Source: Centroberyx gerrardi (taxonomy: Eukaryota > Chordata > Actinopteri > Beryciformes > Berycidae). Taken from it: a stretch of DNA of 64,000 nt. The notes under the pieces are model-generated. The model ran no database searches. It was given only the letters and a program-made list of their open reading frames with translations, and was not told where the DNA came from. Below are positions 1 to 64,000 of this stretch, one piece after another. The position numbers and the translations under genes are program-made. The stretch covers positions 14,292,854 to 14,356,853 of the forward strand of contig NC_136000.1 of NCBI RefSeq assembly GCF_048128805.1. Direction: 5' to 3'. The stretch's first letter is position 1; every line of letters begins with the position of its first letter.

Positions 1-2870
1 AGAAGGGTGGCCTCTCCCTAGAAATAACAATGTTGCCTTTCGCAAGATGTTATAAAACGCGCAGAAATCAGGAATCCAGCTCAAAATGCCTGGCTAATCA
101 CATGAACGGTCCTCCATCCTCACAAACCTTTGAACAATCTAATCAAATATGCACCCTCTCCCGCTCGCCCCTTCAGAGGCCTAATCCCTCTTAGCGGGGA
201 TGTATGAAACGTGCCACCTGCTTCCAGTCATAGAGCTTGAGGCCTGACTGCCCTTGTGACACCGAGCGGCCCTTAATCTCATGAACAAATGCATAGCTTT
301 ATCCGGATGCCACTGCTGGATCTGCTGCACACGCCCCAGCCTCATCGCAGCCCACCCCCAGCCCACTCTGAGCAACATATAACAAACATATTTCCACCAT
401 CTCTTACCTATCTCACAGTCATTTGAATTGGCTCACAGGCTGGGATTAAGGGACTTTGACCCAAAATAGCGAGGAGAAATTAATAAACATGATTCCTCTA
501 AAATGGATTTAAAATTATGCTGGGAAGAAATATAGAACTTCACATGCTCTCCTAGTGTAACACCATTCTACCCCTTCAATTATGTTATATGAAACATAGT
601 TTAATTCAACTTCAACTCAAAATATATTAGAATGAACCCAAACTGACCTGGACCACTGAACTGACCGCACAGTCGAATTGGAAGCTACATTGGCAGCAGT
701 GAGGGAAACATCACTACTCATCTCTCTCATCTCTACTCACCGCAGTATCTCCAGAGAGATGTAAGATTTACAGTTAGCTGCCACTATATAGATGAAACTC
801 TTCCCCACACATAATTTCTCTTCAAACTGGCAAGATTTAACAGGTAGGGACAGATGGGACATTGCACATCATCTGGCTGCTGCAGTGTGGTTCCATGTAT
901 GTGTATGATTCAGAGGGGCTTCACAGTTTCTAAACTAATATGACAGTCCATTGTAAATCCTTCGAAGTAAAGTATATGGGCCTCTTAGGATCCACTTTAT
1001 GAATGCATGTGGAAATTAGTTTCTGAGAATTTCCCTTGGGTTTGACACTGCTCTCACTTGAGAAAACTGCGAAAAAATATTAGGATAAAATTTTGGAGCA
1101 TCAAACTAGATTCAGTTGTGTTTGATGTTTAACATACTCTACAAAATCTAAAATGTGGATAAATGTGAACATATATAAAATTGACAATGAACAAATGAAT
1201 ATCTTTCTTATTTATTGTGTTTAAAAAAGCATAGTGCTGTTATCTGACTTCACAAACTGCCTGTATACATTTTTTTTTCAGGATCAATTCAGGAAAGGTT
1301 AAAATGCTAGTGCACGGAAAAAGTAGAGCAGGACTGTTCGGATGGATCTTCTTAAGGTGCCTTTAATTTCCCTTTGCAGCAGCCCATCCAGGATAACATG
1401 GGTTGTTTAAACAAGGATGGAGATGTCAGCCTGCATTAGCATCCAGACAGACTCTGCACCCAGAGGATTCAGCAGTGCCGGGAAATCAGTCATTAAATTT
1501 GCAGCCATTCTGCAGCGCTCCCACCGTGTGCTTATGGGATGAGGGGCAGTGTTTCAAGCCCAGGATGCTTTTACCACAATCAGGTTCATATTTCGGATTT
1601 ACCTCATAGATAAAGAGTCGCCTGTAACATGGGATGCAGAGGCCTAGCTGTAAGAAGATTTGGATGAAGCGTAGTTGTACACATACACTTTTATTTCTGA
1701 ATTTTGGAAGAGATAGAGGGCCATCTTTGAACAGCAGGGCCTTGAAAGCGCCCATGCAATATTTACAGCATACTAATAAGCTACCAGCTACCAAAGAGAC
1801 AGGGCTAAAAATACATATTTGTCTGCATTTCCCGTACAGTCCCTCCTTGTATATTCTTACATACCTGACAATAAAACACGGTCGCACTGTTATAAGCTTT
1901 AAGAAGCTGTTTAAATATAAAGGTTCATTTCAGAAAGACACCCGAGTGCTAGTATAAGGCTGTCACTTTAGACACAAAGAAAGATAATATTTTGAGTTTC
2001 TTCAGTCATTTAAATTAATGAATAAAAAGCAAACTGCTGTGTGAAAGGCTATATAATAACTAATGTATGTAGGATTTTATTTTGATGTCTACTTGTTAAA
2101 TCAACTGTGATATACCCGTTGGAGAAAATCCTTCATGTGGCATCTTGCATCAATATTTTTCCCCAAGTGTGTATACCGTAAACACATAACAATTTAGTCG
2201 ACTGCAAGAGAAATTGCCTGTTTTTCTAATTTATTCTATTAATTTCAAATCTATTCATGTTTTTGTTGTGGCAGCCATCATTTGAGGCATATTTACCATT
2301 GTTGCCCTGCCATTATCCCTTTTGATTGCTGTTGTGATTTTCTGCTGCTCTGCTGGTAGATTTGCCCAGCTAAAGCAGCTGAACATTGACTTCTGCATGA
2401 GACGGAGCTCTTTGTTCATCTATTGTAAATAAAGGATTTTTGTTGTTCTCATTTCAAGTGCCCTTCCCCCTGTCTACCTTTTGTCTCTGAAAGCCCTGGT
2501 TTGTTGTTAGAAGCCTTCAATTGGAGCCTGGCTGGCCTGCCCCCTCTCCTGCCTCAAAGCCAGTTGCAGATGAAAAATTTATGACTGTATGCCTTGAAAA
2601 CCCCTCGCATTCCATTTGAAGTGCTGCTGTTCCTCTGATGCTGCTGCCCCCACTGATGGCGACTGTGTCTGCCGTCTTCATTCGACCAGCGCTTTTCTGC
2701 ACAGTGGGAGTGCAAATCAGGGAGAGAGGGAGAGAGGGTGGGACGGTGTCCAAGGCTTTATAGTCCTAGACTGGTATTCACTAATCAAGGACACATTTTT
2801 TTCTTGACTGCAATAATCAGAAATTGATTAGATACTTTAGACAGCCACTGCCTGCAAAGCCCCCCCGCCC

Positions 2871-2913
2871 GACACAGACACACACACACGCAAACACACA
2901 AACGCACACACAC
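2871..2913. repeat. Impure CA microsatellite
   Basis: The run is made of CA dinucleotides interrupted by CG and CAAA variants. It is a simple repeat with no evident coding role. Confidence 0.85.
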
Positions 2914-3844
2914 TTCTCATTTCTCTCATTCTAGCCCAGTGTGTCTGCATTTTTCAGTTCTTTGTCTCATTTCCCCACAATGTCACACTGAACAACTGTA
3001 TTTATTATTGATAGGGATCTCATTATTTGGCCAAAAGATCAGAGCCAAAGCCAGAGAAATATTAGCACCCTGTCTTTCTCTGGCAAAGCCTATGTTGTTC
3101 CACATGACGGCCCAAATGGTCACTTGCAGGATCCCCTTTTATTTCAGTGGGAGAGATAAATTATCAGAGGATTACCTTCCTCTGCCTACACACTCAATTA
3201 CATGTGGTCATTGGGAGTTAAAGTACCGGTAAATTTAGGACCTCCTCTGGTAAACACTGCCATTTTACTTGAATTACATCCATTTTTCTCTCTCACTTAA
3301 AAATCTATCATTATAAAAGTGCTTTTCCATATACATAACATATAGTTGGCACATTGCCAAGGCAAGAGTCAATGCAATTAATTATAACTTCTATATATTA
3401 ATACAATTATAACTCAATTCTAATTAAACTTTAACACATTTTTATTCTCAAAGATGATGTGATAAAACAGCTAAGATAAAAAAAAAAAATTTAAATCCAT
3501 ATTTTTCATAATTTCATTGTTTACACAAACCTGTTGTGGATAAAGTAAGTTCAGTTTGAGGTAAAATATCCAGTAATCATCTTTAACTCTGGCAGATGTT
3601 TCCCTCAAGGATTGATCGTTTTCTTAAAATGTTTTCATTCTGTACCATAATTGTTTAGATTTTGGCACTGATATATGGGATGTCAACATTCGTTATTTTT
3701 CCAATCAATAGACTTATGGATGCAGCCAAATTGGGAAAATCCATCCTAAAAGAGTGATCCTCTGTATCACTCCGAAAACAAGTGATACAGAGAGGAATTG
3801 TGGAAGAAATCACACTCACTGTGACTCCTACTACTACTGCTACT

Positions 3845-3900
3845 AAAAATAATCATCTTTATTTGTATAGCGAATTCAAAACACTGTTATAAACAGTAAA
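3845..3900. repeat. Fragment of a fish dispersed repeat (tentative)
   Basis: The phrase TTTATTTGTATAGCG, followed by an AAAACACTGTTATAAA-like stretch, resembles a sequence found in many dispersed copies in teleost genomes. This rests on pattern memory, not a search, and the family is not identified. Confidence 0.4.
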
Positions 3901-4153
3901 ATCAAAAAGGAGACCAACTTGAAGATTCTACTACCATGGACGATTTTACGGGGATATTTCTACATTTTACAATCTTTAAAATTAGTTAAAGCCTCTCTGG
4001 ATGGAAAAACACACACAATCTATTGAGAACACAAAGCAATCTCCAGTTCACTGTCAATGGAGCAACCTTATGATAATCACTCTTTTGATGGCGGTACCTT
4101 GTCATTTATTTGGGTTGTTTTGTCCTTCAAAGTGTAAGAAATGTGTTACTCAC

Positions 4154-7100
4154 ACTATTGCAAATGGCTGTGGAACCTCTCCGTCATTCAGTGGGGGAAG
4201 GTCACGAGCGCCATGCAGGGTGATGATGACAACCTCTGTTCCAGGACGGGACACATGGATGTCATCTACCAACGCCTTTCCATCCCTTGGATCCTCAATG
4301 ACCTGAAAAAGATGTTTTCACACATTCTGTTGGAGGGTTTTCAAATGTGCAAATAAGAGGAAACGACAAAAACAGCACGCTATGTCAATGTTTCTTTAAT
4401 GCTAAGGAGCGAATGAGTAACACCAGACACACTGATTATGGCATTATCATTCACAGCCATGTTCCTATTATTTAAACAAGAAACTGATCATTTCCTGAAG
4501 GGTGCAGAACACAGAAATTAGGCTGTGCTATAATGCAAATTCAAAATGAGTCTTTTCAAAATGGTCAAAATATGAACTACACAGCAGGATGAGAGGAAGG
4601 TTGGATGGGAGGAGTTTAGGTTCACCTCTTAATTCCTATAGTTCCTATAGCTAGAGTCCATCAAGCAAATATGTAGAGATAGAAAATAGCAATAATTTAG
4701 ATCACACTTAACCTCAGGATTGTGGAAGAATTTGTCTTTGTAACGACCTTGGCAAAGCCTCCTCTAGTGCATCAAGTCACACTGGTTCCTAAGCAACAGG
4801 TAATCTCACAACACACTGTTGTACACGCAATAGCTTTTCATAGTGGGGTTTCAAGGCATTCTCTACAAGCCAACCGAAAGTCACATCAGATGGCAACCTT
4901 GAGCCACTCGATATTGTTCAAAGCTCAGGGGCGACGCCACACTTGTCACTGGAATAATTATTTCAGGACAATGAAGCAGCATCCATCTTCAGCACAAGGT
5001 CTCCTCCAGCGCCACATGAATCGGCATTCCCCTACACAACCTGCGGTTTCCAGGCGCAGTCTCTGCCTTCCCAGCACAAAATGGTTATGATGAAAACCAA
5101 CTCTTGTCTGGCCGCTCCCCACAAGCTCCCATCAGCTGTTAGGATAACAGCATATACAAAATATTCAGTGCACTGCTTCCAGTTAAACGATTATGTTCAG
5201 GTACAAATGATAAAGCAAGACTGTCTGATGACATCACACTGGCTGCACAGACTATTCCAAATTAGTTGCATGCGACAGAGGATGATGCCTAAATGAGGTG
5301 GAAATATAAATGACACTGGATGACATTTGCATTTGCTATAATAATGTTTTCACAGCAGTAAAGCCTTGACAGTCGAATGGAGACAAATTGATGAGACTCA
5401 GTCCATATACTCATTATTTTACAACACATTTTAATTAATTAACAACAGCACCCAGCTATTAGTGTTTATAAATTATAGGCAAGTGTCTTCCACACTAATA
5501 AGAGCCGAGGTGGGCAGACAATACTATTGCCTCTACTATTAGGCCTCCAAAAACTGTTTTTCAATATTTGTCTGGCAGAACTAAGAGCTGATAATCTCAA
5601 AAATCTATTTCCTTCAGCAAACTGACTGACCTTGACGGAGTGTGAATGTCAAAAGGCAAACAAGCCAATCAATACATTCTTGAACCACAGATAAAAATGA
5701 TCCAGCATTGTTTACAGTTTTTTTAACATACAGGTGAAATGTTAAGGATAAAATCTGTCTCAAATGATCTCACCAAATAGAGGAAATCAAAATAACATTC
5801 AAAACATTTAACATAATTTCATATTAAAACATTTCTACAGTGTTTAGATCACCTAAAGCTGTCAAATTCATAAATACGAGCTATTTTCTGCATCAGTATA
5901 GCACTGCATGTCGCCCTCGTTAGATGACAGGCGGTGAAATGCCATCCTCACCATTTTCTCTGACTCTGAACACGATAAGCCCGGGCATGTTTTCTTTTTG
6001 GTTGGGGGATTGAGAAAAAAAGCTCTGTGCTGCTGAAGATGGACAACAACCCACCACTAACTCGGTCTCACAGGACTCCAGACTAGTCAATAATTCAGTG
6101 CTGAGCAAGAAATTTTATAAGGAGACAAAAAGATAGTGGACAGTAAAAAAAAAAACAGGGAGGAAGGGTAAAGAGTAGGGCTATGGGGGAGAGTAGAGGC
6201 TTACTTCGGTTTGCTTGCTTGCTATGACCCAGAGCAATAACATGTCAACAGAGGCTTTAAGGGATTCTACCTGTCAATCAACTAGACATTTCATATAGGA
6301 GAACGATCAATATGGAGTGCGGGAAAAGCAACGTTTTGCCTCCATTTTCTGTGTGTTTTATCACAGGAATATATGTTTCATAAGATATGTGAAGGAATAA
6401 ACCTGTTAAATACATAAACAAAATAAAAACAGCAGACAATTGCATGAGAGCTCTGGTCAGCGTCTGCAGTGATTTGCATCTGCACTGATATATTTGCATT
6501 ATAAATGGCGAGCGCCTTAATAACAGCATGAGTGATGATGTGCGATATTAAAACACAGCCAGTAGCATGTGTAGAGCCGACAACGACCCCTGACAAATGA
6601 CACAGATTGGGATTGGCAAATACAAATACAAGTATGGAGAAAAGATTGTTAGCAATGGTTAGCACCACGGAGGTCTAAAGAGACATAAATATTGAAACCA
6701 CAGACAAATAAAAAATATCAGAACAGGCTCAGTCTTCTGTTAAGGAAAGTGATATGGGTTCTGACAAATTAAAGATTTAAGACATGTTGAATAATTAAGG
6801 GAGTAGAAGAACATTCGCTGAACAAAAGTAGAAACAAGGATTCCAGACCGGTCAAGAGTTCAGTTTACTGTGCTGGCTATGATGTTGTTATATATTACAT
6901 CTGTCTAATGGGAAATTACTTATTGTAATTAATATTTTGAAACTGTAATTCACAGCTTAATAGGAAATAAGGGAGGATATATGGGATATGTTGCAATCTC
7001 AACAGTCTGGTGTTCAACTGAGCCTCCTTTCACGAAATCTCGGCAAGTTCTTTTAAATGAAACACTAAAGCACGGTGCACACATTTCATAAATCGGTATG

Positions 7101-10100
7101 AATATAAAATCACAACATGATAAGACAGAATAGATGTTATATCAATGTTAGAACAAAGCACATGTGGCAGACAAGGTTTTTACTTTAAACTAAAGCAAAC
7201 AGCCAAAGGCATGTAACTCCTGAACGCTGCTCCCTGCTAAATAAAAGGAGGAGTCTCACAGCGCTGTGCAGCTCAATTCTCCAGAGGAAGAAATTCCCAG
7301 TCGGTCTAAGGGGGATCCTCTGTCAGGCGTTACTCAGGGTACACTTTGAAAAATAATGACTCTGTGCAGAGCTTCCCTTATCTATTGTACATATCAAATG
7401 CCACCAAATGCCACTCTCAGGGCACATAGGGGGAAATTCAAAGGCAAACTATTTCCATGATCTCTTCAATAATGCAAATACACAAAGTCATACTGCAAAA
7501 GAATTTAGAGATATTGTGATATGGAAATTAAAATGACTTTAAGAAATGTTTACCAGTGAATGGACTTCAATGAGAAATTTCAAATGATAAGCAGAGGTTT
7601 CTTTGCATGATTTTCCTAATAGAGTCATAATGAAAAGACTCACATCTAATCTTCAAACATGGGAGGTTCATCAAGTGTAAAAATTCCCATGTTACTGGAC
7701 CCATATTATAATATCATGGAGCAGAGGACAATTAATCACATAGCAAAAAAGACACACATTATCATTTTGAACGCACATTAGGCACCAAAAACACAATAAC
7801 TGTATCCACTATTATAATTAGCTACGATAACAACACTTCTTAATTGCATGTGCCTTTAGGGTCTGTTAAGCAAACCTTCCCTGAAGTGCCACTATCCTTC
7901 CCCCCCATATGCACGCCACCTCCCATGTACTCAGTGGGGCCCGCACATGCAAATGACAATCTGTTACAGTACTAATTAAGGGCTAGGTCACATGAAAGAG
8001 GGCTGTGTGACTCCTTGAGCTCAAAGAGGTGTTTTTATGATCTAATCAGACTGTGAGCAGCCTACTGAGGAAAATACTGCGACATTGGTTGGTGAACAAC
8101 GAGTTGCGCTGAAGATGTGTGTCAGGAGGTAACTTTGATGCAGCCTTTCAGAGCCAGGCTTTGAATAAAGTGAAAAATTAGGAATGACTTGATGCATACT
8201 GCCCTGCCCCTGCCATGCCCACAGGGGGGTTCCTTACTGGCTTAGTGTGGATCCTCTCCGGGAAACATGACTCAGTTTTCCATGGAAGAGTCATCTGAGG
8301 AATCAATACCATGATGTCACTGTGACAGCCGGGGAATATTAAAACCAATGACAATACATCGGGGGAGTCATAATGACAATCACAAATGCAGTAACCTAAT
8401 ACTTGGCAGATGTTTTCAGAAGAAGTGTAAATTATACATAAAAACGGTGTTGCTAAATGGGTGACTGAACTCTGCACAATGTGGCAGCAACGCTGTCGCC
8501 TATATCCACAATTCAATAGCACAATCTTGTTTTCACTGTTCAGCTGCATAAATAACCTCATGTATTGTCACCTACACCAAATTGGAGAACATGTTTCCTT
8601 GGAGAAACGGCACATACAAACACAGGAGCAGGAGGTGACACAAATGCCGCCGTTACAATCGGCTCCCGTCTGAAAGAATCACAACTCTCTTTTATCACGG
8701 GATCCTTACTCTGAGCCACATCAGTTCAGATTACGCTCATTGTCATTTCATTAAACACTGATTTCATGTCCAATGCCTCAGCCAAGCGCCTGTAAATACA
8801 GCACAGGGGATGGGGGACAACAGCTTATAACATAAAAGTCCTATTTAATTATTTCACAACATGGTCATTTATAAGTTACACAAGCTTTTTCCTATGTCAG
8901 ACCATGTTTACCAACACCTTATTTATGGCTGTTAGCATTCCACCTTTAGTGTCAGATGGATACGTGTGTCTTTGTTCGTGTAGTGACATGTGGAGAGCAG
9001 CCTTTTGCTAATGGAGTCTGGCATGAGTGATCTTAGCAGGGGATCTACACGGTGGGACGGCACTACAGTGTCAACGGGATTCACCATCAGCGTCGGAGAA
9101 CACCCAGATACCCAGTCTGGTCATTTGTACTGAACTGACTTTTACAAATCATCATGCTGACCGTTTCCCTGCCTTCAAAGGAACCACTATAATCCATTTA
9201 CCCTCATTGACAGGGGCGGTTTGACTGTTTTAGGATACTCTTTAAGCACAAAGGAGAAAGTCTGCACAGTACAGAAGAAAATTATCAATATATAATCTAA
9301 ACCTTCTCTACTTTCTTCAGTAACTGTTTACAACCCAGGTCACATGTGACATCAACAGGAGGTCATAAACATACGCAGCAGTGTTATCTGTTGTTGGGTC
9401 AAATTGTAATAAAGGTTATTTACATAAACAGCGTCATATTCCATTATCTCTGGTGCGATAATTGGATTGACCTGTGAAGAAGTAACCGAGTGTTTATCTC
9501 TGTTCTTAGAAAATGTCGGTTCATAATGGGAACATTTTATGACTGTGGGTCAAAATCCTTCAGTTGACAGGAGCCCAGGTAGAAACCAATACCTATGATG
9601 ATATAAAACCATCTTTCCTATGCTACAATAACTTTTGTTATGAAAGGCCAACAGATCTCATTACATTTGTCCCAGATGGCAGCAATGTGATCCTTAATAT
9701 TGATCCAATTCAGCTATAACAGTAGTGTCAGATTGCAACCCAGTTGGAATGCAGTTATTGCAATAAAAATAATAACAAAAGATTACCTCTACCTTACTTT
9801 CAAATATTAAAAAAATACCTCTGCAGTTTCATCAGAGCGGACGCAAGATGGAAACAACTCCAATTTGTTTGTGGCCTGACTGATAAATACTACTGTTTTC
9901 GTGATATTAACATTCTCAAGAGGAATTTACAGTCTATTTGCTCTTATTGACTCAAATTCATGACATCCATTAGAGGAAGGGAATATAAACAAATATCACC
10001 TTCAGAATGGAAACACTAAAAGATGGTAACCAAAGAATCAGCCAGCGTCCCACCTGTGTGGCCGGTAATAACTTGGATAAATGGGTGTTCATACAGCAGC

Positions 10101-11485
10101 CAAGGTGGAAATGTGTTCATATAGTGCCTCTTAAGCAAGGCATGTATCCAGGGAATTATCTTAACTAATGAGGACACAACAAAAGTCCACAGTTTTTCTC
10201 TCTTTGTGCACAAAAGGATATTCCCCACAGCTGTCGATAACCAAGACAGGCTCTTGATTCAGCTTTCACGTTCATTCCTGCAGAGATGTGTGAAACCCAA
10301 GCAGCTCTGAACACACAGTGAGACGCGTCTGGAGCTTCAGACTATGAATACATTATTCATCAGAAAAATCTAACAGATACAAACTGGGAGATGGCCTCTC
10401 TGTGAAGCTCGGTCAAATTCAGGCTCTGTGGCGAAAAACGATGCTCTGATGAAAGACATGCAAAATAACCAGATATTGCACTTACAGATCCCAAGAATAA
10501 GTCGCATTCACTTTGATTCAAACAATAAAAACCTTTAAAAATAGATTATATTGGCATTATCTTACCCAATATTACATGCAGCATTTATGCTTTCTAGCCC
10601 AGTAGTGACTAGAGCAACCAAGGTCCTCTGAAGTCAGACAAAAATTTCTGTTTAGGCTAAGGCACTGGAATGAATTTAAATATGTATAGAAATTCATAAA
10701 AAACCTAAAAAAAATTTTAAAAAAAAGATATGCAAGGATTTTATTTGTCTCTAAACTGAAATAATAGACATACACACAAAATGTCCACAGAGATTTAAAT
10801 AGAAGGAATTAGAAGCTAATCATTATTTTCTGCCCTCAATTAGCACTTATGGGACATTTTGCCAAATCTCTCATTTTGATAGCAATTATGTTAGGCATGC
10901 TGGGGTGAGATTTCATTTCACAATTAAAAACTCTGAGGCTCGAGAAATGCAAATCCCCCAACAGCGTGAGACAGTACAGATTACTCAAATGGGGAAATCC
11001 ATATTCATAGCACGGCTTCTGGTAGGAATTCTGTGTATGTGAATAGCTGTTATTATTCATTGTCTTTTATTGATGAGACGTTTGTGGTGTTTTTAGAACT
11101 CAGGTTTAGTTGATTTCCTTTTCCTTTCAGAAAAACAAACAATACCAGAAACCACGCTACTGATTACAGGAAAAACCAAAAGGTTATGAAAACAAAACAT
11201 ATCAATATGATAGAACTTTGTACCCTGACATTTTATAGGTCATAAGATAAGATGGTAAAGTGTGAAATTCAACAACAAACCAACAATTTGGTTGCACAGC
11301 ATGACCTCTATCAGCACATGGACACAGACACACACAAAAGCCTTTCAATTTATGCTGCTACACACAAACCACCCAAACAACACTCACATCTCCCCAACAC
11401 ACACACACACACACACACTTGATGACAGAACAGAGGCCATGGCAAGGACATAATCTATCACACTGACATGTAAAACATTCCAACC

Positions 11486-11539
<54 letters not shown>

Positions 11540-14500
11540 AACACCTTCGGAAAGAGCGATAAATACCTGCTATCAATTACAGAATCAATCCTTGCTGTGT
11601 GTATTTTCAAAGAACGGGTGTGTGCTTCATCTTTTTATCTCACAGGTTTAGCTCCTATAACATGACCTAAGTGGAAATGCTACATGGCTATAGTCATGGA
11701 AACTAGTACCTCAGTAAAATCTTTTAAATAAGAAAGGGAAAACTGCCATTAGAGATAAACAGATATGAAGATCAAATAAAATGCTTAAGGATGTGTGGTG
11801 TATTTGCCGTTGACGGTGTTCTCCAGGCGAACGGTTCTGGCGTTTATATAAAGCAGTCTATTATACAGCAGCTCAGACGCGACCCTGTCTCCCCGCCATA
11901 AATTCAGAGCGCTTGTCAGGCAGTCGCAGCAGGAACGTGACGGGCTGAGTGCCGTACAGCCGCACGTCTGCAGCAAGGTGATCATTGCCACTTTAATAAC
12001 CATCAGGAAGATTTGTACATGTCACAGGCTCCTTAGCTATAACATCCCACTCTCAGTGCTCATAACTGGGGAAATAAATCTTTGACACCCAGCCTACCAG
12101 AATAACAGAGGTAAATCACAACAGAAATGATCTGTATGACTGAAATTGAATTTTTTTTTCCAGTGGCCATTTTGAGGATCCCTTCAACTTTTGATGTCAG
12201 GGGAGCTATTTGAACGCCGGTCTACCACAATACTAGATTATTAAGATCCATTATATTATTAGAAAGTGTTTTGGAACAGCTTTTCAGACAATATTAAATC
12301 TCACTAATGGCCTGCATTAAAATAACAGCATGATTGTGATTTTCTGTGCCATTTTACCATTAAGAAAGTCAACTGTCCTTCTTGTCATATTATTTAACAT
12401 CAATCACACTGTATATAACAGTGTGAAAAATACATATGGACTATTATTATTTAGTCTGGTCTCTGCGCCAGAGTGTGAATTATTAATTTAATTTTCCAAT
12501 ATAAATCCAAGCTGTGTTTATCACGCAGTGTGAGGCATCTGGGGGTAAAGTGGGAGAGGTGTGTGGGAATATGAATAAATTGACTGAATTTTTATGAAAT
12601 TTACAATTGGCCAGTCCAATATAGCTTCATTACAGCTGTCGACAGAGATAAGCAGTTCTTTCATGTCAGCTCCAATGTACATGTTTTTCCACCACAAACA
12701 CACACAAATCCAATTATGTTCTAATTGAGTGTTACAAGGCTCATTGATTATGACAGAGCCACTGCAGCAGACTGACACAGAAAAAATAACCCCAGCAATT
12801 AGTCCCAAGACCCAGGAGGCCTTCAGGTGGCAGGATTTAAAATTATGGTAATAATACTCAATTTGAATGTACATGTGAACAATGAAATGTGCATTTTTAT
12901 GCAGCAGGAAAATGAAGTTTAAAAGGTGCGAATAGCCAATTCAGAATTTCCAAGACAGATACAATTTAATTTCGCTTTATTCATCTGAGGCATGATTAAT
13001 TGATGTTACACTGAAACTAGACTGAGCTGGGAAAACTGGGAAATGCCCAGTATAAGTATTGTGTTGTGTCCCCTGCTATGACCGTTTGGGAGTTTAATTC
13101 AAATATATCTAATCAATCAATCAAAATGATTAAAACAACAGGTGGAAATCCTTTTCATAACGTATTGGCACTGTTGTTATCTTGCTTTTGTATGAATGCA
13201 AAAGAGTTAACAGATCACTAACTCAGTCCCATATATTTCAAAACCAAACACTATACAGTGGTTGAAAACAGCTGGAGTCAGCTTGTTATGAGTTAATACT
13301 TATGATGGTGTGATTTGCCTATTGGTTTGATTATTTTGTCTCAGAGTCAATGTGCTACTTTGGCAAAATAAATGTACTTTCAGCAACCAGTCAGTAGAGG
13401 ATTCACTCACTTGCTTGTATGGAAGCGGCTCAGGAGTTGGGTGGGTAAGAAGGATCTCAGAAGACAGGAGGTTATCTTGGCCTGGTGTCCGGCAGTACAG
13501 ATCTGGACTTGAGGATCCTTCACCCTGTGGAGTGGAGAGGCTTTCACTTGAGCTCTCCATCCTTGTGTCAGCAGCAGCACGCTAGACAAGGGAAGAGTAA
13601 GAAAAATTTTCTTGAATTCAAATGAATCGCCATATCTTTAGCGATTATGGGGCTACCTCACCAGACAGTGAAGGTAAAATCCACCCTAAAATGTTATTCC
13701 TATGAACTTGGACTGTCCCATCAATATTTGTGAACATGAACAGGTCTCTCCCAAGGCTAGAATCAAGTATCAAGTGTGTAATCTGTAAGGTCAAAAGGAC
13801 TCTCTGGTTCCACTGCCATTGACAATGAGTGTTTGAGCTTTTGAACCCAAATGAGCTTTATTTTATAGTGTGATCAGTTCTGAACAAGTAAATGTACTTA
13901 CATTCTCAGAAAATCAACCTGGATGTCGGTTACCTATTCATTGTCTGAGCTCTTTCTTTCTGAGCTCTTTCTGACTCCAAGACCGTAAGAATAACAAGCA
14001 CATTTTAGTTGTGGGTTTTTGGATACAGCATTATGATAAAGATCATACCTGCTCCAGTTTTGTGTGAGGCTGGGATTGAGGGGATGGGATTTGGCTAGTA
14101 GCACTAATGCTCTTTGGTGTGGGAAACTCCTGAGGCTCCGGGACACTGCTGTCCTCGCCCCCTGAGGTCACCACAGGGTCGCCTACAGAAAGGGGAAACA
14201 TGTGAGAGGAACTGCTCATGTTCTTCAAGTAGGGTCTGGCTTCATGGAAGGACGCGGTGTACACCAGCCGACCGCAGTGCATGGACAGGTAGTCGTTGTG
14301 CACTCGCAGCAAGGCCATAATGCCACTGTATTGATAGAGCTCTTCGCCCCGACCAACAAACAAGTTGATACGAGGGGCATCGGTGCGCGGGTAGATGGCA
14401 AAGAACCCTTCACCGGCTTTGGTACGATCCTCCCTCACAGCCTCGACCTTTAGGCGAACATCATGGTTCTTGTCATTCTTACAAAAACCTGGCCATGAGA

Positions 14501-14851
14501 GACACAGAACAAAACATGATCAGATCAAATCACACTGCAATAACAAGTGTACCACATTGAAGAATCTGCCGTACCTTTGGGTAAAGTGAAGACAAATCTG
14601 TTTTTCACGCAGGTGCAGACCTCATCCAGGCTGGTCTGCTCAATGGCATCAGTGCATCCAGAATTGGTCCGAAGGATGTCTCCGGGACGGTCACTGAGGC
14701 GGAGCTGCACACCTTCTGCGGAGTCGTGCAGCAGAGGATTCTTCACAGTGAGGGCCAGAACATACTGTCCCAGCTGGTTGAACTGCACGTTCACCACCTC
14801 AAACTCCAAGTCAAGCTCCTGCTCCTCCACCCTGATGGGACTCCTCTGCAT
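4154..14851 (-). CDS. ccdc33: ccdc33, coiled-coil domain-containing protein 33 (5' exons only)
   Basis: Coding exons in transcript order are 14851-14575, 14488-14049, 13581-13411 and 4302-4154; phases agree at all three junctions. The visible 345 residues begin MQRSPIRVEEQELDLEFEVV and match the N-terminal region of CCDC33: the LDLEFEV start, a CTDAIEQ segment, the FTLPKGFCKND stretch across the first junction, then FFAIYPRTDAPRINL. A low-complexity Ser/Pro/Glu linker follows. The last visible exon opens a C2 domain (VIITLHGARDLPPLNDGEVP) and ends with two bases of an unfinished codon, so the protein continues outside the window. ATG 14851 is the first in-frame ATG after an upstream stop, but an acceptor-like site at 14863-14864 means an earlier exon is possible. 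Mammalian CCDC33 is testis-enriched and C2/coiled-coil; its biochemical role is poorly known. It lies head-to-head with stra6, as in human. Confidence 0.86.
4303..13410 (-). other. ccdc33: Very long ccdc33 intron with no recognised exon
   Basis: The exon ending at 13411 (donor GTGAGT on the minus strand) and the exon starting at 4302 (acceptor TTTTTCAG) join in phase 0, giving a 9.1-kb intron, far longer than other introns in the window. I saw no further ccdc33 exon inside it. It is AT-rich, with many TAATTA-type homeobox core sites, an ATGCAAAT octamer at 7947-7954, two CA microsatellites and a GC-rich block at about 11800-12005. Long unique stretches with dense transcription-factor-like cores suggest regulatory elements, but conservation cannot be judged from one sequence. 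Confidence 0.65.
11397..11533. repeat. Two CA/AC microsatellites
   Basis: AC runs occupy about 11397-11418 and 11489-11533, separated by unique sequence. The longer run has about 20 uninterrupted units. Confidence 0.95.
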
Positions 14852-15113
14852 CGTCACAAAAACTGTTGTCGAATTTGTGATGTGAAATGTATCAGAAAGG
14901 GCTGATAATATGACTTCAGGTGTTAGGCTTAGGTTTTCTGCCACACTGGGTTTGTTATGTTGCTGGAGCTACCGCAGGGCCAATCCCTCTTTCCCAGGAA
15001 ATGTCAACAAAACTTCTCAGGCTGTCAAAGGTCATCAATATATAGAAAACACATATGAATTTTGATTTAATTCTACCTTGGGATGAGGGATTTAAAAAAA
15101 ATATTATTCATTT

Positions 15114-15208
15114 TGTCAACATGCCAAATGAAAAGGGCTGAGTAACATTTGTTTGTCATTATGTCAACATGCCAAATGAAAAGGGCTGAGTAACATTTGT
15201 TTGTCATT
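15114..15208. repeat. 48-bp tandem duplication, two copies
   Basis: The unit beginning TGTCAACATGCCAAATG recurs at 15162 with a 48-base period. The second copy is essentially identical to the first for about 47 bases, which points to a recent duplication. Confidence 0.95.
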
Positions 15209-15865
15209 TTATAAATCAAAATATTGCAAAATTTGCACACTATGGGCACTGACTTGAGCTTGTCTTCACTGTCATGTTCCCTCAGTGTTTCACAACTACT
15301 TTTCTCAATTTGCATGCAGCAGCAGTTTTATGATGTGCTGCTGAATAAGAAGATAGAGGCAGTTCAAAGTCCCCACCATACTGCATGAGGTGTTCAGGTC
15401 AGATAATACCTAAGGAAAGTTGTTCATGAGATTTTTGTTTTGTTTATGTAATTATTGACCCTTTCCAAAGTGGGTGTTCACCATGCACGACAGAATCACC
15501 ACGTAAGATCAAGGGACAATTATTTAAAGTTAAACCAAGAGAAAGACAGCTGAAGAGGCTTATAGAAGGTAGGATATCTATACATTTCTGCTGTCATGGG
15601 AAATTCAACGGATTTTATAGGCTAGTGCATGTTTCTGGTCAACAACGCTGGAATTGTATAGGGGAAATTAGCTTTTAAATGTCATACAGCAACTACTCAA
15701 ATCATATTAAACCGTGCAGCCTATTTCAAAACTATAGTAGTCATATTTTTGCGCTTTTCCAAAATTTTGCCTAGCCGACAGTAGGCCTACATTGACACAA
15801 ATTGGTCATCCACGCCTACCTGGTGATACTGCACACGTGCAGGCGGTCGGTAAGTAGCTTTATCT

Positions 15866-15883
15866 ACACGTTTTAAAACGTGT
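15866..15883. repeat. 18-bp perfect palindrome
   Basis: ACACGTTTT is followed directly by its reverse complement AAAACGTGT. It contains no spacer. Confidence 0.9.
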
Positions 15884-15999
15884 TAGCTGTAGCCTATATT
15901 TCACTGATATAAATAACCGTGCCAGTATTCTTCACAAAAAATATCTTCTCTCTTAAAGTAACCGTGCCAGTCCAGGATAAAACGTTGCCCTTGTAGGCT

Positions 16000-16012
16000 G
16001 GGGGGGGGGGGG
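16000..16012 (+). repeat. G13 homopolymer
   Basis: Thirteen consecutive G residues. The length of such a run is often uncertain in assemblies. Confidence 0.9.
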
Positions 16013-17607
16013 TAAATGAGCCTCGTTGTAGTTGCACGTGCGACTACACTTCTGTCAAATAATGCTGTAAACGGCATAGTAGCCTAGCTAGAAGTGAAAA
16101 AAAATAGGGCTACTTTAGATACCATTCGTGAAGTCCAGCACAGAGAGAGCAGAGGCACAGACAGGTGACTGAGTTACATGTTGGGGTTCCCTGGCTGAAA
16201 GCTTCATTGTTGTCGCCAGAAGAGAAAAAAGATCAAGCTCCACTTCAAAGGGATGAAATTTGTAGGCTACATGATGTCTCTATGAAATCCAATCCAGGAA
16301 TATCTCAACCAAGAGCGCCTTTCATAGAAAATCGGGAGCATACTCAGTTGTGGGAATTTGTCTGGATATCACGACAGTTTACACTTGCTTTTTATTTTTT
16401 TTTATTTTATATTGGCTAAAGCTTTCGAGTAGCCTACAATCTGTTTGCTTCCCTGCCCAAAATCCATTGTCTTAAACAATGGAAGAGGTTTAAAAACAAG
16501 AAAGTGTCAGATGGGTGTGTTTAAGCCGGACATCCAGATGATAAATGCCACAAGTGTCCCATACAGAAGATGAATTTCTGCTCAGTTATTGTATCAATTT
16601 GATATAACAGCGTGGAAACTATTGGGCTCCCCAGAGTCCCTGAGTGATGATGGTGGATATGAAAGTCATTAGGAAGAGCATCAGTCTTTCCTACACGGAC
16701 AAAGTGTTTCTAATGAAGAGTGCTGGTCCACAGGAACACTTGATCCCACTGTGTTGAATTGTATTCAGCTGGCTTCAGGGGAAACCAAAACCATTTTAAG
16801 GCAACAAAGTAAATACATGCAAAATATGGAAATAAGTAGCATTTTTATTCTACTCATGTAAGCCTTTTGTGTTGGTGAAGGGTTGTATCAATTATCTTTT
16901 TTGCACTGGTATGTGTTAGCTAAAGAGGAAATTTGTCTGTCCTTGTGCACACGATTCACATTTAATTATTGTGTGGATGGTTTGCTTTCCAATTCATTGT
17001 TGATGATGTTAGTGTTTAGATTGTTAAAAATGGATTAGAAAAGTAGGTCCATCAGTAATCCAATTATGTTTGTTTTGACAAGGCTCATGCTTGATATACT
17101 TCCTATCAAAGAGCTTTTGAGGCAACTCATCTAACTAACAACCATAGCTAAACCTGATACAAGTGAACTGTCTGGCACAATCAAACTGCCATCTCTCTGA
17201 TGTAATTATAACTGTTCAAAGCATTCTTTGTTCATTGACCCCTTTATTTGCTGGGCCACTTTTTCTTTGGGAGTGCATTTGATTTGGTGGCTTGCTGTCC
17301 TCGGGAAACCATGTTTTCTCAGGAGTGTTAGGAATGTATTTTTGTTTCCTTTTTAACATTGTGTGACTGTAATCCCAGCATAATGAGTGTACGCTGACAT
17401 GGAGGTAGGATTGCAAAACGGCCTTAGTCTCAGCACGCTGAAGCTGAAGGCAGAAACAAGTCTCTGTGTTGCACAGGCTGCACTACCTTCCACCCTACTG
17501 TAGATCCTTTTTGCAGTGCTCAGCCTGTAGTAGTGCAAAAAAAAAAGTGCATTTGGTTTTACTCAACTTGTTGCCAAAATAATTTAATTGGAGCTGGGGT
17601 GTTGGCC

Positions 17608-17620
17608 TGACCCTTGACCT
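17608..17620 (-). promoter_or_regulatory. DR1 nuclear-receptor element upstream of stra6
   Basis: On the minus strand the sequence reads AGGTCA, A, GGGTCA: two half-sites spaced by one base. DR1 sites bind RXR heterodimers, HNF4 and related receptors. It lies about 1.4 kb upstream of the stra6 ATG. Function is inferred from the motif only. Confidence 0.6.
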
Positions 17621-18600
17621 TGGCCTGTCTGTGTTTCCCTTTAATTGGGGGCTAGATTTTCTCTCTCAAAAACTGTTGTCGCATTCATTAATTGTCTTGA
17701 GTTTAATATTATGCCTCAGTGTGAATCTACCCATTGTTAAATCCATGTCATTCATGTCTTGTGTACCCAATTGAAAATATAGTAACCCTCCTTTCCCCCA
17801 ATACAACTGTAGGAACTTTATTAATAGCTTGACAGGACAACTTTCGTGACTATTTGGAAATTACTTGTCCATTTCTGATCACCACTATTTTCCGATGGAT
17901 TTGTCCTAGTTTCTTACTGAAGTAATTGTTTTCTGTTGCTGTCATTGTTTTCCCTTGCCACCCCTGTACAATATAGTGGTTCAACTTTAACAAAGACAGC
18001 AGTTTGGGACACCATGCTGATGTAATCTCAGCTTTCATCTTGAAGTAGTTTGAGTCTAAACAAGATGTAAAACTAACTGAACACCAACAGGGCAGAATTA
18101 AGATGCAGGTACCAGGTTTAAAAAAATATGCATCTGCCCTTGGAAACCTTTATCTTAATTGCTTTATCTGCTGAAGACAAAGTACTGGGGTGAATGAACT
18201 TCCCTTCCCTGATCCTTATCAAGATGAAGGTGCAGAGTTATGTGGTGAGGATAGGTATAGTCCGGCTGCGTTGCACATGTGCCTTTCCTCCCGCCTCGCT
18301 GTGTTTGGTTCCAGGTTGTGTTGCCAGTGGACACATTTACTCGGACTGATTTAGTGCTGGTAACCTTTCACAAAGATAATTGCAACATGACTGAAGGGAA
18401 CAACTGTTGAATTTCCCTGTTATCTCGGATGGAATTCTACTCTGATAGGAGAGCCTCATCTCTTCCAGCTACCCACACAGCCGTAGCTTGAGTTTTGTAA
18501 GTCGGCACTCCTCACCCCTCTCACCACCAGCCACAGGTCCAATAACACAACCCCGGAAGTAGATATAATCCCAGTAAGCTGCAGGTGGCCTTACAGATTG

Positions 18601-19022
18601 GCTGCCCAGATCTGAACATTTCTGCCTCCTTTCACACACTCCCCCTCTCTCTCTCTCTCTCTTCCTCTCTCTCTCTCCCCAGTCTCCCAGTGTGGTGGTA
18701 ACCCTCTTCTGAAAAAGGGCCTGAAGTGTGGAGGCGGCACGCTGCAGCCAGGAACTGTCACATTACTCTCAGCTCCACAGTGGGACCAGGGCACCTGAAC
18801 ACAGGCTGAGAAGGAGGGTAACAGAGTGAGAGAGAGAGAGAGGAGACCAAACACAGGGGAACCAGGACTCAGCTGCAGCAGCACAGCCCAACTTGGGAGA
18901 CACTTTTTCCTCTTCAGTCGAGGGGATCACAGCGGCACCTCGCCAGAGATTGGCAGGACGGTGAACAGTGCTCTAGCCCCTTTTTGTAAGACATTGGATC
19001 TGTTTGAAAAAGAGACAGCACA
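18601..19022 (+). promoter_or_regulatory. stra6: stra6 proximal promoter / 5' leader
   Basis: This stretch leads directly into the stra6 ATG at 19023. It contains a CT microsatellite (18641-18680) and a GA run near 18829-18842. The bases next to the ATG are presumably 5' UTR because no acceptor-like site with a good pyrimidine tract lies close upstream. The transcription start is not determinable here. Confidence 0.45.
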
Positions 19023-22000
19023 ATGGATGAGGATGCTCTACTGGACTATGAGTACCCAGTCCTAGATCCTTTGCCACCCAAAGCCCAACCTGAGTAAGTA
19101 CATATCTTATAGTGTTCCTTTGGTGGGATTAAAAGGCAGTGCTTTTAGGTTGTTCTACTTGCTGCCCTCTCTCTCCCTCTCTCTCTCTCTCCCCCTCTCT
19201 CTCTCTCCCTCCCTTTTGAACTTCCTAAATGACATCCACTTAGTTCAGTCCGAAAGGTTTTCCACAGATCTGTAAAATTCTAAAAATACTGTTTTGTGTA
19301 AAGAAACACGACCAGGTAAATAATGTGCTGAATCTGTATATGGTTTATTTTAACGTGTAACAGTGGTTGTTCAACCTTCTGTTACGTCTGAACAATTTTG
19401 CAGTGAGATAATGGTCTCACAGAGGTATTAGGTGACACTTGGCACACTGGTACAATCTTTTGCCAGTGCATACTGTTGGTTCTGTTCACTCCTAGCATCG
19501 GTTTCAGTTCATTTGTCATACTACAGTAGAGCCTGTTTTATCTTAATGTTTTGGGAATGACTGTTGTTTTGGAAAACTGAAATGTTGAGTCCAAAGTATG
19601 AAACAAGTATGTGTACACAATTCAAACTAATCCACAGCTGAAATGCTTTTATGTGTCAGAATGAAAACTCCTCAAATGTCTCAGTCAATAGAAGATCAGA
19701 TGTAGTAAGTAGTGCCAAACAAGGTTGGACTCAAAACAGAGAGTCAAAACAGGCCAGTGAGCCATTTCAGATTACATGTCAGTCCCTTGGATAACATCAT
19801 TCTGTGCTCCTGACCCATCCCACAATGCAACAGGAAACATGCAGTATTTCCAGTTAGTTCTTTTTGTTGCTTCTCTGTATAAACAAATGAGCGTCCCATT
19901 TTCATTGTTACAGAGTGACTAATAGATAAACATTGAGAGATTAAATAAGGGGTTCAGGTGGACAGTATAACAAAAGGAAGATGGAACAAGTGTCCATTTA
20001 TCACCGGCCGCATGTTTAGCTAATAAACCCTCTGGCTGTCATGTAAATTAACAGGCTGTGGTGAGTTGTGGTCTGAGGAAAAGGTTTTTTCACTGTGTGG
20101 ACCGGCCACTGCTCTAACTCGTAAGCAAGCTTAGCAGGTTAGTTTGATACTATTTGGCTCCTGTTGTAAACAGTCAAATGTCCTGCTGCAGCTCCTTCTC
20201 AGCCGGTGTGTTCACTGAGCTCTGAGATTATGACTCTCTGGAAACGTGAATTTTGACAGTGCCTTAAATTTACAAATGGTCTGGTTTGGTGCCAGGGTAT
20301 GCTCCCTGAGTGCCAAGTTACAAATTCTCACATTGTTTGGACAGGTAAGAGACGCTTTTGAAAAATGTAATGACATCCATCCAGGAAGCTGCCAACTCAC
20401 AAGCCATATATGTAGTGTTTTTTTGTAATGAGGCACCACGGTACAAGTGTCCCACCCTGGAATAGTTGGAGTATGTCATACAATATCTGTGGGCTTCTCT
20501 GAATATCTACTTCACACTTGTAATTACTACCCCATGAGCATGCATTCCTGCTCCTCAAGTGTACGGGAACGTGAACATAGACATTTGTTGTTTTCCTGTG
20601 TCACGCTGATAGCAATCCGTTTAAATGCAAATCTCGGCTGTGCGATTTCAGCGGGCCACACAAGCTCCCAGCCACAAATGGTCTTGACACCGTTGGTGAG
20701 AGATTTAGTGACGTATAGGTATGACTCAAGTGCCTCGAGTTATAAGACTCTAACAGATTGATTGTTTTGCTGTGTGATTTTTTTTTTCCCCCCCTTTTTT
20801 CAGAATAATCCCTCCATGTGACCCCACTGCTGATGACAGGCTCTACCATATATGCATCACTGCAATATCTGTAAGTCCCCTCTCCTGTTGGATTAATGTG
20901 ACACCAGTTCACACCATCCTGTCATTCACTGTCATTCATTCATTGGGTGTATGATATCACACCTAGGTGTCAGAAGAAAAGCATGTTTTATGATACACCA
21001 AGATATCATGCTTTCCTTTCTATTGATAGGCTTTTGCAGTGCATGGCTGCCACGCTCAGCTCTGTTTCAATTAAGTCATGCAATTAAAGTAATGTAGAAA
21101 ATAAATGTGTAATCGTTGAGTGCAGAAGATCTATTTCTGAGCAAATTGGCCCTCTGAGGCATAGTAGTCAAACCATGTGCTACTCAGCCAATATTTGATC
21201 CACTATCATTAACATTACACTTTGTGTTACACATAATCTTAATTTGTTAAGATGTCAAATGCTTGAATAGTGGTTTTACTGGGACTTTACCTTCTCTACC
21301 TTTTGATGTCTGTTTAAAAAGACTCCTAGTAATTAGTCCTTGTTTGCCCAAATCATAGCAAGGCCGTTTTTCCAGCCTTCATGTTTCCTAAATGTGTCAC
21401 AGGTCATGTCAGGTCACTGAACTCACACTGGCCAGTGATCCTGACTGATGAAGATTCATTCAGATCAGATCCATGGGGAGCACTAATGAGAGACTGGGGT
21501 TTGGCCTTTTGTGGCATGGACTCCCCTTGTTTATAGTCCAAACCAGGGTTCATAGCTGCACAGGGCACACTGTTGTGGGTCAGGAGGGGGCAGATGGGGC
21601 TAACTGAGCTGTCTCCTCTTCCAGCTTGTTGTCATGCTGATCCTCGCAATCTTAGCCAGGCGCACGAAGCTGGGAGATGGACAGAAAGGACTCCCAGGTT
21701 TGCTCAGGTGAGGCCCTGTTTGATCTCGGGTTTAAATATGTGATTAAATAGCTGCTTCCTCTTTAGTGTGATCATTTGTGCTGAATAACAGTTTCTGTCA
21801 GATGTGGAGCTGGTAACATGCGGGCTCTAAATACCTGCTGCTTGATTCCACAGTCCGGTCAACTTCCTGGACCATACCCAGCACAAGGGCCTGGCAGTAG
21901 CTGTGTTTGGAGTGCTCTTCTGCAAACTGTGTGGCCTGGTGATCTCGCCAAACCCCCTCCCCTTCTCCACCGACTTAGAGAACAAACGTGAGGAAGTCAC

Positions 22001-25000
22001 TAACATCACTCTTGCTGCAGTCAATTTGTCCCAGGCTGGGAAATCTTCAATAGATGCAGTGTTTTGCCTCAATTTTTTCCCTTTAGCTTGTATTTTTGCT
22101 TTTAGCTCAAACTTTGGTAATTAGTTTTGACAATGTAAACAGTAACTATATTTTGATTTTATGATATAGTTGTTTTGAAGCCTTGTGTCTGTAGTGTCTT
22201 TCCTAGTTTGGGAGGCATTGCTCATTTTCTGAGACTCTTCTCTTCAAAATATGTTGTATGAAAGTGATTCACTGCCCCCCTTTTGAACAAGGGTTAGGAC
22301 ATGTATCCAAAAGTAAGGCTTGGTTGATGGGAGTAGATAGGATCCACACACTAAACACTGATTGATGTATCTCCATAAATAGACAGTCTATTTGTAAAAT
22401 ACTTCTGTTATGTAATTGGATTATTTTGTTTCCATGTTTCTCTATTATTTTCGACTTAGGGGTTGGATGGTAAGCTTTGCAAGAAGCTTTTTTTATAATC
22501 TTTTTTTCTGAAATTAAATTACATAAGAATTTAAGGAGTCAGTCCCCTGCTACTCTACACAATCCCTAAACAGTACAAGGTTCAGCAGAGTAGGAAATAT
22601 AGTGGCTATTCGACACTGCATGATTTAAAGTCAGTCACAAGCTATTTTGAGAAAACAAGTTGTCTTTTAGTCTGGAAAAAAGTGGAATTAGTTGTCATAG
22701 TAACAGTATTGTTTGGACAGTCTCGTGGTACAGTAAATCATGAATGGACAGACGCTAAGCAGCACTTGTCCAACCATTTGATATTGGATCTCTCCATGGT
22801 ATTCTTTTGATGTTTTGGGTCTTCACACTTTCCTTTGTTGCATTTGCAGAGAACTGGATGATTCTGGCCCTGTTCTATTACCCCGCTCTATACTACCCTC
22901 TCCTGGCATGTGGCACCTTACATAACAAAGTTGGCTATGTACTTGGTAGCCTGTTGTCATGGACACACTTCGGTGTTCTGGTCTGGCAGAAAATTGACTG
23001 CCCCAAAACACCTCAGGTAAGCAAACATCCCACTGAATACCCCAATGCTTTCCAGTGCATGCATCTGTAACAGATACAGAGTTAGATATAGCTGATATTT
23101 CTTTGATTGTCCCAGTATTTCTTAAATGTGTTGTGTTCTCTGTAGTGTCTCATCTGTCCAAGCTTTAGGGGTTTATTGCAAAGACAACTGCTGATTTGTT
23201 CTAGTCTGGAAACCCATTGGTAACAGAACAAAGCTTGTCTGTATTATAGTGGGAGATGTGATTTGAATAGATGAATGTAAGTTGGATTCATGGATACATG
23301 GTTTGAGCTTTAGTCCTCATCCCCTCCTGCATAGCTGCCCCTAGATTTTGTGCAGATGCCATATTGTGTGGCTATTCTGGGCGATGAATAGCCAGGAGTC
23401 AAAACAATTGGTTCCAGTGTTTGTTGCTCTTAATCAAGAGGCTTTGTCACAGTTAATCATTTTAGTCTTTGTCAGTAAAAGAGAGACACCCAAGCTTCAC
23501 ATTGTGTAATAGTCATCTCCTAATAATAATGCCGTGGCCACACTGCTTATCCCATCAGTGAGCTGGCACACACCAAAAGCTGCAGACAGCATGGAGCTGA
23601 TCTGCATAGTTTGAGCTCTTTGTTCTCTTAAGAATCACCATAAAGGCAAAAGCTTATATTCTTGTATACAGCATTTAATAATATGAATCAATATGCATTT
23701 TGGGATCCCCGAGTGAGGAGATGCAACAATGTGGCATGAGCTGTGGCTCAACTCCATCAATGATATTGTGCTACTTTCCTCCAACAGATTATATCAATGT
23801 TTTGATGCAAAATCTCAGTATTTTTTAGCTACATTTCAGGGCTATAAAATAAAAAACACCCAATGATGATAATCTAGAAAATTAGGTTCACTAAACAGAA
23901 AATCTGAAAGGCCTTTATTGGCTTTTTATATACAAGTGCATTTAATTTACATTTTACTGACTTAAGCCCAGGGGTAAGGGATTATTCCATCTTTCAAGTC
24001 AAATTAAAGAAAAAGAAAATAATGAGTCACTATATACTTGGTGTATAACTAAGTATGGAGATTGAAAATATTTCTGCATTGTCTCCCAAGCACTATATCA
24101 TACTATTTCAGTCTGGGGAAAATATGGCCAGATGGGACCCCACCAACACACAAGTTTTAAGATGCATTCCTAGTGTGTGACAAACTCCAACAACAGGTTA
24201 CTTGCTGATTTAGATTCTTTTTTCTTTGCAGATCCACAAGCACTACTCTCTTTTCTCCAGCCTGCCCCAAATAGCTTGTTTGGCATTCCTTAGTTTCCAG
24301 TATCCCCTTCTCCTATTCAAGGGCTTAAAGGGCACTGAAAAAAACAATGCTACTGAGGTAAGTTTTTGATCCGAGAGCAATTCCTCTGACAGTCTTTCTC
24401 AAGATTGGTCTGAGAATAAACATAATCCAGTTGTACAGGCCTGGCACTAATTATGCGACCTGCTTGCTTAATAAAATGGATAGAACTGTGTGTGTTGCTT
24501 TCTTGTGTAAGTTCAAGTAAGCCTAAACTATAAAAAGGAGAAAGAAACTCACTAAGAAGCACATTTCTTCTGATTCTGTGCACGTGAAAAACCATCATAA
24601 GCCACTCGCTAATCAAGGGGCTTATCGTGCTCTTACAATGTAGGCAGAGGGAAATGTGGAGTCCAACGCAGCGTGCCGGTGGCCTAATCATTTTAAGTAG
24701 ATTTGACGTAATTGGTTTACGTTATGTTCTTGATCAGATTATGAAAAGGTTGCGTTGTTTTCTCACTCGGGAGACACAATGCTGTGTTTATTTGATGCTA
24801 ATCTCTGCATGGTTGTGACAAAGCCGGGGTGAGGCGATTGCCTGGGGTTTGACTCATCCCCCCCTCCTGCACCCCACACCACTGCACCTGACGCCACAAA
24901 TCTGTAAAGATATGTGCGTTACATACTTAACACTTTTATTTTTGGATTGTTCAGTTATATTGGTATTAGTTTGCAAAGATAAAATGTGCCGTTATACCCA

Positions 25001-28000
25001 GAAAGCCATGCTGGGATCTATAACCTGCCCCTCGTTTCCAGAGGAGGTCGAGAATCTTGGAATTTGAAGGCTCAGACTGAGATGCCATCTGTCATCCCCA
25101 AAAATCAAATCAATTTATTCAGCTTTCAGACTTTTTGCTAATGATGCTAAATTTTGAAATATGTTAAGCCTATTTGCTATTTTTGGTTTCCTTTCAACTG
25201 TCTCTCACACGGTGTGCTATTCTTGCTATTCTTTTGGCTTTAGGATTTAAACAGCAGCTACTATAAAGACTATGTAAAGAGAATCCTCAAGAAGAAGAAG
25301 CCCACCAAAGTCAGGTGAGGATGAGCTGCCACACCTCCGACTCAGTGCTACCACGTTATCATAGTTTTGCAGTGCAGATTTTACAGAGTTTGCATAATCC
25401 TATGATTAAATGAAAAACTTTACACTGAAAAAAAAAAAATCATTGTTGCAACTTAAACAGTGATCACAGAGTAATCCATTTGTATTGGGTGTTTAACGTC
25501 AAGTCAGTATGCAGATTTCAGTGACATTAACATATAATATTGTGTTGTGTTATATAATAATGTGTTTGGCTTCTCTTTGGTTTGCAGAAGTTATAATGTA
25601 GTGTAATGTTGAGAAATACAAAACAACTTGGTCTGTGCCTCCTATCATCACAATTTCTGAGTATTAATACAACTGATGAGGGAGTTCTATTTCCAAAATG
25701 AACTTACCTAATGAAACTTGTTATGTGGATGAATATCTTTGCAGTGTAGCTTCTATCACTAAGTTACAGGAAGAGGGAATTTCTAGTACATCACATCAGT
25801 GGGAGTAGGGGCTTCCCGGTCTGGAAAGTATCCTCTGTTCCTGCCAGATATATTCAACAGATGGCCTCACTTGATGGTGTGAATATCATGCAAATATAAA
25901 ACATCCACTTTGCTTCCACTCTTTATTCCACTGGAAAGAGGAAGCTGATTTTATCTGGGGAAATCCTAATGGAGAGAGGGAGTAAGGTATATTCATTACA
26001 ATAAAATGTTCAGCGGTAGGGTGGCAGAGTGAGCAGGGAGACGGTCTAGAGGGCCTGGGTTACTGTCCTGGCACTGGACAAAGGCTTGTAAATGGCTCCT
26101 CACACACTGCAGATGATCATCGGGGCAATGCAAATGACCCATGGGAGATGCAAAGGTCGTTGAAAATAGTTTTCCTGAGGTCATCATGGTGAATGAGTGC
26201 CAGGGAAGAAAGTATTTCCTCCAGCTTCGGCTTTATCTGGATCTGATTTCACAGATATTGCATGAGTATACATGGAAACAAATTGTCTATAATTTGATGT
26301 ATTCAAAGATAATAACTGAGAGGAAAATGGTAAAGCTGAATTGCCTTCTGTAGAATGGCTCAATTGGAATGATGATTTCCAATGTCAGTGTGAGGTAAAA
26401 CAAATGATTTTAACTCTGTGCACCTTTCTCCTCAGTACATCGAGCACAGAGAAGCCCAAAATCACTCAAAGGATAATTGATGCTGTCAAGTCATACATTT
26501 ATACACCAGAGGATGGTAAATATGACATCTGTGTCTTGTTTTGTGTCTGGTCATGTCTTGGTGTGTTGTTTGTCTCCTATTAAATTAACACTTTAAAATA
26601 ACACTTTTGCACTTTTTTGGTTTTATCAGTTTTCCGTTTTCCACTGAAGTTGGCGATATCTGGCGTAGTGTCATTCATTTCCCTATACCAGGTAATTACC
26701 TAATCTATTACTGTAGACTTAATCCATGTCTATTATGTCAAACTATAACATAATACATAAGCATGTAGTGAAGCAGTCACTAAAGTTAATTGCTTATTCA
26801 TGTATACACTGTGTTAAGTGCCTATTGAATGTATTATGTGCACCCCTTAAAAGCAGTTTTATGCTCCCAAACTATAAAACCCATTGTAGCACCATGCTGA
26901 GGTAAGAGGTTGTTTTCTTGTTTTGTTGAATAAACTTCCTCTTCCTTAGATGTCGCTGCTGCTGGTCTTGGCGGTGGTGCCAACTCTCCAGGCCGCCCGC
27001 ATGGGAGTCAATGAAGAGGTTGCCTACATGCTCTCTGGCTTCAGGATAAATCTGTCTCCAGACAAAGCAGAAGTGGTCAGGATAGTGGTCTATTACATGT
27101 GGTGTGTAGAAGGTGAGCGGATGCAGAGATTCATGCTGCCATTTAGTGATATGAAATATGCAGAACGCATTATAACCACTTACTGAATAGAGTGGGATTC
27201 ATAATGTGTTTCTTTGGTTATATCATATTGGAGACAATGTGGCTGCAGGCAATTCACAGTAACACTTACAGTTAACATGGTCTTCCTCTTATGCTGGCTT
27301 AGTTGCTCATACTTTTTAAATAACCCTTTAAAACACCAAATACAAGCTGGAACAGCTGCGCTCTGCAATGTCTTATTCGCTGCATGTTTTTCACATAGGA
27401 CTGACTCTGTATCAGCAGAAAGTGATGTCAGAAAGTGCTGAGTGTCAATGAATGAGACAACTGCCACAATAAACAACCTGGGTGTCATGTGCTGTGTGTG
27501 TTTTGGCAGTGTGCTATATCTGTGCGATGACCCTGTCCTGCTTGGTCAACCTGGCTATGCTCATGAGGTCCATGGTTCTGCATCGGTAAGTTTGAGAACA
27601 AAACAGTGCAGCCCAAAGTTTGTTGTCTGCACCGAAAAGCGTGCCGCACATTCTGGTTCCTTCATTATACAGTAATGGTTCAGACTGGAGTTATTATAAC
27701 ATAATGGAGTACTAATCATCCAGACAGACTGAACAGCATTCACTCTGCTGGCAGAATTGAAAACGGCTATTAAGATAAGAAATGAAATACTTCGCTATTA
27801 CCATATATGATGCCGTATTAAAATAAATTAGTTTCCGAGTCGAATATCGAATTGCAATTCAACTGTATCCCGCGCTAAATTACCTCTTTAATTTCCTATG
27901 TAATTTGTGCATCTAATAATGAATTGGTTTATGTATTGCATAGGGCTCCATTGTCTTAGTGTCTGGATTGTGTTTTTCCTTCCACAGGTCAAACCTGAAG

Positions 28001-31000
28001 GGGCTGTACAGAGGAGATATCTATAATGTGTACAACTGCCAGAGAAGCATCAGGCCGTCCCGTCCGGCGCTGGTCTGCTGGATGGGATACACCAGCTTCA
28101 CCGCAGCCCACCTCTGCTTTGGTATAGCTGCACATGCCCTCTGGGTTTGATGGGAGATAATGGCAATAGGCAAAGAGTTTTGATTTATTTTATTTTTTTT
28201 CCGAAAACATGTTGTTGTCTTTCTTACAAACTGCTGTTAAGCCTTTGATTATCACAACATTGAGTTTGAAACAATGAAATACTATTCCATCTGTTAGAAT
28301 AGAGGGAAGTGTTTGCCATCAAATGTTATACAGTGGCAAAATAGTTTGTATAAGAGATATAAGATGTTATTAATACTACTTCTGTAGAAGTAGTATTTAA
28401 TTTTGAAGATATATTCTACTCTAACTTTACCTTTGTTGCTAGGAAATCTAATTTCACTTCCCTTATGTGTCCAAATGAAATTTTAGGAGAGCCCATCAAG
28501 TGGGCTCTCCATTAGAATAAATGTGCAGTGTGGCTATAGATGCGGTTCATTAATGGATGTCTTTCAAGTCGTGCTCTTGAGATAGCTGGATTACAATTTC
28601 CTTTCACCATTACATGAGAGTAGAGTGGGTGTGTAGTCTAAAGCTGTTGTCAGTCTATAAAGCAACATGCCAGACAAGGTGCCTGCTGTAGCCCTGAAGC
28701 TCTGATCTCTCCCCTCCAGGCATGATCATCCAAACCATGGTGTTCTTCCTCTGCCTTCTGATTGCTGTCTTCCTCATTATCATGCCTGTCTTGCATGGAG
28801 AGAATCTGATACTCTTTAAAATCCTGTGGAGCATGTGGTGAGAGTCCTCACATCTCATCTCACACATTACACTCTACCTCGGTCCATGGGCTGTTTGACT
28901 AAGACATCATTCCCTGCCATAACATCGCTGTTGTCATGTGAAAACCTTGTAACTCGAATTCAGGTGATTTTTTGTGTTTTAACTTCAACTGGAGGACTTC
29001 TTTGGGTTGAGAAAATTCTGCAACCCCTTGGCCTTATGAAACCTTTTCAAAACCCACTGGATAAACTCAAAAATGCATGGTGGTCGATCTGAAAGTAAGG
29101 CTGTTTTTCTTAGTTTCTGAAAAGTGGACATTTGAGAGATACAAGGTTTTCACTCAGCAGCGACGGCATGCTCCATGTATGCTGTACAGTAATATTTCTG
29201 TCCTCCATATTGTCCTGTCAGTCATGAAATGGTATTTGCCATCTGTCTTCCTCGTATCACTACAGGAGATGTATGATTGTTGATTTGTCCTTTCAGGCCC
29301 TTCTGGTTGATGCTTCTCTTGGCTGTGTTGATTCAACATATTACAGCCAGGTTTTGCTTTATCAAAAAAACGGCAGGCACACGAGACCTTGACAACAGGT
29401 AGAACTACATTTCGCACACTGATTCACTGTATTTATTGCTATGTATTGTGTATGTATTCAGTTATTTGCCATTTTCTAAGCTTTTTACTGCATCAGACCT
29501 GCAGCATAGTATTGTATGGTTAATACAATCTAATCTATTTTCCAGAGGTAGTCTGTTCCTGCTGACCTACCTGCTGTTTCCAGTCAATGTTTTGATTGGG
29601 GTACTGCTGGGACTGTGGCGCATGGTCATCACAGCCCTGTTCAACATTGTCCATTTGGGACGCATGGATATCAGTCTTCTTAACCGCAATGTGGAGGCGT
29701 TTGACCCAGGTGAGCCAGACATTCTGTACCGATGATGCACAGATGGTGATCAGTGCAGCCATACTGTCAGTGGCCATTATGCCGACCCCCGAGTTCAAGT
29801 CAACTGCCCTGTGCATTAAAAAAAAATACAGCATATTTCAATGCAAAGCTTGTGCCCTGGCTCTCTCCCCTTAAAAATAGTGCAGATACACATGAAAAAT
29901 AAAGTGCTTGGTGCATTATACTTGCATTCAAAGAACAATAAAATCAACAAGGCAGTGCTCGCTAATTCCATCTCTTAGATTTAATTGCTTTATTATATTT
30001 TACATATTTTCTCCAAGTCCTGCTGTGCTATGGAGAGTACACTGCTGAATTTCAGACACACGATGTTAACATATTCATTAGTATTAACAACATGCAAAGT
30101 CTTTTACCTTTGTAGTTGCCAGCGGGCTTTTTTCCACTCTTGCGCTTGATGCTTCCACAGTATAATATAAAGAGAACCAATTTTCCCATGAGCAAATGCA
30201 CTTCTAGTGATCCCACTTAGAGGCCAGAAATGCGTATCCTATCCACTTTGCCATGCTAGAAGCTCAGTGCAACTCGTATGATATCTGTATTCTGTGCAAC
30301 GCAAGGGAATCTAATTGCGCACCGATCTCAGCAATGGCTGCAGACATGAGACATCTGTTGTGAGGAAAAGCAGGTGGGTAAAAAAAACTGTGATTGTATG
30401 GCCATTATGTGTGATTGCCTCAGAGCCAACCCGGGGTGCAATCCTATGTGTTTATTGCTTTTGCCCAGTCAGAGTGACACCCCTCCCTCCGTCTTTCTGC
30501 AGCCTACCGCTGCTATGCTCATTATCTGAAGATTGAGGTGAGCCAGTCTCACCCTGTGATGAAGGCCTTCTGTGGGATGCTGCTCCAGTCTGTGGGTCAG
30601 GAGGGAAATGCTGCACAGAGGGCGCGGGATGCCGAGGAAGGTCCGTAGCACAAAACGCGATGCCATGAGAGACTACATGCTCATTGTTCATTTATTATAT
30701 GATACAGAATACTTATGATGCAATTCACACTGCACCATTTTGCAAGCACAGGCAGACTTGGAAGTCCACAAAACAGCTGCCGTGTGTTTCTCTTCAACAT
30801 GTTTATACATTTAAAGATACAGACTCAGCTCTACAATAAAAGGAGTGTGGCATGTTTAATTTCTCCAGAGATATTTAGAATTCAGGCGCAGACTCTGGCA
30901 GGTCACTCTAAAACATAATTGGATCATAACACTGTCTTGCACGTACAGGAGGAATGAAAGCTTAGCGGTTCTGATTTAATATGTCAAGAGCAAATTGAGT

Positions 31001-32057
31001 CTCAATGTGGAATAATTTACAGTCCTGGTGCTGGTCTCCATCAGATCTGTCATAAACTAATCAGTCATCCTTATGGTGTGCCCACGCTCGCCTGAGCTCT
31101 CAGCCTCTGAGAGTGTAGAGACAAAGAGACAGTGTGGCTCTGTAGTTCACCATCACACATATTATTTATTCTTTGTGTATTTTATCCAAAAATATTAACA
31201 GGTAATTTGAGGCTGGTGGTTGATCATTAGCAGTGACAGTGATATTATGTATTCAAATAGGAGGTGAGTGATAATATGCTACATGTGGTCACTAGAGGAT
31301 GCACATTATAGTGAGCAATTAGCAGGCAAATCAGGATTCTTCCATTGTCGTGGAATCCAACTCTGTGGTATCTGGGCCTGGCTGGGTCCTATTACACATG
31401 AATGGTGGTGATGCTGCTTGTTTGCATCCAGAGAACAATGCATTATCAGTAATAATCTATTGTTTTACAAAGATTAATTCTCGAGTAGCTGATTACACAG
31501 ATGAGCTACTCTAATTGCCTGTTTCATATTCATGCAGCCCAAGGGGCTTAAGCTTTCAGTGTGTTAATGGCAAGCTCAATATGCTCCAACCATGCTCAGA
31601 GGATTAGAATATGATTACTTCTATTATTACTCTTTCTGTAGTATCTAGCTGGTCCTGGGTGGCTATCCTCCAAACACTGCATTTCAAAAGACTCTTTTCC
31701 CATTCCAATTTAGATTAGGAAAGGCTGTCTAGGCCTGTGACGAGGACTGGTGTGTAGCTGTGTCTGCTAGCAGAGCGGACGTAGCCTCAGTGCTAACATG
31801 GTGTCTGAATGTTCTCAGGGATCCAGCTGGTCCAACAGGAGAAGAAACAGCACAAAGTGTCCAGTGCCAAGAGGGCTCGCGGGCACTGGCAGCTCCTCTA
31901 CACCCTGGTCAACAACCCCTCCCTGGTGGGCACCAGGAAGCACTTCCAGCGTCAGACCGCAGAGAGCTTTCTGAACGGGAGCCTCAACCGCACCGCCAAG
32001 GACGGCAGCAACAAGAAGGCAGGAACCAAGGAGGCAGAGGCTGCTGACGGCAACTGA
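19023..32057 (+). CDS. stra6: stra6, retinol-binding protein receptor STRA6
   Basis: Seventeen coding exons join in phase to give 664 residues (zebrafish STRA6 is of similar length): 19023-19093, 20804-20870, 21625-21707, 21854-21987, 22850-23016, 24232-24357, 25244-25314, 26436-26515, 26630-26691, 26950-27112, 27510-27585, 27988-28121, 28720-28837, 29297-29398, 29546-29709, 30503-30640, 31819-32057. The product is the multipass plasma-membrane receptor that takes up retinol from retinol-binding protein. Recognisable segments include [17 protein letters not shown], the [20 protein letters not shown] membrane stretch, [34 protein letters not shown], and the conserved cytosolic tail with LVQQEKKQ and [15 protein letters not shown]. 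At least nine strongly hydrophobic segments are visible, as expected for the family. The exon 16 donor is GTCCGT, weaker than the others. Intron 2 carries a perfect DR4 site, and a DR1 lies upstream, fitting a retinoid-responsive gene. Confidence 0.97.
19165..19214. repeat. CT-rich microsatellite in stra6 intron 1
   Basis: An impure (CT)n run broken by CCC blocks, starting about 70 bases after the exon 1 donor. Confidence 0.9.
21401..21416 (+). promoter_or_regulatory. Perfect DR4 nuclear-receptor element in stra6 intron 2
   Basis: AGGTCA, TGTC, AGGTCA: two exact consensus half-sites four bases apart. DR4 is the classical spacing for thyroid hormone receptor/RXR and LXR/RXR. A third inverted half-site-like TGAACT follows directly. 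Binding is inferred. Confidence 0.65.
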
Positions 32058-33010
32058 GAGTGAATGTGACCCCCGTTGAGGATCGGCTGCAAAGTCTCTC
32101 TTGGTTTTTGGGCAAATTATATAGTGTTATTTGTCCATGCATAGATGTGCCTGCACCTAACTCTGAAATAAGTGCACTTATAGCTCTGTGCGTCAGGTGG
32201 AGCTATTCACTAAGCGTTTTGCTGTCTGTCTGGAGATTCTGTATCCAGTTCGTTCCGTCCATGTTTCACTGTTTGTTGTTTTGTGTGTGAGGGCCGGAGT
32301 CTCGAGTCTGGCAGGAAAGCTGTGTGGCACTGAACTGCTGTCTAACCACACTCCTATAGGATGTGTCATTTTCAACACATTTGTGTGTGTGTGTTTTGAG
32401 ACAACAAACATTTGTGATACTTTTCAACACAATATACTGCATGTTAATAACATATGTTTTGCCAATATGATGTTATTAACTTATAGGATTAAAGAGTTAT
32501 ACACATTTGTGGTTTCCCAAACCAGACACATGGATGTGCTGAAACAGACATTCTTTTGAAGAGTGTATTTATATAAGGTTAGAATGTGTGACTATTTATG
32601 AATTTACAGAATTAACTGTTTTCGTAGAGTAAATAATTTTCAATTTGTTCAATTTTACACTTGTTCAGTGTAATTAACACCCATCTTAACACCCATCTTA
32701 TCCAAATACCAGGCAAATGAAAATGTTTGTATCGTCTTTGTCTGTTTCAGCTGTAGGCCTTCACGTCCAAAAACGCTTTGATGTGTTTTTGGGCATAAAG
32801 GCAGTTTCTTTTTCTTTTCTAGTTGTGAAAATTTTTACTCTCAAACTCTTCAAGATCCGTGAGTGTTCTGGTTTCTTAATTTTGTTATCCACCACCATCA
32901 CATCTTTTGTTTCTGCATTACATTTAAAAAGTGCCTGCTTTAAGTTAAATATGAATACCTTAATTTTTCATTGTGATTACTGTGAAAATAAAACTGAAAC
33001 GAAATACAAA
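32058..33010 (+). other. stra6: stra6 3' UTR with poly(A) signal
   Basis: After the TGA stop there are about 930 bases of AT-rich sequence before a canonical AATAAA at 32987-32992. Open frames of 123 and 132 codons inside it are non-coding by composition and position. Confidence 0.7.
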
Positions 33011-34742
33011 TATAAATTATCCTTCCTTGTTTTGGTTCATTTTGGTCTCCAAATGCATGATGTTAGCGCTGTTGGTTTGAGCGAAATTAATTGGATTAGA
33101 TCGAAAAGAACATGAAGACAAAAGGAGGCTGTGTTGATCAAAGCTTTCAGACGTAGCGTCCGTCGTCTTGAGGTTTTTGTTGTTTTTTACCTTGCCCGTA
33201 AATAAGCTTAGAAATCGTCCTACCGTTTATCAGTAACAAAGTAATAAAAAGAGCTTATTCATTTTTTTCCTCATCTTTTATCAGAATATATAATAAACAA
33301 AAGGAAAGAAGTAGGACTATCCATTATGGACAATATTTCAAAAATAATAATAAAAAAGTGCGATTTCAAACGTAGTAAATTTCAAATTTTTAAGGTTTTT
33401 TTTATGATACATTTATTTTTGTTTTAAATAATTCTCTCAACAGCCGACGCGTATTTTTCTTAATATAATAATTAATATGTGACCGCTGGTCAAAGAGAAA
33501 TACAGAAAATGGTTTCAGATGTTTTATTAATTCCACTTACATAAAATTATATCAAAAAAATCTTGAAAGATCACGGGATTTTTTTATTTTTACAACAGTT
33601 CACAAAAACTCACTATGCATAAAATTACAAGACAGTGAAGCCGCCGGACGCTCACCTGCGTCCTTTTGTTGATATGGCTACTTCATAGGAACGCATTTAC
33701 CTCGGTAAAAAAGAGAATAATTTCAATCCACATGGTTTACATCACAGATTGACAGTAATATCTAAAGTCCTATAGACTACACTAATAAAAACCACACAAG
33801 GAAATACGTGTGACATGCCATGGACACGTTTAAGAACCATTGTAAAAAGCGATAGTATAGCAAGCACCCGTTGAGTAAGAGGTTAAAGTCACACATCTTA
33901 AAGCCCTACATTACATTTAACAACATGTGTTGGTAAATAACCTGGGATTCCCCACCAAGCACAGCACACGCCTTTACAACAGTTAGAGTGAATTTCCCTT
34001 TTGGTCTCACAGGACAATAGGCAGCAGGGCATCGCTGTGGGCGCTGTCCAGCACGACTCACTAAACCTGCGCGTCTAATTTCATTTCCACCAAAACTTCC
34101 ACACCCGCTTATAGCGACAAGTGGAGGCGGATCACTGATTCCTGAGAAGATGTTGTTTGGTCAGTGTGAAAGATTTATAGACGCCGCTCACCAACTATCT
34201 TGCACAGACGCACACAGCTTAGACCATTGGTCCCTGGTGTGATTTTTTTTTTGTTTTGTTTGTTAGATATGGCTTCCAGATACATTTCTGGCAGTTTTTT
34301 GTTTTTTTTTGCTTGATCTTTGCTCTCCAATATGATGATTAAAAACTACAGCATCAATTTTGGATTCACTCATGTGGCGAGTGTCCATATCTCGCCACAT
34401 GCCCAGTTGACGCCCGTGCCTATACGTCCTGCGTAAAGGGGACATTTCGATGCTTTACTGTCAGTTTTGAGGTCTGATAAATTGCAGAAATTTGTGCTTG
34501 CATTGTAAACGCATTTTGAGGAGTGGTTGCTTGTTTTAATGTTAAAACCGACTACTAATGTCACATGAATCATTTCACAATCCCAGTGATTGACGGAGTA
34601 CTTTCTGAGGTAAAATAAACGATCCACCTTTTTTCAGGGGCCATCATTTTCACGTGTGGTAATGATAGGTGAGTTACCTGCTTAAATGTAGGCTACTTAA
34701 AAGTAAATATTTTACAATATACTCGCTGGAATCAAAGGGCGC
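33011..34742 (-). other. islr2: Intergenic gap and probable islr2 3' UTR
   Basis: stra6 and islr2 converge here. On the minus strand AATAAA signals occur at 33593-33598, 33523-33528 and 33412-33417, any of which could end the islr2 transcript, giving a 3' UTR of about 1.1-1.3 kb. No gene is recognised in the gap. Confidence 0.5.
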
Positions 34743-36893
34743 TCAGCGACTCGGCTGCTTGTAGTTGCCGTTGATTTCCTCAGAGATGTTGACTGCCTCG
34801 GCTCCCAGCGGTAACCTGTCACTGTACTCCGAGCCCACTTCAAATTCCTCCTGGTTGGTTTTGGATGAAGATCCGGGGATGGACTCTGTGACCACGCTGC
34901 CCTCAGCCTCTCCCTCTCCGTCTGCGTCTTCTCCGTCGGCCTCCCCCTCTCCCTCTCCCTCACCTAACTCACTGGGGTTGAAGGTTTTCTCTGATTCCAC
35001 AAAAGACGCCCTGGGATCAAAATCTCCAGCCATTTGTTTCTCCATCTGATCCGGATTCTGAGCCTTCATAATCAGCTTGTAGGTCTTTCCTTGATACTTG
35101 TATAACAAATGGCAGCAGGTGGCCCCCAGCAAGGGAACGGTGGCCAGAGCCAGAAGGAAAGTGCTGACAACCACGATGATCAGGAGAGAGGGGATTTTCT
35201 TCCTGGTTGTGAAGACAACTTGAACCTGGCAGTCCTGCCCCCCATAGGTGAGACAGAGTGTGTAATTGGTGCCAGGCAGTAAACCATGGAAGCGATAGGC
35301 ATTAACCCCCTCCTCTATCTTGGACCACTGAACCATAGAGTGCCCATTGCCAGTATTTACACAAAGGTATAGCATGTCCAGAGGGGCTTTTTTGGTTGAG
35401 GACTGGTATAGACTGAAAAGCTCTTTGTCCACTGTTTCCAGGTTTTGAGTGTGACTGAGGTGAAGGTTAGACTTGCTGCTGGGAAGCTGAAGTGGATTGA
35501 GCTGTACTTTGGCCTCCGTCTCTGACACTTCCAATGCAATGACACCAAAATCAAATGTATATTGCTTGAGGTCATCCAGGCTCAGGTTGAAGGCATGGTT
35601 GGAGATGTATTCATTGCCATCACTTACGCCACACTTGCTCGCAAATGGCAGGTCCTCTGAAACATCACCAGCCTGCTTTGTGGCATCGTGTTTGACTGAC
35701 GAACCAGGTGAAATGCTCATGGCCTTTTCTTCAGACTTGGGCCTGTTGATCACATTGTTCTTGGAGGTCTTAGGCCCTACAGGTTTGTTGACAGATGGAT
35801 GGATCTTGTCCACTGTAGAATCAAGCATTGAATTGGTGGCATGTTTTTGGGTGCCTGCCAGCACCACTTTAACACTGCTCTCTGCCTTACCTAAATCATT
35901 GACTGCAGAGCAGCTATAATTTCCATCTTCCTTTTTACTCATACGGGGAATAATGAGGGTGCCGTTTTGAAAAACAAGGAATCGATTGTTGGTTGTTTTA
36001 TCATTGATGGGCAAATCATTTATCTCACCAATGGAAGGCAAGGTGAATTGAAACTGTTGATTTCCTGCGTTCACCTCCCAACTGACTTCTGGTTTTGGGC
36101 TCCCTTTGGTCTCACAGTTTAAGATAACCATGAAGCCCTCATAGAGCTCCGTGTTCTCAATGTTGGGCTGGTAGGTGATAGTGACAACAGGGGCCTTACA
36201 GTCCAGTTTGGGAATCTTTGTAACCATTGTACCGTTCAGGTGTTCAGGGGCTTCACATGAAATGGAGTTCTGATCAGGGACAGAAATCTTGGTCGTTGCG
36301 ATCCAATCCCTCAGCCACTCCAGGCTACAGGAGCAGGTGAAGGGGTTGTTAAAGATCTGGAGGTGGGACATGGAGGAGAGGGCGCTGAAGGTTCCCTGCA
36401 CAATGGTGGTGAACTTATTGTTGTTGATGCGCAGCGACCTCAGTTCTTTGAGAGTGGAGAAGGCATCCTTGGGAAGGTTAACCATTTCATTGTTATTCAT
36501 TTTCAGAAGCTGCAGGGCTGTGAGGTTTTGCAGGTCCTCCCATGGAAAATTAACAATTTTGTTGTAGCTGATGTCCAGGTTGCGGAGCTGGATCAGCGGG
36601 GCCAAGGTGTCCGTCTCTATGGTGACTATCTCATTGTGGGCCAGCCAGAGAGAGGTCACCTGAGTGACATTGATGAAGCTTTTACTTTTCAGCAATTTGA
36701 TCTTATTGGCAGAAAGACTTAGGGTGGTGACATTGGAGGGCAGACCCACAGGTACCAATAGCAGGTCTTTGTAAGCACAGTCAGCAAACTGATGGGCATA
36801 TTTGTCCAGGCAGCTGCAGGACTCTGGGCAGCACTGCACAATGCCAATCACAGTCGTCCACAAGGCAAGGAGCTGCAGGAGCCTTGTCGCCAT
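34743..36893 (-). CDS. islr2: islr2 (Linx), LRR and immunoglobulin domain membrane protein
   Basis: A single coding exon of 716 codons; mammalian ISLR2 is about 745 residues. I start at ATG 36893 (MATRLLQLLALW); the same frame is open a few codons upstream to a TTG at 36908, but a splice acceptor (TTCTTGCAG) separates them, so that part is intron. Order: signal peptide (about 1-21), cysteine-rich LRR N-cap (CCPESCSC), about five leucine-rich repeats (45-165), LRR C-cap (FTCSCSLEWLRDW), one C2-type Ig domain (LNCETKGSPKPEVSW to DGNYSCSAVND), a divergent extracellular module before the membrane (GLLPGTNYTLCL), a transmembrane helix (SLLIIVVVSTFLLALA), and a cytosolic tail with a Glu/Gly/Asp run. 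In mammals ISLR2 is a neuronal surface protein that modulates Trk/Ret signalling and axon guidance. The leader intron holds an RE1 site. Confidence 0.96.
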   Translation of the reverse strand: MATRLLQLLALWTTVIGIVQCCPESCSCLDKYAHQFADCAYKDLLLVPVGLPSNVTTLSLSANKIKLLKSKSFINVTQVTSLWLAHNEIVTIETDTLAPLIQLRNLDISYNKIVNFPWEDLQNLTALQLLKMNNNEMVNLPKDAFSTLKELRSLRINNNKFTTIVQGTFSALSSMSHLQIFNNPFTCSCSLEWLRDWIATTKISVPDQNSISCEAPEHLNGTMVTKIPKLDCKAPVVTITYQPNIENTELYEGFMVILNCETKGSPKPEVSWEVNAGNQQFQFTLPSIGEINDLPINDKTTNNRFLVFQNGTLIIPRMSKKEDGNYSCSAVNDLGKAESSVKVVLAGTQKHATNSMLDSTVDKIHPSVNKPVGPKTSKNNVINRPKSEEKAMSISPGSSVKHDATKQAGDVSEDLPFASKCGVSDGNEYISNHAFNLSLDDLKQYTFDFGVIALEVSETEAKVQLNPLQLPSSKSNLHLSHTQNLETVDKELFSLYQSSTKKAPLDMLYLCVNTGNGHSMVQWSKIEEGVNAYRFHGLLPGTNYTLCLTYGGQDCQVQVVFTTRKKIPSLLIIVVVSTFLLALATVPLLGATCCHLLYKYQGKTYKLIMKAQNPDQMEKQMAGDFDPRASFVESEKTFNPSELGEGEGEGEADGEDADGEGEAEGSVVTESIPGSSSKTNQEEFEVGSEYSDRLPLGAEAVNISEEINGNYKQPSR

Positions 36894-36902
36894 TTTCAGC
36901 AC

Positions 36903-37676
36903 CTGCAAGAATTCAATTACCAGATGTTAGCTAAGTTGTTATAGCCATATTCTCAATCAAGGGGTTTAAATAACGACCAACATGTTGAATACACCAGCAG
37001 TAATGTAATGTGACACCTTGATGCACTTCATATTTATGGCAGTTTGAGTAGAAAGTAGGAGTAGGTAAAGCCTCGGGAAGCATGGGTGTACAACACAATG
37101 CAACACTGCATTAGAATAAAACAGAAAAAATAAAAACGCTGGGTCAATACTGCTGCTGCTGCTGCTGCTGCCATTGTTGATTGGAGACATCAGATTCTCA
37201 TTTTCACTGCCATATTCGCAAAGTTTTCCTCTTTTTCACTGGCCGTTTCGTCCAAAGCACGGCACAAAAACAACGTTTAGTTTAGAAAGTTTTTAGGATT
37301 TTTGGACACCTATGCTCTTTATATTACATGTGCACACATATGTCAGCATTTATAATAAATTCAGGGCCAGGTGGTCTCTCCTGCTCTGAGCGCGTTATGA
37401 AAAACCGGTGCGGACACAGCGACGCTGTCCGTGGTGCTGAATTCGTTGAGTTTGCTGGTAATCAAAAACATTTCACTTCAGCGAGGGTTTTGTGATATTC
37501 CCATATACAAATTTGAGTGCAAGTCGGCACTCAGGACAAGATCCCCTTTTGTAGAGTCTTCAGAGTTGCAACAGACCTATAGGCTGTTTTTTCCCCCCTA
37601 AATCTGATCTGGATGGTCTTTGAGGTCTGTTTTTTCATTTTAACTGCTTAATTAACTACCTACTGCATCGTCTTAC
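36903..37676 (-). other. islr2: islr2 5' UTR intron
   Basis: On the minus strand a strong donor CAG|GTAAGA lies at 37677/37676 and an acceptor TTCTTGCAG ends at 36903, nine bases before the ATG. This pair implies a 774-bp intron in the 5' UTR. It contains a (TGC)7 run at 37151-37171 and the RE1-like element at 37421-37441. Confidence 0.7.
37421..37441 (-). promoter_or_regulatory. RE1/NRSE (REST-binding) element
   Basis: On the minus strand it reads TTCAGCACCAC then GGACAGCGTC. It matches the canonical 21-base RE1 at 20 of 21 positions (the one change is C to T near the end) with standard half-site spacing. REST/NRSF silences neuronal genes outside neurons through this element, and islr2 is a neuronal gene, so the location makes sense. 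Occupancy is inferred. Confidence 0.8.
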
Positions 37677-38050
37677 CTGTCCAATGTTAACTTCCAATTC
37701 CGGTATAAATCACGCTTGGAGTTCAAAATCTTCTAAAACAAGTTTAATGGTCGAAAAAACTAGTGTCCTCGTATGTTGTGGATCCTTTTACATGACTTTT
37801 GGAGACCGCGGCGGCACTGATGATGGGCGGTGGAGGGAACATTTTTCTCCCGGTGAGATGCTGTGCAGTCCGACGGCGCTTTTCCTCTCCAGCGAGTGTG
37901 AGATCCGCTGCGCGCTCCCGCAGCCGCGGAGCAAGAGGGGGGGATTGTGAACGCGCAGCCTCTCCCATCTCGCTCCTCAGTATTAAAGATACAGAAGCTC
38001 CGGGTCCTCCACCCTCAAAGACAATTCATAATTTAGAATCTGATGTTTAA
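37677..38050 (-). promoter_or_regulatory. islr2: islr2 5' UTR exon and CpG-rich promoter
   Basis: The sequence upstream of the inferred leader donor becomes GC- and CpG-rich, especially 37805-37945, in contrast with its AT-rich surroundings. This fits a non-coding first exon and a CpG-type promoter. The exact transcription start cannot be seen. Confidence 0.5.
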
Positions 38051-38850
38051 TTTATTACTCCGTCGACCCAAGCCTAATCTTTGACCTCATTGGGTCTGGT
38101 AGCCCATTGTCTTTAATGCTGAAGAGACTCAGCCGAGAGTTTTCAAACGCGGTGAAACAGATTTTAAGTTTAGATGTCTGAGTAGCATCAGTCAGGCCAG
38201 ACAGGCAGTCGGGCACAGTGTCCAGCAGTGCTTCATTATTTGCATTTGATCCAAAATGAAAGAAATTAAAGACTGAATTAAATAGAAGTCAACGAGAGAA
38301 AATCTTCAAGTCCTTGAGCCATTGGCTGAACATTTCGGATATGGTTTCAGTCATCCCGAGTCTCGACATTTGATTACAACACATCAGGATTGTGTGAATC
38401 TGAATATTCTGCTTTACACCAAAGACACCGAATTAATTAATTTGGTGGCTTAGCCTATAAGAATATGTTATAGCTACAAGTGGCAGAGACAGCTGAGGGA
38501 AACAGCTGAAGGTTGAACCGTGATGAACAAAGGACGACAAATGTGTTACTCTTAACAAGCTTAATTAATTTGATTTTTAAAATGCTTTTATTTCCCTGGT
38601 TGTTTGTAATAAATATATACCGTTAATTAAGTCATTTAATGAATCACAATTAGGCTTTATATCTTTTAAATGAACATCAGTAATCATTCTTGTTCCTTAA
38701 AGGTTTAAGTCATATGGATTAGAATTGGTATTCGTCTTATAATGTTAATATTAGTGTTAGAACCGGGGTGCTTTTGAGATTGAGACTTGTGTTTCATAAT
38801 GCTTGATTTTCTATTCAAATACTGCCATCCTCTGGTAGGCCTGTTAAGCA

Positions 38851-38935
<85 letters not shown>
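38851..38935. repeat. CT microsatellite
   Basis: About 38 CT units with one interruption, ending in a short GT run. Confidence 0.95.
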
Positions 38936-39102
38936 CTCCGTCTTAACGTAGGCTATTTGTTTTTAAAGGCATGATTCCTGATTCATGTAAGCGCTTTAAA
39001 AATAGAAAATCTAAGAAGTCCTCTTAGATGAGAGTGACCCCTGCTGTCCAGAGACTGTAATTACAGACAGAATCTGTAACTGTTTTGACACACGCTTGTA
39101 GG

Positions 39103-39103
<1 letters not shown>

Positions 39104-39153
<50 letters not shown>
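39104..39153. repeat. AT microsatellite
   Basis: About 25 uninterrupted TA units, directly next to the left arm of the foldback repeat. Confidence 0.95.
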
Positions 39154-39157
<4 letters not shown>

Positions 39158-39632
39158 CCTGTGTTCTGTTGTGCTGTACATTAAATAAAGTACCAATGTA
39201 TCATATAGACTTTGATATTTTTTGGTTTACTATTCTAAATATTTGATTTAAACATAACAAAAAATAACTACATAGAGATTAGAGTAGTTTTTTTTTTCAA
39301 TCGAGAGAGAAATGTGACCCCAGCCAAGAACCCATGACTCATTAAAATATACTAATAGTTTCATAATATAATAATGGTTTGAGTTTTTTTTATTTTTTAA
39401 TAGCACATTTTATTTTGGCTTCCTTCCAATGATCTTTCCTTTTCTTTCCTTTCAGTCATGGGGTCTTGGCTGGGGTCACATTTCCCTCTAGATTGAAAAA
39501 AAAAACTACTCTAATCTCTATGTAGCTATTATTATTATTATTTAGAATAGTAAACCAAAAATATCAAAGTCTATATGATACATTGGCACCTTATTTAATA
39601 TACAGCACAACAACACAACACAGGATTTTTTT
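39154..39632. mobile_element. Long inverted repeat (foldback or MITE-like element)
   Basis: The left arm (39154-39340) and right arm (39455-39632) are near-perfect reverse complements, about 180 bases each, around a spacer of roughly 115 bases. Matching landmarks are AAATCCTGTGTT with AACACAGGATTT, CAATGTATCATATAGAC with GTCTATATGATACATTG, and GTGACCCCAGCCAAG with CTTGGCTGGGGTCAC. It has no open frame. The form fits a foldback transposon or palindromic MITE, or a local inverted duplication. The outer left boundary abuts a TA repeat, so target-site duplications cannot be judged. Confidence 0.85.
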
Positions 39633-42521
39633 AAAAATAATTTGGAAAGCAACATAACAGGAAAAGCAATGCTAAAGTTAGTGCTGCAGACTCCTATCTA
39701 AAAACCTTGTGGGCTCAAGGTCTGATGCGCTGGTATCAGAGCCCGGTGGGGCAGGAAGAAGCTCATGGTCACCGTATCAGACAGCTGAGACTAGACTACA
39801 TGTAAACTGACTCACAGTGGCGCCGTCCAGACTTGGCCCTCAGTGCTGTTGATAGTGAGAAAGTCGGGTTCCTGAAACACCAAAAGTGCTTCTTAAATTA
39901 GACCTGAAGAAAAAGCTATTGATATTGCCGAGCATAATGGACGGGGGTATTTTAGGTTAAACCACAAGGCCGCCATGAGACCTTAGTTAACACGTTTTTG
40001 GTTTTATCCTTCAACACTCATTTCACTTGCTGAGCAGACTAGGGCTTTGATGTAATGTAACTCCAACATGACTAAGCAGGGTGACGGGGGCAAATGAGTC
40101 ATGGAAGATACACACAGGATAACCACACATAGAATCATCATCCACTTTTTTTTTTTATCACTATCTGAACTGTAGGCTGCTATTAACCTTCTTAGCAGAC
40201 CACAGAATCAGGCCACTTAGGGGTAGGAAGCGAGTCGTCGGGTGCTGTGTCGTGTCAGCTCCGGCTTAAGGCTGAGACACCATGATCTGCATTAAAGTGA
40301 CCTGAGGACAAGACATGTGGGAGGGCCTCCGGCGGTCATGACACTGCTGGGAGACTGACGGGACGGGCACAGACTGTTTAAAACAGCATGCAGAATCTAC
40401 TCTTCCTTTACTGTAATGGAGCCATAGTGCAGCACAAGCAAAGTCTGTTTTCTATCTGCAGGCTGAAACAAATAAATGAAAAAAAAAAAAAAAAGGAAGG
40501 GTGTGTGGTGTTGGGTGGGGTATGGGGGGTGGACATGTTTCACTTCTTAGATAAATCATTGTAATGTTGTATTTTGCTGCTTTTTTTCCACTGCCCTTAA
40601 GGTTTGGTCGAGGAAGTACCACTAAAAACGACCCAACCCGAAATAAACAAAGGACAGACATAGCAACAGGATGTTTTTGCCACAGACATGTGAGAGCTAA
40701 CAAAGCTAGATGGTGGACTTATACTTCACTAACACAGACCATGATGCACCAGTGCATTTTGTGACAGGTTGCTGAGTTCAGTAGTGTTCAATATCTGAAG
40801 AAAGGGGCTCAAATTCTGCTGTGTGGTTCAGATGTCAGTGCTTTCACATTAGTGGTGTAAATTGAATATTCAGGAATTACTTGGAGCTTCAAAATCACAA
40901 CTAGTTCATCTGAAGGAAAGTTGGCCTGTATTGAAAATCTCCCGAGAATCCAATATTTCCACCCAACTGATACTGAAGCTACGGCAAAATTGATTCCTGT
41001 ACTCTGAAGTTTTCTCCAGAATAAGATGTTGTCACTTAGTTGGTGTAAAGAGAGATCATGAAGAGTGTTGAGTCAGTGTATGGTTAATAAAAGAACTGTT
41101 TAATTCATCTCTGGCTTCGTAAGTCTCTTTCAATTTGGTAAAGCATTGGTCAAGCAAAAATATACGTATATGCAATAGATAACAAATCATACTGTAGGAA
41201 TATCAAAATACATTTCCAGTTTGGAAAATAAATACTTGAGTAAGAAAAAACGGTGATTAACAGTGAAACCTCAGGACTTTACACAAGTTGATTAAATAAG
41301 CTAGGATCGTACCATAAAAAATCATCATATAAATATCTTTAATTTAGTCGTTTTTAAAACGTTTGAAAAGATCAGTGCTTGTTTAATACAAATAAGCTAT
41401 TGTATAGCCAGCAGAGATTAACTTTTGACAGTTAACTGTAGTAAACTCTATCACTCACAAAAACAGGCTACTTCAAGGCTTGCAGGGCAAAAGTGTGCAC
41501 ACATTTCAAATTTAAACACAAAGTCAGCATTTTTCATCTTTACTAACCATCGGCAATCTATTCTACTTAAAACACAACTCATGACTAAAGCATCATTCCT
41601 GAGAAATATTGGTATTGCAGATGTGTTTTGTTGACTTCAATTTCCTTCATTTGGGTCAACATGATCAAACATGTTTATGTGATGTTTATGTGTTGTTACA
41701 CTGAAATGTTTGGCCAAAACTCAAACATGCGTGCCATGTTTTTAGATGTTAGATATTGCCTATTTTGCAGCAAAACATGTTTTCCCAAACTCCTTTCTGG
41801 GTACTGACTGTTATGGCACTAGGCCAGTTATAACAGGACATGGAAATGACATAAGTGACCACTCCTTCCTTGTGTTTTTACTCCACCCTTCCCTAAACAT
41901 TCTGATACCATCTATGTTATGTGGGGACTGGGGTGGGTTCACACTCTCCTAACCTCTATGGACCAAACACCCAGTTTCCAAATGACCAAGAGCTGGCTTC
42001 AACATACTGTATTCATGCTGTATAACTTCAAAACACTCAAACTCAAAACTCTCAAACTTACTTACTATATGTTGGTGGTTCTCTGTCCGAAAGCGATCTC
42101 ATTCACAATCTCACCGTTTTGACCTGGTTTGAGCACTCAAATACAGACCGGGCCTTGTTGGTAAAAGCTCTTTTTGCGATGATTAATAATTCTAACTTTC
42201 TCTCCTCGTCTCTAAAGGAAGTCAGGCAGGACACGTAAAGTCACGAGCGCCACATCAGCTAATCGTCAGCTGATCCCAACGAAGACCAATCAAACGAGGC
42301 TGTCCAGTTAAGCGGTCAGTTCCTCTTTCCTCGCTGCCTCACGCTGCTGCTGACTGGCTGTACTGCTCTCTCCCTCCACCGCCCCAGCCTCCTCCTCCTG
42401 TTCTGGGTCCTTATTAATCAACTACACTTGCGATGACATGTTTCTGTGGGCTTGTCTCTTTGAGATGTTTATTCCATATCTCGATGATAAGTGTCAGCTG
42501 GGTTCTGTTCTGTATATCCCT

Positions 42522-42541
42522 GGGGGGGGGGGGGGGGGGGG
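42522..42541 (+). repeat. G20 homopolymer
   Basis: Twenty consecutive G residues downstream of sema7a. Long G runs can form quadruplexes and are often mis-sized in assemblies. Confidence 0.9.
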
Positions 42542-42934
42542 TGTTTGATTTTCTCTCCCCGCTGAATCTTTAGCATGCTGCTTGGATTCGTACGGGGAGC
42601 AGCTTAGAGAGCAGAACCTGTCCCGCCAAATACAGCTGTATAACCATTCCTACAATAATGGTTTGGACTTCATAACAATAGTGTTCCCGACCGAACTGCT
42701 CGAGCTGCAGGCTTCTCTGATCTCAGGGTGGGCTTCCTCTGCTGCTGCCCATGTCCTGTCCCTGAATAGCACTTGCAAGGACAAAGGGCCTGAAAAACGT
42801 GACTTTTGGTTTCCCTCAAACTTTCGTTTTGCCTCAGGCCCTCAGGAATAACGCAGTTAATGAGGTGAAATGCAACAGAGAGACTTTACAGAGAGAAAGG
42901 AATGGAAAGTGCCATGGTTTCGATAGGTCGGATT

Positions 42935-45900
42935 CTATTTGAAAAGCTCCAACACAATAGCTACAGCAGCTACAGTCCTGACCCACGCCACCTGCATCAG
43001 AAACGCTGCTGCATTGTGACTGCTGTCAATGTCGACGTTCCTGTTAATGTCTCTGTTTGTCTCCAGGATAGTTTGCTTAGTGAGATGATATTCTTTCAGC
43101 ACTTTGGTGTAGTCTCTCTCCTTGGATACACACTTGTAGTCCCCATAGCTCTCCTCTGCCATGGCAGGGATCAGGTGCAGACAGTTGGACTGCATTTGCA
43201 GACAAGGCTTGCTCTGGCCTCGGTGGACCCATGTGTAGACGGCGTGGTAAGAGTCTATAGGACAGGACAGATAGAAAGGGACTTCCAGGGGGACAGAGTG
43301 AACCGTCCTCAAGTCCACAGGTGAGGCTGAATGGGTCTCCCGTTTGGTCCTGTTCAGTTTCTTTGGTTCTAGGGGGAAAGAAGAGAATGAAATGGAGATG
43401 TGACAAAGTGATCTGAATGTTTTGCTCGTGTGTAATATGAATATGCTGATACACTATAGGGTCATCATAATTTACCTTCTACCTCTCTAGGGCACACAGT
43501 TGTTTGTCCTCCAATGATATTTTGAATGCCCCCTCTGTGAACAAAAACAACAGTTTTTAAAACCCAACCAAGTAAGGTTTCAGTTTTATCACTGTGTCAC
43601 ATGCTAATGATAAGAAAATGGTGACTTTTGATGCTACAAACAGCCCCAGTAATCTGCTTTAATTTGGGGAAAAGCTTTGGAGTTTACTGAGTTACTCAAC
43701 ATTTCTTTGTTAATCAATCAGTTAGGCAGGTAGGTGATACTCTAAAGGTAAAAGTGAACAACAGCATAAATTCATAGGAGCTACAGAACCTGTGATCGAT
43801 TTAGTGAACAGCCTATGGATAGAATTTTTAAAAGGCACATATCCTTCTTTGTATGAACACAGTCCAAACAGACACTGTGTAACTTACGGGACAGTCGGGG
43901 TGCATCCAAACTGGGTCCAGGCACAGTACGGGTCACGGGCCAGAACACAGTCTGCACAGGACTTGTTATAATCTTGACACCTCTGGAGGTCCACGCTCGA
44001 GATTTGCTCCGAGAAACCCACTATTAACTTTCTCTGACCACAAGAGGAAGAAGGAAAATAAAAAAAATCAAATTTAACAATCACAATTCAAGCACTTACT
44101 ATGATTTCACATCAAAACGTCACTATTTTTTAAATGTTTTTTCACTTCTAAGCAGTGGCTGACAAAACACCACTGACGATGCTGCAGTGTTCAGTGTATA
44201 ACCTTTATAAATGGCACTTTGGATGAGCAGTACCTTTTTGGAGTCAAGTTTCATTGATTGTATGGCTGAACTGTTGGAGAGTTGAGTCTCAGAGATGATG
44301 AAAGGGTCAGAGCCGGCCTCTAAGACTTTATGGATCTTTCCAGAGTCTGTTAGAAGAGCACACAAAGAGCAATTCAAGGTTGCATCTGAGAGCCAAAATG
44401 TTTTTTGTGTGACAGAATTGATGGGCTAAATATTTTTAGCACCCATTGTTTAGTGGTGATTATAGACAATAGATGTTTACAAGCCAAATTAACAGGGAAA
44501 TGTGCAAAAAAACATCAACAACAGTGCAAGCTTTCAGACTAAAATAGCACATTGTGGCGGGTTTGTAATTTCCATAACCATAACATACCAGTAGCAAGGA
44601 GCAGGATGTTGTACACGTGCTGGTCTGCAGCCTGCACTCTGTCCACAGCGATCTTGGTGTAGTTGCTGTTGCTTACATAGAACGGAGCGAGATGGTGAAC
44701 TGAGCGGACCCACTCACTCATTTCTGGGTGGTCCTTCACTACGCTCACAGTGGCCAATGGCACACTTCTGCTGTTTTTCATACACTGGAAGACACATGAA
44801 CACAGACTGGTTTTCACTCAAAACATACTGTAGGTATCCAGTTACTCAAACAGTGCGGGAACGTAAATATTACAGTTTAACTCTAAAGTGGGAACATAAA
44901 CTGTATACTATTAGGCTACTCTGAGTGAGCAATTCTAAATGTTTCAGTACTGGTATACAAAACCGAAAGATCTTTAAGTTGTATAAAAACAACCTATAAA
45001 TGTTTCCTCAAGCCATAAAAGCTGAATCTGTGAAAGGCAATGCTTTCAACAAGACATGGCAACAGAGCAGCATGATGATCTGCAGCCCAGCTCCTTAAAG
45101 GAAGAGCTGAAGAAGTTGTAATGACTGCAACATTTGTCAGCAGGAATAAAGCCTAAGCCTCTGTGGAGAGAAATATCTTTACACACATTCTAACTTTTTG
45201 TACCCCTTAAGTTCCTCAACTACGGACTGACCTTGAATAAACATTGTGCAGAAAACCACAATATGTCAGACTAGAGATGGAAACACTGAGCCAAAATTGA
45301 TTTGTTTTATGCAGTCGCTGGGATACAGATGTTCTCATCAAGCAGAGACACATTTTCCGCATTTCCACCCATATTTACAATTCTTTTCCAGTTGTTATTT
45401 TGGACCACCCTTCTAACTCTGTCACATGTGATACAGATTCTCCACAATAAATCTGGCTGAACTAAAGTAATAAAATAAAAACCCAAAAGAGGAAGTTCTT
45501 TGTCAGATGCTATGTAAAGATACACAACAACAAAGTAAAAAATCCTTACAGTTCCTGGCCTCGGGTTGGGAATGTCTTTATTGTAGCCCTTGAAGGTCGA
45601 TTTCTCAAATATTTCATCAATCTTTGCAATGGAATAGATGCAAACTGCTGTGGAGTTCCTAGAAGAGGAGTGAGATAACAGGTCAGCACAGCATTTTCCA
45701 TAACTGCCATCACAACTACAGTGTTTATCTCTGTTTATTAGCTAGGAATGCAGGCTAACTGGTATCAAGCATGAAAAACTGGACCCATGGATAAGAGGGA
45801 AAATGGAATGTTCACAAGTTGAACTACTTCCTCAGGAAGTTTACCAATTCAGATTGGCCAAGTGGCCAATCCACTCCCCTTGGCACTTGTTTGTTATTTA

Positions 45901-48900
45901 CTAAGGCAATATGGGCATTAAGTTTACAGTAAACTGGTGGAACCTAATCCTAGACCAGTGGTACTTGTGTTTCCAGAGGCAAGAGCTTTAGCCACTGACT
46001 ACATAATTTCTTTGAAACTGATTTTAGAATGTTTTTAAATGTTTTTATTCTTGGAAGAAATGCTGGGCTTTTAATTTCCAGTGAGAGTCAAGTGGAATGT
46101 AAAGTATAACTCTGTAAGTGTGTTGCTCATGTTGATGCTCGGCTGCTGATAATACAGGAAGGGAAAGTGTCTAACCAGCTGCTTGTGAAAAGAGCGTAGA
46201 CTCTGGTGTCATGCCAGTCCTCAGCGTGCAGCACATAGACGTCTTGAAGACGGTTAAAATAGAGCGACTCCTCAGGAAACCCACACACAAGCCGGGCCTT
46301 GAGGAAAGACGTCCACATGTTCTGGAAGAACCTTTTTGACCCGCCCTCATCCACCTGCACAGTGATATTAATAAATGAAACTTGAGAAAGCTGTGAAAGG
46401 TCAATCTTCCACTTCTCATACAAACTGACAGTCAGCAATTCTGAGCAATTGGATTAGCCTGGTAAGACCTGATCAGGATGGTCTTACCAGGCTACAATTG
46501 GATAGGATCAACATTACATGTGAAAATCTGGAACAAAACATCTAACAACTTTTAAGGCAGGTCTTGGTATGCACAGACGGCTCAGAGTATTGTTACCAGA
46601 TGATGTCAAATAACAAACATAGCAAGGCTGTTAAAACGCCTTCAGAAGAAATGTTATTTCAACTAAATAAATAGGTAATTTGCTATGTTAGCTGTTCAAA
46701 AGACTATGGGAGGTCTGCTCTGTTAGTACAGGTGGTAGGAATGGAACCACACTGCAAGGCTGAGCTGCTAAATTGAACTTGGCCTGGATAAATGCTAGAG
46801 TTGCATGTTACCTTGTAGCCTGGTATTATGTTCACATCACCTAAGGATATCAATTTACCTGCTTCATTTCCCGTCTCCTTTTATTTTTCAGCACAAGCTA
46901 ATAAATAATTCATTTCCAACTAGGTAGTCATGTTATTTTAACCCATGATGACAAACTGAACCCTCAGTATGAGCATATCAAAAACACATGCAGTAAACAA
47001 TAAAGTCTACTGTCTACAAGACATAAAAGCACAGATGAATGGTGGTTGACCTTAAAGACTGTTGTAGGAGGTTATATTTAACACCAGTTTGACAGATAAA
47101 TGATGACAACTCATCTCTTGACTTCCCTTGTCTTGTAAATCCAGGAAATGTTACAATAGGAGAAACACGCACAAAGGACACATCAGATAGACACTGACTC
47201 TGCTGACAGCAGGAAAACCGGCCTCAATTTCAGTTTAACTTCAGAAACTGAAGTGGACAGCAGGAATGAAAAGTAATGGTGTGTGAAAATATCATGCAAA
47301 GCTGCACTATTGTATTTCACTGACCTGATGCATATTTTAGCGTGTCCTAAATGTGAAATTAAATAAATACTAAGTAGATTGTAATGTTTTTAATCAAAAG
47401 ATTTTTTTGAGGTGTGAAGTACATTCTTCTTTTGTTGGATTTTTCCTTTTTCCATACCTGTGTAACACCCTCAGGATAATAGTATACTACCAAATCCTAT
47501 ATTAGTTCAAGATCTATTGAATGGTATATTTCATAGCTTTCAGAATTTTTTATATTTCATTAAAAGAAACAGATTTGTGTTAAATTTCAAAAGGATTGCC
47601 TGTTTAATACAATGAAAATCTATGGCCTTTTATACTCAAATGTATGAAATTTTGACATTTCACATTAACTTCCTAATAACTACAAATGCTCTTTTTTTAT
47701 ATGATTTACCTACTCCATATGAGAAGAACTGACCTTCCATGTTACTTTGGACTGCTATTAGCCAGACTACTTAAGCTGACCTAAGGAGACAAATCTTTTG
47801 TTAGGGGATTTCACACTCCAGTAAGGTGAGAACTTCCTCCTGACGTCAATGATTCCACTCCAGTTTCAGTATACCTTGCAAACTCTGGCCACACGGGAAA
47901 TCCAAGGCTCGGCTTCAGGACTGTTGTCAGAGTTCTTCTCGCGAAAAAACACGTAGATCTTCTCATTATCGGGGTCTTCCTTCTGCCTTACCCAGGATGC
48001 AGAGATGAATGTGGGCTCTGTGGGAAGAGTGGGGGGGGGGGGGGATGTTTACTGAACCAAGCTCCAAACTGTTCCTTTATTTACAGTACAGCTTGGTGCC
48101 TGCAAACGATACGTGACGCAGCAACCTTGGCATGGGACAGAAAGCTAAATTGGGCAATCAATCTGTACTGTGGCACAGACATAACAGTCTGGGAGAAGGG
48201 TGAGACAGCTTCAAGACAAACTGCCCAGATACAGATCCAATAATACTGACCATGTGCATCATGTGCATGCCATTTAAACAGCAATATTCATTCTACATTA
48301 ACAAACTCCAGTGAGGTTTACTGACCTGAAACCCACTTGTCATACATCCAGACACTGGTTCTACTGCCGACTTTCCTCCTGAATTGTAATGAACTTCCAT
48401 CACTATCCAAAGGCGCAGCTGCATACAAGTCCCCCTCTAAAAATAGAGAGAACAGAGCAACATCACATGAAAAGAAGCACAGATGTTCAATTATTTAGCA
48501 TATTTCTGTGAAAATGCACTGGCTTGCTGGCTCTGCTACACGACTTGATTCGGTTACATAAGTGTGCCAGCACAACCCTGAATCAAATTTTTTGAAAAAC
48601 TAGAAAACATGGTCTGTGGTTATGCGAGCAGCTATATTTTACATACCTACTGTGAGAGACAGTGAGTTCTGTGTGTAAACATGCGGAGATATGCCAATCC
48701 CTTCGTAACTCTCCACTATCTCACGTGATTGATTGTTCACCTGAGAATACTATAGAATGAACAGTAAACACTTATTACACTGAAGATCAAAGGGAAAACA
48801 TGAAAGGTTTGATGAGGAAAACAATAATGAATCACACAAGAAGCATACTGTGACAGAGAGAGTCTAGACATACAGTATTTGATGGCAAAAAAAAAGCCCA

Positions 48901-51084
48901 ACCACAGTCCCAAAAAACATCAACACCCAAGTTGCTTAATTGTAGCTAGGGCAGTTTAATCAGACAACTAAACAACCACATCCTGTAATGAGCCCTTAGC
49001 TGTGATTGCCAGTATGATGAATATGCCACCACAAGTCAGTGTGGAGGAAAATGGCAGTCACATGTAAGACAGATGTCACATTAAGTGTAACACATATTTT
49101 ATAATGTGTGCAAGACATTTGTGAAAACTCACCAGCTTCCAACACTGTGGCTTGTGTCTGTTTGTTCCACAGACAAACAAGCTGTCCTGGAACTTCTCAA
49201 TGGCAGTGATGACATTTTCACAGGGGCCCTGCAATACAGAGTCTGTTATCCTGCTTCTATAGTTTGTCATTTAGAAATCCCATTAATGAGCAAATTTGCG
49301 GACCGGTCGTCATCATTTTCCATTCACCAACCTCTAGGCACTCCTGACCGCCCGTTGTTTTCAGTGGGAACTCCTGCAGAAGACATAATTGGGTAAAGAA
49401 ATCAACCACATTTCCAGTTTTCACCCAAATCAGGATAATCTGATGGATAGTTTTAAATGATCAATTTGGAATAAAAGAATGAATATTTTCTAGAGTCCAT
49501 ATCATTTGCTAACCAACGTGGAATGTTGCACTTTATCTCTGCCCAGAACCCCAGAGTTTTTGGACATTACATGACATTTTTGAAATAGTTGGATCAAAAT
49601 GAAGAAGCAGAAAACCACTTTTCAGGTTTTCTTTTTCAGGACCGACAAAATTCTTTGGTCAATCCAGATAATGTATTCTGCTCAAATAGCTTTAGCTGTT
49701 TCTAGCACAGCCTGGTTTGTGTTAGTGAAGATCCACGACTGTCTCATGTTGTCAGAAGCAAGAGGGTAAAGTTTGTCCATAACTTCTTGGAAAACAATTG
49801 AGATGCAGCTCAGGGGGCCTTTACTCATTATTTCTAAATAGAAAAGTTTGGAATTTATTACTGATGAAAATGGCTGACTTCTGCTAATTTTCTGGAATAT
49901 TAAATTATGGAAACTCTAGTATATTATGTGTCCCCATCGTCTGTGTGTGTCTTTTGTTCACCAGTTGTTCATCATCAGTTCCAGACATGAAAGTCATCAG
50001 CTGGCATTGAAAGGCCGTGCCTGTCAGTGGGTATTTAAGTGCCACTGCCACAGTAGCTTTATCCCAGACAACCCATTGTATTTAACACAATAGTGTGACC
50101 GCCATCTGCTACAGTACAGCTACTTATTGTCAGAGCGGCTGCATTACAAACTGCATTGGCAGACACATGAACCACACAAAAATCAAGCCAGAAGCACATC
50201 AATAACCCCAAGCTAAGAGGTATACTAAAAGGAATATCAAGTGCATGACAAAGCACTGCAGTTAATAACATAAACAATATAAAGAGAATAAAAACAGGTG
50301 TTCAAAATCTAACACAGTTCTCCCAAAAGACCTACCTCTATAATACGATTGTTATCCACATCAACTTTTATCACAAAGTCAGTCCCTCCAACATACAGTT
50401 CATTTGAATCATCATGATGAAAGAAGACTGTGTGGTTCTGATGGACAGCGTATTCTAGTCGACCATTGATGATGTCTGGAAAAAGGAAGGGTCAGCCTAT
50501 TAGTACCAATAGTCACCAAGGTTACAAGATGAAGTGAAGTGAATAGCAAAGTAGTAAATGGGACAGTGACATATTTCCAGACGCATAAAGGTCTAAAACA
50601 TGATGATAGTCAAGGATAAACTGAACAGTGGCAATAATTGTAGTGTGTGTGAACAGCAAATATTGCATTTCTACTGTATTGTCAGTGTGAGCTGGTAATT
50701 TACTTTGGAAAGTAGTGTTATATAGAGAATATCAGATTCTGATTCTCCTGGGTCATTTAGCGTGAACTGGATCTCAGAGGACTCAGGAGGATTTAAGCAG
50801 AGGATTTTAACACTGTAATAGTCTTATTGCTCTTTGCTAGATTACCTTTGCTATGTTTGCTCACATATTAGTTATTTGATTCACTGATGATTTTTAAATA
50901 ACCTACAACCCATTGCAAGATAGGTTAACGTTAGATTAATAGAGAAATGACAAGCCAAAATCTTACCTTGGCTCAGGATAAGTCTAGGTATATCTTTCAA
51001 TCCAAGATTTGGTATGTCTCTCAATCCAAGACTAAGCACTAATTGAAAATCCCAAGCAAACCAAAGATAAATTAAAAGAAACAT
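42935..51084 (-). CDS. sema7a: sema7a, GPI-anchored semaphorin 7A
   Basis: Thirteen coding exons in transcript order join in phase to 648 residues (human SEMA7A has 666): 51084-50967, 50475-50336, 49228-49133, 48749-48647, 48436-48326, 48017-47875, 46354-46176, 45658-45550, 44784-44589, 44346-44234, 44033-43888, 43534-43476, 43368-42935. Order: hydrophobic signal peptide (MFLLIYLWFAWDF), sema domain (YVGGTDFVIKVD, SLFVCGTNRHKPQCW, SWVRQKEDPDNEKIYVFFRE, FLKARLVCG, DVYVLHAEDW), PSI domain (RCQDYNKSCADCVLARDPYC), GGIQNIIGGQT linker, one Ig-like domain (LSCPIDSYHAVYTWV to GDYKCVSKE), and a C-terminal hydrophobic segment (AVAIVLELFK) with no cytosolic tail, as expected for a GPI signal. Semaphorin 7A acts at the cell surface through integrin beta1 and plexin C1 in axon growth and immune cells. 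No RGD tripeptide is present. Exon 1 contains an internal 24-nt duplication. Confidence 0.96.
46455..46494. repeat. 15-bp perfect inverted repeat, 10-base loop
   Basis: TAGCCTGGTAAGACC and GGTCTTACCAGGCTA surround TGATCAGGAT. It lies in the sema7a intron between the sixth and seventh coding exons, about 100 bases upstream of the seventh. Confidence 0.9.
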
Positions 51085-51830
51085 TTTGCTGTTTTTTGCT
51101 AATGAGCATGTTGTGCTAGTTTTGTAAGTGTTGCCATGACGGCAAAGATGTCCATAGAATCTCTGTGGACTTCCAAGCCAGTCTGCGAGACTGCTGGGGA
51201 TGCACTGTTGACTTGTGTGTAAAGAAGAATGGCGATGACGCGTAAAAGACCACGCCTACTGCGGTACAAGTGCGAAAGCCTGTTCAGTTTCTATGAGCAA
51301 AGGTGGTTGCTTTTTCTGTGTTCTACTAATTTTTGTCGGTGTATTAAGACGCCCCAGTCCCCTTTTCCACATGGTCCAAAAGGAAGGCTGAATTTTCTAG
51401 CGTCCCAAACATGTCTATACAAAACGACCCACCAACTCCTTCATAAGTGTGCGGTTTCCAAACGACATTTACGACTTCTTGCCCCACAAATACCGTGCAG
51501 ACTCCTTCTCTCTCGCAGGTTTGGTATATTGCCGAGGGACTTTTATTCTGAAGGGCTACATGAACTGCGCGTGCAGCAGCGTAGAATCAACGTCATCAGC
51601 GAGATAGCACTGGCTGTAGCTCCCAGCTCCCGAAAGCTGCGTTTTTAGGGGAAAACTAAAGGTTTTATTGTGACTTTGATGGCACCTTCTACATGATACT
51701 AAGACCTAGGAGAAAGGATGAAGGTTTGAGCCACCACGGAGCAGCCGTTTAGAAATCGCGCATAAAAAGGCTAATAAGCTACCAACTTCCGCACTCCCTT
51801 CTGCCACTGCTCAGCTGACAAGTTACAGCT
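51085..51830. promoter_or_regulatory. Bidirectional gap between sema7a and commd4
   Basis: The two genes are head-to-head with start codons 746 bases apart, so both promoters must be in or near this stretch. It contains a possible upstream frame for sema7a (51099-51155, minus) and an uncertain 139-codon frame on the plus strand (51229-51648). No TATA box stands out. Confidence 0.6.
51099..51155 (-). promoter_or_regulatory. Upstream ORF in the sema7a leader
   Basis: An ATG at 51155 opens an 18-codon frame that closes with TAG at 51099-51101, fourteen bases before the sema7a ATG. A second in-frame ATG lies inside it. It matters only if the sema7a transcript starts upstream of it, which is likely but not shown. 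Confidence 0.5.
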
Positions 51831-53646
51831 ATGGTACACACATTAATTTATTAATCTGTTTATTTAGCTGATTTGATACAGTAGACATTTCAGCCGCGTA
51901 ATGTAAATATATATTAAGTGTTAATTTACCTCATCACTTGATAGAGGTATTCATTCTGCCTCTAGCTAGCTAGCGGACTAAGCTAGCAATGTCCAGTGAT
52001 GAATAACGTTAATGCTAGCGTTACAGTACTCAGGCTGTTGTTACTGTGTATGTACAGCACACACCACTTAAGTTATGTCTTGTCTGTCGTAGCGGTTCCG
52101 TTTCTGTGGGGATCTGGACTGCCCAGACTGGGTACTTGCCGAAATCAGCACATTGGCGAAAATTGTGAGTAGTATAGATGATAAACATCAGTGATAACAA
52201 CTACTTTCCTCAATTTCAATTACAGTTGATTTGATGAAAAACTAACATGTTTCCCTTCTCCTTACTAACATAATAGTCAAGTGTCAAGATGAAACTCCTC
52301 TGTGCTCAAGTGCTGAAAGATTTGCTTGGGGAGGGCATTGATGTAAGTGTTGCAAGTGAGAGTTGCAAATAGTTAAATATCATTAATATACACACCGCAT
52401 TCACATTGATCAGTGCTGTCTTGTCTCTTTCAGTATGACAAAGTTGCAAAACTTACTGCAGATGCAAAGTTTGGTAAGTCACCAATGTTCACTAATGCCC
52501 ACATTTGAAACTGACTTGTTTAATTGCTTTACACACAAACCTACACTGTCATACTAAACACTGTCACGCTACCAATGCATCTTTGTGTTCCATAACTTTC
52601 TTTCATGTTGTCAATCCATCTTGCAGAGAGTGGAGACATCAAAGCTAGTGTTGCAGTACTGAGCTTCATTTTCTCCAGCGCAGCAAAGCATGACGTTGAC
52701 AGTGAATCCCTGTCGAGCGAACTGCAGCAACTTGGTCTCCCTAAAGGTAAGTTAATTGGGTTTATCACTGTTCCGGTGCCAGGAGAAAGGCCAGTCTCAG
52801 CCATTTGTCAAAGCGTCATAAAGGCTGAAAAACAACCCTAGAGTGTATTTCTTCAACCACTCGCAATACTCTGTTAGAGCCGGTTTGCTGTTGTGCCCAG
52901 GTGGGACATAGAAATCAAAGTGGACAATATGCAAGGAGCACATTGTGAGAACAGTGAATTGACATATATAAAACAATCACAACTGACTTTCTGCCAGCTT
53001 GAGACTGTATATTCTCTAAAATTATGTTGTATAGATGATCCATTTTGATTATTAGATATAACTCCTTATCAACTACTGTGTGGTTATTAATGACATGCAC
53101 CTATTCTTTTAGAACATACAACGGGGCTGTGTAAATCATATGAGGACAAGCACTCCACACTGCAAGACAAGCTAAGAGAGACAAGCCTGAGATGTAAGTA
53201 TTCCCATTTACCGTGTCATTTCATGGAGGAAGACAAAAATAACAGATGATGAGTGATGTCTTCTGTGAGGTGTGCAGACAGTACATAAAGGTTAGGTGTC
53301 AATTATACTGCGTAATGTGTTTCAGTGGGACGCCTGGAGGCTGTGTCCTGGCGAGTGGATTACACTCTGAGCTCCAGTGAGTTGAGGGAGGTCAATGAAC
53401 CGACGGTTCAGCTTAAACTGCAGGCACAAGGAGCAGAGTCAGGCTCAACAGAGACCACTGTTGTCTCTGTTTCTGCTGACAAGTTCAGAGTTTTGCTCAC
53501 AGGTTAGTTCTGCATGCTGTCAAATAACAATCCTTTTCTCTTAAGTTATTTTTTTCTAACCAATTTTACGTTTCTGATCATTCTTTTCTCTGTGTATTTC
53601 TACAGAGCTAAAACAAGCCCAGGCTATGATGAATGCACTACAATGA
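51831..53646 (+). CDS. commd4: commd4, COMM domain-containing protein 4
   Basis: Eight coding exons join in phase to 199 residues, the same size as human COMMD4: 51831-51833, 52093-52164, 52277-52342, 52434-52473, 52627-52746, 53113-53193, 53326-53502, 53606-53646. The first coding exon supplies only the ATG, followed directly by GT; the protein then reads [19 protein letters not shown]. Other matches are [30 protein letters not shown], and the C-terminal COMM domain from about [14 protein letters not shown] through [25 protein letters not shown]4 is one of ten COMMD proteins that form a ring with CCDC22, CCDC93 and VPS35L for endosomal cargo recycling, and it also influences NF-kB. It is head-to-head with sema7a. 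Confidence 0.97.
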
Positions 53647-54061
53647 AACATGAACTTCAGCTATCTAGAGTTAGACATTCGGTCCTTGATGATGTCTGAT
53701 AAACAGCGGCGTTCGATGGACACAACCAGTGAAGCTGACTGCCAGAAGTGCCATACTGACATCATGAATAGTATAGCTTTTTTGTATGTACTGTTAATCT
53801 TTAAGGATGGCCATGGTGAATGGCAGTACCCATCTCTTTTTGATTGATTTTCCTCTGAAATGGCTACCAAACTAATATTAATTCATGGTTATGACTTATA
53901 TTCTGGACTGCGTGATTTTTCACACAAAGTAACAGAACTGAAGCAAAAATGTTGAATGGACCATTTTTGTAAAATATTGTAAAATATATTATTTCACACA
54001 TTTTAAGTTGAATTATGTTGATAGGCTTTCATTTTTACCAACGTCATGTGCTAAAAATAAA
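53647..54061 (+). other. commd4: commd4 3' UTR and poly(A) signal
   Basis: An AT-rich stretch after the TGA stop ends with AATAAA at 54056-54061. Confidence 0.75.
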
Positions 54062-54982
54062 TCAATTTTAAAATACTGAGATCCTTTCTTCTTTGCCTAC
54101 AATTTCCGCAATGCCTACAAATCCCATCATGCATTGGGTTGTGGTGTTTGTTCCTGTTATCTGCTGCTTGCGTTCTCTACAGTGCAGTTTCTGAAAAAGC
54201 CACGGTTAATCAGTCCGTTTTTCTATGAATTATTACAGAACATGCAACATCTACTCAGCGCAAACATCTATTTTCAAGTAATGAGAGTCAAAAGCTTGGA
54301 GTTTGTCTCGCGACATTTGCGAATGAATGAGTACTAGTAGCTTCACGCGCACGCTGATGTTACACAACTTGTTTGGTAACAGTCACACTTGCATGCTGTT
54401 AAAGCCCTCTGGTTCATGCCATTTCCTCTTTGTAACAGCCTTGCAGAGAGCAACGTGACTTGATAAATTCCGTCTATGCTATGTTATCTACAATTTAACG
54501 CTGTATCATTATCTTCTAATTTAGCAAGTGTCTGGTCCATTTCCTTGTCTGGGTAAGTTGCCTGAACTGATTACCTTTGCAACTCAATTCTGCTGTACTA
54601 CGCAACTACATGAAAGCGTCAGCCTTTACCTTTCAGTCCTGAGAGTAATCAGCAGTGTTCTTACCGATGTTGCTTATTTCCCTTATGGCCTGTGTAATGC
54701 AGAAACATAATGCTTACGTTTGAGGTTTTTAGCTAATAATGCACCCTGAGTGAATCATTGCCTAGAAATGCCGGGTTTCCAAGAAGCTGGCATTTGCCCA
54801 AAAAAGAAAACAGTGAAAATTAACATGTTATACTCAAGAAGCAGGCATGTGTTTTTATTCTTTCAGTCTGAAGCTGTGCATTGGTGCTTGAACTGATACT
54901 TTGAGTGATATAATCTTTGTTCAGCTCTTACAGCTCTGTGTGTTCTCTGCAGTTGCAGCACGGACTCATCTGTTAAGACAAA
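54062..54982 (+). other. commd4-neil1 gap and neil1 leader
   Basis: No gene was recognised between the two same-strand genes. A good acceptor (TTCTCTGCAG) ends at 54952, 30 bases before the neil1 ATG, so neil1 probably has an upstream non-coding exon in this gap. Its position is not resolved. Confidence 0.5.
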
Positions 54983-57900
54983 ATGCCTGAAGGGCCAGAG
55001 CTCCACCTGGCCAGTCTTTTTGTGAACAGGATGTGCGACGGCGTAGTGTTCACAGGAGCAGTCAGAAAGTCGGAGGTCAGCAAGAGTCCTGATGTGCCCT
55101 TCACCTGCGAGGCCTACCGCATCACGGCCGCCTCCAGAGGGAAGGAAGTGAAGCTCACACTGACGCCCATGAAGAGCGACGATGATAAAAAGCTGGGAAT
55201 CACGGCAGGGCCCATGGACATTGTTTTCCGCTTTGGGATGTCAGGCTTTTTCCGCTTCACCACGCAGGATGAGCTGCCCAAGCATGCCCATCTGCGTTTC
55301 TATTCTGCTGAGACGCCGTGCAGAGTGCTGAGCTTCGTGGACGCACGCAGGTTCGGCAGCTGGCAGCCCGGCGGGACCTGGCAGCCTGACAGAGGGCCCT
55401 GCATCATGTTTGACTACCAGAGCTTTAGGTTAGGGAGTAATGATTGGTGCAATGATTGTGTAACTTCAGTCACTTGCTCAACCAAAAGGTTTACCCATGT
55501 GATTGTTGCACTGACCAGTTTGTCATTTTGCAGAGAGAAAGTCTTGTCTCACCTGTCCGACCGCGCCTTCGACCGGCCCATCTGTGAAGTTCTGCTGAAT
55601 CAGAAATACTTCAATGGCATCGGGAACTACCTGAGAGCTGAAATTCTTTTCAGGTGATTTTGGTAAACATACACAACCCTCAGGAATAATCTAGTATATT
55701 ATTATATTGGAATTATTTATTTTATCTGTTTATTTGACAGGGATAGTGCACATTAGTAAATATTTCTGCAGATGTGCCACAGTTGGCCCAAAAGGCTACT
55801 TTCCATCTGCAGTCCCAGGCCAGATGTCGTCAGTGGCTGCCTAGAATTAAAAGCACAAACAAACACAGACATGCATACACAGGGTTAAACCTATCAGCAA
55901 TATGATAACATTATACACAAAACTGATAAGTATAGGAGACCACTGCCGACAGGACAACATTTAAGCAGATATTAAAAATACATAAAGGCAGGCTCAAACA
56001 GAGCGAGCACAAAGTCCATGATGAACAGTACTGAAAAAGCCGCAGGACAACATTTACAAAGCACACAGACCTTGATTAGCAAGATACAAGCAGTATATTC
56101 ATAGTATTCCCATGATGTCACATGCATTTCCTACCAATCTGGTGCTTTACAATACACTCAGCTCATTGGCTGTGTTTCTCATTTGATTGTAATCACCCGT
56201 TAATTTATTACAATCACCTGTTATTTTCCTACAAAGATGGCCATGTGGTGATGTGACAGAATACTATGAACACAAGCAGTTAGCAAAAACATGGACACAA
56301 GTTAAAAGACAGTGAAAGATTGGCAGCAGAAGGATTGGAAGCATCTTACATGTGCAACATCAACGATTTATTAAAGCTTCAGAAGCGCATCAGTAAACAA
56401 ACAGCGCATAATGAGTAGGTGAACGGTGATGGATTGGCAAAATGGCAGAGCAGCCCTAATTTAGTGTTGGTATATTTTGATCATTAATGAGCCAAGATCT
56501 GAACTGACTTGAAAAAGACTAGTATATGTTATGTTCCCTGATATCTACTGGCACAGAGTTTCATTCTCGTGAGGCTCTGGTTGAAAAGGCGGACTTACTG
56601 AAAGTTTTGCATTGTTTAGATTATGAACCAAAAACAATAAGACCTCACAACCGTTTCCGTCAGATATGAAATGAATGGCTTTCTTTCTTTCTTCCACTTC
56701 CATGAATTCTTACATCCTGTGGGAGCCACAATGATTCAGGCGCATTTTGAGAACAAAAGAGCCTTTTCTTATCAAACAAAGTCTCTTTCGTTTCAGGTTG
56801 AACATCCCACCATTTGCGCAGGCAAGGACCGTGTTGGAAGGCCTTGAGTCAGAAGATTTATGTGAGAATGAGAAGCCTGTGAAAGAGGAGAGCTCAGCCA
56901 CAAAGGTGAAAGAACAAAGGACACAGTTCACACATCACCAAATGCTCTCCCTTCACTTTTCATTTTCTAACACCACCGCTCTGTTTTGTTTGTAAAAGAT
57001 CTTAGACAGAACTATAAAGAAGAAAGAGAAAGTGGAGGCTGCTGACCTTCTAAGATTGTGTCACACAGTTCCTCTGGAGGTGGTGAACCTTGGTAGGCCA
57101 CTGTGTGTTTGCTGTCTTGTCTGTTTATAAATTCCACAACCCAAACACGATGACACTGGTAGTTTTTTTTCTCCTGAAATTTAGGGCAGATACAGTTTTG
57201 TTTCCCATAAAATGCATATTCTGACACATTCAATTTTGTGGTTCCTTTTAACCTTAAGGCGGAAAGGGCTACGACCCTGAGAAGGCAGACTACTCCGACT
57301 TTGAGGCTTGGCTGCAGTGTTACTATGTGGATGGAATGAAATCCGTCAGGGACCACAACGGCAGAACAATGTGGTTCAGAGTGAGTTGTGGAAAAAGTAT
57401 AAGCCCTTTTTTCTCTGGTAGAAGGTTTTATGCGTCATTGGTACCAGTAACTACTGTTCTCATTTCAGGGAGATCCAGGCCCCATGGCTCCTAAAGGTAT
57501 GGAAGACTTTGGATAAATGAAACCTAGCTCACTTCTGCTGAAATGTATCTGAGAATACTATAATGCATCAGACTGAACAAATGTCTGGTGTCTTCTCACC
57601 CCGTAGATTCAAAATCACCCAAGGCAAAAAAGAGAGCAAAGAAAGAAGGTGACCATGATTACACCGGCAAGAAAAAGGTATAAACCAGCACTTTTCTCCC
57701 TTTACTCATGATAAACTCTACAGACAGTTAACGCCCGATGATGTGATTTCATTAGGTGGCCAGGAGTCGCCCTGAAAGCACGACAAAGGAAAAGGTGGTC
57801 AAACGGGAAACTGTGACAAAAAAGCCAAAGAAAGAAAAGGACGGATTTCAGGAGACGGGATCCAAGAGACAGAAGTCTGAGCAAAAAGGCCAGGAAGTGA

Positions 57901-58245
57901 ACACACCTCAGGATAAAAAAAGACCGACTGCACGTGGGAGGAAGGGCAGTACTGCAGAGGCAGCCGCAGGTGAGAATCTGATCGCACAACATTTACAATT
58001 TCACCGGAAATCAAATGAGCCAAATACTTAAGTGGAAGCATATGTACTTTTTTTTTCTTGATGGGGCCACATTCTTAGTCTTTCTTTCTTGGTAGAAAAT
58101 GTCCGAAAACAGGCTTTAAACAGCATTTTTCAGATTTAGTAGTGTATGTGTACTGTAATTAATTTGTAGATGTGTAACCAGAGTCCTTTCCGCCGCAGTT
58201 CCACAGAGGCGGAGTGGGAGAGTGACCAGACTGAGCAGCAAATAG
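54983..58245 (+). CDS. neil1: neil1, endonuclease VIII-like DNA glycosylase 1
   Basis: Nine coding exons join in phase to 416 residues (human 390): 54983-55428, 55534-55653, 56797-56905, 56999-57092, 57259-57380, 57469-57496, 57607-57677, 57756-57969, 58199-58245. The product starts base-excision repair by removing oxidised pyrimidines and cutting the strand by beta/delta elimination in the nucleus. Visible features are MPEGPELH with the catalytic Pro2 and Glu3, the active lysine Lys54 (SRGKEVKL), FRFGMSGFF, VDARRFG, and the helix-two-turn-helix (DRPICEVLLNQKYFNGIGNY). The zincless finger lies near NGRTMWFRGDPGP. A long Lys-rich, disordered tail follows. GGKGY at residues 257-261 carries a genomic Lys259 at the human K242R editing position. 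Intron 1 is 105 bases and in frame. Confidence 0.97.
55690..56130. repeat. Probable fish dispersed repeat in neil1 intron 2
   Basis: The stretch with GGGATAGTGCACATTAGTAA and TGTGCCACAGTTGGCC, followed by an ACAAACACAGACATGC-like run, resembles a dispersed element I associate with many teleost introns. It explains the larger size of this intron. Family and ends are not established. Confidence 0.4.
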
Positions 58246-58800
58246 ACACAAGCTCATGACAAAGGGATTGACACTACTGTATGGGACCATTTTATGCTTT
58301 TATACAATTAACTATTTTTTAAAAAACAAATAAAATGTTTTTACAAAAGATCCGCACCTGTTCATTGGACTGATAAAAAGCACGTCAACTAATAACATTA
58401 CATCACACTCATTCAACTTGTCAGTTATAAGTAGTACATATAATTAGGGCAACGTGTCATGTTTTATTTGAAAACATCAGGTATAATGGAACTTCTGGCA
58501 ATACTAAAATATAAAGGTCATATAGATGCAAAAGTTAAAAAACATCACTTGAATCTACATTGTAAGTCTCCCCATTAATTATCAAAAGAGCAGCTCCAGG
58601 CTGCACTGCTGTACATTTGATAGAACAATACAAAATATAGTCTAGAGTTAACTAGCTTTTAGTCTTAGCACAGTTCATGTTGAAATTTGAATTTATTGTA
58701 TTGACCATTATGTGTGAATTCCTGAACTGAATCGTACTCCATTTAATGTAATCAATACTCTGAATGTGATTACCCTGAGACTTGGCAAGATGTATACTGA
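58246..58800. other. Convergent 3' UTRs of neil1 and man2c1
   Basis: neil1 has AATAAA at 58329-58334, 84 bases after its stop. On the minus strand man2c1 has AATAAA at 58692-58697 and another at 58463-58468. The two genes end tail-to-tail within about 555 bases. Confidence 0.75.
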
Positions 58801-61800
58801 TTACAGGAACAGGAGGAGCGACACAATTTGAAAGGGACTGAAGTTTAAAGTAATTCCATCAGATGTAATTTGAGCTGGCTGAGTCGAGTCTGGCCGCTCC
58901 AGAAGATCACAACTGGGAGGGGGGAAAAACAAGTTTTATTCTCAGCACGCAATGCAACATGCAAGATGTCAATCCATAGTTACTGGTATAAAGTCTAAAT
59001 ATATACTTACTGCCACGCTTCTCGGACTGGGAGGGTGGTGCAGAGGGTTGCAGTCACGCTGCTCCCGTATGACTCATACAGGCGGACAACAAGTGCACCC
59101 TTCCTGTCCTCGGCCTGTGATGGTATAATGATGACGATAGGGGTTAAAGCCTCATTAATGGGCTGAGCGGATTAAGTCGAGTGAGTTCAAGCTGAGCGTT
59201 TGATGGGATACCTGTTTGACTGTCTCAAGGATGACTGCTGCGGTGCTGACAGTAAAGGCACTCCATGGCACGGTGTCAGGGCAGCACTGGATTGGCCTCA
59301 GAGGGAAGTTGAGGTTGTATGCGGACTGGATGACAGACGCATCTTGGAAGGATCCTGCATTACAGCACACACAAACAATGCTATTACATGTTGAATCTTG
59401 GTTTCACTGTTTATGCTGCACAAAGTTCCACAAGTTCTCAGAAAATACAGTTTGATATTTTGGAAAGTCAAAAAGACAATTCAAACCCACCTGTGTGTGG
59501 CATGATTGCATAGGTGAAATGATGAGTTCCCATATCAGCATCGGCATCTGGGGCCTTGGGTGCTCTAAGTCTGAGACAGAGACATCTACTATTAGGATTT
59601 ATATTATTCAGTGTTATCGGATTGTATTATTATTTGTGGTGGTGTTGTGCATGAACATTGGGAAAGCTTACAGAGATAATGTCATGGTGTTCCTGTGAAC
59701 TGAATAGCCGTATTTGCAGTCATTCAGCAGTGCAACTCCGAAGTTGTGCTCTGACAAGTCGGCCCATTTGTGACCCCAAACCTGAGAATTAAAACAACAT
59801 GATGAAAAATGGCAAAAAAGATACACAGTATGTGTGTGCTGTGAGCTCCATAGGTTTTTGGACAGCAATACATGTGGTGTTTTGTTATAACAGTACGATT
59901 GACATTGATTGAGTGATGACAAAGTAATGACAAAGTATTCAGTGTACAGGGCCAAAACATCAAACAAGGTGTCACTGACCAAAAAGTCAGGAAAGTGGAT
60001 TAGCCTCAGCAAAGTCAATGTGTAGTAAGGTTAGTACATACATACATACATACATACATACATACATACATACAGTGGATACATACATACATACATACAT
60101 ACAGTGGATTACACTGTGCTATACCTCAAATCTGGCCCAGTCCCAGGAGGTATTCCTGTGTGTGGGTCTCTGCAGGTGGCCGAACTGGATCTCAAACGTA
60201 GCGTTGGGGCTGCGCACTCGCACTGGTAATTTCCACCTTGAGGAACTTATGTGACTCGGCCCACTCCACCTGGAATTCGGAAAATCGCAACATTTGGACT
60301 TTAAATGTCTATTTCTTGTTTTTAATCTGTATTTATGTACTTTGTTCAACAACAGCAATATAGTGTACCTGTGTGTTGAACTTGATGTAAGGACACATGG
60401 CATCCACCACAATCTCCTGTGTGATGGTGCTCTTGTCACTGATCCTGAGTGTGAAGCTGACGCTGCCCCGCAGCCCACCTGACGACACCACCTGAACAGG
60501 CTGCACCACCTCCAGCACTGGCTTCCTATGGGGTCAGAACTTCAGCTGAGTTCATGGTATTCCTATCTAAATCGGCTAAAAATACTGCAATGGATTTCAA
60601 GGAGATAAAGTTAAATATTTGCCACAAGATGGACGCAACAGTAATGACTGACACCTTGTCTGAAGATGGTAGTCCATTACATCCCAAGCATCCCAGTACA
60701 GCGGGACATCATCAAACATGACAAACTGGTTTCCATGGCAGCCATCAGAGATGGCTTCTCTGAAACCGACAGAGTGGTTAGTGTTAATTCAGCACTGATA
60801 ATGCTGTAGCACGCAATACACAGGTGTTTCTTCATGTGGTCCTACCTGTTTGTGTTGACCAGATACAGCGATGCCAAACTGCCGTCCTTGTTTATGATAG
60901 TTCGTAAAATCCCATTCTCCATAAGGACAGTACCGTCGGCCTGTAATGTTAGACAAAGCCTTGGTCAGTCCAATTAAATTATACTAGAGCTTTACACTAC
61001 AACTAATTATAGTAGAATTAGCCTATCATGTAACAATCTTCTTCCCCTTCTACTCTTAATAAAAAAACAAACAAAAGGAAAACCTCTCTGATTCTACGAA
61101 TGCTACTTATATTCCTATTGAAGGCTTTGCTGATGAAGACTGTGATATACGGTCGGTTTGACTACTGTTGACAAAATGTACTTATTGTAAGTCGCTTTGG
61201 ACAAAAGGGTCTGCTAATTGACATAATGTAATGTAATAATGTAGAATGCCCTCTTCATGCAGCGTACCTGAACAGTGACAGAGACTGGAGTCACAGGCTG
61301 TGTGTCTTTGACAGTAGCCAATCCAACGCTGGGAACTCTCACCAGAGCTGAAACACCACAGATACAGAACATCAGACATTGAGATGTAGTTCGGAAGGCG
61401 ACAACGTGAATCACTACTGTAAATGTCTAATATACCTAGACCAGGTTGACCAGCGCCATCTTGGAGCTGGATGACTTCATTGCGCTCCCACGGCAGGGAA
61501 TTGAACACAGCAGTGGCGTTGCCCTTCTGCCCCTTTGACCCCACAGCTTTACAGGCATCATGCAGCAGCCTGCCACCAGCACTGCGAATGTCTAAGACAC
61601 AGAGTGATACGCTTTTATTTTGAAACCCTCAATATGGCTGTAATTTTAATGGACAGCTGCTGTAGTGAATACATATCTCTTTCTTCATAACGTACCTTCA
61701 TAATACCGGAGTGCATCCTCCACAACCATCTCTATACAGCTCCCAGGGATCACATCATGGAACTGGTTCAGAAGCAGCAGCCTGCAAGGGAAAAAACAAA

Positions 61801-64000
61801 TCCATCTCCAACTGCAACACAGAGACCATCCACCCCTCCTCCATCCCTCCTGTATCTTATCAAAGTTGATTAGTGTATGGGTACCTCCAGAGCTCCTGCA
61901 GCTGTTTCACAGGATACTGAAAGGCCTTGTCCTGCCACAGTGCCAGGCTGCTGGCTATCTCAATGTCATGAAGCAGTGTCTCACACTGGCGGTTCCCACG
62001 CTTTATCTGCAAACAGACCAAACTGTGAACATAGTTTTGACAGCAACAAGTAGCTACACACATTTTCGTTTTAACAGTCATCTTCTACTGGCATCAAAAG
62101 TTCTTTATCATTCAGTTTGAGTGATTATGGGTGAGTGGTTATACTCATATTTTTATATATATCTATATATACCTATATATACTGCGCATATTTCATATCT
62201 ATTTTCTGCACAGTTTTTTCTGTGGACATATGTCTGCACGAGTCAACATATATGAGATTTTTCCTGTCATGTGTGTTTATACTAACTTATATTTACAGTA
62301 CTTAGGCCACTCTGAAAAATTCAAATGAAAAATTCAAATGAAACCCATTTACCTGAGCAGTAAGTGTTTATTTGTGTTGAAATTGTCAGCAGTATATGTT
62401 TACATAAACCTACAATTGTTTACATTCTGTTTTATTGCTGTTATTGTCTTATTATTTGTACTATTCCTATCATTTCTACTGTATTTATTGCCTAGTTTAT
62501 ATTCTCTGTGTGTGCTTATATTCTTTTTTTTTTCATTTTCCTGCTGAATCCTATTACTTGTTCTGCTGCAAAGGCCTAATTTCAGCACAGGGATCAATAC
62601 AGTTTAATCTTATCTTATCTTTAATTTAGAGAACTGAAGCCCACCTGTGCCTGTGTGGTGTACGTGCCGTTGTGCAGCTCTAGGAAGAGCTCTCCAGTCC
62701 AGGTACACAGCAAAGCTGAGTCAGTGTGAAGCTGAGAGAAAAGCCTGTCAGGAACAGACATTTGGACCCTGGGAAACATGGACAAAGATGGAAGGGAGGT
62801 GACCAATGACGTCCTTCAGTTTGACTGCAGTATGACTGTAATAAGTAGCATAATAAAACAATGCCACAATGACATGACTAGGCATCACTCATATCCTCTT
62901 GTATTTAACAAACGCATAGTAGTCTACAACATACGTGCTACTATGCTTGTTTGAAACGTGCGTCATAGGGGAATCACACTGTGTAGGACAAAGTAAATAT
63001 AACAGTCATAAGATAACAGTCTTGACTAATTCATTGCAGGGAAGTCTTTCCGGTGTAGTTTTTATGTTTAGATTGGGCATGGTCAGTGTTACTGATGGTT
63101 GCTGATTCAAACTGTGAGACAGGAACTGACTTGGGAAGTCCATCTGTGTCCTGGACTCTCTTAAGTCTGTCTAGCATCAGCTGTGTGGGTCCACCGCCGC
63201 CATCACCGAAACCAAACAAAGCTGCACTGTGATTGGCTCTGCCTTTGTCTTTGTTGTTCTTCACAGTGTTGACCAACTGGGGGCAGAGGAAAAAGCCAGA
63301 GGAATGAGAGCGTTGTAAACGATTCCCTCGCAGACTTTACATTTACGTAATCCTTTACATAATATGCGTATTAGAAAGCAAACTCACATCTTCAACCTTG
63401 CCCTTCATCTCGTATGAATTTCCGGGCGGGAAATGAGTTAGGACCTGGGAGCCGTCCAGACCCTCCCAGAAAAATGTGTTGTGCTTCAGGAGAGAAAAGA
63501 ACAAAAACATGCACTTCTCAATCCTCAAAAAACAGGTGCTGAATGAAATCCAAATAATGAAGCACAACAGAGTCTGCACACTGTACAAAAACTCCCAAAG
63601 CATTAAACAGTGTGCAGACTCTCTCTGTTGTGCTTCAGGAAAGAGAAATAGTCAATAGAAAATCAAAATTGTTAATTTTTACGTAGATCTACTGTGGCTG
63701 GTGTGGGGGCAGTTACTTACAGGGAATGTGTTCACCAGGTTCCAGCTGAGTTTTTGTGTCAGGAATTGGGAAATACCACTGCCCTGCATTATTTGAGGAA
63801 GTTGGGCAGAGTAGCCAAAGGTATCTGGCAGCCAGAACTAATGAGCACAGAGAAAAGATCCTTACACAATACATTCATAAAAACAAAGTTGCTACAAATG
63901 TAGCAGACATATCATATGGAAGTCAACACACGTTAGGGAGATCTAGTGTTTTATGAATCCCTACCTCTTTGCAATAGATTCCGAACTCTTTGTGAAAGAA
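58801..64000 (-). CDS. man2c1: man2c1, cytosolic alpha-mannosidase (5' part outside window; one frameshift)
   Basis: Eighteen exons in transcript order: 64000-63965 (cut by the edge), 63837-63721, 63483-63388, 63276-63131, 62768-62645, 62006-61885, 61781-61696, 61591-61436, 61347-61268, 60940-60846, 60759-60655, 60525-60369, 60269-60125, 59781-59672, 59570-59491, 59354-59212, 59114-59011, 58912-58801. They encode about 670 of an expected 1,040 residues. This is a GH38 retaining mannosidase that trims free oligosaccharides in the cytosol. Seen: the nucleophile motif [106 protein letters not shown] and C-terminal [13 protein letters not shown]. Exon 60269-60125 is 145 bases although both sides are phase 0: one extra base near 60226-60233 shifts the frame and brings TGA at 60192-60194. 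The rest is intact, suggesting an assembly error or a recent mutation. Confidence 0.96.
60034..60113. repeat. CATA microsatellite with CAGTGGAT interruption
   Basis: Two runs of TACA/CATA tetranucleotides, each followed by CAGTGGAT, in the man2c1 intron next to the frameshifted exon. Confidence 0.95.
61030..61245. repeat. Teleost SINE-type repeat in man2c1 intron
   Basis: TTGTAAGTCGCTTTGGACAA followed by AAGGGTCTGCTAATTGAC and a short ATGTA repeat is very like the tail shared by many fish SINEs and partner LINEs. It ends about 20 bases from the 3' end of the exon at 61268-61347. The left limit is uncertain and the family is not named. Confidence 0.6.
62390..62627. repeat. Possible degraded fish LINE 3' tail in man2c1 intron
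   Basis: GGGATCAATACAGTTTAATC followed by TTATC repeats resembles the GGGATCAATAAAGT plus short-repeat ends of fish L2/CR1-type elements, preceded by a T-rich stretch. The identification is tentative. Confidence 0.45.

Follow-up and report, generated by a model that had tools for sequence, protein, structure and literature searches.

The islr2 locus and the RE1 match in its leader intron

The window, i.e., the whole 64-kb stretch of DNA analyzed here, carries on its minus strand a coding frame that we assign to islr2, the membrane span and tail of the encoded protein having been judged by eye. The frame is preceded by a predicted leader intron and, upstream of the intron's donor, by a CpG-rich stretch that would represent the probable promoter/5' UTR exon. 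The features on which the argument builds are the following:

34743..36893, minus strand: islr2 coding frame, 716 amino acids plus stop, with LRR and I-set domains (named from its domains, its neighbors and the first-pass annotation of this DNA)
36903..37676, minus strand: predicted islr2 leader intron, 774 nt, GTAAGA...TTGCAG (splice sites predicted from sequence)
37701..38000, minus strand: CpG-rich stretch upstream of the donor, GC 0.53, CpG o/e 1.06
37421..37441, minus strand: RE1/NRSE, TTCAGCACCACGGACAGCGTC, 20/21 relative to the published canonical NRSE/RE1
37425..37440, minus strand: exact 16-bp core, TCAGCACCACGGACAG, equal to the zebrafish test element REx1 by sequence identity
37433..37441, minus strand: left half-site, TTCAGCACC, followed by the spacer AC at 37431-37432
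37421..37430, minus strand: right half-site, GGACAGCGTC, with one mismatch (position 20, C>T)

Neighbors of islr2 in the window are stra6 exons and a neil1-type Fapy glycosylase frame on the plus strand, and, on the minus strand, a sema7a-like exon (E 4.4e-07) and a GH38 fragment below the Pfam cut-off that was taken for man2c1. The genes stra6, sema7a, neil1 and man2c1 also accompany ISLR2 on human 15q24, and the neighbor set fits the islr2 identity. A tRNA search and a scan for bacterial promoters and terminators were uninformative at the locus.

Compared with the canonical NRSE, printed as TTCAGCACCACGGACAGCGCC (excerpt of PMC3529185), the sole departure of the islr2 site is the C>T exchange at position 20, with the spacer matching as well. 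The site likewise satisfies the bipartite 21-bp motif TTCAGCACC-NN-GGACAGCGCC with 1 mismatch at its 19 specified positions, and contains the intact 16-bp core TCAGCACCnnGGACAG. The first-pass annotation had reported this 21-mer on the minus strand in islr2 orientation, and its sequence, strand and coordinates proved exact; the 20 of 21 canonical positions claimed there were recovered on recounting with the spacer included. Its distance of "about 240 bases" after the 5' UTR donor comes to 235 nt when measured from the donor ACAG/GTAAGA (slash, splice junction), with which the intron starts at 37676 on the minus strand; by this donor-based measure, the RE1, in sense to islr2, starts 235 nt inside the predicted leader intron.

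Two further sequence details were noted in the vicinity. At window positions 37412-37430, the right half-site is trailed by an imperfect mirror of itself, GGACAGCGTCGCTGTGTCC, which is absent at the site of the islr2 duplicate described below. A lone left half-site, TTCAGCACC, is present on the plus strand at 36895-36903, just upstream of the islr2 ATG and touching the acceptor; assuming equal base frequencies, about 0.5 such half-sites are expected by chance per 64 kb.

Chance expectation and RE1s elsewhere in the genome

Within the window, the islr2 site is the sole match at up to 3 mismatches on both strands. Shuffling the window 100 times yielded a mean of 0.02 matches at this threshold (2/100 shuffles with any match), and none of 200 scrambled half-site consensuses matched the window at up to 2 mismatches, the total at 3 mismatches being 2. 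No further RE1 was found in the window at up to 4 mismatches, two sites appearing at 5, and none at up to 4 mismatches at the loci of other LRR genes (0/10; L012-L021, 3.4-3.7 kb each). Genome-wide, TTCAGCACCNNGGACAGCGCC was counted over the 778.9-Mb assembly, on contig C4 of which the window falls. Relative to the same pattern read backward, a control that preserves base composition but not dinucleotides, we obtained 619 versus 0 sites at up to 1 mismatch, 2134 versus 22 at up to 3 mismatches, and 945 versus 2 for the exact 16-bp core TCAGCACCNNGGACAG. Among the matches listed, 52 were one-mismatch sites, all on contigs C1-C3, and 12 of these were repeat sequence; in the 40 non-repeat one-mismatch sites among the matches listed, 33 mismatches fell at positions 18-21, with position 20, the one altered in the islr2 site, carrying 6 of the 40. 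Since mismatches gather at positions 18-21 and the last four bases of the NRSE are less conserved (excerpt of PMC4430910), the lone mismatch of the islr2 site lies at a tolerant position.

Of the 619 sites at up to 1 mismatch, 123 are a single sequence, TTCAACACCATGGACAGCGCC, which departs from the RE1 by G>A at position 5 and is apparently a dispersed repeat scattering RE1-like sites. The islr2 site differs from this repeat in sequence, and a genome search with its 381-bp neighborhood, conducted such that very common words are passed over, matched itself alone. One repeat copy (C1:2485397-2485417; L024 position 7998) lacks a long open frame and is flanked by exons of the stra6 duplicate.

Exact 21-bp RE1s number 48 genome-wide, 15 of which were retrieved with about 5 kb on each side. 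As an illustration rather than an enrichment test, coding-like pieces were chosen by eye from 8 of the 15 loci, the other 7 being dropped. Pfam matches were obtained for four of the eight pieces (Sushi, Shisa_N and HLH above cut-offs, EGF below), and three pieces (L031, L028 and L041) were compared with PDB entries. L031 (C3:28153010-28163009) harbors a CACNA1A-type calcium channel exon with a clear PDB match (E 2.4e-31) and an exact RE1 about 4 kb away on the same strand; such a channel gene by an RE1 is an expected kind of REST target. L028 matched weakly to BONZAI 1 (E 0.00034), which we take to be a copine relative, and L041 matched bHLH proteins. RE1 sequences also occur in clusters: five exact 16-bp cores are arrayed in tandem on one strand within about 190 bp (C2:38070969-38071161), and four exact 21-bp RE1s, all TTCAGCACCACGGACAGCGCC and all on the minus strand, lie within about 80 kb (C23:7562677-7643218), perhaps reflecting a local array of RE1-bearing genes or segments.

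The islr2 duplicate and its RE1-like site

A whole-genome protein search identified, on another chromosome, a second full-length islr2 relative (C1:2475414-2477519; query positions 7-714 aligned with 54% identity, E 1.5e-234), while the next-best match in this search covered query positions 44-227 only (E 2.0e-23). This second islr2 copy is accompanied by a stra6 duplicate in tail-to-tail orientation, the arrangement also seen in the window; the two genes were therefore duplicated as a block, likely in the teleost genome duplication. A single scan of viral contigs with the Islr2 protein, conducted in search of contaminant fish DNA, gave no match.

Within 31,986 bp scanned around the islr2 duplicate, two sites were found at up to 5 mismatches, namely TTCAGCACCAAGGACAGAGAG and one copy of the repeat. 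The former, located at C1:2473537-2473557 in sense to the gene, has an exact 16-bp core, and all 3 of its mismatches fall within the last four bases. The leader intron of the duplicate ends at the identical junction CAG/GTGCnGAAAATGGC; its RE1 begins 265 nt after the predicted donor at 2473272 (ACCG/GTAAGC, picked by eye) within an intron of 2115 nt, compared with 235 nt in the window. Strand and order of parts are more secure than this distance, because the strict donor pattern AG/GTRAG gave no match in the stretch scanned. The two sites thus share the exact core, the gene-relative strand and the placement in a predicted leader intron, but differ in the spacer (AA in the duplicate versus AC), the tail (AGAG versus CGTC) and the length of the intron (2115 versus 774 nt). 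Judged from its tail, the RE1 of the duplicate may be weak.

A blastn comparison on one strand (word size 7, E<=10) of window positions 36901-39500 with the 5.4 kb preceding the duplicate returned six matches, of which the RE1 (16/17 bases, E 0.84) was the sole one inside the leader intron of the window; the other five lay further upstream, the two with better E-values being AT-rich and far upstream. At the genome density of the exact core (945 per 778.9 Mb), 0.0026 cores would be expected in 2115 nt and 0.0009 in 774 nt, values that could be higher in reality as RE1s may cluster near genes. Conservation, assessed here by comparison within one genome, concerns a core common to both islr2 copies, with the duplicate weaker in the last four bases. 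For frog and human, NRSE positions in homologous regions have been described as generally not conserved (excerpt of PMC4430910). We infer that both islr2 RE1s descend from one ancestral site, which suggests that the element is older than the islr2-stra6 block duplication. More tentatively, and with rather more doubt than confidence, one may envisage that a pre-duplication RE1 was held in both copies at near-equal donor distance as the surrounding introns diverged beyond recognizable similarity, and that the copies may have split REST sensitivity, one being tightly silenced and the other leaky.

Proposed REST-dependent silencing and competing explanations

Elements of this type have been functionally characterized in fish. 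In zebrafish, the canonical NRSE confines transgenes to the nervous system, and rest knockdown altered reporter expression in one line with delayed repression (excerpt of PMC3529185). The islr2 site resembles that NRSE in 20/21 bases, the AC spacer and half-sites 2 nt apart; it differs from the construct in having the C>T exchange at position 20 and in being a natural single intronic site, not two tandem elements placed before a transgene. The Fugu-derived core NRSE elements REx1 and REx2 have a 16-bp core identical to that of the islr2 site (REx1, and the first element of REx2), and REx2, built on this core, suppresses non-neuronal expression, with de-repression upon rest knockdown (excerpt of PMC3531662). 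In that study, the REx elements were placed directly upstream of reporter promoters, whereas the islr2 RE1 lies inside the predicted leader intron; REST sites of neuronal genes have been found in introns or flanking regions (excerpt of PMC4430910).

The cognate factor is encoded in the same genome: a human REST zinc-finger query gave two exon-sized matches at C16:28071561-28073256 with 73% identity to the human REST zinc fingers. The frame after the zinc fingers extends through the remainder of the retrieved locus and includes a DDEGIHSSHEGGSD stretch, which we take to resemble human REST. Considering the near-consensus sequence, the genome-wide excess of such sites, the single-copy flank, the rest gene and the exact core in the duplicate, the proposal of the first-pass annotation that islr2 has a true RE1 is well supported, and we consider it very probable that the 21-mer in the islr2 leader intron is genuine.

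We are fairly confident that the 21-mer functions as an RE1 through which REST silences islr2 outside neurons and releases it on neuronal differentiation. In this scenario, which we infer from the DNA sequence, REST would bind the 21-mer in non-neuronal cells and neural progenitors, about 0.25 kb into the leader intron and near the CpG-rich promoter region; bound REST would recruit corepressors of the CoREST/Sin3A type, as known from the literature (excerpt of PMC4430910), and hold islr2 off, and loss of REST in differentiating neurons would release the gene. Zebrafish islr2 shows dynamic expression in brain nuclei that contain differentiated neurons (PMC4618557).

An NRSE match, even a perfect one, may be due to chance (PMC1794552), and the islr2 21-mer might be such a match without function. 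This was rejected on the basis of the shuffles, the scrambled consensuses and the backward-pattern counts (619 versus 0 at up to 1 mismatch, 945 versus 2 for the core), and the finding of another core in the equivalent intron of the islr2 duplicate argues against it as well, so that we regard it as very improbable. Still harder to sustain is the idea that the RE1 came with a transposable element as a recent passenger. It draws on the dispersed repeat with its 123 exact copies of an RE1-like 21-mer, but the window site differs from this repeat in sequence, and the 381-bp flank that matched itself alone led us to reject a repeat-borne origin.

Two other explanations accept a functional element and assign it a different role. 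The RE1 could mainly govern a neighbor such as sema7a or stra6: two edited RE1s had effects on distal genes (excerpt of PMC9903721), and stra6 adjoins both islr2 copies, such that synteny alone cannot separate it from islr2 as the target. Yet the RE1 lies inside the islr2 leader intron, and the duplicate likewise carries the core in its leader intron; we consider control of a neighbor highly improbable. Alternatively, REST might bind, with the site being redundant or tuning the timing of expression in neural progenitors, while activating enhancers mainly set the neuronal restriction. The dynamic islr2 pattern in nuclei with differentiated neurons (PMC4618557) is left unexplained by one silencer, and the weakened appearance of the duplicate's site would favor such a redundant or timing role; against this, the core was kept in both copies though the introns are otherwise unalignable. 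On balance, we deem this explanation unlikely, albeit deserving of some weight, and continue to prefer REST-dependent silencing of islr2 outside neurons.

As to earlier reports, our search for a link between ISLR2 (KIAA1465) and REST covered open-licence full texts and found none; target lists are usually placed in supplementary tables, and ISLR2 may already be listed there as a REST target. Among individual papers, an excerpt of PMC10503840 mentions NRSF target enrichment and Islr2 separately, unrelated to an ISLR2-REST link; PMC7653094 mentions ISLR2, with REST and NRSF absent; the main text of PMC1794552 names neither ISLR2 nor KIAA1465; and the excerpt of PMC4430910 has no word starting with "islr".

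The element type and its mechanism are long established; the present analysis adds one probable target gene and, from the duplicate, a hint at the age of the site. Because a similar site occurs at nearly the same spot in an old duplicate and the match is near-perfect, the islr2 RE1 probably serves as a true off-switch, of a well-known type, in non-neuronal cells. It would provide a concrete, testable reason for the neuron-limited expression of an axon-guidance receptor gene, and the islr2 copies would represent a natural duplicate pair whose RE1s may differ in strength.
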